DNA of 64,000 bases, taken from the NCBI RefSeq assembly GCF_003721565.1, contig NZ_RJJE01000017.1, positions 980,636-1,044,635 on the forward strand, in the 5' to 3' direction. The DNA is from Rufibacter immobilis. GTDB taxonomy: Bacteria > Bacteroidota > Bacteroidia > Cytophagales > Hymenobacteraceae. The position numbers were made by a program, and so were the translations under genes. Shown piece by piece: positions 1 through 64,000 of this stretch (its first letter is position 1; each line of letters opens with the position of its first letter). The notes beneath the pieces are model-generated. The model saw only the letters and a list, made by a program, of their open reading frames with translations. It was not told the origin of the DNA and did no database searches.

Positions 1-524
1 GCCTCATGGCCACCTGGTCCTCCCCCGCCGCCGCCGAAGATTTTTTCAAAGGCCACCCGCTTTTAGAGGAATACCGCCAGCACACCTTTGAGCAGTACCA
101 CCTTGACTTGCAACCGTTGCAGGCGCACGGCCTCTGGAGCGGCCAAAATCCGTTCACATCAGAAACCCTTCCGGCTCCCGCCGATAAACCCATTGCCGTA
201 CTCACCCGCGCCTCCATCAGACTCACCAAAGCCTTGGATTTCTGGAAACACGTGCCCCAAGCCAGCGCCAGCCTGGATCATGCGAACGGTTTATTAGCAT
301 CCATTGGCTTAGGCGAAGCTCCTTTTTTGAGGCAAGCCACCTTCAGCCTCTGGAAAGACGAAGCCAGCATGAAGGAATACGCCTATCGCATGGCCGCCCA
401 CCGCGAAGTCATCAAAAACACCCGCACCCGCGGCTGGTACTCTGAGGAGTTGTTCGCCCGGTTCACCCCGCTGCACAGTGAAGGCACCTGGAATAGCGTG
501 GATCCTTTGCAGGGGCTGGTGTAA
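1..524 (+). CDS. CrtA-like (spheroidene monooxygenase family) protein, 5' partial
   Basis: The frame is open to the window edge, so the gene is cut at its 5' end; the first in-window ATG (position 6) is probably internal. The visible 172 residues match my memory of Bacteroidota proteins annotated spheroidene monooxygenase: a PIAVLTRASIRL strand, FWKHVP, and a C-terminal part with FSLWKDEASMKEYAY and RTRGWYSEELFARF. In phototrophs CrtA is a heme monooxygenase acting on carotenoids. In non-phototrophic Bacteroidota the substrate is unknown, so only the family is claimed. About 50-60 N-terminal residues appear to be missing compared with the usual size. The stop codon overlaps the first base of the terminal inverted repeat of the element at 524-990. 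Confidence 0.7.
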   Translation, partial: LMATWSSPAAAEDFFKGHPLLEEYRQHTFEQYHLDLQPLQAHGLWSGQNPFTSETLPAPADKPIAVLTRASIRLTKALDFWKHVPQASASLDHANGLLASIGLGEAPFLRQATFSLWKDEASMKEYAYRMAAHREVIKNTRTRGWYSEELFARFTPLHSEGTWNSVDPLQGLV

Positions 525-990
525 TTGGCGCAGACGCTCGCAGGTCCTCCGGACGCTACGAGGTCTTTGGGAGTCCTGAGTTCTGAGTCTTGAGTCCAGA
601 GTTTATAAAGTAAGCTGAGGTAAGCTGGCGCGAGACTAAAGTCTCGTGACAAAGGATGATGCGAGTCTCCAGACTCGCCGGGAACCAAGAGCTGTTTTTA
701 CACACAGGAGTCTGGAGACTCCACCCACCGCAAGGCACGAGTCTGGAGACTTGCGCCAGTATCTGGGAAAATGAAATTCCGTTTCTGGCCTCTTTCCTTC
801 AAAACAGCCCGAAAACGGAAAAACAGAATTCCGTCTCAGGTGAGGGCGAACGTTTACACAGAAGAACACGCATACCAAATAATTCCCCTCCTCGGAGGGG
901 CAGGGGTGGGTTCTACCCGTTTACCACCGTAATACCGCCCACTCAAAAGACCTCGTAGCGTGCGCAGCACCTGCGAGCGTCTGCGCCAAT
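524..990. mobile_element. 467-bp MITE-like element with 45-bp terminal inverted repeats
   Basis: Positions 524-568 and 946-990 are inverted copies that match at 42 of 45 positions by eye; both ends read ATTGGCGCAGACG outward-in. There is no transposase frame. The interior is a mosaic of small palindromes: GCGAGACTAAAGTCTCG-type at 630-648, GCGAGTCTCCAGACTCGC at 661-678, GGAGTCTGGAGACTCC at 707-722 and a weaker one at 738-753. It also holds a degenerate copy of the window-wide palindrome at 779-818 and a GC-rich CCCCTCCTCGGAGGGG stretch near 887-902. I see no clear target-site duplication. It could be a non-autonomous transposable element or a nested set of intergenic repeats. Confidence 0.6.
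779..818. repeat. interspersed palindrome, degenerate copy
   Basis: Reads CCGTTTCTGGCCTCTTTCC on the left and ends CAGCCCGAAAACGG on the right, the layout of the 40-bp family with several arm mismatches. It lies inside the 467-bp element. Confidence 0.5.
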
Positions 991-1031
991 GCGTTTAGAG
1001 CTTCTTTTTCTGAAATCAGGCCAAAAACAGC
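991..1031. repeat. interspersed palindrome, asymmetric subfamily
   Basis: The left arm GCGTTTAGAGCTTCTTTTT is followed by CTGAAATCAGGCCAAAAACAGC instead of a true mirror arm. The same right half occurs at 14622-14661. The copy directly abuts the right end of the 467-bp element. Confidence 0.7.
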
Positions 1032-1148
1032 CACAGAAACCACGCTCCTGTACGCGGTGAGACTCCTCCTTTTTGCAGAATTTCCCTTACTTTTGCCTTC
1101 GGCCTAGTTCGGCCCCTTGAAAAGCACATTCCAACTGAAACCATACCC

Positions 1149-3920
1149 ATGTCAGAGTACGACTACCGATCCATTGAGCAGAAGTGGCAGCGCTTCTGGA
1201 GTGAGAACAAGACGTTCAAGACCGAGATTGACCCTAGCAAACCCAAGTTCTATTCGCTGGACATGTTCCCGTATCCGAGCGGGGCGGGTCTGCACGTGGG
1301 GCACCCGCTGGGCTACATCGCCTCTGACATTGTGAGCCGGTACAAGCGCCTCAAAGGTTTCAACGTGCTGCACCCCATGGGCTTTGACTCCTTCGGCTTG
1401 CCGGCCGAGCAATATGCTATTCAGACCGGGCAGCACCCGGCCGTGACCACCAAGCAGAACATTGAGCGCTACATTGAACAGCTGAACAACCTGGGCTTCT
1501 CCTTCGACTGGGACCGCGAGGTACGCACCTCAGACCCCAGCTACTACAAATGGACCCAGTGGATTTTCATGCAGCTCTTCAACAGCTGGTACAACTACAA
1601 TACAGAAAAAGCCGAGCCTATTGACACGCTGGTGGCCGAGTTCACCATGCGTGGCAACACGCACGTGAATGCCGCCTGCGACGAGGACACGCCGCACGTG
1701 ACCGCCGATGCCTGGGCCCGCCTTTCTGAGAAAGAGCAGCAAGACCTGTTGCTGAAATACCGCCTTACCTTCCTGTCGGAAGCTGTGGTGAACTGGTGTC
1801 CGCAATTAGGAACCGTTCTGGCGAATGACGAGGTAAAAGATGGCGTATCGGAGCGCGGTGGTTATCCGGTGGAGCGTAAACTTATGAAGCAGTGGATGAT
1901 GCGCATCACGGCCTACGCCGAAAGACTGTTGCAGGGCCTTGACACCATTGACTGGCCTGAGCCGGTGAAGGAGATGCAGCGCAACTGGATCGGGAAATCT
2001 GTGGGTGCGGAGCTTCGGTTCCAACTGGATGGCCACGAGCACAAGCACATCACCGTGTTTACCACCCGCATTGACACCATCTTCGGGGTGAGTTTTGTGG
2101 TGCTGGCGCCCGAGCATGAATATGTAACCGAGATTACCACCCCAGAGCAGCGTGCCGAGGTGGAGGAATACGTGACCTGGGCCAAGAACCGCTCGGAGCG
2201 CGACCGCATGTCTGATGTGAAAACCGTGACCGGAACCTTCACCGGCGCCTACGCCATTAATCCTATCTCCGGCGAAAAAGTACCCGTTTGGATCGCCGAT
2301 TACGTGTTGGCAGGCTACGGAACCGGGGCCGTGATGGCCGTACCGGGCCACGACACCCGTGACTACGCCTTCGCGAAGAAGTTCAACCTGCCCATTCCTG
2401 AGGTAGTTGCTGGTGGGGATTTGACCAAAGAAGCGTATGCGGGCAAAGAAGGCAAGATCATTAACTCAGGTTTCCTGAACGGTCTGGACGTGAAAGAAGC
2501 GATCAAAGCCGGTATTCAGCACGCCGAGGAGTTGGGCGTGGGTAAAGCCCGCATCAACTATAGAATGCGTGATGCCGTGTTCGGTCGCCAAAGATATTGG
2601 GGTGAGCCGGTACCGGTGTATTACAAAGACGGAATTCCGGCCTTGCTGGAGGAAAGCGAGCTGCCGCTGGTACTGCCGGAGGTGGATGCTTATCTGCCAA
2701 CTGAGACCGGTGAGCCGCCGCTGGGCCGCGCGCAGGACTGGAAATACCGCGGCGAATTTGAGTACGAACTGAGCACCATGCCGGGTTGGGCGGGTTCCAG
2801 CTGGTATTGGTACCGCTACATGGACCCGCAGAACGACAGCGCCTTCGCCAGCAAGGAAGCCATTGATTATTGGCAGAACGTGGACTTATATATTGGTGGT
2901 TCTGAGCACGCCACGGGTCACCTCCTCTACTCCCGCTTCTGGAACAAGTTCCTGTTTGACCTCGGGCTGGTGAACCAGGACGAGCCGTTCAAGAAGCTCA
3001 TTAACCAAGGCATGATCCAAGGTCGGTCGAACTTTGTGTACCGTGTCAAAGACTCCAACACGTTTGTTTCATTTGGGCTGAAAGACCAGTACGAAACCAC
3101 CGCGCTGCACGTAGATGTGAACATCGTAGAGAATGATGTACTGGACACAGAGCAGTTCAAGGCCTGGCGACCTGACTTCGCGAATGCGGAATTCATCTTG
3201 GAAGACGGCAAATACCACGTGGGCGTGGAAGTGGAGAAAATGTCCAAGTCCAAGCACAACGTGGTGAACCCGGACAAACTAGTGGAGGAATACGGTGCCG
3301 ACACCCTCCGCATGTACGAGATGTTCCTGGGGCCATTGGAGCAGTTCAAGCCATGGAACACCAACGGCATGGACGGCGTGTACAAGTTCCTGCGCCGCTT
3401 CTGGAAACTGTTCTTTGACGAGCAAGGCAACTGGGCTGTGACCGAAGAGCAACCCACGCCGGCCGAGCTGAAGTCATTGCACAAAACTATCAAGAAAGTG
3501 GAGGAAGACATTGAGCGCTTCTCCTTCGGGACCAGCGTGAGCCAGTTTATGATTTGCGTGAATGAGTTGTCTTCCTTGAAAACGAAGAAGCGCGCCATTC
3601 TGGAGCCGTTGACCGTAGTGCTGGCCTCCTACGCCCCGCACATCACTGAGGAACTCTGGAGCCGCTTGGGTCATACGGAGAGCATCACCTACGCCGCTTA
3701 CCCAGCCTGGAAAGAGGAATTCCTCACCGAGAGTACTTTTGACTATCCTATCTCCGTGAACGGGAAAGTGAAAAGCAAAATGACCTTTGACCTGAAAGCC
3801 TCTAAAGAGGAAGTAGAAACCGCCGTGCTGGCCTCTGAGCAGGTGCAGAAACTTTTGGAAGGCAAACCAGTGAAGAAGGTGATTGTGGTGCCGGGCAAGA
3901 TTGTGAACGTAGTGATTTAG
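1149..3920 (+). CDS. leuS: Leucyl-tRNA synthetase
   Basis: Class I aminoacyl-tRNA synthetase that charges tRNA-Leu in the cytoplasm. The 923-residue length fits bacterial LeuRS. The HIGH-type motif is HVGH at residues 49-52 in [15 protein letters not shown]. The CP1 editing domain spans roughly residues 230-480, with TTRIDTIFG and the [15 protein letters not shown] signature. The KMSKS signature is at residues 697-701. An anticodon-binding helical domain and C-terminal tail complete it. The chosen ATG precedes the conserved [16 protein letters not shown] start. A TACTTTTG at about 1088-1095 resembles a Bacteroidota -7 element some 55 bp upstream. A strong hairpin terminator follows at 3971-4007, so leuS looks monocistronic. 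Confidence 0.98.
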
Positions 3921-3923
3921 TTT

Positions 3924-3964
3924 CCGTTTAGCGCCTGTTTTTCTGAAAACAAGCCGAAAACAGG
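3924..3964. repeat. interspersed palindrome, degenerate
   Basis: CCGTTTAGCGCCTGTTTTT with a right half CTGAAAACAAGCCGAAAACAGG, starting 4 bp after the leuS stop codon. Confidence 0.7.
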
Positions 3965-3970
3965 AAATAA

Positions 3971-4007
3971 GCAGAAGGCCGCTGAAATTCAGCGGCCTTC
4001 TGCTTTT
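3971..4007 (+). terminator. intrinsic terminator of leuS
   Basis: Perfect stem GCAGAAGGCCGCTGAA / TTCAGCGGCCTTCTGC with a 1-base centre, followed by TTTT. Confidence 0.85.
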
Positions 4008-4051
4008 ATGTCCAATTTTATGTCCAATGTTGTTATGCTACTCTCTACCCC

Positions 4052-4146
4052 CTTTCTTGTCATCCTGAAAGGATCTTGTGAGCGAACTAGAAAAGCATTG
4101 ATTAAACGCTTCTGCCGCTTGCCCACAAGATCTTTCCAAGATGACA
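4052..4146. repeat. inverted-repeat intergenic element (about 95 bp)
   Basis: GTCATCCTGAAAGGATCTTG near 4053-4074 is mirrored by CAAGATCTTTCCAAGATGAC near 4125-4144, about 19 of 22 positions. From memory this resembles a frequent Bacteroidota intergenic repeat. No coding sequence is evident in it. Confidence 0.55.
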
Positions 4147-4200
4147 AAGTAAAAGTACTTGAGTATTCAAGTAGTGACTATCAATTTAATACAGCCTTCA

Positions 4201-4554
4201 TCAAACCCCTAATTCCACCCTCACCTTCTTCGGGAGGCACTTCACCACCAGTTCATAGGAATGGTCAATGAGCTCTGGTAGCAACCCCATGGGAAGGGAG
4301 GCCTCTGGGTAGATGGTGTTCCAGTGTTTCTTGTTCATGTGGTAGCCGGGCTGAATGACATGGTACTGTTCCCTGAGTTCCACCGCCCGTTCCGGGTCAC
4401 ATTTCAGGTTCACGCCCTCGGCGTAGCTGTTCAGGCTGCACATGGCAAACATCTTTCCGGCCACTTTAAAAACCAGGGTGTCTTCGCCGAAAGGCAGGGT
4501 TTCCTCTACGTGAGGCTTGGCTAGGCAGTAGTCTCTGAATTCCTCTATGTTCAT
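4201..4554 (-). CDS. MmcQ/YjbR family protein
   Basis: 117 residues starting MNIEEFRDYCLAKPHVEETLPFG. The PHVEETLPFGEDTLVFKVAGKMFA block, a mid-protein NLKCDPERAVELREQ and the terminal GYHMNKKHWNTIYPE segment are typical of the MmcQ/YjbR (CyaY-like fold) family, which is annotated as DNA-binding but poorly understood. A longer frame extends upstream to 4677, but that extension reads through a terminator hairpin and a palindromic repeat. I therefore place the start at the ATG at 4554, which gives the family's usual length. The stop TGA is at 4201-4203. It is probably a single-gene unit, downstream of the DUF6728 terminator. Confidence 0.85.
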   Translation of the reverse strand: MNIEEFRDYCLAKPHVEETLPFGEDTLVFKVAGKMFAMCSLNSYAEGVNLKCDPERAVELREQYHVIQPGYHMNKKHWNTIYPEASLPMGLLPELIDHSYELVVKCLPKKVRVELGV

Positions 4555-4567
4555 GAAGGCCAAGGTA

Positions 4568-4604
4568 TAAAAAAGAGCCATTCCCTCAAAAAGCAAATGG
4601 CTCT
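4568..4604 (-). terminator. intrinsic terminator, minus strand
   Basis: Arms AGAGCCATT / AATGGCTCT (4574-4604), followed on the minus strand by a run of Ts. It is placed to end transcription from the DUF6728/ispG side before the MmcQ gene. Confidence 0.7.
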
Positions 4605-4637
4605 CTAATCCTGTAGGAAGTATCAAAAAACTCCGAT

Positions 4638-4677
4638 GCTGTTTAGGGCTAATTCCCGAAAAACGGCCGCTAAACAC
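4638..4677. repeat. interspersed palindrome, degenerate
   Basis: GCTGTTTAGGGCTAATTCCCG with right arm AAAAACGGCCGCTAAACAC. The GGCTAATTCC variant of the left arm recurs at 23998. Confidence 0.65.
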
Positions 4678-4697
4678 AAGCGGTGGCTAGTTCAATT

Positions 4698-4868
4698 TTA
4701 CCGCGTCATCAACTTTATCACCAGGTACACTAGTCCGCACAGGAACATGAGCATGGACACCTTGTTGATGAGGTGCATGGTGCGCAGGTTGAAATTGGTT
4801 TTGCGGTTGGGGTCTTTTTTCCGGAAGAAGTAGGTGGCCACTTCCGTGAAATCAAATAATCCTTTCAT
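4698..4868 (-). CDS. DUF6728 family small membrane protein
   Basis: A 56-residue protein read directly from the minus strand: MKGLFDFTEVATYFFRKKDP, then NRKTNFNLRTMHLINK, then a single hydrophobic segment (VSMLMFLCGLVYLVIKL) and a short basic end. The FRKKDPNRxxNFNLRxMHxINK block is what I remember of the DUF6728 family of Bacteroidota. No function is known. It is likely a one-pass membrane protein with a cytoplasmic N-terminus. It lies 84 bp downstream of ispG on the same strand and may share its transcript. Confidence 0.75.
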   Translation of the reverse strand: MKGLFDFTEVATYFFRKKDPNRKTNFNLRTMHLINKVSMLMFLCGLVYLVIKLMTR

Positions 4869-4952
4869 ATCTTTTCTTTTGAAGATGCGACTTCCTTAGT
4901 TAAATAACAGCCTGTGCCACAGAAAGATTGTCAAGCTGAGGTGATTTTTTGC

Positions 4953-6962
4953 TTACGCCTCCACGCCCACCGGCTCCATCCAGTTGCCGTCTTCCCGTAT
5001 CAATTCAATCAGTTCATCTACGGCGCGTTCTTCGGGCACCGATTTCTTGATCACCTGCTGACCGCGGTACAGCGCAATCTTGCCTTTGCCCACGCCCACG
5101 TACCCGTAATCGGCATCGGCCATCTCGCCGGGACCGTTCACAATGCAGCCCATGATGCCAATCTTCACACCTTTAAGGTGGTCGGTGCGTTTCCGGATCA
5201 TGGCGGTGGTTTCCTGCAAATCAAACAAGGTACGGCCGCAGCTAGGGCAGCTGATGTACTCTGTTTTGCTCATGCGCGTTCTAGCCGCCTGCAAAATCCC
5301 GAAGGCCAGTTTGTTCAGCCCTTCCAAGGTGTAGCCCCACTCCTCTTTGCTGCGGTAACTCAGGTCCTGGGTGCTTAGTAAAACCCCATCCCCGAAGCCG
5401 TCAATGAGCAATCCTCCCACATCAGTGGCGGCGTAGAGTTGCACTTGTTCATCGGTAAGATCTTCATAGGAACGTTTGATGATGACCGGCACGGGCTGTC
5501 CCTGGTTCATGAGCCGGATGAAGGCTTTGCGCTGCTCCGGCATGGCGTGCTCGTTTTCCGTTTCCAGAATCAGCACCACGTCTGGGCGGTTGTGCAGCGT
5601 TTCAATGAAGTCATTGGTAAGTTGGCCCAATGACACCTGCACGAAGTTGAGTTTCGGGTGCCAGGAATCGGCGGTTTCAAACTGCACGGCGGTGTAGAGC
5701 GGGTAACGTTCTTCGCGCTGTTCGGCTTCCAGCCAGGCGGTGTAGTCCACGATCTCTTTCAGGCCGTTGGGCAGCATGAACGTGATAGGCGAGCTGCCGG
5801 TATACACGTAATCTGCGCCCTGGTCAGACATGTGGAATTTATCCAGCACCGGCGAATAGATATGCCCTACCGGCCGAAGGTCTTCATACGTGATGTCTTC
5901 CAACCGGCTCAAGTCTGCCACTACGCGCGGCACGTTATGGCTGCCCAGGTTCAGCACCTCGCGGGTTTCACGGCGGTGGTACTGGAACGGGTTGTACGGC
6001 AGATGGCAGATGGGTTTGATAGGCGTATGGCCGGCGCGGGTGGCGTAACGGTCAATCAGCATTTTCGCCACTGGCGCTTCCAGTTCCGGGGCCTCGGTGA
6101 GGGAAACCCGAACGGTATCGCCTAGTCCGTCTTCCAGCAGCGTACCAATCCCTACGGCTGATTTCACGCGTCCGTCTTCCCCTTCCCCGGCTTCGGTCAC
6201 GCCTAAGTGCAATGGGTACGGCTGCAATCCTTCCTCCTCCAGTTTCTGCACCAACAGGCGGTAGGCTTGCACCATCACCTGGGTATTGCTGGCTTTCATG
6301 GACAGCACCACGTCATAGTAATTCAGGTCTTCGCAGATGCGCAGGAACTCCAGGGCGCTTTCCACCATGCCTAGCGGGGTATCGCCATAGCGGCTCAGGA
6401 TACGGTCAGACAACGAGCCGTGGTTCGTACCGATGCGCATGGCAGTGCCGTACTCCTTGCAGATGTTCACCAGCGGCGTGAAGCGCTCGCGTATGCGGTC
6501 AAGCTCGGCCTGGTAGGTGGCATCTGTATAGTCAATAATCTGAAATTTCTTTTTATCGGCGTAGTTGCCGGGGTTCACGCGCACCTTCTCCACCAAACGG
6601 GCGGCCAACTCGGCGGCGTTGGGCGTGAAGTGGATATCAGCGATCAAAGGCACGGTATAGCCGCGGGCGCGGAGTTCTTTCTTGATGTTGCCCAGGTTTT
6701 CGGCTTCTTTCACGCTGGGGGCCGTGATGCGCACATATTCGCAACCGGCCTCCACCATGCGTATCACCTGCTCCACCGAGCCCAGGGTATCCATGGTGTC
6801 TACGGTGGTCATGGACTGAACCCGGATGGGGTTGTTTCCGCCCATGGCGAGGTCGCCTATCTTCACTTCACGGGAGAGGCGGCGGGTATAGTTGGTGAGG
6901 CTGGGGCAGTAAAGGCCTTCCAGCGCATGAGAATCTGTGTTCATGGGAAATGCGTTTTCCAT
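4953..6962 (-). CDS. ispG: (E)-4-hydroxy-3-methylbut-2-enyl-diphosphate synthase (long form)
   Basis: IspG/GcpE converts MEcPP to HMBPP in the MEP isoprenoid pathway, using a [4Fe-4S] cluster. At 669 residues this is the long bacterial/plant-type form: an N-terminal TIM barrel (RVQSMTTVDTMDTLGSVEQ, PLIADIHFTPNAAE, KVRVNPGNY), a central insert domain of roughly 250 residues, and the C-terminal cluster domain with CPSCGR and GIMGCIVNGPGEMADADYGYVG supplying the cysteine ligands. The start is either M1 or M7 (MNTDSHALEG, ATG at 6944); both precede the conserved barrel. The gene is followed by DUF6728 on the same strand. Confidence 0.96.
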   Translation of the reverse strand: MENAFPMNTDSHALEGLYCPSLTNYTRRLSREVKIGDLAMGGNNPIRVQSMTTVDTMDTLGSVEQVIRMVEAGCEYVRITAPSVKEAENLGNIKKELRARGYTVPLIADIHFTPNAAELAARLVEKVRVNPGNYADKKKFQIIDYTDATYQAELDRIRERFTPLVNICKEYGTAMRIGTNHGSLSDRILSRYGDTPLGMVESALEFLRICEDLNYYDVVLSMKASNTQVMVQAYRLLVQKLEEEGLQPYPLHLGVTEAGEGEDGRVKSAVGIGTLLEDGLGDTVRVSLTEAPELEAPVAKMLIDRYATRAGHTPIKPICHLPYNPFQYHRRETREVLNLGSHNVPRVVADLSRLEDITYEDLRPVGHIYSPVLDKFHMSDQGADYVYTGSSPITFMLPNGLKEIVDYTAWLEAEQREERYPLYTAVQFETADSWHPKLNFVQVSLGQLTNDFIETLHNRPDVVLILETENEHAMPEQRKAFIRLMNQGQPVPVIIKRSYEDLTDEQVQLYAATDVGGLLIDGFGDGVLLSTQDLSYRSKEEWGYTLEGLNKLAFGILQAARTRMSKTEYISCPSCGRTLFDLQETTAMIRKRTDHLKGVKIGIMGCIVNGPGEMADADYGYVGVGKGKIALYRGQQVIKKSVPEERAVDELIELIREDGNWMEPVGVEA

Positions 6963-7166
6963 ACTTCTATAACTACCGGCTAAACCAGATTGTTCAGCGT
7001 AGTTTTTGTAAAAGTAACATCTTTTTTTGAGTTCATCCGCGGGCGCGGCCTACCCTAGGGTGCGGCATTTGGCAAGAAGGCACCTGTGCTCCTTTGGCTA
7101 CTTCCAGTATAACTTGAAGTAGAATTTATGCGTACCTATGAAGCCAATCCTTAACACTCAATGCCT

Positions 7167-7649
7167 ATGTCGCTACTATTCATATCACAAAGCCACCGCC
7201 AGACCGCCACTTCCTTGCAAAAAGAGGGGGTTCCTGCGCAGCAACTTCCTTCTACCATTCAATTGGCCCGCGAGACCGCCGAGAGTTGGCTGCACCAGGA
7301 AATTGAGCAGGGAAATCTGCCGCTGGTGATTCAGCTGGTGAATGGGAAATTCCCGGAGAGCAGTGCGCAACTGCTGTTGGAAGAGTTGAAAGACCTGCTG
7401 GTGGCTAAGTTTATTGTGAGGTTGAAGTTCAATTATGCACTTGCCAGAAACGCCGCCTCCATTGTGCTTCCGTTTGTGATGCAACGCCTGGTAGATCACC
7501 TGCAACAGAATCCTCAGTTCAAGACCTGGTGGGATGCCCTAGACCTGCGCAAACACCTACCCTCCAAAGCCGACCTTAAATCTAAGATCAGATCTGTGGG
7601 CCAATCATTGAGTGGAAATGCCTCGGCGAGTGAGAGTGCCTTTGCTTGA
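7167..7649 (+). CDS. hypothetical protein, paralogue of the gene at 8220
   Basis: A 160-residue protein, not recognised. It is clearly paralogous to the protein at 8220-8714: both have an SxLF/PFLQRS..QTA/AQSL start, an IQ(L/I)ARET(A/V)E(S/Q)WL(H/Q)(Q/K)E(I/L)E block near residues 30-50, an AL or AS(I/V)(V)LLPFV(M/L)(Q/K)R(L/V) helix, and QNP(Q/K)(F/M)(K/Q)xWW near the C-terminal third. It appears all-helical, with one fairly hydrophobic segment. I choose the second in-frame ATG (7167; 7161 is also possible) because MSLLF aligns with the paralogue's MSVPF. A palindromic repeat begins 8 bp after the stop. Confidence 0.7.
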   Translation: MSLLFISQSHRQTATSLQKEGVPAQQLPSTIQLARETAESWLHQEIEQGNLPLVIQLVNGKFPESSAQLLLEELKDLLVAKFIVRLKFNYALARNAASIVLPFVMQRLVDHLQQNPQFKTWWDALDLRKHLPSKADLKSKIRSVGQSLSGNASASESAFA

Positions 7650-7655
7650 TAGCTG

Positions 7656-7699
7656 TTGCGTTTAGAGCCTCTTTTTGAAAAAACAGGCTCTAAACGCAA
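7656..7699. repeat. interspersed palindrome
   Basis: GCGTTTAGAGCCTCTTTTT mirrored by AAAAACAGGCTCTAAACGC, with flanking TT/AA extending the pairing. It immediately follows the gene at 7167. Confidence 0.85.
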
Positions 7700-7726
7700 T
7701 TTTTTTTAATACTACTCCTATTCCTC

Positions 7727-8110
7727 CTAAGGTGGGTTCCGCAGCAGCGGATCTTCTGTGGAGGCGTTGGCCTCACCCTGTTCCTTTAAACGCTCCACCC
7801 GGTTCCCGATTCTTTCGTGCATCCTTTCGTCCTGGAGGTAGGTCTGTTGGTCTAAGTCAAAATCGGCGGGGCTATGCTCTTTGGCTAGTTCATGTAGCTG
7901 GAAGATATAAGTGTCAATCCGGTTGATGGCTTCAGACACGAATTCGGTGGCGTGCCCATTCTCCTCAGAGATTCCTTCCTTCACCTCCTCGGCGAGTCTG
8001 ATTTCCTGCTGGATGAAAGGGGCAGGCGCATTTCCTTTCAGGCGTTCCTGCTCCAGGCGCTCTTTGAATTTAGGTACTTCAAAATCCATATTTCTTTGCT
8101 TTAACCCCAT
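7727..8110 (-). CDS. hypothetical protein, charged and helical
   Basis: A 127-residue protein starting MGLKQRNMDFEVPKFKERLEQERLKGNAPAPFIQQEIRLAEEV, with no recognised family. It is highly charged, with heptad-like helices and no signal peptide or membrane segment. An in-frame TTG (8170) would add 20 lysine-rich residues. The ATGs at 8110 and 8089 are better candidates, and none has a clear ribosome-binding site. It lies convergent to the gene at 7167 and divergent from the gene at 8220. Reading frame length and amino-acid make-up support coding, but this is the least certain gene of the region. Confidence 0.5.
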   Translation of the reverse strand: MGLKQRNMDFEVPKFKERLEQERLKGNAPAPFIQQEIRLAEEVKEGISEENGHATEFVSEAINRIDTYIFQLHELAKEHSPADFDLDQQTYLQDERMHERIGNRVERLKEQGEANASTEDPLLRNPP

Positions 8111-8219
8111 CTTCCGTTTCAACTCTGCCTTACGCAATTTTTTTTCAGTTGTTAGCCCATAAAAATGCAACCTTCAGGATTGAACGCCGTAGCCATGAAA
8201 AAAACTTACCCCCACTCCT

Positions 8220-8714
8220 ATGTCCGTTCCTTTTTTACAGAGAAGTCACGCGTTTGCGGCGCAGTCCCTCCATAGAGCCGGTTTAACGGTTAGCCAGATT
8301 CCGCAGGCGGTACAGATTGCCCGCGAAACGGTGGAGCAGTGGCTCCAGAAAGAATTGGAAAGTGGCAATACCCATGAGGCGCTGCAGGTGCTGAAAGGTC
8401 ATGTGCAGGAAAAAGGGGCGCAAATGCTTTTTGATAAACTCAAAGACATGCTGTTGGTACGTCTGGTGTTACACCTAGGTATAAAGAGCGCCTTGGCTAC
8501 TAATATAGTAACCCTCCTATTGCCCTTCGTGCTGAAGCGGGTGTATGATCTGGCCCGGCAAAACCCCAAGATGCAGGCCTGGTGGCGCGAACAGGAATGG
8601 CGCCAGCACATGCCTACCATGGAGAAGGTCAGGAACATCATCAAGGAAGTGGGCCAGAACCTGAAGCCCGCCAGCCGGAAAACAACCTCTACAGATCAGG
8701 CGCTGTTCATCTAA
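8220..8714 (+). CDS. hypothetical protein, paralogue of the gene at 7167
   Basis: A 164-residue protein whose sequence parallels the gene at 7167 along most of its length, including AVQIARETVEQWLQKELE, a central LFDKLKDMLLVRLVLHLGIKSALATN and QNPKMQAWWREQEWRQHMP. No domain is recognised; it is predicted helical. Two homologous genes separated by about 570 bp, with an unrelated minus-strand gene between them, suggest an old local duplication. Each copy is followed within 10-30 bp by a member of the palindrome family. Function unknown. Confidence 0.7.
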   Translation: MSVPFLQRSHAFAAQSLHRAGLTVSQIPQAVQIARETVEQWLQKELESGNTHEALQVLKGHVQEKGAQMLFDKLKDMLLVRLVLHLGIKSALATNIVTLLLPFVLKRVYDLARQNPKMQAWWREQEWRQHMPTMEKVRNIIKEVGQNLKPASRKTTSTDQALFI

Positions 8715-8741
8715 CGGCGGCAGCTCAATAAATATAGTTGG

Positions 8742-8781
8742 GCGTTTAGCGGCTCTTTTTTGAAAAACGGCCGCTAAACGC
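8742..8781. repeat. interspersed palindrome
   Basis: GCGTTTAGCGGCTCTTTTT mirrored by AAAAACGGCCGCTAAACGC: the left AGCGG pairs with the right CCGCT, a compensatory variant of AGGGG/CCCCT. Confidence 0.85.
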
Positions 8782-8788
8782 ATTTTCA

Positions 8789-8826
8789 TAAAAAAAGCCT
8801 CTGCATTACTGCAGAGGCTTTTTTTA
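8789..8826. terminator. bidirectional intrinsic terminator
   Basis: AAAGCCTCTGCA / TGCAGAGGCTTT stem with A and T runs on either side. It serves the plus-strand gene at 8220 and the minus-strand glutamine synthetase. Confidence 0.85.
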
Positions 8827-8843
8827 TGAAATGGAAACTAAGA

Positions 8844-11036
8844 TTAATGACGGAACATCATCTCGCGGTATTTCACCAGCGGCCACTGCTCATCGTCTAC
8901 AATCAGTTCCAGCTTGTCTACGCTGTAGCGGATGGAATCAAAGTAAGACATGACCTCATCGGTGTACATGATGGCGCGCTCGCGGGTATCCTCAATTTTG
9001 TTGGCTACTTTCCGCTTCTCAATCATGGCCTCTACGTTGGTCTTGATGGTGGTGAGGTGGCGGGAAATAGTTTTGATGGTTTCCACCGTGGTCTGGGTGT
9101 ACTCATCGTCCTCCAACCCAATCTCACGCAGCCCTTTGATGTTCTGCACCAGTTTGGTCTGGTAGGCGATAGCCGTAGGGATGATGTGGTTCATGGCCAG
9201 GTCACCCATCACGCGCGCCTCAATCTGTACCCGCTTGATGTAGTCTTCCAGTAGAATATCATGACGGGCATGTAATTCACGGGTGCTGAAGATGTTGTAT
9301 TTGGTAAACAACTCAGTGGCAGTTTCATCTACCAGCTTGTCCAACGCCTGTGGTGTTTTACGGATGTTGCTCAGCCCACGACGCTCCGCTTCCTCTTCCC
9401 ACTCTTTAGAGTAACCGTTGCCTTCAAACCGCACGGCTTTGGAAGAGATCACGTACTCGCGCAGCACATCAATAATGGCTACTTCTTTTTTCTTGCCTTG
9501 CGCCATCAGCTCATCCACGCTCTTCTTGAACTCCACCAGTTGGTCGGCCACAATGGCGTTGAGGGTGGTCATGGCGTTGGAGCTGTTAGCCGAGGAACCT
9601 ACTGCCCTGAACTCAAACTTGTTGCCGGTGAAGGCAAACGGCGAGGTACGGTTACGGTCTGTGTTGTCAAGCAGGATTTCAGGGATTTTATCAATGCCCA
9701 GCTTCATGTACACGTTGTCGCCTTTGTCTAGCGGCAATTTGGCGGTACGCTCCAGTTCGTCCAGCACTTCGGTCAGTTTTTTACCCACGAACACCGACAT
9801 GATGGCCGGTGGCGCTTCGTTAGCGCCCAAACGGTGGTCGTTGCTGGCAGATGCGATGCTGGCGCGCAGCAAATCCGCGTAACGGTGCACCGCTTTCACG
9901 GTGGTGATGAAGAACGTGAGGAATTGCAGGTTTTCTTTAGGGCGACGGCCTGGGGCGAACAGGTTCACGCCAGTGTCGGTGCTCAGGGCCCAGTTGTTGT
10001 GCTTCCCGCTTCCGTTTACGCCTTTGAAAGGTTTTTCGTGCAGCAACACCTTAAAGTTATGCTTCTCTGCTACGCGGTCTAACAAATCCATTAACAGTTG
10101 GTTATGGTCTACCGCCAGGTTAGCATCTTCAAAGGTGGGAGCGCACTCAAACTGGTTAGGCGCCACCTCGTTGTGGCGGGTCCGCAACGGAATTCCCAGT
10201 TTATGGGATTCGGCCTCAAAGTCAATCATGAACGCGTGTACCCGCGAAGGAATAGCCCCGAAGTAGTGATCTTCCAACTGTTGGCCTTTTGCCGGCTCAT
10301 GGCCAAACACGGTACGGCCAGCCATCACTAAGTCAGGACGGGCATCATACAAAGCACGGTCTACCAGGAAGTACTCCTGCTCAATGCCCAGCGTGGTGGT
10401 TACTTTGGTTACTTCTTTATCAAAATACTGGCAAACGTCTAAGGCGGCTTTCTCTACCAGATCCAAGCTTTTCAGCAGAGGTGCTTTATAGTCCAGGGCC
10501 TCACCGGTGTAAGAAACGAAGATAGTTGGAATACAAAGGGTTTTCGCACCGGCGTTTTCAATGATGAAAGCGGGTGAAGTAGGATCCCAGGCGGTATAAC
10601 CGCGGGCTTCAAAGGTGTTCCGGATACCCCCGTTCGGGAAAGAAGAGGCGTCTGGCTCCTGCTGTACCAAGGCGCTGCCTTTGAACACTTCAATGGCGCG
10701 TCCGTCTGAGCTCAGGTCAAAGAAGGAATCATGTTTCTCGGCGGTTTCACCGGTCAAGGGCTGGAACCAGTGGGTGTAGTGCGTGGCCCCGCGGCTCATG
10801 GCCCAGGTTTTCATGGCACCGGCCACAGCGTCGGCCAGGGTGCGGTCAACTTTGGAGCCAGATTTAATGGCAAACTGCAGGCGTTTAAAATAGTCGCCGG
10901 ATAACGTGGCACGCATGGCCTCTAAGCCAAATACGTTGGTTCCGTAGAAATCTGAGATTTTGTCAGAAGGTAGCTTCACCTCTACTGGCGTCCGTTGGTT
11001 TACCAACTCAAGTGCCTTAAAACGAAGAATGGCCAT
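8844..11036 (-). CDS. glnN: Glutamine synthetase type III
   Basis: ATP-dependent condensation of glutamate and ammonium. At 730 residues it belongs to the large GSIII class (about 700-750) found in Bacteroidota and cyanobacteria. Visible signatures are ISDFYGTNVFGLEAMR near the N-terminus, HYTHWFQPLTGETAEKHDSF, EQEYFLVD, RHNEVAPNQFECAP, GVNGSGKHNNWALSTD and the substrate-binding region NDHRLGANEAPPAI. The frame extends to a TTG at 11096, but the ATG at 11036 (MAILRFKALELV) gives the family's normal start. It is followed by a bidirectional terminator, so probably monocistronic. Confidence 0.96.
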   Translation of the reverse strand: MAILRFKALELVNQRTPVEVKLPSDKISDFYGTNVFGLEAMRATLSGDYFKRLQFAIKSGSKVDRTLADAVAGAMKTWAMSRGATHYTHWFQPLTGETAEKHDSFFDLSSDGRAIEVFKGSALVQQEPDASSFPNGGIRNTFEARGYTAWDPTSPAFIIENAGAKTLCIPTIFVSYTGEALDYKAPLLKSLDLVEKAALDVCQYFDKEVTKVTTTLGIEQEYFLVDRALYDARPDLVMAGRTVFGHEPAKGQQLEDHYFGAIPSRVHAFMIDFEAESHKLGIPLRTRHNEVAPNQFECAPTFEDANLAVDHNQLLMDLLDRVAEKHNFKVLLHEKPFKGVNGSGKHNNWALSTDTGVNLFAPGRRPKENLQFLTFFITTVKAVHRYADLLRASIASASNDHRLGANEAPPAIMSVFVGKKLTEVLDELERTAKLPLDKGDNVYMKLGIDKIPEILLDNTDRNRTSPFAFTGNKFEFRAVGSSANSSNAMTTLNAIVADQLVEFKKSVDELMAQGKKKEVAIIDVLREYVISSKAVRFEGNGYSKEWEEEAERRGLSNIRKTPQALDKLVDETATELFTKYNIFSTRELHARHDILLEDYIKRVQIEARVMGDLAMNHIIPTAIAYQTKLVQNIKGLREIGLEDDEYTQTTVETIKTISRHLTTIKTNVEAMIEKRKVANKIEDTRERAIMYTDEVMSYFDSIRYSVDKLELIVDDEQWPLVKYREMMFRH

Positions 11037-11283
11037 GAAATTTTGTTTGGGTTTGTATTCTGGTTTCAAATGTAATAGATGAGAATTTACTTTCAAGCTA
11101 CACCCTTAAAATTTTAGGGTGTTTTTTCAAAAAAATAGGCTTCAACCCGCAAAACCACCCTCGTTTCAGAAGCCATTACCTCCTCAAATGATTCTCTTTT
11201 AACAAAACCACCCTTATTTTAATACCCCACCCTTATTCTAGTGCCTTTTTTAGCGGATGGGGCAAATGCGGTATATTTGCCGC

Positions 11284-13131
11284 GTGAAAAGACTATTGAC
11301 CAAAACTGCTTCTTACTTTTTCTTCTGGACGATCTTTTTTGAAGTATGCCGGGGAATCTTCCTGCTTTACCATATAGACAAGACCTCCGCGCTGACCGCT
11401 TCTGAGATTGGGAAAGTGTTCTGGTACGGCCTCCGGATGGATCTTTCCTTTGCCGCCTACCTCAGTGTGTTGCCATTCCTGTTCTTTCTGCTGGAAACCA
11501 GTTTCCGGAAAACAATCTTCCTGAAAATTACGCAGTGGTACACGTATGTGATGTTGCCGCTGCTCACGTTACTCATCATCGCAGATCTGGAACTTTACTC
11601 CGCCTGGGGCTTCCGGCTGGACTCCACGCCCCTGCAGTACCTCAACACCCCGGCAGAAATGATGGCCTCAGCGGCTTCGGCCCCAGTTTGGCTCTTGGTT
11701 CTCTTGTACCTGCTCCTATTAGTAATAGGTCTATTCAGCTTCAGAGCCCTTAGCCGCCGCTGGGAAATTTCGCCCCGGCGGAACCCACGGCAGGTAGTTC
11801 TGGAACTGGCGGCGGGGATATTCCTGCTCGCTTTGCTAGTCTTGCCCATCAGGGGTGGTTGGCAGCAGATTCCTTTAAATCAAAGCGATGTCTACTTCTC
11901 CCAGAAAGTGTTCGCGAACCATGCCGGGGTGAACGTGCCCTGGAACGTGATGCACTCCGTGATCAAGAAGAACCACCAGACCAAAAACCCTTACCAGTAC
12001 TTTGAGGAGCACCAGGCACAGGCCCTGGTACGGGAAGTGTATGCCGCTAAAAGTGATTCTATTCCTTCCCTGCTCAAAGGAAAAAACCCGAACGTGCTGT
12101 TCATCATCCTGGAAAGCTATACCGCTAAATTTATTGGCGCGCTGGGCGGCCCTGCCGAGGTAACCCCTCACTTCAACGCTCTGGCCAAGGAAGGAATTCT
12201 GTTCCAGAACATTTACGCGGCCGGGGACCGCAGCGAGAAAGGCATGGTGGCGCTGTTGAGCGGTTACCCGGTGCAGACCACTACTTCTATCATCAAGACG
12301 CCCAAAAAGACGGAGCGCCTGCCACAGCTGGCCCTGGAACTAAAGAAACAGGGGTACCAAACCAGTTACTACTACGGCGGCGAACTGGCCTTCGCGAACA
12401 TCAAGTCTTACCTCATGAACGGGCAATATGACAAGCTGGTGGAGAAATCTGACTTTGGCCGCGAGCACTACAATTCCAAATGGGGCGTGCATGACCATAT
12501 TCTGTTCGACAAGGTGCTCCAGGACCACCAGAACCCGCAGCAGCCCTTCTTCACCACCGTCTTCACCCTCAGCAGCCATGAGCCCTATGACATTCCCATT
12601 CCGGCCAAGTTTGCGGGAACCGATGAGGAAACCCAGTTCAAGAACTCCTTCTATTATACAGACTGGGCTTTGGACAACTTCATCTCCGCGGCCAAGAAGC
12701 AGCCCTGGTGGCAAAACACGCTGGTGATTTTGGTGGCAGACCACGGTCACCCTTTCCCGGGCCGCGACCAGAACGATGCCCCCAGCAAGTTCCGGATTCC
12801 GCTGCTGATGGTGGGCGGGGCGCTGGCGGTGCAAGATACAGTCATTTCCAACATAGGCTCCCAGACTGATCTGGTGCCCACGTTGCTGCAACAACTGGGC
12901 CTGCCGCACCAGCAATACACCTGGAGCAAGAACCTGCTGGATGCCAAAGCCACACCGTTTGCCTTCTACGTCTTCAACGATGGTTTCGGGATGGTGACGC
13001 CGCAGGGTGCGGTAACCTTTGACAACGTGGCCAAACAGCCCATCCATCGTGATGCAGCCGTTTCAGATCGTCAGGTAAACCAAGGCAAAGCCTATATGCA
13101 GGTCAGCTTCGGGGATTTCCTGAAGAAGTAA
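11284..13131 (+). CDS. LTA synthase family protein (membrane sulfatase/phosphoglycerol transferase)
   Basis: Inner-membrane protein with about five N-terminal transmembrane segments (roughly residues 8-190), then a large periplasmic alkaline-phosphatase/sulfatase-fold domain. Visible metal-site motifs are NVLFIILESYTAKFIG near residue 270, AAGDRSEKGMVALLSG (in place of the catalytic Thr region) and LVILVADHGHPFPG. The family transfers phosphoglycerol or phosphoethanolamine head groups to envelope polymers; the substrate is not inferable. I favour the GTG at 11284 (MKRLLTKTASYFFFW). The longer ATG (11257) start would include TATATTTG at 11272-11279, a perfect Bacteroidota -7 element. Transcription would then begin at or just before the GTG, suggesting a very short or absent leader. 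Confidence 0.85.
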   Translation: MKRLLTKTASYFFFWTIFFEVCRGIFLLYHIDKTSALTASEIGKVFWYGLRMDLSFAAYLSVLPFLFFLLETSFRKTIFLKITQWYTYVMLPLLTLLIIADLELYSAWGFRLDSTPLQYLNTPAEMMASAASAPVWLLVLLYLLLLVIGLFSFRALSRRWEISPRRNPRQVVLELAAGIFLLALLVLPIRGGWQQIPLNQSDVYFSQKVFANHAGVNVPWNVMHSVIKKNHQTKNPYQYFEEHQAQALVREVYAAKSDSIPSLLKGKNPNVLFIILESYTAKFIGALGGPAEVTPHFNALAKEGILFQNIYAAGDRSEKGMVALLSGYPVQTTTSIIKTPKKTERLPQLALELKKQGYQTSYYYGGELAFANIKSYLMNGQYDKLVEKSDFGREHYNSKWGVHDHILFDKVLQDHQNPQQPFFTTVFTLSSHEPYDIPIPAKFAGTDEETQFKNSFYYTDWALDNFISAAKKQPWWQNTLVILVADHGHPFPGRDQNDAPSKFRIPLLMVGGALAVQDTVISNIGSQTDLVPTLLQQLGLPHQQYTWSKNLLDAKATPFAFYVFNDGFGMVTPQGAVTFDNVAKQPIHRDAAVSDRQVNQGKAYMQVSFGDFLKK

Positions 13132-13138
13132 ATCACTT

Positions 13139-13180
13139 GGCGTTTAGGGGCTCTTTTTTTAGAAAAGAGCCCCTAAACAG
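13139..13180. repeat. interspersed palindrome
   Basis: GCGTTTAGGGGCTCTTTTTT mirrored by AAAAGAGCCCCTAAACAG, beginning 8 bp after the stop of the LTA-synthase-like gene. Confidence 0.85.
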
Positions 13181-13221
13181 GATTGACAGGCAGAGATTTC
13201 GTATTTCATTTACATTCTCCG

Positions 13222-13230
13222 TACCTTTGC
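13222..13230 (+). promoter_or_regulatory. -7 element of the mtaB promoter
   Basis: TACCTTTGC matches the Bacteroidota TAnnTTTG consensus and ends 9 bp before the mtaB ATG. The -33 box is weak (TTTC region near 13197). Confidence 0.55.
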
Positions 13231-13239
13231 CCCCTGATT

Positions 13240-14559
13240 ATGAAAAAGGTAGCTTTCTATACACTAGGCTGTAAGCTGAATTTCTCCGAGACCTCTACCC
13301 TGTCGCGCATCTTCCAGGAGCGGGGGTTTGAGAAGGTGGAATTCACAGACACGCCCGATATCTACGTCATCAACACGTGCTCCGTCACTGACAACGCCGA
13401 CAAGAAATGCCGGAAAGTGGTGAAGGAAGCCTTGAAGCACTCGCCTAATGCGTTCATTACCATTGTAGGATGCTACGCCCAGCTGAAGCCGAAGGAGATT
13501 TCTGAAATCCCGGGTGTGGACGCAGTGCTGGGAGCCGCCGAGAAATTCCAGCTGGTAGACATTCTGGAGACCTTTGAGAAGAAAGACACGCCGCAGGTGC
13601 ACGCCAGCGCAGTGTCTGAGGCCAATACTTTCGTGAACGCCTACTCGTTCGGGGACCGTACCCGCACCTTCTTGAAAGTGCAGGACGGCTGCGACTACTC
13701 CTGTACGTTCTGCACCATTCCGCAGGCGCGCGGCAAATCCCGGAGCAACACCATTGCCAACGTGGTGAAAGAAGCGCAGGAAATAGGTTTATCCGGGGTG
13801 AAGGAGATTGTGCTTACCGGCGTGAACACCGGCGATTTCGGGTTGCAGGAAGGCGTGCGCGTGGAAAATTTCTTCCAACTGGTGCAGGAACTGGATCAGG
13901 TAGAGACGGTGAAGCGCTTCCGGATTTCATCCATTGAACCTAATCTTTTAAGTGAAGAGATCATTCAGTTCGTGGCAGGTTCTCAGCGGTTTATGCCGCA
14001 CTTCCACGTGCCGTTGCAGTCGGGGAGCAACAAGATTCTGAAGCTCATGCGCCGCCGTTACCTGCGGGAACTGTACGCCCAGCGCGTGGACTGGATCAAA
14101 ACTGCTATGCCGCACGCCTGCATTGGCGTGGACGTGATTGTGGGCTTCCCCGGCGAGACCGAAGAAGATTTCCTGGAGACCTATAACTTCCTGAACGAGC
14201 TCAACATCAGCTATCTGCACGTGTTCCCGTACTCTGAGCGCGCTAACACGCTAGCCATTGACCTGCCCGGCGCCGTGCCGCAGAAAGAACGCAACCGCCG
14301 CGCCGACATGCTCCGCATCCTGTCGGAGAAAAAGAAACGCGCCTACTACGAGAGCCAGATCGGTTACGAAGGCAAAGTCCTTTTCGAGGCCGACATTACC
14401 GACGGCTACATGGAAGGCTTCACCGAGAATTACGTGCGCGTAGTGGCTAAATATGACCCGGTGCTGGTGAACGAGGAAAAACACGTACGCCTCACCAACA
14501 TCACCCCGGCCGGCCTCATGGAAGCCGAAGAAACGTACCACGAACTTCTGGCGCATTAA
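13240..14559 (+). CDS. mtaB: tRNA (N6-threonylcarbamoyladenosine-C2)-methylthiotransferase
   Basis: Radical-SAM methylthiotransferase that converts t6A37 to ms2t6A37 in tRNAs decoding ANN codons. 439 residues: an N-terminal MTTase domain with TLGCKLN, NTCSVT and GCYAQ cysteines; a radical SAM core with CDYSCTFCTIPQARG (CxxxCxxC); LQSGSNKILKLMRRRY; and a C-terminal TRAM domain. The GCKLNFSET start separates it from MiaB (GCQMN), which is encoded at 35010. The frame opens upstream at 13183, but the ATG at 13240 (MKKVAFYTLGCKLN) is the family start and lies directly behind a -7 element. The gene ends in a strong terminator. Confidence 0.94.
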   Translation: MKKVAFYTLGCKLNFSETSTLSRIFQERGFEKVEFTDTPDIYVINTCSVTDNADKKCRKVVKEALKHSPNAFITIVGCYAQLKPKEISEIPGVDAVLGAAEKFQLVDILETFEKKDTPQVHASAVSEANTFVNAYSFGDRTRTFLKVQDGCDYSCTFCTIPQARGKSRSNTIANVVKEAQEIGLSGVKEIVLTGVNTGDFGLQEGVRVENFFQLVQELDQVETVKRFRISSIEPNLLSEEIIQFVAGSQRFMPHFHVPLQSGSNKILKLMRRRYLRELYAQRVDWIKTAMPHACIGVDVIVGFPGETEEDFLETYNFLNELNISYLHVFPYSERANTLAIDLPGAVPQKERNRRADMLRILSEKKKRAYYESQIGYEGKVLFEADITDGYMEGFTENYVRVVAKYDPVLVNEEKHVRLTNITPAGLMEAEETYHELLAH

Positions 14560-14580
14560 TTTCCGCCTACTAAAATTACC

Positions 14581-14628
14581 TAAACGCAATGGCCCGGCTT
14601 TCTTCTGAAGGCCGGGCCATTGCGTTTA
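14581..14628. terminator. hairpin terminator of mtaB, fused to a palindromic repeat
   Basis: TAAACGCAATGGCCCGGC pairs with GCCGGGCCATTGCGTTTA around an 11-base loop. The outer TAAACGC/GCGTTTA are themselves the ends of the repeat family, and the right arm continues into the repeat at 14622-14661. Confidence 0.75.
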
Positions 14629-14661
14629 GGGGCTCTTTTTCTGAAATCAGGCCAAAACCAG
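14622..14661. repeat. interspersed palindrome, asymmetric subfamily
   Basis: GCGTTTAGGGGCTCTTTTT followed by CTGAAATCAGGCCAAAACCAGC, the same asymmetric right half as at 991. It ends exactly at the stop codon of the SBF-like transporter. Confidence 0.75.
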
Positions 14662-15717
14662 CTACCCAACATTGACATCCGGCTGCGCCGACGCTCCTTT
14701 CCGGGCCATGCGCTGGGCCAGCATACTGGCAATGATGAGTTGCAGGGCGTGGTAGAGCATGAGCGGCAGCAGGATAATGCCCACCGTGTTGGCATCGGGG
14801 AACAGCACCTTAGACATGACCGTGCCGTGCACCAGTGATTTCTTGGAGCCGCAGAACATGGCCGTGATGCGGTTCTCCCGGCTGAAGCCCAGCAAGTTAC
14901 TGATCAGGGCCGTAAGCCCCGTCACCACCAGAAACAGCGCCACCATGGCAGCGCCCAGCAGAAATAAATCCAGGGCGCTGAACCCGGCAAACATGTTTCG
15001 GGCGAAGGAATCGCAGAAGGATGAGTACACGATGAGCAGGATAATGGTTTGGTCGAAGAGTCTCAGGCGGCTTTTCTGCGCCTCGGCAAAGGCCCCAAAT
15101 TTCCGGTTCAACAGAATACCCAAGGTCACGGGCAGTACCACTTGGAGCATCAGCTTCAAGATTACACTCGTGAGGTCCATATCGGCGGCGGAGCTGGTGC
15201 TGGTGAAAAAGCTCATCCAGACGGGCGTCATGAATACACCGATGAGGCTGGAGATACTGGCGTTGAAGATGGCCGCCGGGATGTTACCGCCCGCAATGGA
15301 CACCATCACCACCGACGACGATACCGTTGACGGCAAAGCCGCCACGTAAAACGCGCCCAGCCAAAGCGCGGGTGTGGCACTATTGGGCGCTACCGCGTGG
15401 CTCCCCCACACCAAAACGGGGAACAGCAGAAACGTGCTCAACTGCACTACCATATGCAGCCGCCAGTCGCTGAGGCCGGCTTTGAGTTTGGCGGGGCTCA
15501 ACCGAAGGCCGTAAAAGAAAAAGATGAGCGCCACGCCGTAGATCGTAACCTCCTCCAGCGGCAAAGGTCCGTTTTCTTCCCCCAGCTCCGGCCAAAGATA
15601 AGCCAGCACAATCATCGCCAGCAAAAACAGCAGAAAGGTATCTAGCCCCACGCGCTGCAAAAGTCCCTGTAGGCTAAACTTATTTTTGGGGGTGCTGGCG
15701 GAAGTGGCTTCTTTCAT
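14662..15717 (-). CDS. SBF-like (bile acid:sodium symporter family) transporter
   Basis: A 351-residue polytopic inner-membrane protein with about ten hydrophobic segments. FLLFLLAMIVLAYLWPELG, a GVALIFFFYGLRLSP block, ALPSTVSSSVVMVSIAGGNIPAAIFNASISSLIGVF and MFCGSKKSLVHGTVMSKVLF are typical of the SBF-like subfamily related to YfeH/SLC10A7. These resemble sodium symporters, but the substrate is not known and bile acids are not implied. The ATG at 15717 follows a leader of undefined length. The stop abuts a palindromic repeat, and the gene is convergent with mtaB. Confidence 0.85.
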   Translation of the reverse strand: MKEATSASTPKNKFSLQGLLQRVGLDTFLLFLLAMIVLAYLWPELGEENGPLPLEEVTIYGVALIFFFYGLRLSPAKLKAGLSDWRLHMVVQLSTFLLFPVLVWGSHAVAPNSATPALWLGAFYVAALPSTVSSSVVMVSIAGGNIPAAIFNASISSLIGVFMTPVWMSFFTSTSSAADMDLTSVILKLMLQVVLPVTLGILLNRKFGAFAEAQKSRLRLFDQTIILLIVYSSFCDSFARNMFAGFSALDLFLLGAAMVALFLVVTGLTALISNLLGFSRENRITAMFCGSKKSLVHGTVMSKVLFPDANTVGIILLPLMLYHALQLIIASMLAQRMARKGASAQPDVNVG

Positions 15718-16255
15718 GTGCGGCTTAATTGATTAAAATGCGGAACTGATGAACGGTTCAAAGGTACGAAGGGCAGCTTACTTCTGCCTCAGCTTCGCTT
15801 ACCCCACCTCGCTGGCAAAGGTTTTCTTCCTCCAGGAATCCATTCTTGAGAAGAAGTAACCATCTGAAAGCTGTTTAGGGGCTCTTTTCGGAAAAGAGCC
15901 CCTAAACGCACGACTAGTCTTTTCTAGCGCTTTCGTCCGTTCCGGAAGTTTTCATTCTCTTCCACCCTCAACCTAGTGTCCGATTTCATCATATCTCCTG
16001 TTCGGTTCTGAACACCAATCGATTCTACACATTTCATAAATCCTTGATTTAAAGTACTTTAATCACAGGTCGCACTTTTGGTCAGAATCTTGTCAAGAGC
16101 ATCGAAAACGCTTTGCAGAAGGAAACAAGACATCATCTGAAAAGAAATTTGAAAACCGAAGCAACCAAAATACAACTCACTTCATCTTTCTATCCAAAGC
16201 GCTTTACCTGAATTTCCTAATCCAACCTCCACCCTTTATGAATTCCCCCTTTGCT
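15718..16255. other. 538-bp non-coding region between the transporter and the first TonB receptor
   Basis: No coding frame is credible. It contains a palindromic repeat copy at 15870-15909 and a near-palindrome TGATTTAAAGTACTTTAATCA at 16045-16065, possibly an operator for the receptor gene. I see no RNA gene. Confidence 0.5.
15870..15909. repeat. interspersed palindrome
   Basis: GCTGTTTAGGGGCTCTTTTC mirrored by GAAAAGAGCCCCTAAACGC. Confidence 0.85.
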
Positions 16256-18700
16256 ATGAAAAATCTCTATACCTTCTTTTTTCTCGCTTGCTTTTGCCTC
16301 TGTTGTACCTTCAAGGCTTGGGCGCAGACCGGCCAAGGGTTGACCGGAACGGTGGTGGACGCCAAAGGCGAGCCGCTCAGCTACGGCACGGTGGCCCTCA
16401 TCCGGAAAGCCGATGCCGCGGTGGTAGACGGGGCAGGTGTAGAAGTCAGCGGCCAATTTAAGCTCAAGAGCCCCGCCCCCGGCACCTATTTCCTGAAAGT
16501 TACCGCCATGGGCTATGGCACGCTGGAGACTCCCGCCTTTGAGGTGAACCAGCCGGGCTTTCAGAAAGAGTTCGGGAAACTGGGGCTGGCGCAGGACTCT
16601 AAAATGCTGAAGGAAGTGACTGTAGAATCCATGCGGCCCACTATCATCAGCCACCCCGACAAAATGGTGGTGAGCGTGGAAGGCACCGTGATGGCCGCCG
16701 GCAGCACCGCCATGGAAGTTTTGTCTAAATCGCCGGGCGTGTGGGTAGACCAGGACGGCAACATCCAGCTCAACGGCAAGGCGGGCGTACGGGTCATGAT
16801 TGACGGCAAACTGACCTACATGAGCGGCAAACAGCTGCAGACCATGCTCCAGTCCATGCCCGCCGACAACATCAAAGACCTGGAGATCATCACCAACCCT
16901 TCGTCTAAATTCGATGCCGAGGGAAATTCGGGCATCATCAACATCAACCTGAAGAAAAATCAGATGACTGGTCTGAACGGCAGCGTGTACAGCGGCTACC
17001 AGTACAACAAACTGCACGGCTACTCGGCGGGCACCAACATCAACTATAAGAGCGGCCAGTGGAATTCCTTCCTGAACGCCGATTTCGGCAGGAGGACGAA
17101 TTTGCGCACCAACACCATGACCCGACTTTTCTGGCAGGAAGGCCAGCCCACCAGCTTTGACCAACGCGGGCGCGAGGAAACCTTCCGAAATGTGCCGTCG
17201 GTACGCTTGGGCACCGATTACCAGCTGAACGACAAACACAGCATCGGGGTCATGGCCTATGTGATGTCTGTAGACTATGACAATTCCTTCGTGACCGAGA
17301 CGTACCTGCGCAACAGCAACCCAGTGGAAGACTCGCTCATCAACGCCCGGAACCTGGTTGCCGCCGATTATTTCAACATCACTTTAAACGGGCACTACGC
17401 CTTTAAACTAGACACGCTTGGCAGCACCCTCACCACTGACGTGGACTACGTGAAAATCACCGATAACAATGACGCGGGGTTCTTCAACAGAGGCCAGTAC
17501 GTGAACCAGGCGCCACAGCTCCGGCTGGAGCAACTGGGCAGCTACAACCCCACCACCTTCCACATCTATTCGGCCAAGGCCGATTTCTCCCGGAGATTCC
17601 AAAACAAGAGCAAACTGGAAGCGGGTCTGAAAGCCAGTTACGTGGAGTCTGACAACGAGCTGCGGTTCTATTTTGTAGAGGGAAAGAATCAGCGCCCAGA
17701 TCCAAACCGGAGCAACCACTTTATATATAAGGAGAACATTTACGCCGGGTACGCGAACTACAGTGCCAACCTGGGCGACCGCTGGAGCGTGCAGGCGGGG
17801 CTACGGGCGGAGCAGACGGTCTCCAAAGGCAGATCTGTGACCCTGAACCAGACCACGCCGCGCCGTTACCTGGATTTCTTCCCCAGCCTCTTCCTGCAAC
17901 AGAAAGTAAGCGACAACTACCAAGTGACCTATAACTACAGCCGCCGCATCAACCGTCCGCAGTACGATGACCTGAACCCGTTCATTTTCTACCTGGATCC
18001 TTTGACCTGGGCCCAAGGCAATCCCGACCTTCGGCCGCAGTACACCCACTCCTTCCAGGTTTCACAGACGTTCAAGAAAGACTACATCCTCACGCTGGGT
18101 TACGCGCACACCAAAGATTTCATCGCGGAGATTCCGGTGCAGAACAATGAAACCAACACCACCATCTTCTCGCAGCGCAACGTGGATGCCTTCAAGAACC
18201 TGAACGGTACGCTGGTGGTGCCGGTACGCATCATGAAGAAATGGGAGGCGAGCAACAACCTGGGCTTCGGGTTCCAATCCTTCACCACGTATTTGCAGAG
18301 CAATCAGCCTATCCTGAACGAGCAGTTCTATTACATGCTCAACTCCAACCACACGCTTCAGCTGCCCCAAAAAATAAAGATGGAGCTGAACCTGGGCTTT
18401 CAGGGTCCGCAGGCGTACGGCCTCTACACCATTGAACGTACCTGGTGGCTGGACTCCGGCCTCAAGCGCTCCTTCCTGAAAGACAACCTGGATGTGAGCC
18501 TCACCGTGACCGATCTCTTCAGAACCCGCAAGGTAGTGGGCTCCGCCAACTTTGACGGCAACGTGAACGCCTTTGACCAGTACTTCGCGGCGCAGAGCTT
18601 TAGGGTGAACCTGCGCTACCGTTTCAGCAAAGGCCAGAAGTTTGAGCAGCAGCGCCGCTCCACCAACCTGGAGGAACTGGACCGCGCCGGCGGCAATTAA
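16256..18700 (+). CDS. TonB-dependent receptor-like outer-membrane beta-barrel protein (copy 1)
   Basis: 814 residues. A signal peptide (MKNLYTFFFLACFCLCC...AWAQ) is followed by a carboxypeptidase-regulatory-like domain (GTVVDAKGEPLSYGTVALI). A plug region carries VVSVEGTVMAAGSTAMEVLSKSPGVWVDQDGNIQLNGKAGVRVMIDGK, and a large outer-membrane barrel of the OMP_b-brl_3 type follows, ending RVNLRYRFSKGQKFEQQ. It is likely a TonB-linked or receptor-like outer-membrane transporter; the ligand is unknown. I use the ATG at 16256 rather than 16238: it gives a clean signal peptide and makes the protein exactly as long as the paralogue at 19125. There is no SusD-like partner next to it. Confidence 0.88.
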   Translation: MKNLYTFFFLACFCLCCTFKAWAQTGQGLTGTVVDAKGEPLSYGTVALIRKADAAVVDGAGVEVSGQFKLKSPAPGTYFLKVTAMGYGTLETPAFEVNQPGFQKEFGKLGLAQDSKMLKEVTVESMRPTIISHPDKMVVSVEGTVMAAGSTAMEVLSKSPGVWVDQDGNIQLNGKAGVRVMIDGKLTYMSGKQLQTMLQSMPADNIKDLEIITNPSSKFDAEGNSGIININLKKNQMTGLNGSVYSGYQYNKLHGYSAGTNINYKSGQWNSFLNADFGRRTNLRTNTMTRLFWQEGQPTSFDQRGREETFRNVPSVRLGTDYQLNDKHSIGVMAYVMSVDYDNSFVTETYLRNSNPVEDSLINARNLVAADYFNITLNGHYAFKLDTLGSTLTTDVDYVKITDNNDAGFFNRGQYVNQAPQLRLEQLGSYNPTTFHIYSAKADFSRRFQNKSKLEAGLKASYVESDNELRFYFVEGKNQRPDPNRSNHFIYKENIYAGYANYSANLGDRWSVQAGLRAEQTVSKGRSVTLNQTTPRRYLDFFPSLFLQQKVSDNYQVTYNYSRRINRPQYDDLNPFIFYLDPLTWAQGNPDLRPQYTHSFQVSQTFKKDYILTLGYAHTKDFIAEIPVQNNETNTTIFSQRNVDAFKNLNGTLVVPVRIMKKWEASNNLGFGFQSFTTYLQSNQPILNEQFYYMLNSNHTLQLPQKIKMELNLGFQGPQAYGLYTIERTWWLDSGLKRSFLKDNLDVSLTVTDLFRTRKVVGSANFDGNVNAFDQYFAAQSFRVNLRYRFSKGQKFEQQRRSTNLEELDRAGGN

Positions 18701-18706
18701 GACCCA

Positions 18707-18753
18707 TTTGCGTTTAGGGGCTGTTTTTGGAAAAACGGCCCCTAAACGCAAAC
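18707..18753. repeat. interspersed palindrome with flanking pairing
   Basis: Core GCGTTTAGGGGCTGTTTTT / AAAAACGGCCCCTAAACGC at 18710-18749. Flanking TTT/AAA extend the stem. It begins just after the stop of receptor copy 1. Confidence 0.85.
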
Positions 18754-18826
18754 GGTCAGATCCTGCAAAGCCCTGCGCCTGCCCCTCTTCCAGCACCGGA
18801 AAAAATATTTTAAAATAAATGCAACA

Positions 18827-18862
18827 GTACCTTGTGTTACATAGTACCTTCTAATATATTTG
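18827..18862 (+). promoter_or_regulatory. promoter overlapping a GTAC-ended operator-like site
   Basis: TTG (18832-18834), 20 bp, then TATATTTG (18855-18862): a complete Bacteroidota promoter. The -33 box lies inside GTACCTTGTGTTACATAGTAC (18827-18847), an imperfect dyad repeated at 19069-19089. From memory such sites resemble targets of PadR-type regulators; none is encoded in the window. Confidence 0.6.
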
Positions 18863-18900
18863 TTCCATCAACAGTAACCCATCACCTAATTACTATCCCT

Positions 18901-19050
18901 ATGGAAAATCACCTTCTCCTTCAGCTCTTCCTCCAGATCGTCTTGATCCTAGGCACTTTCACCATTGGGGTATTCGGGTATGTTCTCCTGTCTTCCCGCG
19001 TGGGCAAGAAAGCTCGTACCGGCACAGAATTGCCTCTCCGTTTCCTCTAG
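18901..19050 (+). CDS. micro-protein with one membrane segment
   Basis: A 49-residue frame, MENHLLLQLFLQIVLILGTF..., with one long hydrophobic stretch (residues 4-31) and a basic tail ending RVGKKARTGTELPLRFL. It matches no family I know. Support for reality comes from the complete promoter and operator-like site about 40 bp upstream and from an ATG at a plausible distance. It lies between the two receptor paralogues and is transcribed in the same direction. It may be a small membrane protein or a leader for the downstream receptor. Confidence 0.5.
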   Translation: MENHLLLQLFLQIVLILGTFTIGVFGYVLLSSRVGKKARTGTELPLRFL

Positions 19051-19068
19051 GGCTTTTTTTTTGCCAGT

Positions 19069-19089
19069 GTACCTTGCATTACATAGTAC
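19069..19089 (+). promoter_or_regulatory. operator-like repeat upstream of receptor copy 2
   Basis: GTACCTTGCATTACATAGTAC differs from the site at 18827-18847 at two positions. It ends 35 bp before the ATG at 19125. No TAnnTTTG stands at the expected spacing, so it may be an operator only. Confidence 0.5.
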
Positions 19090-19124
19090 TATAAACATCA
19101 TCTACCACAAAAATCCATACAGTT

Positions 19125-21569
19125 ATGAAAAAGATGTACAACTTCCTCCTGCTACTGGCCGCTCTGGCTTTTCTTACCCAGGCGGCTCTAGGCCAAACCA
19201 ACACCGGTACCCTCACCGGCCTGGTAGTAGATGAAAAAGGCGAACCGCTCAGCTACGGCACCGTCGCCTTATTGAAAGCCGCAGACAAATCTGTGCTTAC
19301 CGGTACAGCCATTGAGTTAGACGGCAGATTCAACCTCAAAACCCCCGCCCCCGGAACGTATCTGCTGCGCATCAGTGCCATGGGCTTCACCAATCAGGAC
19401 CTGGCTCCCTTTGAGGTTACCGCTGCCGGGTTTACCCGTGATTTCGGAAAAATCGCCCTGAAACAGGATTCCAAGGTGCTCAAAGAGGTGACCGTGCAGA
19501 ACTTGCGCCCCAGCGTAGATGTGCAGGCCGATAAAATGGTGGTAAGCGTGGAAGGTACCGCCATGGCCGCCGGCAACACTGCCTATGACGTGCTGGCTAA
19601 GTCGCCGGGGGTGTGGGTAGACCAGGACGGGAATATCCAGCTGAACGGAAAGCAGGGCGTGAAAGTGATGATTGATGGAAAATTAACCTACTTGGATGGA
19701 AAACAACTACAAACCATGTTGCAGGGCATGCCTGCCGATAACCTTAAAAACCTGGAGATTATCGCGAACCCATCGGCTAAATATGACGCTGAGGGAACCG
19801 GGGGCATCATTAATATCAACCTGAAGAAAAACAACCTGGACAGCCTAAACGGCAGCGTGTACGGCGGTTACCAGAACAATACCAAAAGCGGCGGTAACGG
19901 TGGCCTCAACCTGAATCTGAAGCAGGGTAAATGGAGTTCGTTTGCCACCGTAGACCTGGCCCAGCGCCCGCGCAAGAGAACCTTTACCATGGACCGCGTT
20001 TTTGACAATGAAGGCACCAACTCCTTCCTGAACCAGTCTGGGAAAGAAGAAGGCAGTTCGTTTTCCCCTTCAGTGCGCGTGGGCACAGACTATGACCTGA
20101 ACAAAAACCACAGCCTGGGGGGCTCCGTGAGCTTGTCTAAAACCAACTCCAACTCAGGCGTTAGCACCAACTCCAGTGAAGAAGACCCCAGAAAAGAAGG
20201 GATGGTGTTTAACCAGACCACCACGCACAACAGGCAACGGTACAATGGTGCCTCCTTTAACGTGCACTACACCGGCACACTGGACACCCTGGGCACCACC
20301 CTTTCCGCAGATGTGGACGTGGTGCGCATCAAAGACAACACGCCCAGCGATTTTTTTAACCTGAAAACCTTCGCCTTTAAACCCTGCACGGAGAGAGACT
20401 ATTTTGAAACCCTTAACCCCACCTCATACCAGATCTATTCAGGCAAAGTAGATTACGCCCGGCCAATGCCCTCCATCAAAGGGAAATTGGAACTGGGGGC
20501 CAAAGCCAGCTACGTGGAGTCTGATAACCAGATAGATTTTTACACGCTGGAGAATGGAGTGCGGGTGCCGCACACGTTACGCAAAGGCGACCACTTTATC
20601 TATGACGAGAAGATTCTGGCGGGTTACACCAACTTCAGCGCCAGCCTGAGCCCTAAATTCACTTTACAGGCCGGTCTGCGGGCCGAATACACCAATTCTG
20701 AGGGAAATTCCATCCCCAATAATAAAGTGACGCCCCGCTCCTACCTGGACTGGTTCCCCAGCGTGTTTGTGCAGCAGAAAGTGTCTGAGAACTACATGGT
20801 CAGCTATAACTACAGCCGCCGCATCTTCCGGCCCCGCTACAGCAACCTGAACCCGTTCCGGTTCTACATTGACGCCAACACCTACGCTGAGGGTAATCCA
20901 TATCTGAAACCGGAGTACACCAACTCTTTCCAGGTCACCCAAACGTTCTGGAAGAACTACAACCTGATTCTGGGCTATGCGCACACCAAAGACGATATCT
21001 CAGAGGTGCCTTATTTCTACCCAGCCGAGAACGTGATGGTGTTCAGACAAAGCAATGTGGAGAGCGCCACCACCAACGCCACCTTGGTAGTGCCGGTAAC
21101 TGTTACCTCCAAGTGGAACATGAACAACAACGTGACGGTGGCTTACCAGGAATTTCAGACGTTGGTGAATGATAAAATTATTGAAAACGCCCAAACCTTG
21201 TTCATGGCCCAGACCAACCACAACATTTTGTTGCCCCATGGCTTTAAAGCCGAAGTGAACGGTACGTACCGAGGCAAAGGGGTATTCAACGTCTACAAAA
21301 CAGATCCGGCGGGTTGGGTAGATGTGGCCATTAAACGCTCCTTCTTAAAAGAGAAACTGGATGTGAACCTGGCCTTTACAGATATCTTCCGGACCCAGAA
21401 AATGCAGGGTATTTCCATTGTGAACGGGAACACAAACAAAATAGACATGTACCACTTCAACCAGAGCGTGCGCCTGAACCTGCGCTACCGCTTTAACAAA
21501 GGGGAGAAATTTGAGATGAAGCGCCGCAACTCTAATTTGGAGGAAGTAAACCGGGCCGGCGGAAATTAA
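19125..21569 (+). CDS. TonB-dependent receptor-like outer-membrane beta-barrel protein (copy 2)
   Basis: 814 residues, exactly the length of copy 1 and similar throughout. It has a signal peptide MKKMYNFLLLLAALAFLTQAALGQ, a carboxypeptidase-like domain (GLVVDEKGEPLSYGTVALL), the plug block SPGVWVDQDGNIQLNGKQGVKVMIDGKLTYLDGKQLQTMLQGMPADNL, barrel strands such as NYSRRIFRPRYSNLNPFRFYID, and the C-terminal LRYRFNKGEKFEMKRRNSNLEEVNRAGGN that mirrors copy 1. The plug and the last strands are closest, and the extracellular loops differ most. That fits divergence in ligand after duplication. A terminator hairpin follows at 21636. Confidence 0.88.
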   Translation: MKKMYNFLLLLAALAFLTQAALGQTNTGTLTGLVVDEKGEPLSYGTVALLKAADKSVLTGTAIELDGRFNLKTPAPGTYLLRISAMGFTNQDLAPFEVTAAGFTRDFGKIALKQDSKVLKEVTVQNLRPSVDVQADKMVVSVEGTAMAAGNTAYDVLAKSPGVWVDQDGNIQLNGKQGVKVMIDGKLTYLDGKQLQTMLQGMPADNLKNLEIIANPSAKYDAEGTGGIININLKKNNLDSLNGSVYGGYQNNTKSGGNGGLNLNLKQGKWSSFATVDLAQRPRKRTFTMDRVFDNEGTNSFLNQSGKEEGSSFSPSVRVGTDYDLNKNHSLGGSVSLSKTNSNSGVSTNSSEEDPRKEGMVFNQTTTHNRQRYNGASFNVHYTGTLDTLGTTLSADVDVVRIKDNTPSDFFNLKTFAFKPCTERDYFETLNPTSYQIYSGKVDYARPMPSIKGKLELGAKASYVESDNQIDFYTLENGVRVPHTLRKGDHFIYDEKILAGYTNFSASLSPKFTLQAGLRAEYTNSEGNSIPNNKVTPRSYLDWFPSVFVQQKVSENYMVSYNYSRRIFRPRYSNLNPFRFYIDANTYAEGNPYLKPEYTNSFQVTQTFWKNYNLILGYAHTKDDISEVPYFYPAENVMVFRQSNVESATTNATLVVPVTVTSKWNMNNNVTVAYQEFQTLVNDKIIENAQTLFMAQTNHNILLPHGFKAEVNGTYRGKGVFNVYKTDPAGWVDVAIKRSFLKEKLDVNLAFTDIFRTQKMQGISIVNGNTNKIDMYHFNQSVRLNLRYRFNKGEKFEMKRRNSNLEEVNRAGGN

Positions 21570-21635
21570 TCTCCTGGGCAAGACAACTTTCTTAAGCTTA
21601 CCATTAATTTTCTTAAATTGGAGCCCTAACAGATG

Positions 21636-21676
21636 ATCAGGGGCAGCGCAAGGTGTCGCGGCCCCTGATTGATTTT
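21636..21676 (+). terminator. terminator of receptor copy 2
   Basis: ATCAGGGGC ... GCCCCTGAT stem with a 16-18 base loop, followed by TGATTTTT. Confidence 0.65.
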
Positions 21677-21697
21677 TACCATTCTTAACTTTTGACT

Positions 21698-22342
21698 GTG
21701 AGCATTTCAAAAAAGCTTGTGCTGCTATCTGTACTAGCAGCTTCTTTCGCCGCCTGCAAAAACGAACAGGCCTCTACCCCAACCCCTGCCGCCAAAACGG
21801 AGACTGCCGCTGAGACCACGGCTGGTGCTGAGGAGTCTGCTCCGGCCCCCGCGGCGGCCGTTGCCCCAGAGATTGTCTACGTCAACTCAGACTCGCTTCT
21901 CAACAGATACCAGTACTTCAAAGACGTGAAAGCCAGACTGGAAGCGAAAGGCAAACGGATGGAGAATGACCTGCGCACCAAAGCCACAAGTTTCCAGCGC
22001 GAGGTAGAGCAATACAGACAAGCCGCCAACGGAATGGGCCAGGAACAACGTGCCACTACAGAACAGCGCCTGGCTCAGAAAGAGCAGCAGTTAGCTGCCC
22101 AGCAGCAAAACTCGGCTAACCAGCTGGCCAAGGACGAGAACGACGAGATGAAGAAAATCTACGAGAAAGTAGAAGCGCACCTTAAAAAGATCAGTGCCGA
22201 GAAAGGATATAAAATGGTGTTAACCTATACCCGCGGCAACAGCGCCATTCTGTACGGAGACGCTTCCCTTGACATCACCGAAGAGGCATTGAAAGGCCTT
22301 AACCAGGAATACAAAGACAGCAAAGCCAACGCGAAGAAGTAA
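21698..22342 (+). CDS. OmpH/Skp family outer-membrane chaperone, lipoprotein
   Basis: 214 residues with a lipoprotein signal (LVLLSVLAASFAAC, Cys near residue 18), an Ala/Pro/Thr/Glu-rich linker, then the OmpH domain: EIVYVNSDSLLNRYQYFKDVKARLEAKGKRMENDLRTKATSFQREVEQY, a long Gln-rich coiled coil, and a C-terminal MVLTYTRGNSAILYGDASLDITEEALKGLNQEY. Skp-like chaperones hold unfolded outer-membrane proteins in the periplasm; lipid anchoring is common in Bacteroidota members. There is no ATG start: the choice is GTG at 21698 or TTG at 21692. A TAACTTTTG directly upstream resembles a -7 element, as with the porin gene, so the leader may be absent or very short. Confidence 0.85.
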   Translation: MSISKKLVLLSVLAASFAACKNEQASTPTPAAKTETAAETTAGAEESAPAPAAAVAPEIVYVNSDSLLNRYQYFKDVKARLEAKGKRMENDLRTKATSFQREVEQYRQAANGMGQEQRATTEQRLAQKEQQLAAQQQNSANQLAKDENDEMKKIYEKVEAHLKKISAEKGYKMVLTYTRGNSAILYGDASLDITEEALKGLNQEYKDSKANAKK

Positions 22343-22366
22343 TTTAATTTCTTCATCTATAGGATT

Positions 22367-22397
22367 AAAAGCCTGGCCCATAAAGCCAGGCTTTTCT
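22367..22397. terminator. bidirectional terminator
   Basis: AAAAGCCTGGC / GCCAGGCTTTT with a short loop, between the convergent OmpH-like and CLC genes. Confidence 0.85.
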
Positions 22398-22416
22398 GTT
22401 GAAGGCTAGAATAGTT

Positions 22417-23718
22417 TTACTTTTTTTCTGATAGTCTTTGCCCAGTCTCTCTCATGGAGAAGGGGTTCTTACTGTTCCCAATGATCTGCGACCCATAGAT
22501 GCCGGTATGGCCTGAGAAAAGATAGGCCACCACGCAAGCCATGGCCGCGTACACGCCACTAGGGGCTCCAAACAGCTCTATGGCCATCAAAGTACAGGCC
22601 AGAGGTGTGTTGGCCGCTCCCGCAAATACGGCCACAAAACCCATACCCACCAGCAACTCCAGTGGCAACGGCAACCACGGAGAAAGCGCATTCCCCAAGG
22701 TAGCCCCTATGAAAAAGAGCGGAGTCACTTCTCCCCCTTTAAAGCCGCAGCCCAGAGTGAGGGCCGTCAAAGCAATTTTTATGAGGAAATCATAAGGAGG
22801 AAGTGGAGTTTCAAAGGCAGCCACAATAGTAGGAATCCCCAGTCCTATGTATTTTGTGGTACCTAACAGTACAATACAAACCAGCAGCAGCCCTCCGCCA
22901 AGGGCCGGTCTCAGCGGCGCGTATAGCACCTGCTTTTGGAAGAAAGCGGCCACATTGTGGGATGCCCAGGAAAAAATACGTGCTGCCAGGGCAAAACAAA
23001 TTCCGGCAAGCAAAGTGGCCCCAAACGTCCAAACAGTTAAGGCCGGCACTTCAATAGTTGGGTAGAGGGTATGCTCCACGCCCCAGGCAGTAGCGACACC
23101 ATCAGCAATAATGGCCGCCAATAAGGCCGGCACCAACGCCTGATACCTGATTTTACCTATCGTAGAAAATTCCAGGGCAAACACCGTACCCGCCAGCGGC
23201 GTCCCGAAAACGGAGGCAAAGCCAGCGCTCACGCCGCAGATCAACAAAGTTCTTCGGTCTCTAGGCCGTAGCCTAAGTAGTTTCGTTAACTGGTCGGCTA
23301 AGGCTCCACCCATTTGGGCGGCGGTTCCCTCCCGCCCCGCTGAGCCCCCCACCAGATGCGTGATAAGCGTGCAACCCAACACCAGCGGCGCCATTACCCA
23401 CGGCAGCAGGTGCCTTGTAGGCTTCTGGATTTCCTGAATAAGCAGATTATTCCCCGCCGCCGAGGTGGTTCCCCAGGTATGGTATAGCCACCCCACCAGA
23501 AAGCCTCCCGCGGGCAGAAACCAGATGATCCAGGGATCGGCCTCTCTATATTCCGTGACAGCATCTAACAGCACCAGGAACAACGCAGAGGCACTTCCTC
23601 CAATGGCGCCCACCAAAGCACTGATCAAAAGCCAGCGCCCCAGGTACAGTGCCAGTACCACCGGCTGGCGCCGCTGCCCGAATTTTGAAGATAAGTTCTT
23701 GAGAAAAGAAAAAGGCAT
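22417..23718 (-). CDS. CLC-F type fluoride/proton antiporter (voltage-gated chloride channel family)
   Basis: A 433-residue CLC-fold membrane protein with about ten or more hydrophobic helices. GGSAGREGTAAQMGGALADQ is the helix-F region. The usual chloride-filter GSGIP sequence is replaced by AGNNLLI, the variant I associate with the fluoride-exporting CLC-F clade. GFASVFGTPLAGTVFALE and CGFKGGEVTPLFFIGATLGNALSP are further family blocks. The decisive context is a fluoride-riboswitch sequence in the 5' leader (23768-23832), which independently predicts a fluoride exporter. AGGAG lies 8 bp before the ATG. The transport substrate is thus inferred from two lines of evidence, the filter sequence and the riboswitch. 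Confidence 0.9.
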   Translation of the reverse strand: MPFSFLKNLSSKFGQRRQPVVLALYLGRWLLISALVGAIGGSASALFLVLLDAVTEYREADPWIIWFLPAGGFLVGWLYHTWGTTSAAGNNLLIQEIQKPTRHLLPWVMAPLVLGCTLITHLVGGSAGREGTAAQMGGALADQLTKLLRLRPRDRRTLLICGVSAGFASVFGTPLAGTVFALEFSTIGKIRYQALVPALLAAIIADGVATAWGVEHTLYPTIEVPALTVWTFGATLLAGICFALAARIFSWASHNVAAFFQKQVLYAPLRPALGGGLLLVCIVLLGTTKYIGLGIPTIVAAFETPLPPYDFLIKIALTALTLGCGFKGGEVTPLFFIGATLGNALSPWLPLPLELLVGMGFVAVFAGAANTPLACTLMAIELFGAPSGVYAAMACVVAYLFSGHTGIYGSQIIGNSKNPFSMRETGQRLSEKK

Positions 23719-23729
23719 AACTACTCCTC

Positions 23730-23770
23730 TTGATGTAACATCAATGGCACATTATCACTCTGATAATGCC
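23730..23770 (-). promoter_or_regulatory. expression platform of the fluoride riboswitch
   Basis: On the minus strand two hairpins follow the aptamer: GGCATTATCA / TGATAATGTGCC, then TTGATGT / ACATCAA. The second ends immediately before the AGAGGAG ribosome-binding site, so control of translation initiation or attenuation is possible. The mechanism is inferred. Confidence 0.55.
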
Positions 23771-23832
23771 GAAGCAGGAGTCATCAGCCTACAGGAAAGG
23801 CGGTTTATAACAGGTGGTACCCCATCACCCTA
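23768..23832 (-). ncRNA. fluoride (crcB) riboswitch aptamer
   Basis: Read on the minus strand: GGGTGATGGGGTACCACC, then AAACCGCC, then GGCTGATGACTCCTGC, in that order and spacing. These are the conserved blocks of the crcB/fluoride riboswitch: the GGNGATGG start, the CCGCC pseudoknot partner and the GCTGATGRCTCCT end. A promoter lies just upstream at 23841-23871 and a CLC-F gene downstream. A covariance-model search with the Rfam crcB family would settle it; I could not run one. Confidence 0.9.
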
Positions 23833-23840
23833 AGCATTGA

Positions 23841-23871
23841 CAAAGGTAAAAGAAGAAAGATTAAGACTCAA
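23841..23871 (-). promoter_or_regulatory. promoter of the riboswitch-CLC-F unit
   Basis: On the minus strand TTG, 20 bp, TACCTTTG: the full Bacteroidota primary-sigma consensus. It puts the transcript start just ahead of the aptamer. Confidence 0.8.
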
Positions 23872-23892
23872 GAATCCTTCCGGCTCCCCTTG

Positions 23893-23932
23893 CCGTTTAG
23901 CGGCCGTTATTCCAGAATCTGGCCTAAAACGC
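23893..23932. repeat. interspersed palindrome, degenerate
   Basis: CCGTTTAGCGGCCGTTATTCC with right half GAATCTGGCCTAAAACGC. Confidence 0.65.
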
Positions 23933-23997
23933 AATAGGGTTTACAGGATTGATAGAATCAACTGTTCATAAAAAAAGGAAACCGGCAGCTGCAACTT

Positions 23998-24035
23998 GTT
24001 TTGAGGCTAATTCCAGAAAAACAGCCCCTAATCGC
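23998..24035. repeat. interspersed palindrome, degenerate
   Basis: GTTTTGAGGCTAATTCCAG with right arm AAAAACAGCCCCTAATCGC. It lies 6 bp from the stop of the ABC permease gene. Confidence 0.65.
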
Positions 24036-24041
24036 AAAATA

Positions 24042-25274
24042 CTATTCGTAACGGAGCGATTCAATGGGGTCTAATTTGGAAGCTTTGTAGGCGGGGTAGT
24101 AACCCGAGAACAAACCCACACTCACGCAGATGATCATGCCCACCAGCATCCAGAGCCACGGTACGAAGAACTCGCCCTGCCCAATGAGAATGGCAATGCC
24201 GTTGCCCATCAGCACCCCCAAAATGATGCCCGCAATACCGCCCAATACACAGATCACGATGGCCTCAATCAAAAACTGCTGCCGTATCTGGTGAATGGTG
24301 GCGCCCAAGGCTTTCCGGATCCCAATTTCGCGGGTACGCTCCGTTACGCTCACCATCATGATGTTCATGAGCCCGATGGAGGCGCCCAACAGCGTGATGA
24401 AACCCACCAGGAAACCACCAGTCTTCAGGTAGCCCGTGATCTTGTTCAGGGTCTGCTCCACAGAGTCACTGCGGGTTATCTCAAAGGAATCTTCCTGGCC
24501 CAAACGGTCTTGGCGCACCTTGCGCATAATGCCGGTGGCTTCCTCCATGGCGTAGGCAAGGCTGGTGTTGTTCAGGATCGCGGATTTGATTTGGAACGTC
24601 AACGGCGACGGGGTAGGAATCTGCGTGGCTGTCTCCAGCGGAATAATGATCTGGCGGTTGCTGCCGCCGCCACCCAATCCGCCGCCTTCGCTCTTGATTC
24701 TGCCAATCACTTTGAACCGGCGGCCCAGCAGCACCATGCTTTTGCCTTCGGGATTCTGCTTGGGGAAGAGTTTACCGGCTACTTCCTGGCCAATGATGGC
24801 TACCGGGGCTCCGCTTTCCAACTCCAGAGTGGAGAAGGGCCGTCCCTGCTCCAGGTCATAATTCTCGTTTACCAGAAAATTCTCATCACCGCCCACCACG
24901 CTCATGTTGGGATTGGTTTTGATATTGCCCGCTTTCACGGAGGCGGCCCCGCTGACCTGCGTGCTGATGCTCACCCGGGCCTTCTCGCTCATGAGCTCTT
25001 TGTACTGCTTGGCCTGGAACTCCGTAATGTCTGGGTACACTTTGCTCTGCCGGCCGCCCCGTCCGCCGCCGTCCCACTTCTTCTCAATATCAAACGAATT
25101 GGCCCCCAACGTAGAGAAAGTGCTGGAAACCGAATACTTGATTCCCTCAATAGCCGTTAAGATACCCACCAGGGACATAATCCCGATGGAGATGATCAGG
25201 GCGGTGAGCACCGTACGGAGCAAATTGCTTTTGATGGAGCGGAAACCTTCTTTGGTATTTTCTATGAAGTTCAT
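24042..25274 (-). CDS. ABC transporter permease, MacB/FtsX-like
   Basis: 410 residues: an N-terminal transmembrane helix ([28 protein letters not shown]), a MacB-type periplasmic core domain of about 220 residues ([36 protein letters not shown]), then three C-terminal helices with the FtsX signature [23 protein letters not shown] and a terminal [21 protein letters not shown]. Such permeases pair with a LolD/MacB-like ATPase and act mechanically on envelope substrates. No ATPase gene is adjacent within the window, which is slightly unusual, so its partner is encoded elsewhere. Confidence 0.92.
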
Positions 25275-25402
25275 GTTTTTCTAGGAACCAGTACCGGAAC
25301 AGACTATCTGTCGTAAGAAAGTGTGTTTTCTTACTTGCATAAAAGTAATGGTTTTCCCGTTTATTGCCCGTTTTTCTTACATTCGTTTCAAACTAACTGT
25401 GC

Positions 25403-26674
25403 ATGAAGACTTTGCCCCGGATTTTATTTCTTCTGCTGGCTTTGGTTCTGGTGGCTCCGGCCAGCTGGGCTTCTTACCTGCTCCTGCCCATGGACCAGAA
25501 CCAGAAGAACCACCTCAAGGCCTATGGACTAGCGTATTGGTCGCTCCAGCGCCAGGCCGAGGTGGAATGGCTCCTCAATTACAAGGGCGGTGCTTTCGCC
25601 ATGAAACATGCCCCAGAACTGGAGAACGAACTGGTGGTGCGCGGCATCAGCTACCAGACCATTTCAGACGCGCAGTACAGCCAGATCCTCTCAGAGATAG
25701 CCGCCCCCGAGTCTAACATGGACGTGATGAAGCTGGAGAAAGCGCCCAAGATTGCGGTGTATTCCCCCAAATCCAAGCAACCCTGGGACGATGCCGTGAC
25801 GCTGGTGCTGACCTACGCTGAGATACCGTATGACATTGTCTATGACCCCGATATCCTGGAGGACAAATTACCCAAGTACGATTGGCTTCACCTGCACCAC
25901 GAAGATTTCACGGGCCAGCAAGGGAAGTTCTACGCCGCCTTCCGGAACGCGCCCTGGTACCTGGACCAGAAGCGGGAATCTGAGGCCATTGCCAAACGCT
26001 TTGGCTTTGGCAGCATTCCCCTGCTTAAGAGCGCGGTGGTGCAGCGCATCAGGGATTTCTGCGCGGGCGGGGGTTTCATGTTTGCCATGTGCTCCGCCAC
26101 TGATACCTATGACATCGCCTTGGCCGCCGTGGGGGTAGACATCACCGAAACCATGTTTGATGGTGATCCCTCAGACCCTCAAGCGCAGCAGAAGCTGAAC
26201 TTTGACAACACCTTTGCCTTCAAGGACTTCACCTTGATCCGGGACCCTTATCACCCCGAGTTCTCCAACATAGACAACTCCCAGCTGGAGCGCGGCCTGC
26301 GGGAGCAGAACGATTATTTCCAGCTCTTCACCTACTCGGCTAAATGGGACCCCATCCCCACCATGCTCACCCAGAACCACGAGAAAACCATCAAAGGGTT
26401 CATGGGCCTAACTACCGGTTTCAAGAAACGCCTGATCAAATCTGAAGTGGTGGTGATGGGCGAGAACAAAGCCATAGACGAAGCCCGTTACATTCATGGC
26501 ACCTTCGGGAAAGGCACCTGGACCTTCTACGGCGGCCATGACCCCGAGGACTACCAGCACTTCGTGGAGGAGGAACCCACCGATCTGGCACTTTATCCCA
26601 ACTCGCCCGGCTACCGTCTGATCCTGAACAACATCCTGTTCCCGGCGGCCAAAAAGAAAAAGCAGAAGACGTGA
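25403..26674 (+). CDS. exported protein of the Bacteroidota family often annotated asparagine synthetase B
   Basis: 423 residues starting with a signal peptide (MKTLPRILFLLLALVLVAPASWA). The mature part has KIAVYSPKSKQPWDDAVTLVLTYAEIPYDIVYD and YDWLHLHHEDFTGQQGKFY, and FCAGGGFMFAMCSATDTYDIALAA resembles a glutamine-amidotransferase-like (DJ-1/ThuA-like) nucleophile elbow with a cysteine. GKGTWTFYGGHDPEDYQH follows near the C-terminus. I recall such proteins carrying an asparagine synthetase B label, which the sequence does not support. The exported location makes amide metabolism unlikely. It lies alone between divergent and convergent neighbours. Confidence 0.65.
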   Translation: MKTLPRILFLLLALVLVAPASWASYLLLPMDQNQKNHLKAYGLAYWSLQRQAEVEWLLNYKGGAFAMKHAPELENELVVRGISYQTISDAQYSQILSEIAAPESNMDVMKLEKAPKIAVYSPKSKQPWDDAVTLVLTYAEIPYDIVYDPDILEDKLPKYDWLHLHHEDFTGQQGKFYAAFRNAPWYLDQKRESEAIAKRFGFGSIPLLKSAVVQRIRDFCAGGGFMFAMCSATDTYDIALAAVGVDITETMFDGDPSDPQAQQKLNFDNTFAFKDFTLIRDPYHPEFSNIDNSQLERGLREQNDYFQLFTYSAKWDPIPTMLTQNHEKTIKGFMGLTTGFKKRLIKSEVVVMGENKAIDEARYIHGTFGKGTWTFYGGHDPEDYQHFVEEEPTDLALYPNSPGYRLILNNILFPAAKKKKQKT

Positions 26675-26705
26675 TAGCTTCTGATCAAAGACGTTAGCAA
26701 TCTCA

Positions 26706-26763
26706 AAAAGAGAGGCGTTTAGGGGCTGTTTTTGGAAAAACAGCCCCTAAACGCCTCTCTTTT
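26706..26763. repeat. interspersed palindrome nested in a locus-specific stem (58 bp)
   Basis: Core GCGTTTAGGGGCTGTTTTT / AAAAACAGCCCCTAAACGC at 26715-26754. Outside it AAAAGAGAG (26706-26714) pairs with CTCTCTTTT (26755-26763), giving arms of 28 bp without mismatch around a GG centre. Confidence 0.9.
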
Positions 26764-26788
26764 ATATTCAGGATAATCTGATGCTAAT

Positions 26789-27382
26789 TTAATGCATCCG
26801 GTCTGGGCGGTGCTCCAGGTTGGCGATGATGTCGGCTTCAATTTCCAGAAGTTCTTTCAGACGGGCGTCAACCACTTCTTTGGGCATGTATTCCTTGGCC
26901 AGTTTCACAAAACTCACATAATGGCCCGCTTCCGAAACCATTAACTCATAGTAGAACTTCTGCAGCCCTTCGTCCTTCAGGTTTTTCCAGAGCAGCTTGA
27001 AACGCTCGCAGGAGCGGGCCTCAATGAGGGCATTCACCAGCAAGTGGTCCATGAGCTGACGTTCGCGTCTGTCGCCCTTCCGGATGTGCTTGCTCAGTTG
27101 CACCACGTATTCATCGGGGCGGTTACGGCCCAGTTCATAGCCGCGCTTCTTCAGTTCCTCCAGCACCCGCTCAAAATGGCTCCATTCCTCGGCTACCAGG
27201 GCGATCATTTCCTCTACCAACTTTGTTTTGTCTGGATACTTCACAATGAGCGAGATCCCCGAAGTAGCAGCCTTCTGTTCACAGTAAGCATGGTCCACGA
27301 GAATGTCCTGGATGTTCATCTCCGCGATGTTCACCCAACGGGGATCGGTAGGCAATTGTAACTTTAAGATTGATTTTGCCAC
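26789..27382 (-). CDS. miaE: tRNA-(ms2io6A)-hydroxylase
   Basis: A 197-residue diiron ferritin-like protein that hydroxylates the isopentenyl group of ms2i6A37. The iron-ligand helices are visible: DHAYCEQKAA, VAEEWSHFERVLEEL, NALIEARSCERFKLL and MVSEAGHYVSFVKLA. Length and C-terminus fit the family. The start is a GTG at 27382, followed by AKSILKLQLPTDPRW; no ATG precedes the conserved region. MiaB, which makes the ms2 group of the substrate, is encoded in the same window at 35010. Confidence 0.9.
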   Translation of the reverse strand: MAKSILKLQLPTDPRWVNIAEMNIQDILVDHAYCEQKAATSGISLIVKYPDKTKLVEEMIALVAEEWSHFERVLEELKKRGYELGRNRPDEYVVQLSKHIRKGDRRERQLMDHLLVNALIEARSCERFKLLWKNLKDEGLQKFYYELMVSEAGHYVSFVKLAKEYMPKEVVDARLKELLEIEADIIANLEHRPDRMH

Positions 27383-27440
27383 GGTTGTACTGCTTGATTC
27401 TACTGCTTTTTGTGTAGAGCCTATTTAGTGAAAGCTCCTG

Positions 27441-27484
27441 TTGCGTTTAGGGCCTGTTTTTCTAAAAACAGGCCCTAAACGCAA
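27441..27484. repeat. interspersed palindrome
   Basis: GCGTTTAGGGCCTGTTTTT mirrored by AAAAACAGGCCCTAAACGC, with flanking TT/AA. GGGCC pairs with GGCCC, another compensatory variant. Confidence 0.88.
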
Positions 27485-27517
27485 GGTCAAAAATAATCAA
27501 TTTAAATGGTTCTTAGC

Positions 27518-29479
27518 TTAATCATAGAAGTTCCACTGGATGCCAAACGTAAAGCTGAACGGGTTGGCAACGTAGTACGGAGTGGCGAAATATCCTTGCT
27601 CCCAACTACTCACGGAGGCGTTCAGGTTACTGGCTTTCAGGAATAAGTTTAGGGTTTTGATGTCCACGTTCAGGAAAACATCTAAGGTTGGGTAGCGCGA
27701 AACCAGAAACTCGTTCTGCAAATGGAACTGCTGGGTCACGGGCATATAGCCGTCGGCGTAATAATCTGAGTGCCACGTAACTTCCACCCCAGTCTGCACG
27801 TTGATGGCGCCTTTGAACAACGGACCGTACACATAGGCTCTAGAGTTAATGTACCACTCCGGCATCCGGATCACCTCGTTGCCCGTGATGCGGTTAAAGT
27901 AGACGTTGTTGTCCAGCACAAAGGATTTCACTCCAAATTTATACCTAAGGTTGGCCTGTACCAGATTCATGTTACCTGCCACCTGGGCCGGCTGCCCCCA
28001 CTCCCCTTTTTCCGTGGCCGTGGAATCCTGGAAGTACACGTAATTGCGCAGATTGGTGAATTGTAGCTGGCCCTTCAGGTAATGTTTTCTGTATCCTACC
28101 TCCAGCGCAGCGGCGGTTTGGTTGGCCTGTGTATTCTCAAAGTTATGGGACCACTCATAATGGTTACTCAGGAATACCCGCTGGAGCAACGTGGGCGAAT
28201 AAGAAGCACGCGTCTGCCGGAAAGACAGGAATTTATACCGGGCTTCTGCGTTAAGCCGATAATCGCCGCCCCCAATCTGGAACTCCCCGTCGGTGGTCAC
28301 ATAGATATCGTTCTTCAACCTGAACTGGGCCTCGCCCCCAATGAAGTTATCGGCAATGGAGCGCCGGGTACGGTCGGTGTAGGTAATGAGCGTGTCATCG
28401 TTGACAATACCGGCCGCGCGGCGTATCCCCTCTGAGGTGAGTGTATAGGAACCGTCGCGGCGTTTGGCATAGGCGCGGTACACAAACAGTTTCCCGCTTC
28501 CCATCACCCCAAAGGTGTTCTCTACCTGGCGGAAAGTAGATTCATCATTGGTACGCGAGGGGTTACGGATTACCCTGGGATAGAACTTCAAGAGCTGCGT
28601 TGCCGTGTTGCCGCTACCCTGGGTTTCATACTGTAGGTTATCATCTGTGAACTGATTCACTTGAGTGCCCACGTCTAACGTATGGTACAACTGCAGCCCA
28701 GCCCCAAGGAGTTTGTACCAATGGGTGGCATGCAGATTGTTCCTTTTTTCTTCTGAAGCGGCCTGCGCCAGCCAACTAGCCTCTGGTTTGTAATCAAAGA
28801 GGCTATCAATGTTGTCTCCTTCTTCCGGCCGAATCCCCCCTAGTTCTATATGGTCATGGCTGGTTTGGGTGTAATTGGTCATGATGCGGTAGCGCTCATT
28901 CTTGCTGAAGTAGTGAGTAAACGCCTGAATACCGTAATGGCTCACCAAACCGTCTCTCCCCGGAATCAATGACCCGAACTGGCGCTCTGTGCCAACCCGC
29001 TCGTAACCAATACCCACGTTCCAGTTAGGGGCAATGTTGCGGGTGTGCTTCGCCCGGAAAATTGTCTCTCCCAGAGAGCCCTGGTAATAATTGAGGAACG
29101 TGAACGGCGATTTGGTGTCATAGTACTCTAACCTGGCCGGATTGGCGGCATAGGGATCAAAAGCATTACGCCCCAAGCGATTCCCCAGCACGGTGGGCAT
29201 GCGCCAGAAAAGCGGTTGAGACGCCGTTCCTACGTTTCCCAAATCCTGCTGAATGGTGGAGTCATAGTACCAGTAACGGTAGTTGTGCAGGTTGGTGAGC
29301 GAGGTATCTATGCGGGTGGGCGTAAGATTTCCTTTGAAGATATCTGCCTCCCTAATGACCATAGTGGTAGCCGACCCATAGATAGCCTTGGTGGAGTCGT
29401 TCAGTATTTGCGCTTTGGTTTGGGTGAAAGTCCCAAAACCTATCAGAAAAGACGCAAAAAGTAGTTTCTTATAATTCAC
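27518..29479 (-). CDS. putative porin (Porin_10 type)
   Basis: About 653 residues with a signal peptide (YKKLLFASFLIGFGTFTQTKAQ) and alternating beta-strand sequence to the end, closing FSFTFGIQWNFYD with a terminal aromatic residue as in outer-membrane barrels. Early NYRYWYYDSTIQQDLGNVGTASQPLFW and YYDTKSPFTFLNYYQGSLGETIF blocks are typical of the Bacteroidota putative porin family. The start is GTG at 29479 or TTG at 29485. TAAATTTG, a perfect -7 element, lies 3 bp upstream of the GTG on the minus strand, so a leaderless transcript is possible. Alternatively it is co-transcribed with lpxK, which ends 15 bp upstream. Confidence 0.82.
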   Translation of the reverse strand: MNYKKLLFASFLIGFGTFTQTKAQILNDSTKAIYGSATTMVIREADIFKGNLTPTRIDTSLTNLHNYRYWYYDSTIQQDLGNVGTASQPLFWRMPTVLGNRLGRNAFDPYAANPARLEYYDTKSPFTFLNYYQGSLGETIFRAKHTRNIAPNWNVGIGYERVGTERQFGSLIPGRDGLVSHYGIQAFTHYFSKNERYRIMTNYTQTSHDHIELGGIRPEEGDNIDSLFDYKPEASWLAQAASEEKRNNLHATHWYKLLGAGLQLYHTLDVGTQVNQFTDDNLQYETQGSGNTATQLLKFYPRVIRNPSRTNDESTFRQVENTFGVMGSGKLFVYRAYAKRRDGSYTLTSEGIRRAAGIVNDDTLITYTDRTRRSIADNFIGGEAQFRLKNDIYVTTDGEFQIGGGDYRLNAEARYKFLSFRQTRASYSPTLLQRVFLSNHYEWSHNFENTQANQTAAALEVGYRKHYLKGQLQFTNLRNYVYFQDSTATEKGEWGQPAQVAGNMNLVQANLRYKFGVKSFVLDNNVYFNRITGNEVIRMPEWYINSRAYVYGPLFKGAINVQTGVEVTWHSDYYADGYMPVTQQFHLQNEFLVSRYPTLDVFLNVDIKTLNLFLKASNLNASVSSWEQGYFATPYYVANPFSFTFGIQWNFYD

Positions 29480-29494
29480 AGTCAAATTTAAGAA

Positions 29495-30559
29495 TTAATA
29501 TCTGTTCCCGCTGCCCTGCACCCAGGCAGTGACGGTTTGGTCAAAGGTAGGCTGCTGCGGGGCAAACGCATTGGCAATGGGCAGATAAAACACCGGGTAT
29601 TCCTGCCACAGCGGGGCCAGCGTAGAATCCTGCCATTTCACAGCGTCTTTCTGGGTCATGACAATACATGCGTTAGAGTTGTGCATGGCATTGTAAAAAG
29701 CCAACACCTCCTGAATTCGTTCTTCCGTCACCGCCGAATGGTCTTCCCAATCAAAATGACGCACCACGGCATGCCCGGCATCCCTTAGATGGCGCACCAA
29801 CGGTTGGGCATTGGCGATTCCCGTTACCAGCACCAGTTCCTTGCCTAACGTTTTTCCCTGCCCAACCGGTACAGCCGGGGCATACACAATTTTGGAGAAG
29901 AACACCGGCGTATATGGGTTGGTATATTTCTGAATCTGAGAACTAATATTCTCCTGCTGCGCTTGATCAAGTTGGTCTGGGCACTTGGTCACTACTACGG
30001 CATCTGCTCTACGGGCACCACTTCGGAATTCCCGCAATCGCCCGGCGGGCAGCACGTAATCCTGGGTAAAGAGTTGATTGAAATCGGTGAGCAACAGGTA
30101 GGCAGACGCTTTCACGGCCCGGTGCTGGAAAGCATCATCTAGCAGAATCACCTCCAGGTCCGGAAAGAGTTGGAGCAGCCGTTGGATTCCCTCTGCCCGT
30201 TTCTCACAGACCGCCACCCGAACTCCACTTAAGCTTTGCGTGTACTGATACGGCTCATCGCCTATAGAAGCAGGCGTGGCCCGGGCATCTGCCAACACGA
30301 AGCCTTTGGTAGTCCGTTTGTAGCCCCGGCTCAGAATAGCTATTTTACGGGGCTGTAGCAGCCGGGCCAGATACTCCACCTGCGGGGTTTTCCCGGTGCC
30401 GCCCACATTTAAGTTCCCAACGCAGATAACCGGAATGGGCGCCTGATAGACATGGTAGACCTGGTGGTCGTATAACCAGTTGCGCAGACGCATGATGCCG
30501 CCGTACAGCAGAGAGAAAGGAAACAGTGCGTAGCGCAGTACGGGCATTAGAGTGGTCAT
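29495..30559 (-). CDS. lpxK: Tetraacyldisaccharide 4'-kinase
   Basis: Inner-membrane-associated kinase that phosphorylates the lipid A disaccharide precursor at the 4' position. 354 residues: an N-terminal membrane helix ([23 protein letters not shown]), the P-loop [38 protein letters not shown] and [14 protein letters not shown], and a C-terminal [14 protein letters not shown] segment. The frame reaches a TTG at 30568. ATGs at 30559 and 30547 are the realistic starts. TACTTTTG (plus coordinates 30566-30573) is a good -7 element and would give a very short leader. Confidence 0.95.
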
Positions 30560-30619
30560 TACCTGCAAAAGTACATGAAAATTAACTTTCTTTGCCGTCT
30601 CAGGCTCTAAAGCGATAGA

Positions 30620-31717
30620 ATGACCAAGATAAAAGAAGTGGTGCAGGTACTGGAGCGGTATGCCCCGCCTGCCTATCAGGAATCTTATGACAATGCCCTG
30701 CTGCAGGTAGGTGACCCAGAAGCCACCGTCACCGGGGTTTTGGTAACCTTAGACTGTACCCTGGAAGTGGTGCAGGAGGCACTGGAGCGCGGCTGTAACC
30801 TCATTGTGGCCCATCACCCGGTTATTTTCAAGCCGCTCAAGAGCCTTACCGGTAAAACACCCGTTGAAAAAATTATCCTTAAAGCGCTGCAACACCAGAT
30901 TGCCATTTTTGCCTGCCACACCAACCTGGACCACGTGCACAACGGCGTCAACAAGAAACTCTGCGAAAAACTGGGTTTGGTCAACACTAAAATCCTGTCT
31001 CCTAAAACGCAGATCCTGACCAAGCTGGAGACGTATGTGCCGGTGGAAGACACAGAGAAAGTACTGGCGGCACTGCACAAGGCGGGGGCCGGACAGATTG
31101 GGGAATACTCAGACTGCAGCTTTAGAATTACCGGCACCGGCAGGTTCACCCCTTCGGCGCAGGCCAACCCGCATATTGGGGAGCCTTGCCAGACCGAGGA
31201 GACCATTGAGAACAAGATTGAGGTAATTTTCCCGTCATTCAAACAGGCGCAGGTCATGCGGGCGCTGCTACAGGCGCACCCTTATGAAGAGGTGGCGCAT
31301 TACCTGGTGGCGCTGCAGAACGAAAACCAGGAAGTGGGCGCCGGCATGGTGGGCGATCTGGTACAGGAACTTACCGCCGAGGAATTTGTGCAGCACGTGA
31401 AAGAAAGTTTGCAGATCAGCACCTTCCGCCATACCGCCTGGCCGCAGAAACCTATCAAGCGGGTGGCGGTGTGCGGGGGCACCGGCAGTTTTCTCACCCG
31501 GCAGGCCAAAGCCGCCGGGGCCCATGTCTTCCTCACCGCCGACCTTAAATACCATGAGTTTTTTGAGGCCACCCCTGCCTTCGCGCTCGTTGACGTAGGA
31601 CACTATGAAAGCGAAGTTTACACGAAGGATCTTTTTTATGATATACTTACAAAATCTTTTGCTAATTTTGCGGTTGATTTGTCCTATACCCATACAAATC
31701 CCGTTAGACACAGCTAA
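30620..31717 (+). CDS. Nif3-like dinuclear metal center protein
   Basis: A 365-residue member of the Nif3/YbgI family, a toroidal hexamer with a dinuclear metal site, sometimes annotated GTP cyclohydrolase I type 2. The metal-binding NLIVAHHPVIFKPLKSLTG and FACHTNLDHVHNGVN motifs lie in the first half, and TADLKYHEFFEA and ALVDVGHYESE near the end. The middle insert (residues about 130-235, with HKAGAGQIGEYSDCSFRITGTGRFTP) is the CutA/PII-like domain typical of the long form. It is divergent from lpxK and followed 6 bp later by the zinc-ribbon gene, so the two probably form an operon. Confidence 0.92.
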   Translation: MTKIKEVVQVLERYAPPAYQESYDNALLQVGDPEATVTGVLVTLDCTLEVVQEALERGCNLIVAHHPVIFKPLKSLTGKTPVEKIILKALQHQIAIFACHTNLDHVHNGVNKKLCEKLGLVNTKILSPKTQILTKLETYVPVEDTEKVLAALHKAGAGQIGEYSDCSFRITGTGRFTPSAQANPHIGEPCQTEETIENKIEVIFPSFKQAQVMRALLQAHPYEEVAHYLVALQNENQEVGAGMVGDLVQELTAEEFVQHVKESLQISTFRHTAWPQKPIKRVAVCGGTGSFLTRQAKAAGAHVFLTADLKYHEFFEATPAFALVDVGHYESEVYTKDLFYDILTKSFANFAVDLSYTHTNPVRHS

Positions 31718-31723
31718 ATATAC

Positions 31724-32458
31724 ATGGAAAGTACTGTAGCAAGTAAGTTAGATGCACTTCTAAGACTTCAGAGCTTAGATTCTCAATTGGACAAAATTCT
31801 ACAAATTAGAGGCGATCTTCCCGAAGAGGTTCGTGACCTGGAAGATGAGATTGCCGGCTACCAAGTACGTGTTAGCAAATTTGATGAGGAAATCGCTGAA
31901 CTGCAGCAGTCTATCGCCAGCCGCAAGCAAGGCATCAAGGACGCCGAGAAGCTCATCAAAAAATACGAAGAGCAACAGGAGAACGTCCGCAACAACCGCG
32001 AGTTTGACGCCATCACCAAAGAAATAGAGCTTCAGAAGCTGGAAATCCAGATCAACGAGAAGAAAATCCGCGAGGCCAATTTCCAGATTGAGCAGAAGAA
32101 CATTGAAATCCAGGAGACCAAAAACCGCCTGGAAGAGCGCCAGAAAGACCTCAACACCAAAAACGGCGAACTGCAGGTAATGGTGAACGAGAGCGAGGAA
32201 GATGAGCGCAAGCTGAACGAGGAGAAAGAAGAGGCCGTGAAACACATTGAGGAGCGCCTCCTGTTCGCCTACAACAGAATCCGCAAGAACGTGCGCAACG
32301 GCCTGGCCGTGGTAACCGTGAAGCGTGACGCCTGCGGCGGATGCTTCAACACCGTGCCACCGCAACGCCAGTCAGACATCGCCGCGAAAAAGAAAATCAC
32401 CGTGTGTGAGCACTGCGGACGTATTCTAGCCGATGTGGAGCAAAAAGTAATCGCGTAG
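31724..32458 (+). CDS. zinc-ribbon coiled-coil protein (C4-type, CT398-like)
   Basis: 244 residues. Residues 1-190 form a long coiled-coil hairpin rich in Glu, Gln, Lys and Arg, and the C-terminus carries a four-cysteine ribbon (CGGCFNTVPPQRQSDIAAKKKITVCEHCGRIL). This is the architecture of the zf-RING_7 family related to Chlamydia CT398. Its precise function is unknown; links to RNA polymerase and flagellar or secretion factors have been suggested for relatives. It is probably cytoplasmic and co-transcribed with the Nif3-like gene. Confidence 0.88.
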   Translation: MESTVASKLDALLRLQSLDSQLDKILQIRGDLPEEVRDLEDEIAGYQVRVSKFDEEIAELQQSIASRKQGIKDAEKLIKKYEEQQENVRNNREFDAITKEIELQKLEIQINEKKIREANFQIEQKNIEIQETKNRLEERQKDLNTKNGELQVMVNESEEDERKLNEEKEEAVKHIEERLLFAYNRIRKNVRNGLAVVTVKRDACGGCFNTVPPQRQSDIAAKKKITVCEHCGRILADVEQKVIA

Positions 32459-32490
32459 AAAAACAGACAAATACGTTTATACAGAGTACG

Positions 32491-32520
32491 AAAAGGATGG
32501 TTGACTGCCATCCTTTTTTT
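32491..32520 (+). terminator. terminator of the Nif3/zinc-ribbon operon
   Basis: AAGGATGG / CCATCCTT stem with a 7-base loop and a T7 tail. Confidence 0.88.
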
Positions 32521-32567
32521 ATTGTCCGGCAGCCGCTTCTCCTTAGAGCACACCTGAAGCTAGCATT

Positions 32568-32606
32568 GCGTTTAGCGGCCCTTTTTCTGAAAACAGCGCC
32601 AAAACA
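32568..32606. repeat. interspersed palindrome, asymmetric subfamily
   Basis: GCGTTTAGCGGCCCTTTTT followed by CTGAAAACAGCGCCAAAAC. Confidence 0.7.
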
Positions 32607-32659
32607 ACGTCTTTACTACCTGCCAATTAGATCTGTAACACAGAATCATTACCATTTTC

Positions 32660-33949
32660 ATGCGACAGCTTACTTTGCCCTTCTCTGAGCTCCAAGTTCC
32701 GGTTTCCCAGTGGAAGCAACAGGCGTTGGCTTGGGCAGCCCAGCACCATGAGGTAGTGGCCTATTATGAGCCAAATGATATTCCTTACCGTCACGGGGCT
32801 TTCCAGAACCAGCTGGGCGTTTGCAGAAAGGCTACTACTTCCTCCATCAGTTCCTGGCAAGAACTGGAGCTGGCCCTAAATCAGAAAAGGGAAGCCCCCC
32901 TGCTGGGCTTTCTGGGCTATGACCTCAAAAACAGCCTGGAAAAACTGAGCAGCGGGCAACCAGACCACATTGGGTTTCCCGATCTCTACTTTTTCCAGCC
33001 CGAGATTTGGCTCCGCTGGGAAGAAGACGCTGTCCTGATCTTTTCTGAGACGGAAGCGCCGGAGACAGTGGCGCAGGCAATACAGGGCATGACGTTTAGC
33101 GGCTCTTTTTCAAAAAACAGCGTTAAAACAACCCCGCGGGTTTCTAAGGAGGAATACCTGCAAACCGTGGAATACCTAAGACAGTGCATTCTGGAGGGCG
33201 AGGTCTACGAGGTGAATTACTGTCAGGAGTTTTACACCGAACGGACGGAGCTGGAACCGCTTTCGCTCTTCTGGAAACTCAACCGCGCCTCCCCTACTCC
33301 ATTTGCAGGTTTACTTAAACTGAAGGATCGTTACTTGCTCTGTGCCAGCCCAGAAAGGTTTTTAAAAAGAGAAGAAAATCTCCTTATCACTCAGCCCATT
33401 AAAGGAACCATCCGGCGGGGAAGCACTCCCGAGGAAGACCAAAAGCAGCGCCAGGCATTAGCCTCCAGTGAGAAGGAACAGGCCGAGAACATGATGATTG
33501 TGGACTTGGTGCGCAATGACCTGAACCGCGTGGCCCAAACCGGCACCGTGCAGGTAGAGGAGCTTTTTGGGTTGTACGGGTTTCAGTTTGTCTGGCAGAT
33601 GATTTCCACGGTGACCGGCCGGGTACTGAGCCAAACCAGCAACGTAGACATCTTGAAAGCCGCCTTCCCCATGGGTAGCATGACTGGGGCCCCTAAAATA
33701 AGGGCATTGCAGCTGATTGAGCAGGTGGAGAAAACCAAACGCGGGCTCTACTCCGGCGCCTTCGGGTATTTCCTCCCTTCCGGCGACTTTGATTTTAACG
33801 TGGTCATCCGCAGCCTGCAATATAACGCTGCTACCGGTTATCTCACTTTTGAGGTAGGCAGTGCCATCACCTATGACTCTGATCCGGAGCAGGAATACCA
33901 GGAGTGTCTTTTGAAGGCGGCGGCCATCAGAAACGTGCTTGAAAAATGA
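32660..33949 (+). CDS. pabB: Aminodeoxychorismate synthase component I
   Basis: A 429-residue chorismate-binding enzyme that forms 4-amino-4-deoxychorismate for folate synthesis, with ammonia from a PabA partner not encoded nearby. Visible are PIKGTIRRGSTPEEDQ, EQAENMMIVDLVRNDLNRVA, GSMTGAPKIRALQLIEQVEKTKRGLYSGAFGYF and the terminal ITYDSDPEQEYQECLLKA. Anthranilate synthase TrpE is less likely given length and N-terminus. Residues around 145-157 (TFSGSFSKNSVKT), in the linker before VSKEEYLQTVEYLRQ, are encoded by an in-frame copy of the interspersed palindrome (33092-33130). Confidence 0.88.
   Translation: MRQLTLPFSELQVPVSQWKQQALAWAAQHHEVVAYYEPNDIPYRHGAFQNQLGVCRKATTSSISSWQELELALNQKREAPLLGFLGYDLKNSLEKLSSGQPDHIGFPDLYFFQPEIWLRWEEDAVLIFSETEAPETVAQAIQGMTFSGSFSKNSVKTTPRVSKEEYLQTVEYLRQCILEGEVYEVNYCQEFYTERTELEPLSLFWKLNRASPTPFAGLLKLKDRYLLCASPERFLKREENLLITQPIKGTIRRGSTPEEDQKQRQALASSEKEQAENMMIVDLVRNDLNRVAQTGTVQVEELFGLYGFQFVWQMISTVTGRVLSQTSNVDILKAAFPMGSMTGAPKIRALQLIEQVEKTKRGLYSGAFGYFLPSGDFDFNVVIRSLQYNAATGYLTFEVGSAITYDSDPEQEYQECLLKAAAIRNVLEK
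33092..33130. repeat. interspersed palindrome inside the pabB coding region
   Basis: ACGTTTAGCGGCTCTTTTT followed by AAAAAACAGCGTTAAAACA, read in frame as TFSGSFSKNSVKT in the domain linker. Confidence 0.8.
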
Positions 33950-34021
33950 CCTCAATGCTGCAAGTCGGGTATAATCATTATTCTCAATGTGAACGCTTTA
34001 AAGGCTTTATCTTCCTTTATC

Positions 34022-34060
34022 TTTTTAGAGGCTGTTTCTACCTAAGCAAGCTCAAAACAT
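34022..34060. repeat. interspersed palindrome, strongly decayed
   Basis: TTTTTAGAGGCTGTTTCTACC with right half AAGCAAGCTCAAAAC. A further half-arm, CCGTTTAGCAGGTCTTTTTG, follows near 34086. The surrounding gap (33950-34243) shows nothing else. Confidence 0.5.
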
Positions 34061-34243
34061 GAAACAGAACTTGATAAAACTCCAACCGTTTAGCAGGTCT
34101 TTTTGCACGCGTCAGATTATAAGCTTTGCCATAGAGCATATTCCATAACAATTATAAATCATTGCTTTATCTTAAAGAATATAGCAATACCTTGTAGGAT
34201 AATCCCAATCTATATAACCCTTTTACATTTTATTAGCTATTTT

Positions 34244-34879
34244 ATGAAGAAAACCTCTACTCTGTTAGGTACCAGCCTCGCTTTGGTCATGTTTTTGGGA
34301 AGCTGCGCCTCTTCTTATCGCCCCATTCGGCCGCAAACCGTGCATTATGACTATAATGAGATTTCGTCTACTGGTGCGCTATCTACTTCTTTCGCGTATG
34401 ATGTCATGACCTTACGCGATAACAAGAAATATGCAAAGAAGGAGTCGAAGAACAACCTCAAGGTAGTGTCCATGAAGGTGGTGAATAATTCCAATACCCC
34501 TATTCATGTAGGGCGCGATTGCCGATTGTTCATGGGGGGGCGGGAAATCATCCCGATGGATCCCACCGTGGCCGCCAATAAAATAAAGCAGGGTGTGCCC
34601 ATTTATCTTCTATACGCACTTCTTTTCTTGAATATTACCCAAGAAAGCACAAATGGATCCTATGTGACCGAAAGCTCCTCTACATCCCTTCCTATCGGTT
34701 TGCCTATTGCCGCTGGTAATATGTTAGTCGCGGGAAATGCCAACAAGAGAATGAAAGAGGAAATTATCGGGAATAACATCCTCAACAAAACCATCAACCC
34801 CGGCGAAACCGCTTACGGTGTCATCTGCTTGAATGAATCTACCACCGGACGTTTAAAGTTTGAGTTGAACCCAGCTTAA
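34244..34879 (+). CDS. hypothetical lipoprotein
   Basis: 211 residues starting MKKTSTLLGTSLALVMFLGSC: a type II signal with lipobox LGSC, so probably a membrane-anchored lipoprotein. The mature part (ASSYRPIRPQTVHYDYN, NNSNTPIHVGRDCRLFMGGREIIPMDP, NKTINPGETAYGVICLNESTTGRLKFEL) suggests an all-beta fold. I know no named family. A long upstream in-frame extension (to 34103) is non-coding in character and was dropped. It is followed by a clear terminator. Confidence 0.75.
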   Translation: MKKTSTLLGTSLALVMFLGSCASSYRPIRPQTVHYDYNEISSTGALSTSFAYDVMTLRDNKKYAKKESKNNLKVVSMKVVNNSNTPIHVGRDCRLFMGGREIIPMDPTVAANKIKQGVPIYLLYALLFLNITQESTNGSYVTESSSTSLPIGLPIAAGNMLVAGNANKRMKEEIIGNNILNKTINPGETAYGVICLNESTTGRLKFELNPA

Positions 34880-34902
34880 TAAATCGCTTTATGCTCCTGT
34901 TT

Positions 34903-34938
34903 GAAAGCGCCTGCAAGCTATTTTGCGGGCGCTTTTGT
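34903..34938 (+). terminator. terminator of the lipoprotein gene
   Basis: AAAGCGCCTGCAA / TTGCGGGCGCTTTT stem-loop followed by a T-rich tail. Confidence 0.75.
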
Positions 34939-34983
34939 TTAAAATATCATCTGCCATTCTGTCATAAGCATGCTAAATATGCT

Positions 34984-34991
34984 TATCTTTG
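34984..34991 (+). promoter_or_regulatory. -7 element of the miaB promoter
   Basis: TATCTTTG, matching TAnnTTTG, ends 18 bp before the miaB ATG. The -33 box is weak. Confidence 0.5.
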
Positions 34992-35009
34992 TGTTTTTAC
35001 TTGCCAGTC

Positions 35010-36443
35010 ATGCACGCACCCATCCTTGATTTAGACTTCATAGACAACCGCACGCCCGAACAAGCCGCTGCGTGTGATACCAAAGTGACCGTTGACACCA
35101 ACACGGGGCGTCAGCGCAAACTATACATTGAAAGCTATGGCTGTCAGATGAATTTCTCTGACAGTGAGATTGTTTCGTCCATTCTCTTTGACGCAGGCTT
35201 TGACACCACCTCAGAGGTTAACAACGCTGATCTGGTGCTGTTGAACACCTGCTCTATTAGGGAGAAGGCCGAGCAGACCGTGCGCCACCGCCTCACCCAA
35301 CTACAGCACCTCAAAAAGAAAAGACCTGGCCTAGTGGTGGGGGTATTAGGCTGCATGGCCGAGCGTCTGAAGAAAAACCTGCTGGAAGAAGAGAAAATGG
35401 TGGACCTGGTGGTAGGCCCGGATGCTTACCGCGACCTTCCCTCCCTCATAAGCAACGTAGACGAAGGCCAGAAAGCGGTGAACGTGCTGCTTTCCCGCGA
35501 GGAAACCTACGCCGACATCAACCCCATCAGATTAAACAGCAACGGCGTGAGCGCGTTTGTCTCCATCATGCGCGGCTGCGACAACATGTGCTCTTTCTGC
35601 GTTGTGCCGTTTACCCGCGGCCGTGAGCGTAGCCGTGACGCGCACTCCATTGTGCGGGAAACCCAGGAGCTGGTGAACCAAGGCTATAAAGAAGTGACCT
35701 TGTTAGGTCAGAACGTGGACTCCTACAAATGGGCCTCTGAAGACGGAATGGAGCGCGTGAACTTTGCGCAACTGCTGGAGATGGTGGCCCTGGTGAGCCC
35801 AGACCTGCGGGTACGTTTCTCCACCTCGCACCCCAAAGACATCACAGATGAAGTGCTGTACACCATGAAAAAGTACGACAACATCTGCAAATACATCCAC
35901 CTGCCGGCCCAAAGCGGAAACTCCCGCGTGCTGGAGCTCATGAACCGTACCTATGATCGGGCCTGGTACATAGACCGCGTAGACGCCATCAGAAGGATAT
36001 TAGGCAATGACTGCGGCATCTCTACCGATATGATTGCCGGTTTCTGCTCTGAGACCGAGGAAGAACACCAGGACACGCTCTCACTTATAGATTACGTGCA
36101 GTATGACTACGCCTACATGTTCTTCTACTCTGAGCGCCCCGGCACCCTGGCCGCCCGCAAACTGCAAGATGACATTCCGCTGGAAACGAAGAAGCGCCGT
36201 CTGCAGGAGATCATAGATAAACAGCGCCATTACTCGTTGGAGCGGAATAAACTTGATGTAGGTAAAGTGTCCAGGGTGTTGGTGGAAAGCTTCTCCAAGC
36301 GCTCAGACGAAATGCTCAGCGGCCGCAACGACCAGAACAAAGTAGTGATCTTCCCTAAGATGCACTTCAAGAAAGGCGACTACGTGGATGTGCTCATCAA
36401 CGACTGCTCGGTAGGCACCCTATTTGGCGAGCCGGTTCTTTAA
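35010..36443 (+). CDS. miaB: tRNA-2-methylthio-N6-dimethylallyladenosine synthase
   Basis: A 477-residue radical-SAM methylthiotransferase that converts i6A37 to ms2i6A37. The N-terminal domain has [27 protein letters not shown] and GCMAERLKK; the radical SAM core has [22 protein letters not shown]; a TRAM domain closes the C-terminus. The GCQMN and FTRGRERSR motifs set it apart from mtaB at 13240. The frame opens at a TTG (34989) that falls in the promoter, so the ATG at 35010 is chosen. With miaE (26789) it supplies two steps of the same tRNA modification. Confidence 0.96.
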
Positions 36444-36544
36444 TTTGGGAATTTGGAGAGGAGGAAATTTTAAAATGAGTTTCCTTTCTGGTGAAAACCT
36501 GCCATTTCCAAATCTTCACATTTTCAAATCTTCAAATCTGAAGT

Positions 36545-37816
36545 ATGCGTGACATAGAGATACAGTCGGTGAAACAGCGGTTTGGCATCATCGGGAACTC
36601 TCCTTTGCTCAATTACGCCATTCAGGTGGCGGTACAGGTGGCTCCTACTGACATGACCGTGCTCATTACCGGCGAAAGCGGGAGCGGGAAGGAATCTTTT
36701 TCCAAGATCATCCATCACCTGAGCCCCCGCAAACACGGTCAGTTCATTGCCATCAACTGCGGCGCCATTCCCGAAGGGACCATTGACTCAGAGCTGTTCG
36801 GGCACGAGAAAGGTTCTTTCACCGGCGCGCAGGAAGCGCGCAAAGGTTATTTTGAGGTCACCAATGGCGGTACCATTTTCCTGGATGAGATTGGCGAGAT
36901 GCCGCTGGGTACCCAGGCCCGCCTGCTGCGCGTGCTGGAGAACGGCGAGTTCATCAAGGTAGGCTCCTCCAAAGTGCAGAAAACCGATGTGCGCGTGGTG
37001 GCGGCTACCAACGTGAATCTGCTGCAGGCCGTGGAGCGCGGACAGTTCCGGGAGGACCTCTATTACCGCCTGAACACGGTTCCTATTTCTGTGCCCCCAC
37101 TGCGGGAGCGCGGCGAAGACACGCACCTGCTGTTCCGGAAGTTCGCCAGCGATTTCTCTGAGCGGTACCACGTAAAACCCATCACCCTGCAGCCAGATGC
37201 GGTACAGGAGCTGCTGCGTTACCGCTTTCCGGGCAACATTCGGCAGCTCAAGAATATTGTGGAGCAGATATCGGTGTTGGAGTATGAACGCGAGATCAAT
37301 GCCGCCACGCTCCGTAAATACCTGCCCCAGGAACAGCTGAACCAATTGCCGGCGCTTTTCTATCCGGCGGCTGGGGCCGAAAGTGCCAGCGGCATCTCTG
37401 AGCGTGATCTGCTGTACAAAGTCTTGTTTGACATGCGCAAAGACATGAACGACCTCAAGCAGGTGGTTTTTGATTTGTTATCGCACCAGCAGGAAGACGC
37501 GGAACTTCTGAAGAACAACCGGCATTTGTTTGAGGAGATGCGCCCGTTTGAGCAATCAGCCTACCGCGCCCCGGAACGTCGCTCCGATGGGTATGTGCTC
37601 TCTGTTGATGAACCGGAAGAGTACGAGGAAAAGGTGGAGGACATTTCGCACGAAACTGAGGAAGAAAGCCTTTCTTTGGAGCACAAGGAAAAGGAAATGA
37701 TCCTGAAGGCGTTAAAGAAGCACGGGAACAAGCGGAAGTACGCCGCCAAAGACCTGGGCATCTCTGAACGCACCCTTTACCGCAAATTAAAACAATACGA
37801 CCTTGAAGACCTGTAA
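36545..37816 (+). CDS. sigma-54-dependent transcriptional activator without receiver domain
   Basis: 423 residues. The AAA+ domain starts almost at the N-terminus: Walker A GESGSGKE at residues 43-50, the sigma-54-contacting loop GSFTGA at residues 90-95, and GTIFLDEIGEMPLGTQARLLRVLENGEF and NTVPISVPPLRERGEDT downstream. An acidic linker leads to a Fis-type helix-turn-helix (KEMILKALKKHGNKRKYAAKDLGISERTLYRKLKQYDL). With no N-terminal sensory domain, its activity is probably set by level or by protein contacts. lptE overlaps its last 14 bp. The gene string continues to secG and then groES, whose promoter is sigma-54-like, so it is a candidate activator of groESL (inference). Confidence 0.92.
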   Translation: MRDIEIQSVKQRFGIIGNSPLLNYAIQVAVQVAPTDMTVLITGESGSGKESFSKIIHHLSPRKHGQFIAINCGAIPEGTIDSELFGHEKGSFTGAQEARKGYFEVTNGGTIFLDEIGEMPLGTQARLLRVLENGEFIKVGSSKVQKTDVRVVAATNVNLLQAVERGQFREDLYYRLNTVPISVPPLRERGEDTHLLFRKFASDFSERYHVKPITLQPDAVQELLRYRFPGNIRQLKNIVEQISVLEYEREINAATLRKYLPQEQLNQLPALFYPAAGAESASGISERDLLYKVLFDMRKDMNDLKQVVFDLLSHQQEDAELLKNNRHLFEEMRPFEQSAYRAPERRSDGYVLSVDEPEEYEEKVEDISHETEEESLSLEHKEKEMILKALKKHGNKRKYAAKDLGISERTLYRKLKQYDLEDL

Positions 37817-38342
37817 ACCCTTTTCTTTCCTTTTTTTGCTCTGCCTCACGTTCCTGTTGGGCGGGTGCTACTCCTTCTCTGGGATCAATTATGATGCCTC
37901 CAAATACAACAGCATATCCATCTCCAACTTTAACAATGCCTCCGGACAGGGTCCTGCTAATTTACAGCAATTTATCACTGAGGATTTCAAGGATTACTTC
38001 CAGCGGAACACCAACCTGAGAATCTTACCGCAGGCCGGCGATTTCCAGATTGAGGGGCAGATCATGAGCTACACGTTTAGCCCGGCGGCCATCCAGCGCA
38101 GTGACATCCCCACGGGCAGCAACATCGGGCTGGACCAGGCGGGCGCCAACCGCTTAACCATTGTCATCCAGATCAACTTCACAGACACTAAGAACCCGGC
38201 CAATAACTTTGACCAAAGTTTTTCTGGCTTCGCCGATTTCCCTCCTACCCTGGATATCAACCAGATAAACCAAACGCAGATCAGGCAAATCACAGAACGC
38301 ATTATTTATAGCGTTTTTACCAAAACGGTTGCGAATTGGTAA
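37803..38342 (+). CDS. lptE: LptE family lipoprotein (LPS assembly)
   Basis: 179 residues with a lipoprotein signal (CKPFSFLFLLCLTFLLGGC) followed by YSFSGINYDASKYNSISISNFNNASGQGPANLQQFITEDFKDYFQRNTNLRI, the pattern of the Bacteroidota LptE family that acts with LptD at the outer membrane. The start is a TTG at 37803 inside the sigma-54 activator gene; no ATG is available before the signal peptide. Translation is therefore likely coupled to the upstream gene through the 14-bp overlap. A terminator-like hairpin follows at 38364. Confidence 0.8.
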   Translation: MKTCKPFSFLFLLCLTFLLGGCYSFSGINYDASKYNSISISNFNNASGQGPANLQQFITEDFKDYFQRNTNLRILPQAGDFQIEGQIMSYTFSPAAIQRSDIPTGSNIGLDQAGANRLTIVIQINFTDTKNPANNFDQSFSGFADFPPTLDINQINQTQIRQITERIIYSVFTKTVANW

Positions 38343-38363
38343 GTATCTTTGCAAAACCAAACG

Positions 38364-38393
38364 GGCACTGAAAACTCATTTTTCAGTGCCTTT
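38364..38393 (+). terminator. hairpin after lptE
   Basis: GGCACTGAAAA / TTTTCAGTGCC with a short loop and TTT tail. Confidence 0.7.
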
Positions 38394-38460
38394 ATCATCT
38401 ATATCCATAATTTGTAGTAATTTGTCTTTGCTCTACTAGGGCAAGGAGAAAAGAAGTTCC

Positions 38461-40008
38461 ATGAACAAAGCGGCTTTTCTAAATATTGTGCGGCAGGTAG
38501 CCCCCATCCAAGACCAGGAGGTAGACGACCTGGAGAGATTGGTGGTGTCGTTCCCGTACTGCCAGACGGCCCATGTTCTGTTAGCCAAGGCTGCCCATGA
38601 CCGGGGCAGTATGCTGTCTACCCAAAAATTGAGGAGAGCAGCCGCCCACGTTTCTAACCGCCAGCTGCTCAAACAACTGGTGTATGCTACCCCCATGGTG
38701 GAAGAAACCGTGGTGCCGGTATTTGAAGAAGAACAGGATCCTGAAGCGTACGTGGCTCCTGGTTTGGAGCCGTTTTCGGAAAAAGAGGCGCTAAACGCAC
38801 CTGAACCTGAAACGGGAACAGCAGAAGAACCAGAAACTGAGCCCTTCTTAGCTGAAGAAACATCTGCTCTTGAGGTTCTTCCAGAAGTTCCCGCAGAGGA
38901 AGAAGTTCAGGAGGAAGAGGCTTACACTGCTGAAAATCACCCAGAAGCTATTCCCGAAGCGGAAGCCACTGCCATTGCCCCAGAGGTAACCCATTTGCCA
39001 GAAGAGCAGCCAGAGACAATTGCCTTAGGCACTATTCCAGAAAGTGCAGCAATAGAAGAAACGGCACCACTGGCCTTGCCAGAACTTGCCGCCACTGTTG
39101 CCCAAGATACTCTTGAAGCTCCCGAAGAAGAAGCGGTCATTATAAATGAAGCTGCCGCCGCAGAGGAGGAAGCCCTGGATATTGACATTGATGTCTCGCT
39201 TTCTGAAGAGGAAGATACTTTAGATGAGCTGTTGGAGCTGATCCAGATCAGCAGCCTCACCTCTTTCAGTGCTCCCATTCCATCGGTTAACCTTACCCAT
39301 GAGGAAATTGTCTCTGAGATCATCTCTGGCCATACCCCATTAGAGGAAGAAATGGAGGTCTCGGCAGCGCCAGAAATTATACCCGCTGCACAGGAGAAAG
39401 CCGCCCAGGAAGAAGCTGATTTAAGCGCCTACCTGCAGATTGCGGAGCTGGATTCCCTCTATGACACATCTGGCTACGAGTTCCCGACGCTGAAACTCCC
39501 GGATTACCAGCAGAGCCATGTGGCGGAGGAGCCAACTGATCCGTATCTGTCTATCTTCACGCAGAACAACCTCGCCTATTGGATGGGCTCCAGCCGCTTG
39601 GGCGAGAGCATTCAACTCAAGGATGAGCTTACCTCCGTTACGCCCTTCTATTTCCAGCCTGAATTAATTCTGGAGCACGTGAAGGAGCAGGCCACTCCGG
39701 CCCCGGCCCCAGAGCCTACCCCGGCCGCCAAGCTGGATATGCAGTTGGATATTATCAACCAATTCCTCAAGTCGGCGCCTAAGCGCAAGACCATGGCCAA
39801 TGCCCAATTGAGCAATGAGCCGCAGGAAGATTTATCTGCCAAGAGCTCCAAAATCAAGAAAAATCTGGCTTCTGAAAACCTGGCCCACATCTTTATAAAG
39901 CAAGGAAAGGGCAAGAAAGCCATCAAAATTTATGAACAACTTATAGTGAAGTTTCCCGAAAAAAAGAGTTACTTTGCTGAACAAATAGAAAAATTAAGAA
40001 ACGAATAA
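38461..40008 (+). CDS. acidic TPR-containing protein of unknown function
   Basis: 515 residues. Residues 1-80 form a conserved-looking helical domain (FLNIVRQVAPIQDQEVDDLERLVVSFPYCQTAHVLLAKAAHD). Residues about 85-300 are a Glu/Pro/Ala-rich, very acidic low-complexity stretch. The C-terminus has a TPR-like repeat (NLAHIFIKQGKGKKAIKIYEQLIVKFPEKKSYFAEQIEKL). I know similar proteins between lptE and secG in Cytophagales, but not a function. Around residues 100-113 (EPFSEKEALNA) the DNA carries an in-frame palindrome copy (38761-38798). Confidence 0.8.
   Translation: MNKAAFLNIVRQVAPIQDQEVDDLERLVVSFPYCQTAHVLLAKAAHDRGSMLSTQKLRRAAAHVSNRQLLKQLVYATPMVEETVVPVFEEEQDPEAYVAPGLEPFSEKEALNAPEPETGTAEEPETEPFLAEETSALEVLPEVPAEEEVQEEEAYTAENHPEAIPEAEATAIAPEVTHLPEEQPETIALGTIPESAAIEETAPLALPELAATVAQDTLEAPEEEAVIINEAAAAEEEALDIDIDVSLSEEEDTLDELLELIQISSLTSFSAPIPSVNLTHEEIVSEIISGHTPLEEEMEVSAAPEIIPAAQEKAAQEEADLSAYLQIAELDSLYDTSGYEFPTLKLPDYQQSHVAEEPTDPYLSIFTQNNLAYWMGSSRLGESIQLKDELTSVTPFYFQPELILEHVKEQATPAPAPEPTPAAKLDMQLDIINQFLKSAPKRKTMANAQLSNEPQEDLSAKSSKIKKNLASENLAHIFIKQGKGKKAIKIYEQLIVKFPEKKSYFAEQIEKLRNE
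38761..38798. repeat. interspersed palindrome inside the TPR-protein gene
   Basis: A degenerate left arm GGTTTGGAGCCGTTTTCGG and a well-kept right arm AAAAAGAGGCGCTAAACGC, in frame in the low-complexity region. Confidence 0.65.
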
Positions 40009-40015
40009 TCCAATC

Positions 40016-40402
40016 ATGTACATTGCTCTGATCAGCGTTATTATTTTCCTTTGCGTGCTGTTGGTATTGGTGGTATTGTCCCAGAACTCCAAAGGCGGTG
40101 GGTTGTCCAGCCAGTTTGGCGGCGGCGGAACCAGCCAATTAATGGGCGTGAAACGTACCGGCGACCTTCTGGAAAAACTCACCTGGGGCTTCGCCATCGG
40201 GATCATTGTACTTACGTTGGCTTCCCATACTATTTTCTCTGACGGTGCCGGTGTAGACAACCGTACCATCAATGAGCAACGCGCGGGCCAAGCGGCTCCG
40301 GCCCCTGCTCCTGCCGCCCCAGCGCTTCCGCAGCAGAACGCGGCCCCTGGCGCAGCTACTCCGGCTCCGGCCACCGCTCCCGCCGGCGACTCGGCCCAAT
40401 AA
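40016..40402 (+). CDS. secG: Preprotein translocase subunit SecG
   Basis: 128 residues. The first transmembrane helix (YIALISVIIFLCVLLVLVVL) runs into the SecG motif SQNSKGGGLSSQFGGGGTSQLMGVKRTGDLLEKLTW and a second helix (FAIGIIVLTLASHTIFS), with an Ala/Pro-rich tail. It is an accessory subunit of SecYEG in the inner membrane. It starts 7 bp after the TPR-protein gene, so it is in the same operon. A terminator at 40433 separates it from groES. Confidence 0.93.
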   Translation: MYIALISVIIFLCVLLVLVVLSQNSKGGGLSSQFGGGGTSQLMGVKRTGDLLEKLTWGFAIGIIVLTLASHTIFSDGAGVDNRTINEQRAGQAAPAPAPAAPALPQQNAAPGAATPAPATAPAGDSAQ

Positions 40403-40432
40403 TAAAACCGATACTTAAAATACCCTTTATTA

Positions 40433-40467
40433 GAGTCCGAACCTCACCGGTTCGGACTTTCTTTTTT
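40433..40467 (+). terminator. terminator of the lptE-TPR-secG string
   Basis: AGTCCGAACC / GGTTCGGACT stem with a short loop and TTTCTTTTTT tail. Confidence 0.88.
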
Positions 40468-40474
40468 ATACTCC

Positions 40475-40520
40475 TTTCCGTTTAGGGGCTCTTTTTGAAA
40501 AAAGAGCCCCTAAACGGAAA
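40475..40520. repeat. interspersed palindrome with flanking pairing
   Basis: Core CCGTTTAGGGGCTCTTTTT / AAAAAGAGCCCCTAAACGG at 40478-40517, extended by TTT/AAA. Confidence 0.88.
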
Positions 40521-40567
40521 ATACAGGTAACCCAGAAACTGACAAAATTATAGTTGCCGCCCCGCAC

Positions 40568-40628
40568 CCTGTCAGGGTTACCTAACAGTTGACAGGCAAT
40601 TTCTGCCAAAGTGTGCCAACTTTGGCAG
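40568..40628 (+). promoter_or_regulatory. two inverted repeats upstream of groES (possible activator sites)
   Basis: CCTGTCA ... TGACAGG (40568-40596), and CTGCCAAAGT ... ACTTTGGCAG (40603-40628) with 10-bp arms. They lie 13-75 bp upstream of the sigma-54-like -24 element, where enhancer-binding proteins could act. Confidence 0.55.
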
Positions 40629-40638
40629 ACTTCTGTAC

Positions 40639-40655
40639 TTGGCACAGGAATCGCT
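40639..40655 (+). promoter_or_regulatory. sigma-54-type promoter of groESL
   Basis: TTGGCACAGGAATCGCT matches the -24/-12 consensus, with GG (40641-40642), exactly 10 bp, then GC (40653-40654). The predicted start near 40665 gives a leader of about 65 bp to the groES ATG. No good TTG-N20-TAnnTTTG is seen in this region. Confidence 0.7.
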
Positions 40656-40728
40656 AGTAGGCTTACCGTCACTGGCAGGTTTGCTGCCGGACATAATCGT
40701 TAACTTAATCTAATCTTATAACAAACCT

Positions 40729-41019
40729 ATGGCCTTAGATCTAAAACCATTGGCAGACAGAGTAATTGTGTTACCTGCTGCGGCTGAAGAAAAAACCAAG
40801 TCTGGTATCATCATCCCGGATACTGCCAAAGAAAAACCACAACGCGGAGAAGTAGTTGCCGTTGGAGAAGGCAAAATCTCTGATCAAGGTGTTTTAGTAA
40901 AGTCACAGTTAAAAGTTGGCGACCAAGTACTGTACGGCAAATACGCCGGTACTGAGATCTCTCTGGATGGCGCTGATTACCTGATCATGCGCGAGGCTGA
41001 CATCCTGGCGGTTCTTTAA
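40729..41019 (+). CDS. groES: Co-chaperonin GroES
   Basis: 96 residues. [45 protein letters not shown] contains the mobile loop that docks on GroEL, and the usual [30 protein letters not shown] ends it. Caps the GroEL folding chamber in the cytoplasm. It is the first gene of a two-gene operon with groEL (41-bp gap), driven by a sigma-54-like promoter with upstream inverted repeats rather than a CIRCE element, which I do not see. Confidence 0.98.
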
Positions 41020-41060
41020 TTTTAATCCTATCATCAACCATAATCTACTTTTAAGAAACT

Positions 41061-42704
41061 ATGGCATCTAAAAACATCACTTTCGACGTTGACGCCCGCA
41101 ACAAGATTAAAAAAGGCGTGGACACCCTGGCAAATGCCGTGAAAGTAACTTTAGGCCCTAAAGGCCGCAACGTAATCATCGACAAAAAATTTGGCGCTCC
41201 TAGCATCACCAAAGACGGTGTTACTGTTGCCAAAGAAATTGAACTGAAAGACGCCGTGGAGAACATGGGCGCTCAGTTAGTGAAAGAAGTAGCCTCTAAA
41301 ACCGCTGACATGGCGGGTGACGGTACTACTACTGCCACTGTATTAGCCCAGGCAATCTACACTGCCGGTTCTAAGAACGTTGCTGCCGGTGCCAACCCAA
41401 TGGACCTGAAGCGCGGTATTGACAAAGCGGTTTCTAAAGTAGTTGAGAACCTGAAGGCTCAGTCTAAGAAAATTGAGAACTCTTCTGAAATTGCCCAGGT
41501 AGGTACTATCTCTGCCAACAACGACACTGAGATTGGCCAAATGATCGCCGATGCCATGGACAAAGTGGGCAAAGACGGTGTGATCACTGTTGAAGAGGCA
41601 AAAGGAACTGAGACTGAGGTGAAAACGGTGGAAGGTATGCAGTTTGACCGCGGTTACCTGTCTCCTTACTTCGTGACCAACCCAGAGAAAATGGAAGCGG
41701 AGTTTGACAACCCTTACATCCTGATCTACGACAAGAAAGTTTCTACCATGAAAGAATTGCTTCCAGTGTTGGAGCAAGTGGTACAAACTGGCAAGCCGCT
41801 GGTGATCATCTCTGAAGACGTAGACGGCGAAGCCCTTGCTACTCTGGTAGTAAACAAACTGCGTGGTTCATTGAAAATCGCGGCGGTGAAAGCCCCAGGT
41901 TTCGGTGACCGCAGAAAAGCCATGCTGGAAGACATCGCTATCTTAACAGGTGGTACCGTGATCTCTGAAGAGCGTGGTTACAAATTAGACAACGCTACGC
42001 TGGAGTACTTAGGCCAGGCTGAGCGTGTGATCATTGACAAAGACAACACCACTATCGTGAACGGACGTGGTACCAAAGACGGTATCACTGCCCGTGTGAA
42101 CGAGATCAAAGCTCAGATTGAGAAAACCACTTCTGACTATGACCGTGAGAAACTGCAGGAGCGTCTGGCTAAATTGTCTGGCGGGGTAGCTATCCTTTAT
42201 ATTGGTGCCTCTACCGAGGTAGAAATGAAAGAGAAGAAAGACCGTGTAGATGATGCCTTGCACGCTACAAGAGCGGCCGTTGAGGAAGGTATCGTAGCAG
42301 GTGGTGGCGTTGCCCTCATCCGCGCCCTTGATGCCCTTGACAACGTTGAGACCCGCAACGAAGACGAGAAAACCGGTGTGCAGATCATCCGTACTGCCCT
42401 GGAAGCTCCTTTGAGAACTATTGTGGCTAACGCTGGTGGTGAAGGATCAGTGATTGTGAACCAAGTACGTGCCGGTCAGGCTGACTTCGGTTACAACGCC
42501 CGCGACGACAAGTTTGAGAACATGTTTGCCGCTGGTATCATTGACCCAACCAAAGTAACCCGCCTTGCGCTGGAGAACGCTGCTTCCGTAGCAAGCTTGT
42601 TGCTGACTACTGAGTGTGTGATCGCTGACGAGCCAGAAGAAGCTGGTGCTGCCGCTGGTGGCGGAATGCCAGGTGGCATGGGCGGCATGGGTGGCATGAT
42701 GTAA
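41061..42704 (+). CDS. groEL: Chaperonin GroEL
   Basis: 547 residues, full length. [13 protein letters not shown] carries the ATP-binding segment, and the apical and intermediate domains ([16 protein letters not shown]) follow. The C-terminal tail [15 protein letters not shown] is the classic GGM repeat. Forms the 14-mer folding chamber. Codon use and sequence look like highly expressed core DNA. A strong terminator follows at 42734. Confidence 0.99.
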
Positions 42705-42733
42705 TCTCCCCAGCTCACGCTGAACAAATAATA

Positions 42734-42763
42734 AAAGCCCCGGCGTTTGCCGGGGCTTTTTCT
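42734..42763 (+). terminator. terminator of groESL
   Basis: AAAGCCCCGGC / GCCGGGGCTTT with a short loop and TTTTT tail. Confidence 0.92.
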
Positions 42764-42775
42764 TTATCTGCATTT

Positions 42776-42815
42776 CTGTTTAGAGGCTCTTTTTCTAAAA
42801 ACAGGCGCTAAACGC
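42776..42815. repeat. interspersed palindrome
   Basis: CTGTTTAGAGGCTCTTTTT followed by CTAAAAACAGGCGCTAAACGC, with several arm mismatches. Confidence 0.75.
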
Positions 42816-42977
42816 AATGTCTATTATTCCATTAGACCAAAGTGAACTAGTAGCTAAGGTTCCTCTTCATTACAAAGGTAATTAGCAGACCGGCTTCCTC
42901 TTAAGCAAAGAGAAGGGATTTTAGATTGACATTTTTAAGGCAACTGCTATTTTCCTTCCCTTAAGTAAACAGAGTGT

Positions 42978-43811
42978 TTACAGATTGTTTGGTTCATAGC
43001 ACATATTGTAGAGGTCTTCCATGGTGCCGTTGAAGACGTTGAGATCTAGATTTCCTTTCACGCCTTCCAGTCTGCCGCGCTCGGTGTGTTGCCAGAAAAC
43101 CCATTTTTGGTTAGCCAGCAAATGACTCTTCTTAGGGTTGTAATGCGCAATCCAGAGGGGATAATCATCAAAATGACCGGCCAAGTGCTTCTCATAGAAG
43201 GCGTAGTTGGTGTAGATGATGGGTTTCAGGTCGTACTCCTCCTCCACCATGTCCAGCCACAGCTGCACCCCTGCGCGTATTTCCTCGTCAGATTGATGGT
43301 TAGTGACCTCCACATCCAGAACCGGCGGCAAATCTCCGGCTTCCAGTTTCACTTTGTTCAGGAAATTACGGGCTTGCTCCTCGGCATTACGGGCGGGCAA
43401 GAAGAAATGGTAGGCACCCCGCAACAGGTCATGTTTTTTAGCCTGCCGCCAATGCCGGGCAAAGTAGCGGTCTTGGTGTGTGATTCCTTCAGTGGCTTTG
43501 ATGAAGGTAAACTTGATGTTCTGGGCCTTCACTTTCTTCCAGTCTATCTGGCGCTGGTGGTGCGAGATATCCAAACCGGTCACTTCATACCCTGCGGGGT
43601 TAAAGGCAGTAAGGGTGTTGGTTTGCGTGGCCTCCTCTACCGTGTGCCGCAGAAAGGCCAATCTGCCTCCCTCTTTGAAGTATTCAATGGCCAGGCATAA
43701 CACAAAAAATCCAAGAATACCCAAAGACAGAGGCTTCCACCAGGTACTGGTAGCTTCCTGCTTGCGGGAGACTTTCTTTTGAGGACGTTTGCGAGTGCTG
43801 GGGCTAGGCAT
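42978..43811 (-). CDS. glycoside hydrolase family 25 lysozyme, membrane-anchored
   Basis: 277 residues: a basic N-terminus, one transmembrane helix (SLGILGFFVLCLAIEYF), then a GH25 muramidase domain with GLDISHHQRQIDWKKVK (catalytic Asp), FTFIKATEG, GAYHFFLPARNAEEQARNFL, PPVLDVEV and PIIYTNYAFYEKHL. Predicted to cut peptidoglycan glycan strands on the periplasmic side. ATG at 43811 is preferred over an in-frame TTG at 43823. TATCTTTG (plus coordinates 43821-43828) is a good -7 element for it. Confidence 0.9.
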   Translation of the reverse strand: MPSPSTRKRPQKKVSRKQEATSTWWKPLSLGILGFFVLCLAIEYFKEGGRLAFLRHTVEEATQTNTLTAFNPAGYEVTGLDISHHQRQIDWKKVKAQNIKFTFIKATEGITHQDRYFARHWRQAKKHDLLRGAYHFFLPARNAEEQARNFLNKVKLEAGDLPPVLDVEVTNHQSDEEIRAGVQLWLDMVEEEYDLKPIIYTNYAFYEKHLAGHFDDYPLWIAHYNPKKSHLLANQKWVFWQHTERGRLEGVKGNLDLNVFNGTMEDLYNMCYEPNNL

Positions 43812-43853
43812 AAGTAACAGCAAAGATACGAAAACAGCCCCTCAATAAAACAA

Positions 43854-43884
43854 CAAGGACCAGCTGTGAAACAACTGGTCCTTG
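43854..43884. terminator. hairpin between the POT transporter and GH25 genes
   Basis: CAAGGACCAG / CTGGTCCTTG with an 11-base loop. The T-rich side faces the minus strand, so it probably ends the POT transporter transcript. Confidence 0.65.
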
Positions 43885-43909
43885 CGGTAAGGTTATAACA
43901 AGGCGAGGA

Positions 43910-45316
43910 TTACCCTCTGCCGTGCATCATGTACATGAGTTTCTTGGCAATGGCAATCAGGATTAAGCCCGCCAGGATCACAAAACCTGCGATAAGCGCG
44001 AATACCTGCAAGGCACCCAGTACCTCCACGTAGGCCGCGATAAAGCCCCCGGCAATCTGAGCCACGAACGGCGCCAGGAACCAAACCCCCATGAGCATGG
44101 AAGTATAAGCCAAAGGCGAAAGACGCGACACCATAGACAGACCGATAGGTGACAGGCAAAGCTCTCCAATGGTATGGAAGAAATAGGTAGCCAACAGCCA
44201 GAAAATACTTGCTTTCACGGCAGTGTCCTGCACATCTCCGCCTCTTTCCAGTACCGCACCCACCATGAACAGGAAGCCAATCCCTAACAGGATCATTCCC
44301 AAGCCCATTTTATAAGGAATACCAAGGTCTTTGCCCCGCTTGCTCAGGTACAGCCACACACTGGCTACCAGTGGCGCGAAAATCACGATGAACGCCGGGT
44401 TCACCGATTGGAACCAAGCCGTTGGGATCAGGAAGCCAAATACTTCCCGGTCAATGTATTTATCGGTGTACAGAGACAGAGAGCTACCTGCCTGCTCAAA
44501 ACCAGCCCAGAAGAATACCACAAACAGCGTTACAATAAAGATAACGGCCATTCTATCGGTTTCTTCTTTAGACAAAGGAGCCTTTTGCACGGTGCTGTTT
44601 TTGTCAACTTTCCCGTCTGGCTCTACCCCAATGGTTCCTAAATATTTAGGCGCTAATAAATTGAAGGCGAGTTGGCCCAGCAGCATGCCAATACCGGCAG
44701 CCAGGAACCCGTATCTGAACCCGTAGGTACTGATCTCGGTTACCCCGTTTACCACCGTTTTAGTCGCGAAGATGTCCTCCGCCAGGATACCGCATACCAG
44801 AGGCGCAAAGAACGCCCCCACGTTGATCCCCATGTAGAAAATGGTGAAAGCGGCATCGCGTCTTGGGTCACCTTGCTCATAGAGCTTGCCTACCAGCGCA
44901 GAAATGTTGGGCTTGAAAAAGCCGTTCCCAATGATCAAGAGGAGAAGCCCTAGAACCGTCAGGATAGGCATACCAATTACCTGGGTATCGGCGGCGAAGC
45001 TGGGCGAGGCGAAGAGCGAGAACTGCCCCAGGGCCATGAGCATCCCGCCAATGAAGATAGACCTGCGCTGGCCAATGTAGCGTTCGGCTAACCAACCTCC
45101 TATAATGGGAGTAAAATAAACGAAGCCAGTAAAGAAACCGTAGATCTGGCTTCCAGTGGTTTCGGCAATCCCCAATCCCCCGGCTACGGCGGCTTTTGTG
45201 AGGTAAAGGATCAGAAGACCCCGCATACCATAATAGCTAAACCGTTCCCACATCTCTGTGAAGAACAGGAGGTACAGCCCAGGCGGGTGTCCTTTTTTGA
45301 TGGTTGTTTCCTGCAT
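43910..45316 (-). CDS. POT-family peptide MFS transporter
   Basis: A 468-residue protein with about 12-14 membrane helices. The proton-coupled oligopeptide transporter signature is visible: FFTEMWERFSYYGMRGLLILYL at the start, GGWLAERYIGQRRSIFIGG, and GNGFFKPNISALVGKLYEQGDPRRDAAFTIFYMGINVGAFFAPLVCG. Imports di- and tripeptides with protons. The start ATG at 45316 precedes the conserved GLYLLFFTEMWERF. It is divergent from pckA. Confidence 0.93.
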   Translation of the reverse strand: MQETTIKKGHPPGLYLLFFTEMWERFSYYGMRGLLILYLTKAAVAGGLGIAETTGSQIYGFFTGFVYFTPIIGGWLAERYIGQRRSIFIGGMLMALGQFSLFASPSFAADTQVIGMPILTVLGLLLLIIGNGFFKPNISALVGKLYEQGDPRRDAAFTIFYMGINVGAFFAPLVCGILAEDIFATKTVVNGVTEISTYGFRYGFLAAGIGMLLGQLAFNLLAPKYLGTIGVEPDGKVDKNSTVQKAPLSKEETDRMAVIFIVTLFVVFFWAGFEQAGSSLSLYTDKYIDREVFGFLIPTAWFQSVNPAFIVIFAPLVASVWLYLSKRGKDLGIPYKMGLGMILLGIGFLFMVGAVLERGGDVQDTAVKASIFWLLATYFFHTIGELCLSPIGLSMVSRLSPLAYTSMLMGVWFLAPFVAQIAGGFIAAYVEVLGALQVFALIAGFVILAGLILIAIAKKLMYMMHGRG

Positions 45317-45548
45317 GGAAGAAATAAGAATTAGATAAGGAGTTGTTTGTTTTAGCTGATTGGTTTTGGACCAATAAAAGGTAAATATATCATAATCGTG
45401 TTAGATGGGCAAACTCGCCCCCTCTTCAGGTGCGTTTGAGAAGAATCTTTGCACAAGAACGTAACATACGTTAGTTTTTTATAAATTTGCAAAAAGCTAG
45501 AGTTTACAAGCGCATCATTTTGAAATTTTAAAAAATAAAGTTTCCTTT

Positions 45549-47162
45549 ATGAAAGAATTTGGCAAAAAGTCAATGACCATGGATTTATCTAGTGTAGGAA
45601 TTGCTCAGGCACAGGAGGTTCTCTGGAATCTTAGCCCCGCAGAGTTAGTGGAAGAAGCCCTCAGAAACGGGGAAGGCTATCTCACTGACACCGGTGCCCT
45701 GATGTGCGATACCGGCACTTTTACCGGGCGTTCCCCCAAAGACCGCTATGTGGTACGTGACGCCGAGACAGAGAATTCTGTATGGTGGGGCGATGTGAAC
45801 ATTGCCTATGACCCTGCCAAATTTGAGGCTTTGCACCAGAAGATGGTAGCGCACCTGGCCAACTGTAAGCTTTACGTCCGCGATGCCTACGCCGGCGCCC
45901 ATCCAGATTACCGCCTAAACCTACGTATCATCAACACGCAGGCCTGGCATAACCTATTCTGCCATAACATGTTCCTTCGTTTAACCGAAGAAGAACTTGC
46001 ACACCATATTCCGGAGTTCACCATCATTAATGCCCCGGAATTTGTAGCCGATCCGGCCGTAGACGGTACCCGCCAGCCTAACTTCGCCATCATCAATTTC
46101 TCCCGTAAAATGATTTTAATTGGCGGTACAGGCTATGCAGGTGAGATGAAAAAAGGCATCTTCTCGGTGCTCAACTACCTGTTGCCGCACAAGCACAATA
46201 CCTTGTCCATGCACTGCTCCGCAAATGTGGGCAAAGACGGCGACACAGCTATTTTCTTCGGGTTGTCAGGAACGGGCAAAACCACCCTTTCCGCTGATCC
46301 TAACCGCGGCCTGATTGGAGACGACGAGCATGGCTGGACCGAAGACAGCGTTTTCAACTTTGAAGGCGGCTGCTATGCCAAAGTGATTGACCTCACCCGG
46401 GAGAAAGAGCCCCAGATCTGGGATGCCATCCGGTTCGGGGCCATTGTAGAGAACACCCGTTTCCTGCCCGGAACCCGCAGCGTAGACTATACAAACAAAT
46501 CCGTTACTGAGAATACCCGTACGGCCTATCCTATCCATCATATTGACAATGCGGTAGAACCGTCCAGAGCAGATATTCCTAAAAACATCTTCTTCCTGAC
46601 CGCCGATGCCTTTGGCGTGTTGCCTCCCATCTCGCGCCTGAACAAGTGCCAGGCCATGTACCACTTTATCTCCGGCTATACCGCCAAAGTAGCCGGTACC
46701 GAAGTTGGCGTAACCGAGCCTCAGACGACATTCTCGGCTTGTTTTGGGGCGGCGTTCCTGCCCTTGCACCCCACTACCTATGCGGAGATGCTGGGCCAGA
46801 AGATGACCGAGAACAATGTGAATGTGTGGCTGGTAAATACCGGCTGGACCGGCGGAGTTTATGGTGTAGGTTCCCGCATGAAACTCGGTTATACCCGGGC
46901 CATGATCACCGCCGCCCTCAACGGTGAATTAAATGAGGTCGCCTTCTCTAAACATCCTGTTTTTGGGGTGGAGATGCCCACCTCCTGCCCTAATGTACCC
47001 GCTGACATTCTGAACCCGCGCAACACCTGGGCCGACAAAGAAGCTTATGACCATAAGGCAAATGACCTGGCCAAGGCATTCATCAAGAACTTCAGCAAAT
47101 ACGCAGATTATGCGAACGAAGAAATATTAGCGGGTGCCCCAGAGGTAGCCGTTGAAGCCTAA
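45549..47162 (+). CDS. pckA: Phosphoenolpyruvate carboxykinase (ATP)
   Basis: 537 residues. Interconverts oxaloacetate and phosphoenolpyruvate (gluconeogenesis, or anaplerosis in reverse). The kinase-1a loop GLSGTGKTTLSADPNRGLIGDDEHGW lies near residues 238-262. FTGRSPKDRYVVRD, NFSRKMILIGGTGYAGEMKKG, and DNAVEPSRADIPKNIFFLTADAFGVLPPI with FISGYTAKVAGTE are other family blocks. The upstream region has TAAATTTG near 45482 as a possible -7 element. A terminator follows. Confidence 0.97.
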   Translation: MKEFGKKSMTMDLSSVGIAQAQEVLWNLSPAELVEEALRNGEGYLTDTGALMCDTGTFTGRSPKDRYVVRDAETENSVWWGDVNIAYDPAKFEALHQKMVAHLANCKLYVRDAYAGAHPDYRLNLRIINTQAWHNLFCHNMFLRLTEEELAHHIPEFTIINAPEFVADPAVDGTRQPNFAIINFSRKMILIGGTGYAGEMKKGIFSVLNYLLPHKHNTLSMHCSANVGKDGDTAIFFGLSGTGKTTLSADPNRGLIGDDEHGWTEDSVFNFEGGCYAKVIDLTREKEPQIWDAIRFGAIVENTRFLPGTRSVDYTNKSVTENTRTAYPIHHIDNAVEPSRADIPKNIFFLTADAFGVLPPISRLNKCQAMYHFISGYTAKVAGTEVGVTEPQTTFSACFGAAFLPLHPTTYAEMLGQKMTENNVNVWLVNTGWTGGVYGVGSRMKLGYTRAMITAALNGELNEVAFSKHPVFGVEMPTSCPNVPADILNPRNTWADKEAYDHKANDLAKAFIKNFSKYADYANEEILAGAPEVAVEA

Positions 47163-47190
47163 CACTCTTAATTATTTCCTTCAACTGATT

Positions 47191-47219
47191 AAAGCCTCCC
47201 ATTTTATGGGAGGCTTTTC
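47191..47219 (+). terminator. terminator of pckA
   Basis: AAGCCTCCCAT / ATGGGAGGCTT stem with TTTCTT tail. Confidence 0.88.
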
Positions 47220-47237
47220 TTCTATATTGGCACCATG

Positions 47238-47278
47238 GCTGTTTTTGCCTTAATTTTGGAAAAACGGCCGCTAAACAG
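47238..47278. repeat. interspersed palindrome, degenerate
   Basis: Left half GGCTGTTTTTGCCTTAATTTT, right arm GGAAAAACGGCCGCTAAACAG. It lies directly before rsmE, and a spurious in-frame ATG in it makes the rsmE frame look longer. Confidence 0.65.
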
Positions 47279-47285
47279 AAAAACG

Positions 47286-47999
47286 ATGCACCTCTTCTTC
47301 ACCCCTGACCTCCAACCCACAGATTCATGTTACACTTTGTCTGAAGAAGAGTCTAAACACTGCGTGCGGGTGCTGCGGTTGGGCAAAGGTGACACCGTTA
47401 CCTTAATAGATGGCCGTGGCGGCCTGTTTGAAGCAGAGATTGCAGAAGACAATCCTAAGAAAGCTAAGCTGAGCATCTTACGCTACCAGCCTGAGTACGG
47501 GAAACGACCTTATAAGATCCATGTGGCGGTGGCACCCACCAAAAACATGGACCGCATGGAATGGTTTGTGGAGAAGGCCGTGGAGATGGGGATTGACGAG
47601 ATCACCTTCCTGCAATGCGCCCGCTCCGAACGCAAGAACCTGAACCTGGACCGGCTGGAGAAAATTGCCGTAAGCGCCATGAAACAGTCTCTGAAGGCGT
47701 ACCTGCCCGTGCTGCACCCCTTCACCCGCTATGCAGATTTTTTGCAGCAGTCACAGACGGGCCAACGGTTCATCGCCCACTTGGTAGAAGGGCAGGAACG
47801 GCAATCATTAGCTAAAAGCGTTTCAGGAGAAGATACGTATACCATCCTGATCGGCCCGGAAGGTGATTTTAGTCCAGAGGAAGTAGCGCAGGCCTTGCAG
47901 GCGGGCTACAAACCCGTTACCTTAGGCCAAAGCCGCCTGCGCACCGAAACCGCCGCCCTGGCTGCCTGCCATACCATCCATGTGGTATTAGACGTTTAA
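47286..47999 (+). CDS. rsmE: 16S rRNA (uracil1498-N3)-methyltransferase
   Basis: A 237-residue SPOUT-fold methyltransferase. The N-terminal PUA-like part has LSEEESKHCVRVLRLGKGDTVTLIDGRGG. The knot domain has AVAPTKNMDRMEWFVEKAVEMGIDEITFLQCARSER and the SAM-binding ILIGPEGDFSPEEV...VTLGQSRLRTETAALAA. The ATG at 47286 (MHLFFTPD) is the family start; the upstream in-frame ATG at 47235 would translate the palindromic repeat. The DUF4159 gene follows after 26 bp and is probably co-transcribed. Confidence 0.93.
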   Translation: MHLFFTPDLQPTDSCYTLSEEESKHCVRVLRLGKGDTVTLIDGRGGLFEAEIAEDNPKKAKLSILRYQPEYGKRPYKIHVAVAPTKNMDRMEWFVEKAVEMGIDEITFLQCARSERKNLNLDRLEKIAVSAMKQSLKAYLPVLHPFTRYADFLQQSQTGQRFIAHLVEGQERQSLAKSVSGEDTYTILIGPEGDFSPEEVAQALQAGYKPVTLGQSRLRTETAALAACHTIHVVLDV

Positions 48000-48025
48000 C
48001 GGAAAGCACCTATTACTGAACAACC

Positions 48026-48691
48026 ATGCAAAAAAGGCTCCTGCTCTGGTGTTTACTGTTCTTATTGGCCAGCGGCTCCCTGTGGGCCCAGCGTCCCAGT
48101 TTCAGGATTGCGCGGCTCAAATACGGCGGCGGCGGAGACTGGTACGCCAATAAAACCTCGTTGCCCAACCTTATCTCCTTCTGCAACCGCGAACTCAAAA
48201 CGAATATAGCCCCCCGCGAGGAGGAAGTGGAACCTGGCAGCCCGGAGCTGATGGATTATCCCTTCGTGCACATGACAGGCCACGGCAACGTGATTTTCAC
48301 CGAAGCCGAGGCCCAGAACCTGCGCAAATACCTCATGGGCGGCGGCTTCCTGCATATTGATGACAACTACGGGCTGGACAAATTCGCGCGGCGCGAGATG
48401 AAGAAAGTGTTCCCAGAGCTGGACTTTATTGAGTTGCCCTTCAACCACCCGGTTTACCATCAGAAATTTGATTTTCCGCGCGGCTTGCCCAAAATCCACG
48501 AGCACGACAATAAGCCTCCCCAGGGCTTTGGGATTATCTATCAGGGCCGGTTGGTATGCTATTACTCCTATGAATGTGATTTGGGCAATGGTTGGGAAGA
48601 CCAATCGGTGCACAATGACCCGGTAGAGAAGCACCAGGCCGCTTTACGCATGGGAGCAAATCTGATCTCCTATGCGTTAACCAACTTCTAG
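48026..48691 (+). CDS. DUF4159 domain-containing exported protein
   Basis: 221 residues with a signal peptide (KRLLLWCLLFLLASGSLWAQ) and the DUF4159 domain: FRIARLKYGGGGDWYANKTSLPNLI, DYPFVHMTGHGNVIFTEAEAQNLRKYLMGGGFLHIDDNYG, ELPFNHPVYH and GIIYQGRLVCYYSYECDLGNGWED. The fold is glutamine-amidotransferase-like. Its function is unknown; relatives sit near MoxR and gliding-related genes. Probably periplasmic. Confidence 0.88.
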   Translation: MQKRLLLWCLLFLLASGSLWAQRPSFRIARLKYGGGGDWYANKTSLPNLISFCNRELKTNIAPREEEVEPGSPELMDYPFVHMTGHGNVIFTEAEAQNLRKYLMGGGFLHIDDNYGLDKFARREMKKVFPELDFIELPFNHPVYHQKFDFPRGLPKIHEHDNKPPQGFGIIYQGRLVCYYSYECDLGNGWEDQSVHNDPVEKHQAALRMGANLISYALTNF

Positions 48692-48707
48692 TCAGTCTGC
48701 TTTGTTC

Positions 48708-49382
48708 ATGAGAACTCTCCTGCTGTTAGTGCTGCTCTTTTGGGGAAGCAGCTTGTACGCCCAGAGCTTCACTCCTCCCATGTTCCCTGCCTCAGGTAAA
48801 AGTCTCTCCGCTTTTGTGCCGCCCAATTGGTTTGTCAAAGACAGCGCCCAGGGAGACTTAAACGGAGACAAAATCCCAGATGTAGCCTTGGTGGTGGAAT
48901 TGAAAGACACCATCCAGGAGCTCCGGCCCGACAGTTCCACTAACCTTGGCAGCCCTCGCATCCTGCTGATTTTGTTCAAAGACCAAACCACTGGCACCTA
49001 TCAAGTAGTGCAGCAGCACAATACTTTTCTCCTGCGCTACGGCGAGGGAGGCATGGCTCCGGAGCCGTACGGAAAGATCAGTATTAAAAATAGAGTGCTG
49101 GAGGTTTCGTTCGAATTTGTCAGGAGTACGGCCAGTTACAAATTCAGGTACCAGCAGAATGCCTTTATGTTGATTGGCGCCACTAACAGCGGCGTTTCCG
49201 GCGGTCAGTTTGAGAAATGGGACATCAATTTCTCCACCAGAAAAGCCTTGCATGAGTGGGGCGATGCCTCAGGTGACAAAACGCAATCTGAATGGAAAAC
49301 CGTACCCGTTACCAAGCTCCGTAGCCTGAAAGAGATGCAGATGCCTTTCCAATGGGAAGTGTGGCCAAATGTGTATATATGA
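48708..49382 (+). CDS. hypothetical exported protein
   Basis: 224 residues starting MRTLLLLVLLFWGSSLYAQ, a clear signal peptide. The mature part begins FVPPNWFVKDSAQGDLNGDKIPDVALVVE, with a DLNGDKIPD calcium-binding-like (FG-GAP/dockerin-type) loop, and ends in beta-rich sequence (YKFRYQQNAFMLIGATNSG). No named family is recognised. The in-frame TTG at 48702 is less likely than the ATG at 48708. It follows the DUF4159 gene by 16 bp, so it is probably the third gene of the rsmE operon. Confidence 0.75.
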   Translation: MRTLLLLVLLFWGSSLYAQSFTPPMFPASGKSLSAFVPPNWFVKDSAQGDLNGDKIPDVALVVELKDTIQELRPDSSTNLGSPRILLILFKDQTTGTYQVVQQHNTFLLRYGEGGMAPEPYGKISIKNRVLEVSFEFVRSTASYKFRYQQNAFMLIGATNSGVSGGQFEKWDINFSTRKALHEWGDASGDKTQSEWKTVPVTKLRSLKEMQMPFQWEVWPNVYI

Positions 49383-49393
49383 GATCTTTTCTT

Positions 49394-49441
49394 TTTTGCG
49401 TTTAGCGGCTCTTTTTCCAAAAAGAGCCGCTAAACGCAAAA
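49394..49441. repeat. interspersed palindrome with flanking pairing
   Basis: Core GCGTTTAGCGGCTCTTTTT / AAAAAGAGCCGCTAAACGC, perfect, with TTTT/AAAA continuing the stem on both sides. Confidence 0.9.
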
Positions 49442-49553
49442 CCGTTCAATTCCTGCCATCTTTCTGCAAATCCTACTCCTTTTCCGCCACCGGAAGCAGA
49501 TAAAGTAAAAACACTTTTTGTATTTTTGAAGTTGGGGCCAGGCTTTCTGGCCG

Positions 49554-53120
<3,567 letters not shown>

Positions 53121-53141
53121 CGGTACGTGACCATAAAAACT

Positions 53142-53193
53142 ACGGGTGCGTTTAGGGGCTCTTTTTCGAAAAAGAGCCCCTAAACGCACCCGT
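53142..53193. repeat. interspersed palindrome nested in a locus-specific stem (52 bp)
   Basis: Core GCGTTTAGGGGCTCTTTTT / AAAAAGAGCCCCTAAACGC around a CG centre, extended outward by ACGGGT / ACCCGT; the whole 52 bp is a perfect palindrome. It follows smc. Confidence 0.92.
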
Positions 53194-53268
53194 TTCTATT
53201 ACACCCTCTGCTATAAGAAATTCTGGAGAGAGTTACCATTACTCCTACCCAAGACGTTAACTACCAAA

Positions 53269-53328
53269 AACCCAAGAGCCGTTTAGGGGCCGTTTTTCCA
53301 AAAACGGCCCCTAAACGGCTCTTGGGTT
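53269..53328. repeat. interspersed palindrome nested in a locus-specific stem (60 bp)
   Basis: Core CCGTTTAGGGGCCGTTTTT / AAAAACGGCCCCTAAACGG, extended by AACCCAAGAG / CTCTTGGGTT. It lies 85 bp from the previous copy and ends 17 bp before the acyltransferase stop. Confidence 0.92.
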
Positions 53329-53344
53329 GTATAGATTAAAAAAT

Positions 53345-53893
53345 CTACCGAACGCCCTGGCTGGGATATTTAGGGGTAACGGTGCGGTAGAACGCCAAAA
53401 TTTTCTCCATATCGGCGTTGAAGTCTCCGGTGGGATAAATGGCGGGGCCTACGCCGGCTTCTTTTTTGGCATAATCCAGGTAACCCAACAGAATAGGTAC
53501 CCCGGCTCCCACGGCGGTATGGTAAAAGCCTTTCTTCCAGCGGGGCTGATACTTGCGGGTTCCCTCAGGGGTAACCAACATCACCATTTCCTCGTGCTGA
53601 TGGAAAATGTCAATCATGGCCGCTACCAGATTGTTGTTTTTCTTTCGGTCTACCGGTACGGCTCCCATGGCTTTAAGCAGATAGCCCATGGGAAAGAAGA
53701 AAGCTTCTTTTTTGATGGTGAGTTTTACGGGAACATCCATCAGGTAGAAGGCGGCGCGGGCGTACACAAAATCCCAGTTACTGGTGTGGGGCGCGGCCAC
53801 CATAATGGCTTGTTTGATATTAGGTGGCATGCCGCCCTTCAGCTTCCAACCGGCAACTTTAAAAATAACCTTAGCTAATGCTTTCCCGAACAT
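53345..53893 (-). CDS. 1-acyl-sn-glycerol-3-phosphate acyltransferase-like protein
   Basis: A 182-residue PlsC-type acyltransferase. The catalytic HX4D box is APHTSNWDFVYAR; VPVKLTIKKEAFFFPMGYLLKAMGAVPVDRKK and the substrate-binding VTPEGTRKYQPRWKKGFY follow. It is a short single-domain form without an obvious N-terminal helix. Transfers an acyl chain to lysophosphatidate or a related lipid at the membrane. ATG at 53893. Confidence 0.87.
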   Translation of the reverse strand: MFGKALAKVIFKVAGWKLKGGMPPNIKQAIMVAAPHTSNWDFVYARAAFYLMDVPVKLTIKKEAFFFPMGYLLKAMGAVPVDRKKNNNLVAAMIDIFHQHEEMVMLVTPEGTRKYQPRWKKGFYHTAVGAGVPILLGYLDYAKKEAGVGPAIYPTGDFNADMEKILAFYRTVTPKYPSQGVR

Positions 53894-53923
53894 ATATGTC
53901 TTTTGATACCAAAGACAATATTA

Positions 53924-53953
53924 CAAAAAAAACCAGCTACATGGCTGGTTTTG
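53924..53953 (-). terminator. terminator of the outer-membrane barrel gene
   Basis: AAAACCAGC / GCTGGTTTT stem, with eight Ts following on the minus strand. It ends transcription before the acyltransferase gene. Confidence 0.82.
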
Positions 53954-53966
53954 CTGGAAGGATGGC

Positions 53967-54587
53967 TTATGGCTGCACAATTTTAAATTTCCGTTCCCTG
54001 AAAAGGTACACCTGGAGCCCTAGATTGATGGCTGGCCCCAGCTCCGTGAATTTAGCGTTGCTCTCTGCGGGTCTCTTCTCCTGATAGTAACAGAACATAA
54101 GGGCGGGCTCCACAGCTACCTTTGGGTTGATGAAGATGGTGTAGCCCACTCCTCCCCTAAACTCGGCTAAATCGGTTTTGGCGCGGTTGGGCCGGTTGTT
54201 CACCCCTACGGCCGCGCTGGCTTCCCCAAAGATGCCGTTGTCCAGATAATATCGGGTGAAAGGCCCCACCAGAATATTGGTGGTGCGGGTTGAGATTTGG
54301 CCAGACATGCTCTCTCTGGCATGGCTGATAGTACCCCTCACCCCCAGGGCCAGGTCATGGAAAACAAAGTAGCCTACTTTGGCATCCAGATCAAACCTGA
54401 GCCGGTCACCTTTTTCAGTTGCGTTGCTGGTGGAGTTAGAGATTCTCTTGTAGGCGCCCGAGAGGTTGCCGCCTACCATGATAGAGCGCTGGATGATCTT
54501 GGCCGGAATGAGCGTGCCTCTGTTTTCCTGAGCCTTTGCCTCTGAAACAATCAGAAACAAAATAATTGCGTAGAGCAATTTCTGCAT
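53967..54587 (-). CDS. outer-membrane beta-barrel protein, small
   Basis: 206 residues starting MQKLLYAIILFLIVSEAKAQ, a signal peptide. The rest alternates hydrophobic and polar residues in short strands (RLRFDLDAKVGYFVFHDLALGVRGTISHA, AVGVNNRPNRAKTDLAEFRGGVGYTIFINPKVAVEPALMFCYYQEK), as in eight-stranded OmpA/OmpW-like barrels. Specific function unknown. The frame extends upstream to 54635, but the ATG at 54587 starts exactly at the signal peptide. Confidence 0.78.
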   Translation of the reverse strand: MQKLLYAIILFLIVSEAKAQENRGTLIPAKIIQRSIMVGGNLSGAYKRISNSTSNATEKGDRLRFDLDAKVGYFVFHDLALGVRGTISHARESMSGQISTRTTNILVGPFTRYYLDNGIFGEASAAVGVNNRPNRAKTDLAEFRGGVGYTIFINPKVAVEPALMFCYYQEKRPAESNAKFTELGPAINLGLQVYLFRERKFKIVQP

Positions 54588-54687
54588 AATGTCAATATTT
54601 GGGTCTCCCCGTGCTATTGACTTATACGGAGGCAATTATGCCAAGAAATTAAATATTCAAATAAATGAATAGGATAAAAAACTTTTC

Positions 54688-55461
54688 TTACTCCTCTTTG
54701 TTTAGCAGCAACTCCTCTAATTGCGGAGCCAAGCCAATGGTGTACTCATAACCAATGGCGTACATTTCTTTGGCCCGTTTCAGGTCGTAGATATGGAAGT
54801 CCTTTAATTTGGGAGGCTCCAGAAAAAAGTCACACATGTGGTTGCGGTGCTGCACGTTGGCGTGTAGGGCCAGATGGAAAACGCGTTCGGCCACCTGCCG
54901 TACGCCATCAACCTGAAAATCATGGGGGGTGGGATTTACATGCACGCCTATCAGCTTGTCACAATCACCGGTTAGGCATTCCACCGGCAGGTTGTTCACA
55001 ATGCCTCCGTCTACCAACAGCTTTTTTTCGTGCTGAATGGGCTTAAATAAAACAGGTACCGCCGAGGAAGCCTTGAGTGCCTCCACCAATGAACCTTTGG
55101 TGAAGTAGACCGTGCTTCCTTCTACCAAATCTAAGGCCGAGATAGTTAATTTTACCGGAAGCTCCTCAAAGGTGAGATCTTTCAGGTGCTCCTCAAAGAT
55201 GTTGTGCAGGGCTTGGGTGTGCAGAAGGCCTCGGTTCAAGGCGGGCTTCAAAAGACGCGGCAACGGCAGATCACAGACCAATTGCAGAATCTGTTGCGGC
55301 GAAAAACCCGCCGCGAAGAAAGCACCGGCAATAGCCCCCGAACTCACTCCGGAAATAGCATGCAGCTCCACGCCTATTTCCTGCAAGGCCTGCAAAACGC
55401 CCAGGTGCGCCACCCCGCGGGCAGCCCCACCCGACAAGCAAATTCCTACCCGTTGTGGCAT
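54688..55461 (-). CDS. patatin-like phospholipase
   Basis: A 257-residue patatin-fold lipid acyl hydrolase: the oxyanion motif CLSGGAARGVAHLGVL, nucleophile elbow GVSSGAIAG (Ser of GxSxG), and DGGIVNNLPVE with the dyad Asp. Related to RssA/YchK-type bacterial proteins. Probably cytoplasmic or at the inner membrane face. The ATG lies 1 bp after the stop codon of the MBL hydrolase, so the two genes form an operon. Confidence 0.92.
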   Translation of the reverse strand: MPQRVGICLSGGAARGVAHLGVLQALQEIGVELHAISGVSSGAIAGAFFAAGFSPQQILQLVCDLPLPRLLKPALNRGLLHTQALHNIFEEHLKDLTFEELPVKLTISALDLVEGSTVYFTKGSLVEALKASSAVPVLFKPIQHEKKLLVDGGIVNNLPVECLTGDCDKLIGVHVNPTPHDFQVDGVRQVAERVFHLALHANVQHRNHMCDFFLEPPKLKDFHIYDLKRAKEMYAIGYEYTIGLAPQLEELLLNKEE

Positions 55462-55462
55462 C

Positions 55463-56311
55463 TTACAAGTCTGAGAACGGGAAAATCTGATCTACCCGCA
55501 CCCCTTTGTCGGTTCTTTTCACCGTGCAGCATTCGTTCTGGGCATCATGCTCAAAGAAAAGTACCCACTGTTCATCGGCGGCCCGGTTCAGGATGCTTTC
55601 CTTTTCCTGCATGGTGAGCAAAGGCCGGGTGTCATAGCCCATCACGTAGGGCAAGGGCAAGTGCCCCACAGAGGGTACCAGATCAGCCATATAGCACAGG
55701 GTGCGGCCTTTGTAGGGCAGCAGCGGCAGCATCATCTTATCGGTGTGGCCGTCTACGTACAGCACGTTGAAACCGGGTATAAACTCCTCCTGCCCAACGG
55801 CCAAAAATTCCAGCTGCCCGCTTTCCTGGATTGGCAGAATATTTTCCTTCAGGAAGCTGGCTTTCTCCCGGGGATTAGGCTGAGTGGCCCACTGCCAATG
55901 GTCTGGGTTGCTCCAGTAACGGGCCTTGGAAAACACCGTTTCCAGCGTGGTGCCGTCTTTGCCGTATTTCACAGAGCCGCCGCAGTGGTCAAAGTGCAGG
56001 TGCGTCAGGAAAACATCAGTGATGTCTGCATAGCCAAAGCCTGCCCGGCGAAGAGATTTCTCCAAAGAATCATCGCCGTGCAGGTAGTAATGGCTGAAGA
56101 ACTTGGCGTCTTGCTTGTCACCTATCCCGTTGTCTATTAAGATAAGCCGGTCTTGGGTTTGCACCAGCAGGCAGCGCATGGCCCAGGTGCAGAGGTTATT
56201 TTCATCTGCGGGGTTGGTACGCTGCCAGAGTGACTTGGGCACCACTCCAAACATGGCGCCGCCGTCCAGCTTAAAATTTCCGGTATTGATAGGGTACAGA
56301 GTCAATGACAT
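55463..56311 (-). CDS. MBL-fold metallo-hydrolase
   Basis: A 282-residue metallo-beta-lactamase-fold hydrolase. The zinc motif is VFLTHLHFDHCGGSVKYG. Other pieces are LILIDNGIGDKQDAKFFSHYYLHG, VLYVDGHTDKMMLPLLPYKGRTLCYMADLVPSVGHLP (second-shell His and Asp) and a terminal FFEHDAQNECC. Substrate unknown; resembles lactonase-like or other small-ester hydrolases. First gene of a two-gene operon with the patatin gene. Confidence 0.88.
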   Translation of the reverse strand: MSLTLYPINTGNFKLDGGAMFGVVPKSLWQRTNPADENNLCTWAMRCLLVQTQDRLILIDNGIGDKQDAKFFSHYYLHGDDSLEKSLRRAGFGYADITDVFLTHLHFDHCGGSVKYGKDGTTLETVFSKARYWSNPDHWQWATQPNPREKASFLKENILPIQESGQLEFLAVGQEEFIPGFNVLYVDGHTDKMMLPLLPYKGRTLCYMADLVPSVGHLPLPYVMGYDTRPLLTMQEKESILNRAADEQWVLFFEHDAQNECCTVKRTDKGVRVDQIFPFSDL

Positions 56312-56315
56312 GGAT

Positions 56316-56356
56316 TGCTGTTTTTAACCAGATTTCAGAAAAAGGGCCGCTAAACG
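56316..56356. repeat. interspersed palindrome, degenerate
   Basis: Left half TGCTGTTTTTAACCAGATTTC, right arm AGAAAAAGGGCCGCTAAACGG. It ends 4 bp before the accA stop codon. Confidence 0.6.
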
Positions 56357-56359
56357 GAA

Positions 56360-57307
56360 TTACTCCGTCACCACACCCATTTCGCCAAACTTCTCAATGC
56401 GCTGCATGATCCGTTCTTCGGGCGAGAGCGCTTCCAATTCCTCCAGGGTGGAAAGAATCTTTTTCTCCAGTGTTCTGATCATTTTCTCTGGGTTCACGTG
56501 GGCTCCACCCAGGGGTTCTTTGATGATGCCATCCACCAGCTTGTTGCCCAGCATGTCTTTGGCGGTGAGTTTAAGCGCTTCAGCGGCCTGCTCTTTGTAG
56601 TTCCAGCTGCGCCACAGAATGGAGGAACAAGACTCCGGTGAAATCACCGAATACCAGGTGTTCTCCAGCATGTACACGCGGTCTCCAATACCAATACCCA
56701 AGGCGCCCCCAGAAGCACCCTCACCAATGATGATGCAGATCACAGGCACTTTGAGCATGAACATCTCTTTGAGGTTACGGGCAATGGCCTCTCCCTGTCC
56801 TCGCTCCTCGGCCTCAAGACCTGGGAAAGCACCGGGGGTATCAATAAAGGTAACAATGGGCTTGTTGAACTTCTCGGCCAGTTTCATGAGGCGCAGGGCC
56901 TTGCGGTACCCTTCAGGGTTGGCCATCCCGAAGTTGCGGTACTGCCGTTCCTTAGTGTTACGCCCCTTCTGCTGACCAATGAACATCACGGTTTTGCCGT
57001 TGATCTCGCCAAAGCCACCTACCATGGCTTTGTCATCGCGCACATTGCGGTCTCCGTGTAACTCTATAAAGGTGGGAGAAAGGCCTTTAATGTAATCTAA
57101 AGTATAAGGTCTTTCCACGTGCCGCGAAAGCTGCACCCGCTGCCAACGGGTTAGGTTGGCGTACGTCTCTTTCTTGAGTGACTTAATTTTTTCCTCCAGT
57201 GCCAGCACTGCCTCACTCACGTCTACCTGGCTCTCAGCGGCCAGTTTCTTCATTTCGGCTAGTTTGCCTTCCAGCGAAGCAATGGGTTGTTCAAAATCTA
57301 ACAGCAT
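56360..57307 (-). CDS. accA: Acetyl-CoA carboxylase carboxyltransferase subunit alpha
   Basis: 315 residues. N-terminal [23 protein letters not shown] helix, [95 protein letters not shown] and [30 protein letters not shown], the carboxyltransferase crotonase-fold signatures. Makes malonyl-CoA for fatty acid synthesis together with AccD, AccB and AccC, encoded elsewhere. ATG at 57307. Confidence 0.97.
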
Positions 57308-57473
57308 AGTAATGCCCCTTACGTTTTAGCTATAGTGTGACTACAAAGGTAAACGAAACCTGCAAAGTTTTGTAATGGGAGTTTTTTCAAGTTTTAGCTG
57401 AATTTTTTCCTTTTGAAAATGAACCGCTTACCTTTTTACCGCTTCTAAAACGTGTTTTTTTTCAGGTACGGGG

Positions 57474-57504
57474 TTGGATGGTAAAGATCTGCCCCCCATA
57501 TTTG
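57474..57504 (+). promoter_or_regulatory. promoter of tRNA-Asp copy 1
   Basis: TTG (57474-57476), 20 bp, CATATTTG (57497-57504). Identical architecture is found before copy 2. Confidence 0.7.
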
Positions 57505-57542
57505 CATCATCAAACGGGGACAACAGGTCTCCAGAAGAAATT

Positions 57543-57616
57543 GGTCCGGTAGTTCAGTTGGTTAGAATGCCGCCCTGTCACGGCGGAGGTCGCGGGTTCG
57601 AGTCCCGTCCGGACCG
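57543..57616 (+). tRNA. tRNA-Asp (anticodon GTC), copy 1
   Basis: 74 nt. Acceptor stem GGTCCGG / CCGGACC with discriminator G, as expected for Asp. The anticodon arm is CCGCC-CTGTCAC-GGCGG with anticodon GTC, and the T arm contains GGTTCGAGTCC. CCA is not encoded. A terminator follows immediately. Confidence 0.97.
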
Positions 57617-57929
57617 CTAAAGCCCTCTACACATGTAGAGGGCTTTTTTTATGCCCAGTTCGTCGCACCATCGCTCTGCTTCAAGCACCCGTCAATTTCC
57701 GCGCCTCTCTCTTCCCCGGGCTTAGTCTATCGCGATTTTCCTATTTTTCTGCTACCAATTGGCGCCTCAAACGTCTGAGGATGAACAGATTTATCTTGCC
57801 TTGCACCCTCCTGATTTCTTTTGTCTTGGCTCAAAACATAACCATACCTTCATTATGCCAGTAAAAGTGAAAGAATAGTTGAATTTCACCTGTAAGAGAA
57901 ATAGTTATATTTGGTATAGATTTACTTGC
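57617..57929. other. spacer between tRNA-Asp copy 1 and the response regulator
   Basis: Holds the tRNA terminator (57619-57650) and, near its end, TATATTTG (57906-57913), a -7 element 16 bp before the response-regulator ATG. I see nothing else. Confidence 0.6.
57619..57650 (+). terminator. terminator of tRNA-Asp copy 1
   Basis: AAAGCCCTCTACA / TGTAGAGGGCTTT stem with a T-rich tail; identical at copy 2. Confidence 0.9.
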
Positions 57930-58340
57930 ATGAAGAAGGTTTCCAAAGTACTGCTGGTAGACGATGACCCTACCGCTATCTTCATTTCTCTCAAGCTGCT
58001 CAAAAAGATGGGAGTGGCAGAAGAGTTTGAGACCGCCAACAATGGTTTGGCTGCCTTTGACTTCATCCGGACGAACTGCTTACCAGCATCAGGAACACCT
58101 ACCAATTGCCCGGAGTTAATCCTGCTGGACATCAAAATGCCGGTCATGGATGGGTTTGAATTTTTAGAGGCGTTCAGGCAATTAGATTTAAGCCCGATGC
58201 CGCAGGTCATCATGCTCACCTCTTCCATGCACCCAAAGGAGATAGAGCGGGCACAACAATTGAATGTGGCCGGTTTCCTCACCAAACCCCTCACCCAGAC
58301 AGCTCTCATCAATGTATTAGAAGAGAATTTTAAGGATTGA
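57930..58340 (+). CDS. single-domain response regulator
   Basis: 136 residues forming only a receiver (CheY-like) domain: acidic pocket DDD at residues 11-13, phospho-acceptor Asp67 in LILLDIKMPVMDGFEF, TSS switch region (VIMLTSSMHPKEI) and Lys in GFLTKPLTQ. There is no output domain, so it relays by protein contact. No histidine kinase is adjacent. The ATG at 57930 has a -7 element just upstream; the longer frame to 57879 lacks support. The gene is enclosed by two tRNA-Asp copies, and a half-decayed palindrome follows it. Confidence 0.9.
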   Translation: MKKVSKVLLVDDDPTAIFISLKLLKKMGVAEEFETANNGLAAFDFIRTNCLPASGTPTNCPELILLDIKMPVMDGFEFLEAFRQLDLSPMPQVIMLTSSMHPKEIERAQQLNVAGFLTKPLTQTALINVLEENFKD

Positions 58341-58365
58341 AAGAGTATCCATTAGGTTTTAAAGC

Positions 58366-58402
58366 GTTTAGAGGCTCTTTTTCCAAAATCTCACTTAAAC
58401 CA
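58366..58402. repeat. interspersed palindrome, half decayed
   Basis: Good left arm GCGTTTAGAGGCTCTTTTT, while the right half (CCAAAATCTCACTTAAACC) keeps little complementarity. Confidence 0.6.
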
Positions 58403-58446
58403 GGAGTAAGGACAAGAATAAATATTAAGTTTTTTGAGAAGTTGTG

Positions 58447-58477
58447 TTGCATGGTAAAAATTAAGTCTACATATTTG
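58447..58477 (+). promoter_or_regulatory. promoter of tRNA-Asp copy 2
   Basis: TTG (58447-58449), 20 bp, CATATTTG (58470-58477). The spacer sequence differs from copy 1, but the boxes and the ATGGTAAA after the -33 box are shared. Confidence 0.7.
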
Positions 58478-58515
58478 CAGCATCAAACGGGGACAGCAGG
58501 TCTCCAGAAGAAATT

Positions 58516-58589
58516 GGTCCGGTAGTTCAGTTGGTTAGAATGCCGCCCTGTCACGGCGGAGGTCGCGGGTTCGAGTCCCGTCCGGACCG
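58516..58589 (+). tRNA. tRNA-Asp (anticodon GTC), copy 2
   Basis: 74 nt, identical by eye to copy 1 at 57543-57616, with its own promoter and terminator. Confidence 0.97.
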
Positions 58590-58591
58590 CT

Positions 58592-58623
58592 AAAGCCCTC
58601 TACACATGTAGAGGGCTTTTTTT
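58592..58623 (+). terminator. terminator of tRNA-Asp copy 2
   Basis: Same AAAGCCCTCTACA / TGTAGAGGGCTTT stem as copy 1, followed by a T run. Beyond it, 58627-58929 is AT-rich with no credible gene or RNA. Confidence 0.9.
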
Positions 58624-58929
58624 ATGTCTTCTCTAGCCATCATTTAGCTATAGACATAGCTCCTCGCTTGCACGCATTCCCTCCTTTGCATCTCCCACTT
58701 CAGAAGGCAGTACTAATAGTACAATTGATCCTTTCGCATTTCCTCGCCACAATCTATCTCTTGGCCCACCTGGTTTGTCTTCCTGATCCTGAGTTCTATT
58801 AAATATACCTATACAACCAAAAGCCTCTAATGAAGTAGCTCTCCAGTAAACACTGCATCAATTGTTTTCTATCTAACCTATCCCTTGTAGGGAAGCATTG
58901 AAAGTTGCAGCAACAAGACAAATTGCTAT

Positions 58930-59361
58930 TTAAGATGGATTATAGCTCTCATACTTACCATCTGAGTAAAGCAGGATCACCTTGACTAAATGCCTTTGTG
59001 GTTCCTGAACCAGTGTAGATGGTGTTGCCTTAGGCGATTCTACTTTTTGTATATTATCCACTTCCTGAGCCACCTCTAGAGCTCCGCCAACTGGAGATAC
59101 ATGGTCATACTCCTGCTTTATCTGCAGTGAGTCTCTGTCTAATTCTTTTAGCATTTCCCCCTGCCCCAACAGTAACCATTGCGGAGAGACTTCTGTAAAT
59201 CTGCTCAAAATTTTCTGCACCACTTCCAGACTTGCTTTGTTTCTGGCAGATAAAATATGGCTGATCACCGCTCGTGCCACTCCAATTTCATCGGCGAAGG
59301 CGGCGGGGCCTAATTGGCTCCAACGTAAGATTTCAGTTATTCTGGGTAAAACTTCGGTCAC
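58930..59361 (-). CDS. XRE-family helix-turn-helix protein
   Basis: 143 residues. Residues 1-65 are a Cro/CI-type helix-turn-helix (ITEILRWSQLGPAAFADEIGVARAVISHILSARNKASLEVVQKILSRFTEVSPQWLLLGQGEM), and the rest is a polar, probably flexible tail ending VKVILLYSDGKYESYNPS. The start is a GTG at 59361, with no ATG before the domain. The WLLLGQGEM ending after the HTH is frequent in Bacteroidota XRE proteins. Flanked by AT-rich non-coding DNA, it stands apart in composition from its neighbours. Confidence 0.88.
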   Translation of the reverse strand: MTEVLPRITEILRWSQLGPAAFADEIGVARAVISHILSARNKASLEVVQKILSRFTEVSPQWLLLGQGEMLKELDRDSLQIKQEYDHVSPVGGALEVAQEVDNIQKVESPKATPSTLVQEPQRHLVKVILLYSDGKYESYNPS

Positions 59362-59550
59362 AGTTAAGGGTGTTTTATAAGCTCCTCATACTTGATTAAT
59401 CTTTTGATGCAATAGAAACACCTGGCCTAGCTTGTAGAAAGCTCCACTGCTAATATCTAAGCTTCACTTCAACTATCAACTTCATTATAATGAAATACAA
59501 TCACTTATGATTGACTCACAAAGTTTCTATCTATTAGAACAAGTTCTTAT

Positions 59551-59615
59551 CATTACAAAGTTAAACTTAATTTACATTTGTATTACAAATGTAAATTAAG
59601 TTTAACTTTGTAATG
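59551..59615. repeat. perfect AT-rich palindrome, 32-bp arms
   Basis: CATTACAAAGTTAAACTTAA starts the left arm; its exact complement ends the right arm at 59615. The centre is a single base at 59583. TACATTTG occurs symmetrically on both strands near the centre, matching the -7 consensus. It is not related to the GC-cored interspersed family. Confidence 0.92.
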
Positions 59616-59896
59616 AGCCGTACAAGTTTGGTTACTTATATAAGTATGAATTTGTTTTAGCACCAGAAGATACCCCAAGGCGATGACTTCAACTTCTTCT
59701 GCCAATAAGCCACTCGTATTATGGGCAACCGCTTAACTTAATTCTACTATTGGTTCCTCTTAATGGTTCATACATTTTGTAGCTCCATAAGAGTTAAGAA
59801 ATAGATATTCAAATTTCACTTGATCTTTGGGGAATCAACAGTCGGCCTTTTCTGCATATTAAACTTTTACCAGACCAACCCTTTAATAGCTCACAC

Positions 59897-59945
59897 AAAA
59901 AAGAGCCCTGCAACATGCTCATTTATTTAGCATGCCACAGGGCTC
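59897..59945 (-). terminator. terminator of the L,D-transpeptidase gene
   Basis: GAGCCCTG..CATGCT / AGCATG..CAGGGCTC stem with a small internal loop, followed on the minus strand by a T6 run. Confidence 0.85.
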
Positions 59946-59985
59946 AGTATTGATCAAAGAATCTAAACTTTAAAGCAACTTCATT

Positions 59986-61659
59986 TTATCTAAAATATGC
60001 CATCTCAAGATCGCGGTCGTGCTTGTAGATATCATCACGGAAATGTACTGCTCCGTTATCATCTACCCAAGCAGTGAAATACACGATATAAACCGGCACC
60101 TTAGCCGACAGGTTCACGTACTTCTCGGCTCCTCCGTGCATGGCCGCGTTGATGGCTGAAGGAGACCACTGCTTCTGGTCTTTCAACAGGTATTGTGCAA
60201 ATTCAAACGGTTTCTCTATCCTGATACAACCATGGCTGAAACCACGCTCTGTCTGGTTAAACAAGTGGTCTGAAGGTGTGTCATGGAGGTACACATTGTG
60301 CTCGTTAGGGAAAATAAATTTCACGAAGCCCAATGGGTTCTGCTTACCAGGCCGCTGCCGAACACGCATCTTAAAGTTTCTGTCCACGGTATTCCAGTCA
60401 ACCGAAGAAGGCGAGAGTACCTCTACTTGATTGTTCCCTATGTCTTTCACCAACTCCATGTCATGGGAGGCTAGATAGTTAGGGTTACGAGCCTGGGCGG
60501 GGGCAATCTCCTCTTCCAGGATCTGCGGCGTAATGTTCCAGTAGGGATAGAATACAATGTACTCCAACTTATCACTGAAAACCGGGGTGGCGTGCATCTC
60601 CTTCCCTACCACTACCTTCATGTTGAGCATTTCCTTCCCTTTTTCATACACATGCAACATGTACTCCGGGATGTTGATCAGGACATACTTGTCTTCAAAG
60701 CGCTTGGGTACCCAGCGCCAGCGCTCCATATTGATGATAATTTGGTCAATGCGTTCCTCCACCGGAATGTTCATGACCTTCAGCGTCTCACCGCCAACCA
60801 CTCCGTCTGGTTTCAGACCATGCCTGATCTGGAAGTTCTTCACCGCATCGGCAAGAGGTTTGTCATAGATTCTGTTCTGCGGTGTATTATCAGCGAGCTT
60901 GCCCAAGATTCTATGTCTCAGGGAAAGTACCGCCTGCGCTGAGTCACCGGGTTTGATCATTTTGGAGGCTAACTGAATCTTAGGCCAGCCACCCTGCTGC
61001 TTGGCTAATCTATATTGCTTCAGGGCTTCCCGCAACCTGATGTAGCCAGGATGCAAGGCCTCAAATTCATAATAGGGATAGCGGCTCTCCCGCTCCTTCA
61101 GAATAGTTTGCAAGGCCTTGTGCAGCTTAATTTTATTGCGTTTCACTTCCCATTCAATATTCTCAAGGCTGCGCGGGTTCACGGTGCCTTTGTAGAAGTC
61201 GGTGGCGTAGTCAAAATAGGAAGCAGTCAAAGTAACATCCAACTCTTCCTGCAGTTTATGCCGGGTGGAATCATTTTTAGCCTGCTCCAGCGTTTGGAAC
61301 ATGGTCTTGAAGTCGCGCTTGGCATATTTCTTTGGGTCCAGCCCTTCTTCGTGGGCTTTGCCCATCACTTCCACAAATTTATATGCCTGCGGCACCAAGG
61401 CACCGTCTTTGAACCAAGCAAACCTATATTGACGCTCCCGGTAAAACAGTTTCATGAGCCCGAGGTGCTCTTTGAAATCAGGGTCGCCGGTGGTGAACTT
61501 GACCACGTATACACTGTCTGTTTGCTGCGGGTATTCTTTAGCGGCAGCAAGCGCTACTTTCTTTTTTTGTTTCTCACCAGACTTGGCGCAAGCTGAGAGC
61601 AGCAGTACGGTCATCATGAAAAACAGGAAGAAAGAAAAAACGGATTTATTTGATTTCAT
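59986..61659 (-). CDS. murein L,D-transpeptidase, YcbB/LdtD type, lipoprotein
   Basis: 557 residues. A lipoprotein signal (VFSFFLFFMMTVLLLSAC) anchors it. An N-terminal scaffold domain comes next, then a peptidoglycan-binding segment (LADAVKNFQIRHGLKPDGVVGGETLKVMNIPVEERIDQI) and a YkuD catalytic domain with MHATPVFSDKLEYIVFYPYWNITPQI and the HGCIRIEKPFEFAQYLL active-site motif (Cys nucleophile). Forms 3-3 cross-links in peptidoglycan in the periplasm. ATG at 61659 precedes the signal; the longer frame to 61677 adds a few residues only. Confidence 0.92.
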   Translation of the reverse strand: MKSNKSVFSFFLFFMMTVLLLSACAKSGEKQKKKVALAAAKEYPQQTDSVYVVKFTTGDPDFKEHLGLMKLFYRERQYRFAWFKDGALVPQAYKFVEVMGKAHEEGLDPKKYAKRDFKTMFQTLEQAKNDSTRHKLQEELDVTLTASYFDYATDFYKGTVNPRSLENIEWEVKRNKIKLHKALQTILKERESRYPYYEFEALHPGYIRLREALKQYRLAKQQGGWPKIQLASKMIKPGDSAQAVLSLRHRILGKLADNTPQNRIYDKPLADAVKNFQIRHGLKPDGVVGGETLKVMNIPVEERIDQIIINMERWRWVPKRFEDKYVLINIPEYMLHVYEKGKEMLNMKVVVGKEMHATPVFSDKLEYIVFYPYWNITPQILEEEIAPAQARNPNYLASHDMELVKDIGNNQVEVLSPSSVDWNTVDRNFKMRVRQRPGKQNPLGFVKFIFPNEHNVYLHDTPSDHLFNQTERGFSHGCIRIEKPFEFAQYLLKDQKQWSPSAINAAMHGGAEKYVNLSAKVPVYIVYFTAWVDDNGAVHFRDDIYKHDRDLEMAYFR

Positions 61660-61917
61660 ACTGCTTGTTCCTAACATTGAGGTGTGGTACTTATACTAAT
61701 GTGGGTAAAAAAAGTTAAGGGATACCTTTGATTAAAAATTGCATAAAACCAACAACAATCCTTTTTACCCATAAAATCTGTGTTTGTACACTAATCTAAC
61801 AAGAGGAGAAGTTATAAAAGGGAAAAACCGCCTAAAATAAATAATATCAGAAGCCCAGGCTGCCCCCAACTTTTACCTGCAACAAAAGAACATTCATCAA
61901 AACCCGATTCTAAAAAA

Positions 61918-63720
61918 ATGGATTATAACGATAGCCCTACCGCAACATTCACCGCAGATCCGCATAGTTTTTCGCAACCTCAGAAAGCCCGTATTACGCA
62001 TGTAGATTGGCAACTGGAAGTAGACTTCAACACCAAAACCATTCATGGATCTGGTATCTACCACCTGGCGCACAGCGAGACCGACGAGATTGTGCTGGAT
62101 GTACGGAACCTGCAGATATTGGCCGTTTACCTTGATGACGAGTCGCAGGCAACGGATTTCAGGCTGGGGGAGGAAAAACCGTTCCTGGGCCAGGGCCTGC
62201 ACATCCCGCTGCTCCCCCAAACCAGGAGCCTTCGTTTAGAATTTAAGACTACGCCCGGTTCTGCGGCCTTGCAGTGGCTGGAGCCAACCCAGACCGCGGG
62301 TAAAACACAGCCCTTTCTGTTCACGCAGTCACAGGCCATTCTGGCGCGCACCTGGTTGCCGTGCCAGGACAGCCCCGGAATACGGTTCACGTACACGGCA
62401 AAGGTGACAGTGCCCGCTCACCTGTTGCCCCTTATGAGCGCCGATAATCCGCAGCAGAAAAACGAAAACGGCACTTACTTCTTTAAGATGGAGAACCCTA
62501 TTCCGTCTTATCTGCTGTCCCTGGCGGTGGGCGATTTGGTTTTCTCCCCCATTGGCGACCGGTGCGGTGTTTACGCCGAACCAAGCTCCATAGAGGCCGC
62601 CGCCTATGAGTTCGCCGACACTGAGAAGATGCTGCTGGCCGCCGAGGAACTCTACGGGCCTTATCTCTGGGGCCGCTATGATTTACTGGTGTTACCCCCC
62701 AGTTTCCCGTTTGGCGGCATGGAAAACCCCAAACTCACCTTCGCCACTCCCACCATTATAGCCGGCGATCGCTCACTCACCAGTCTGGTGGCCCATGAAC
62801 TGGCCCATTCTTGGTCGGGCAACCTGGTCACCAACGCCACCTGGAATGATTTTTGGCTCAACGAAGGCTTTACCGTTTATTTTGAGCGTCGTATCATGGA
62901 AGCACTCTACGGTCCTGAATACGCCGAGATGCTCCACACCCTGGGTTACCAGGACCTCCTGCACACGCTCGATGACCTAAGCTCTTCTCCCCTGGACACC
63001 TGCCTGAAACTGAACCTGGAGAACCGCGACCCTGACGAAGGCCTAACCGAGATTGCCTATGAGAAAGGGAACTACTTTCTGCGGCACCTGGAAAGACTGG
63101 TGGGGCGGGAACGGTTCGATGGTTTTGTGAAGAAGTACTTCAGCACGTTCAGGTTCCAATCCATGGACACGGCTGGTTTTGAGCAGTTTTTGGAAAAAGA
63201 GCTCCTAAACGGAAACGAGGAACTGCGCCGGCAAGTGAATACCCAAGGTTGGATCCATTCTCCCGGTTTACCCGCCGGCACTCCCGCCATGCATGCCGCG
63301 CTGTTTGAGAAAGTTTTGCAGGAACTACATAAGTGGCTGGCGGGCACTCCGGCCCAAGAGCTGGTTACCCAGGGCTGGAGCACGCATGAATGGTTGTTCT
63401 TCCTCACGAACTTGCCAGACACTCTGGGCATGGCGCAGCTGGAAGAGCTGGACCATGCTTTTGGATTTACCCTGTCCCACAACGCAGAGATTCAGGCAGA
63501 GTGGTACCGGCACGCCATCCGGCACGGCTATACCGCCGCCTACGCAGCACTGGAGGAGTTTCTGGTGCGGGTGGGCCGACGGAAATTCCTGCTCCCGCTC
63601 TACAAAGCGCTGCTGCAAACCCCGGAGGGCAAATCTCTGGCCCAGCAGATCTACCAGAAGGCCCGGCCCAATTACCACGCCGTCTCCACCAGTTCATTAG
63701 ATGCCCTGCTGCGGGTCTAA
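61918..63720 (+). CDS. M1-family aminopeptidase (leukotriene A4 hydrolase-like)
   Basis: A 600-residue zinc aminopeptidase. An N-terminal beta domain contains the exopeptidase motif FPFGGMENPKLTF. The zinc site is HELAHSWSGN (HExxH from residue 294) with the third ligand Glu in NEGFTVYFERR. The C-terminal helical repeat domain is of the LTA4H_C type. No signal peptide, so probably cytoplasmic. The residues FLEKELLNGNEELRR in the region joining the catalytic and C-terminal domains are encoded across a palindrome copy (63174-63212). A canonical palindrome follows the stop. Confidence 0.92.
   Translation: MDYNDSPTATFTADPHSFSQPQKARITHVDWQLEVDFNTKTIHGSGIYHLAHSETDEIVLDVRNLQILAVYLDDESQATDFRLGEEKPFLGQGLHIPLLPQTRSLRLEFKTTPGSAALQWLEPTQTAGKTQPFLFTQSQAILARTWLPCQDSPGIRFTYTAKVTVPAHLLPLMSADNPQQKNENGTYFFKMENPIPSYLLSLAVGDLVFSPIGDRCGVYAEPSSIEAAAYEFADTEKMLLAAEELYGPYLWGRYDLLVLPPSFPFGGMENPKLTFATPTIIAGDRSLTSLVAHELAHSWSGNLVTNATWNDFWLNEGFTVYFERRIMEALYGPEYAEMLHTLGYQDLLHTLDDLSSSPLDTCLKLNLENRDPDEGLTEIAYEKGNYFLRHLERLVGRERFDGFVKKYFSTFRFQSMDTAGFEQFLEKELLNGNEELRRQVNTQGWIHSPGLPAGTPAMHAALFEKVLQELHKWLAGTPAQELVTQGWSTHEWLFFLTNLPDTLGMAQLEELDHAFGFTLSHNAEIQAEWYRHAIRHGYTAAYAALEEFLVRVGRRKFLLPLYKALLQTPEGKSLAQQIYQKARPNYHAVSTSSLDALLRV
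63174..63212. repeat. interspersed palindrome inside the M1 peptidase gene
   Basis: A degenerate left arm GGTTTTGAGCAGTTTTTGG and a good right arm AAAAAGAGCTCCTAAACGG, in frame as GFEQFLEKELLNG. Confidence 0.6.
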
Positions 63721-63733
63721 CCAAGGGCTTTGA

Positions 63734-63783
63734 GCATTGCATTTAGGGGCTCTTTTTGGAAAAAGAGCCCCTAAACGCAATGC
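63734..63783. repeat. interspersed palindrome with flanking pairing
   Basis: Core GCATTTAGGGGCTCTTTTT / AAAAAGAGCCCCTAAACGC, extended by GCATT / AATGC outside the core. It follows the M1 peptidase gene. Confidence 0.88.
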
Positions 63784-63824
63784 CTCCAATTCGGCTGCGC
63801 CGGAAGAAGAATTTCCTATGTATG

Positions 63825-63873
63825 CAGAAACAGCAGAGCCCGCTGACATCATCAGCGGGCTCTGCTGTTTCTG
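63825..63873. terminator. bidirectional terminator between convergent genes
   Basis: CAGAAACAGCAGAGCCCGCTGA pairs with its complement around a short loop, a 22-bp stem with A/T-rich ends. Confidence 0.82.
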
Positions 63874-63885
63874 AAAGCGGTACTC

Positions 63886-64000
63886 TTAGTGATTCTCCGC
63901 TCTGCTGTTAACGGCGGTTTCGGCAATTGTGGTCAGCTTTTCGTCGGTCATTTTCTCCTCGTTCAGGATTTCCTTCAGCAAGTCCAGCACCTCCTGGTGG
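63886..64000 (-). CDS. DUF892/YciE-like ferritin-fold protein, C-terminal fragment
   Basis: The minus strand from the window edge encodes HQEVLDLLKEILNEEKMTDEKLTTIAETAVNSRAENH and then TAA at 63886-63888. The LLxxxLxEEKxxDEKLTxIAE ending is characteristic, from memory, of YciE/DUF892 ferritin-like stress proteins. Only 38 residues are visible and the gene continues beyond the window, so the family call is tentative. Confidence 0.6.
   Translation of the reverse strand, partial: HQEVLDLLKEILNEEKMTDEKLTTIAETAVNSRAENH

Follow-up and report, generated by a model that had tools for sequence, protein, structure and literature searches.

We identified in Rufibacter immobilis a family of palindromes in whose near-perfect copies the shared core is often framed by outer arms that are particular to one locus and that also pair perfectly. 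We consider it probable (about 0.6) that this outer pairing arose by fold-back template switching, which mirrored one flank onto the other at re-tuned dyads in positions shared between species, with selection acting in addition at terminators, and that the core was not inserted into hairpins in this genome. The window, meaning the whole stretch of 64,000 nucleotides that was analysed (contig NZ_RJJE01000017.1, positions 980,636 to 1,044,635), includes four loci for which a preliminary description had reported locus-specific outer arms:

53142-53193, near-perfect palindrome, core 53149-53186, outer arms ACGGGT/ACCCGT, 25-bp stem, 3' of an smc-like gene (49554-53120)
53269-53328, near-perfect palindrome, core 53280-53317, outer arms AACCCAAGAGC/GCTCTTGGGTT, perfect 29-bp stem with a 2-nt centre, 3' of a convergent gene (53345-53893, minus strand)
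26706-26763, near-perfect palindrome, core 26716-26753, outer arms AAAAGAGAGG/CCTCTCTTTT, 28-bp stem, convergent genes on either side
49394-49441, near-perfect palindrome, core 49399-49436, outer arms TTTTG/CAAAA, 23-bp stem

The arms at 53142, 53269 and 26706 read as described and are local sequence. Those at 49394 also pair as described, but TTTTGC/GCAAAA is largely the extended arm consensus (TT[G/C]CGTTTAG), so that this locus represents mostly an extended core. Judged by its gene arrangement, 26706-26763 has the putative layout of a bidirectional terminator, and congeners carry a terminator-type hairpin at the position equivalent to 53142-53193.

Outer pairing was far commoner than chance across the copies sampled. 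The sample was taken from the window and a further 400 kb of the same genome (G000:C1:1-400000, where G000 is this genome), in all 464 kb out of 4.77 Mb, and the tests excluded elements lying at the end of a stretch or at a joint. This sample contained 93 palindromes with two shared-core arms, here called new-dialect arms. An outer perfect run of at least 4 beyond the 36-base core was found in 50 of the 93 (8.8 expected) and a run of at least 6 in 31 (1.4 expected), expectations being obtained by reassigning right flanks among elements (200 shuffles, printed classes summed). The pairing is thus not the chance background that had been named as one ground for refutation. When the core was taken as 38 bases, runs of at least 4 were present in 41 of the 83 near-perfect elements (4.4 expected) and runs of at least 6 in 20 (0.7 expected). 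Runs of at least 4 were found in 40/82 elements with at least 15 of 18 core pairs, compared with 2/135 with fewer. A TTTT or AAAA tract lay within 18 nt, on either strand, of 34 of the 83 near-perfect elements and was missing from the other 49, of which 23 had a run of at least 4 (3.4 expected), indicating that no T- or A-tract is needed.

Concordance between the two sides was scored on 88 of the 93 elements, cores of other than 36 bases being excluded. It was high beyond the core (z 4.5 to 8.9 at positions -2 to -6) and near chance at the inner variable positions 10 and 11 (z 1.7 and 0.9); inner positions 6 and 8 showed some concordance (z 3.7 and 2.6), which we count against the fold-back model. 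The outer pairing ends abruptly: past the first mismatch, pairing was 0.16-0.24 across four positions and 0.20-0.41 across the next four. High outer concordance, near-chance values at positions 10 and 11 and an abrupt end are expected if copying begins at the core's outer edge.

In the mechanism that we propose, a dyad whose two arms match would fold in single-stranded DNA at replication, and the nascent 3' end would fold back onto the core. The folded end would then be lengthened by some bases, copying the flank opposite to it, before returning. One flank would thereby receive the other's reverse complement, and the resulting outer arms would be perfect, local and abruptly ending. At the terminator hairpins (26706, 53142 and 53269), selection for a long stem would keep and lengthen the product. 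Quasipalindrome template switching is known from reporters and from the histories of RNA genes. Template switching has been documented as giving rise to perfect hairpin arms (PMC8794818, PMC3820800), and the quasipalindrome events of E. coli and yeast resemble ours in perfecting or extending the identity of inverted-repeat arms and in giving perfect stems in one step. Here, in contrast, the imprint lies on about half of the near-perfect copies of one repeat family, and on ordinary terminators. With hundreds of comparable hairpins, this genome may record fold-back template switching in a natural setting and help to tell the share of mutation from that of selection where perfect stems arise.

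Mirrored flanks were also identified at hairpins without the core. Among core-free terminators with a fully paired T-run, 10 of 32 had a run of at least 4 beyond the T-run (0.7 expected), one of them of at least 20 nt, compared with none of 56 in which the T-run was not fully paired; bases paired beyond the T-run should fall outside the terminated RNA. Three features of the window illustrate such extensions:

8784-8831, ordinary terminator, mirror-extended 6 bases past its own T-run
14579-14630, terminator-like hairpin with left outer arm CCTAAACGCAAT, a partial mirrored element arm
14623-14660, plus strand, element with one arm of the new dialect and the other of the old type, the presumed source of the 12 mirrored bases

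Read as its reverse complement, the left arm of 14579-14630 matches the 12 bases with which the right-hand element arm begins, and this mirrored copy was absent among the orthologous sequences listed. The smc terminator of the congener G135 likewise mirrors the adjoining element arm GCCCAAAATA. The preliminary description had suggested, as one option, a duplication that mirrors the flank on insertion. The mirroring itself finds support, but its coupling to insertion does not, as it appears to act on standing hairpins and at core-free terminators too.

The window includes further palindromes of the family:

7656-7699, near-perfect palindrome, core 9 nt past the stop of 7161-7649 (plus strand)
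8743-8780, near-perfect palindrome, beside the ordinary terminator 8784-8831
13142-13178, palindrome, both arms new dialect, 5-nt centre
15873-15907, palindrome, both arms new dialect, short form
18707-18752, near-perfect palindrome, core 10 nt past the stop at 18700
27441-27484, near-perfect palindrome, good hairpins also in several congeners
40475-40520, near-perfect palindrome, 18/18 pairs, outer run 4
42777-42814, family element, two new arms, 14/18 pairs
63734-63783, near-perfect palindrome, outer arms GCATT/AATGC, one arm mismatch

At the core beginning at 40479, this genome has 18 of 18 pairs and an outer run of 4, whereas ten congeners reach 8-15 pairs and outer runs of 0-4; at 7659 it has 17 pairs, compared with 9-15 in four congeners. 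Good hairpins with outer pairs are also present at 27444 in G133, G138, G142, G144 and G145, and the outer run of G135 reaches 14 at 18711. Both of these sites are tract-free, indicating that perfection is not always new in this genome; outer runs here and in the congeners are weakly correlated (Spearman 0.42, p 0.10, 16 sites). No copying event was directly observed, the nearest species being 84% identical in smc, and alignment of congener flanks to find the donor flank failed on intergenic DNA that was too diverged, so that no event was polarised. An outer run enters a stop codon in one element only (G135), which leaves a test for coding-side donors nearly without cases.

We examined whether the palindrome sites are empty in relatives, as would be expected had the core been inserted into pre-existing hairpins. 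In orthologous intervals of ten congeners, the congener holds an element in 100 of 114 readable cases where this genome has one and in 24 of 124 where it has none; the control intervals are shorter (29 kb, compared with 50 kb), and nine of the 24 occupied control readings come from a single gap whose element in this genome fell within an ORF call. The eleven intervals with two-new-arm elements were occupied in 75 of 78 readings, the three empty ones being G135 and G145 at 8743 and G135 at 27444. Both terminator regions were occupied in every case (9/9 at 26674-26788 and 9/9 at 53120-53326), with no readable congener interval empty. The congener elements at shared positions have species-specific dialects and mostly different outer arms. 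Insertion into existing hairpins, which had been put forward to explain why the flanks pair, is therefore not supported in this genome. In the comparison of 3' regions that had been recommended, in search of an outer stem standing empty, the terminator sites were all occupied; at 8743, G135 has a 12-bp inverted repeat with a 14-nt spacer and no core. This is the sole sighting that resembles the predicted empty hairpin, and its sequence is unrelated to the flanks here. In outgroup genera, hairpins of 14-34 bp without the core follow smc at 10 of 16 loci (two are imperfect, and the frame used to read L155 was wrong), so that the terminator position predates the core; at this distance, insertion and gradual replacement look alike.

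Outer stems at the terminators 26706, 53142 and 53269 occur across the genus. We also weighed whether the outer arms are ordinary intrinsic-terminator stems maintained by selection on RNA, with the core as their loop-side part. We regard this as rather unlikely. After smc, 13 of 16 species have the core together with an outer stem that is roughly 6 pairs long or longer, with A/T tracts and with changes on both sides of the stem between species, and most of the stem sequences differ, that shared by G131 and G141 being CCTCTGCC (in this tally the G134 locus is at the end of a contig, a long outer stem is missing from G135 and G140, G132 is mismatched, and the right arm of G141 is cut by a contig end). 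Such covarying stems could be obtained by selection alone. At 26706, a long stem of different sequence is present in seven of ten congeners (G133, G134, G135, G139, G142, G144 and G145), while G138 has a weak stem, G132 a degenerate element and G136 no usable interval. The fraction of T also climbs to 0.50 at runs of at least 8 (eight elements). As in intrinsic terminators, a stem plus A/T tracts is found at 26706 and 53142 in most congeners. Unlike in such terminators, the 49 near-perfect copies with no nearby tract pair outside equally strongly, mismatches in mid-stem are tolerated, and elements also occur within genes. Moreover, selection on RNA should favour G-U over A-C mismatches on the sense strand, whereas the two were about equal both here (118 and 114, 126 elements) and in five congeners (109 and 128, 94 elements), suggesting that the constraint lies at the level of DNA rather than RNA. 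RNA-hairpin selection as the sole cause is weakened by this parity and by the tract-free pairing.

The host family is the more surprising part of the finding, ahead of the outer arms. The strict core GTTTAGNGGCNNTTTTTNNAAAAANNGCCNCTAAAC matched 468 times in the 4.77-Mb genome, where the reversed control pattern never matched. Each of 15 congeners had 0-7 matches to the core, and none of 188 other genomes of the family Hymenobacteraceae had any. A scan with a symmetric weight matrix gave 30 elements for the window; for the additional 400 kb it gave 188, a density of 4.7 per 10 kb, which by extrapolation suggests about 2,200 copies per genome; the density was 3.6-6.1 per 10 kb in ten congeners, and shuffled DNA gave 0-1 elements. 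A covariance model, which gives presence rather than counts (at most the best 31 candidates per genome were scored), placed the dyads in 16/16 genomes of the genus and in 10/187 others, with few copies. Thus, this family of approximately 40-bp dyads is all but restricted to the genus. Six genomes from two other genera of the Hymenobacteraceae hold few dyad copies (L166-L178; 2-6 matches each, both strands counted), and at L168 and L170 two copies lie about 70 bases apart. Within our sample, 174 of 218 elements lay outside called ORFs and 77 of 159 scored lay at most 30 nt from a stop codon; gene calls were greedy ORFs, and counts within coding sequence include false ones. The upstream arm was the better one at 76 elements and the downstream arm at 48 (p 0.015), an orientation signal seen in none of ten other genomes. 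Among the papers listed by literature searches, none dealt with such a palindrome family in this group.

The arms are written in species dialects, CGTTTAGGGGCTSTTTTT in this genome, CGTTTTTGGCCTRTTTTC in G138 and G142, CGTTTTYGGGCTCATTTC in G144 and YGTTTTRRGSCTGTTTTY in G135, while six other congeners are degenerate (10.8-15.7 bits per arm, compared with 19.0-23.4). Arms in this genome have been re-tuned singly to CGTTTAGGGGCTSTTTTT: two new arms are present in 90 elements, and a new arm is combined with an old or degenerate one in 107, and the mismatch asymmetry between arms in the 400 kb was 2.21, compared with 1.31±0.08 expected, five congeners being near chance. Coupling among the 291 new arms was strongest between neighbours, such as TC/TG/CG at positions 11-12; weaker couplings 2-6 positions apart and one 14 apart also exceeded z 5, and clear haplotypes were absent. 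This pattern speaks for a degenerate motif being recognised and against copying from masters, and an origin from few master elements was not supported. Nor was whole-arm copying within one hairpin as the source of the two-new-arm form, positions 10 and 11 being near chance. Matches to the arm motif GTTTAGNGSC fell within dyads in 279 of 284 cases in the 464 kb, and the 5 outside compare with 14 in simulated sequence of the same length. In two-new-arm elements a central GG or CC greatly outnumbers the palindromic dinucleotides (concordance 0.05, compared with 0.36 expected), suggesting that the dyad has a hidden polarity.

Elements with a single new arm, and elements within genes, are also present in the window:

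3925-3962, plus strand, one-new-arm element, 4 nt past a stop codon
32569-32606, plus strand, one-new-arm element
56319-56356, minus strand, one-new-arm element
33093-33130, plus strand, element within the pabB coding sequence (32660-33949)
63174-63211, minus strand, element within an M1 aminopeptidase / leukotriene-A4-hydrolase-like gene (61918-63720)

The pabB element was scored at about the equivalent place in 10/10 congeners (27.7-59.2 bits, each species' own matrix), where it encodes a variable stretch of protein and its codons change between species; the element in the aminopeptidase-like gene was scored in 6/6 congeners read (24-34 bits). A genus-wide family with fixed positions, rewritten in concert between species, calls for a recognising factor, which would presumably act in trans. 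We tentatively propose, as a possibility somewhat short of even odds, that a DNA factor acting in trans, its specificity shifting between species, recognises about 2,000 fixed sites per species one arm at a time, that these sites follow its dialect even within pabB, and that fold-back copying then mirrors the flanks of those that have been perfected.

A different source of the dyads would be REPs mobilised by a Y1 transposase encoded in this genome. The genome does encode a REP-associated tyrosine transposase (RAYT; NF047646, 98.7 bits, cut-off 80), Y1 matches were found in 15/16 genomes of the genus, and, as a raw count, elements stand on both sides within about 520 nt at 6 of the 12 Y1 loci. 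The placement 3' of genes and the mostly extragenic distribution given above are likewise REP-like. REP and BIME palindromes of the GTAG and CGTC families (PMC3733652) are similarly 20-40 bp long, of high copy number and mostly 3' of genes, with some intragenic. The dyads here, in contrast, have 18-bp arms and a T-run centre, set against CGTC stems of 8-9 bp, and the base frequencies of arms and flanks contain no GTAG or CGTC motif at the palindrome end. Their positions are conserved genus-wide and a tight link to a local RAYT is absent: no element lies less than 70 nt from any of the 12 Y1 ORFs, elements are common everywhere, and other small palindromes flank the gene on both sides at three of the 12 loci (L087, L090 and L098). 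G142, moreover, has no Y1 match and yet a strong dialect. We therefore find mobilisation by this transposase improbable. The one Y1 match of this genome, the RAYT at L094:1432-1977, is itself adjoined by the small palindromes GGGATTTATCAATCCC and CCGGATTTACTAATCCGG, which may be its real REPs.

It is very improbable that the palindrome is a mobile element that enters the loops of pre-existing hairpins. The core-free outgroup hairpins at the smc site and the core-free repeat of G135 at 8743 would fit such entry, as would one exact 36-base sequence seen 9 times among the 93, but the occupied congener sites refute it for those sites, arms were exchanged singly rather than as whole units, and strong long-range coupling among the new arms is absent. 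Least probable of all, and hardly credible in our view, is a DNA-uptake signal whose copies pair up to form terminators, as known from Neisseriaceae. High copy number, dialects that differ between species, oppositely oriented arms at the ends of genes and turnover arm by arm recall the species-specific variants of a many-copy motif there (PMC3630211), but the repeated unit in this genome is a dyad of 38-40 bp and lone arms are not enriched.

Finally, we noted other structured sequences in the window. An Rfam cmscan at gathering scores gave no model match for the palindrome and returned only two tRNAs and a fluoride riboswitch. Two hairpins lack the core, a 32-bp perfect, AT-rich inverted repeat with a 3-nt centre at 59550-59616 and a 22-bp perfect hairpin, CAGAAACAGCAGAGCCCGCTGA, at 63825-63873. 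The fluoride riboswitch (23768-23838, minus strand) has two family elements at most 300 bases away. The tRNA genes (57543-57616 and 58516-58589) lie in a 197-base repeat whose copies are 91% identical and 973 bases apart.
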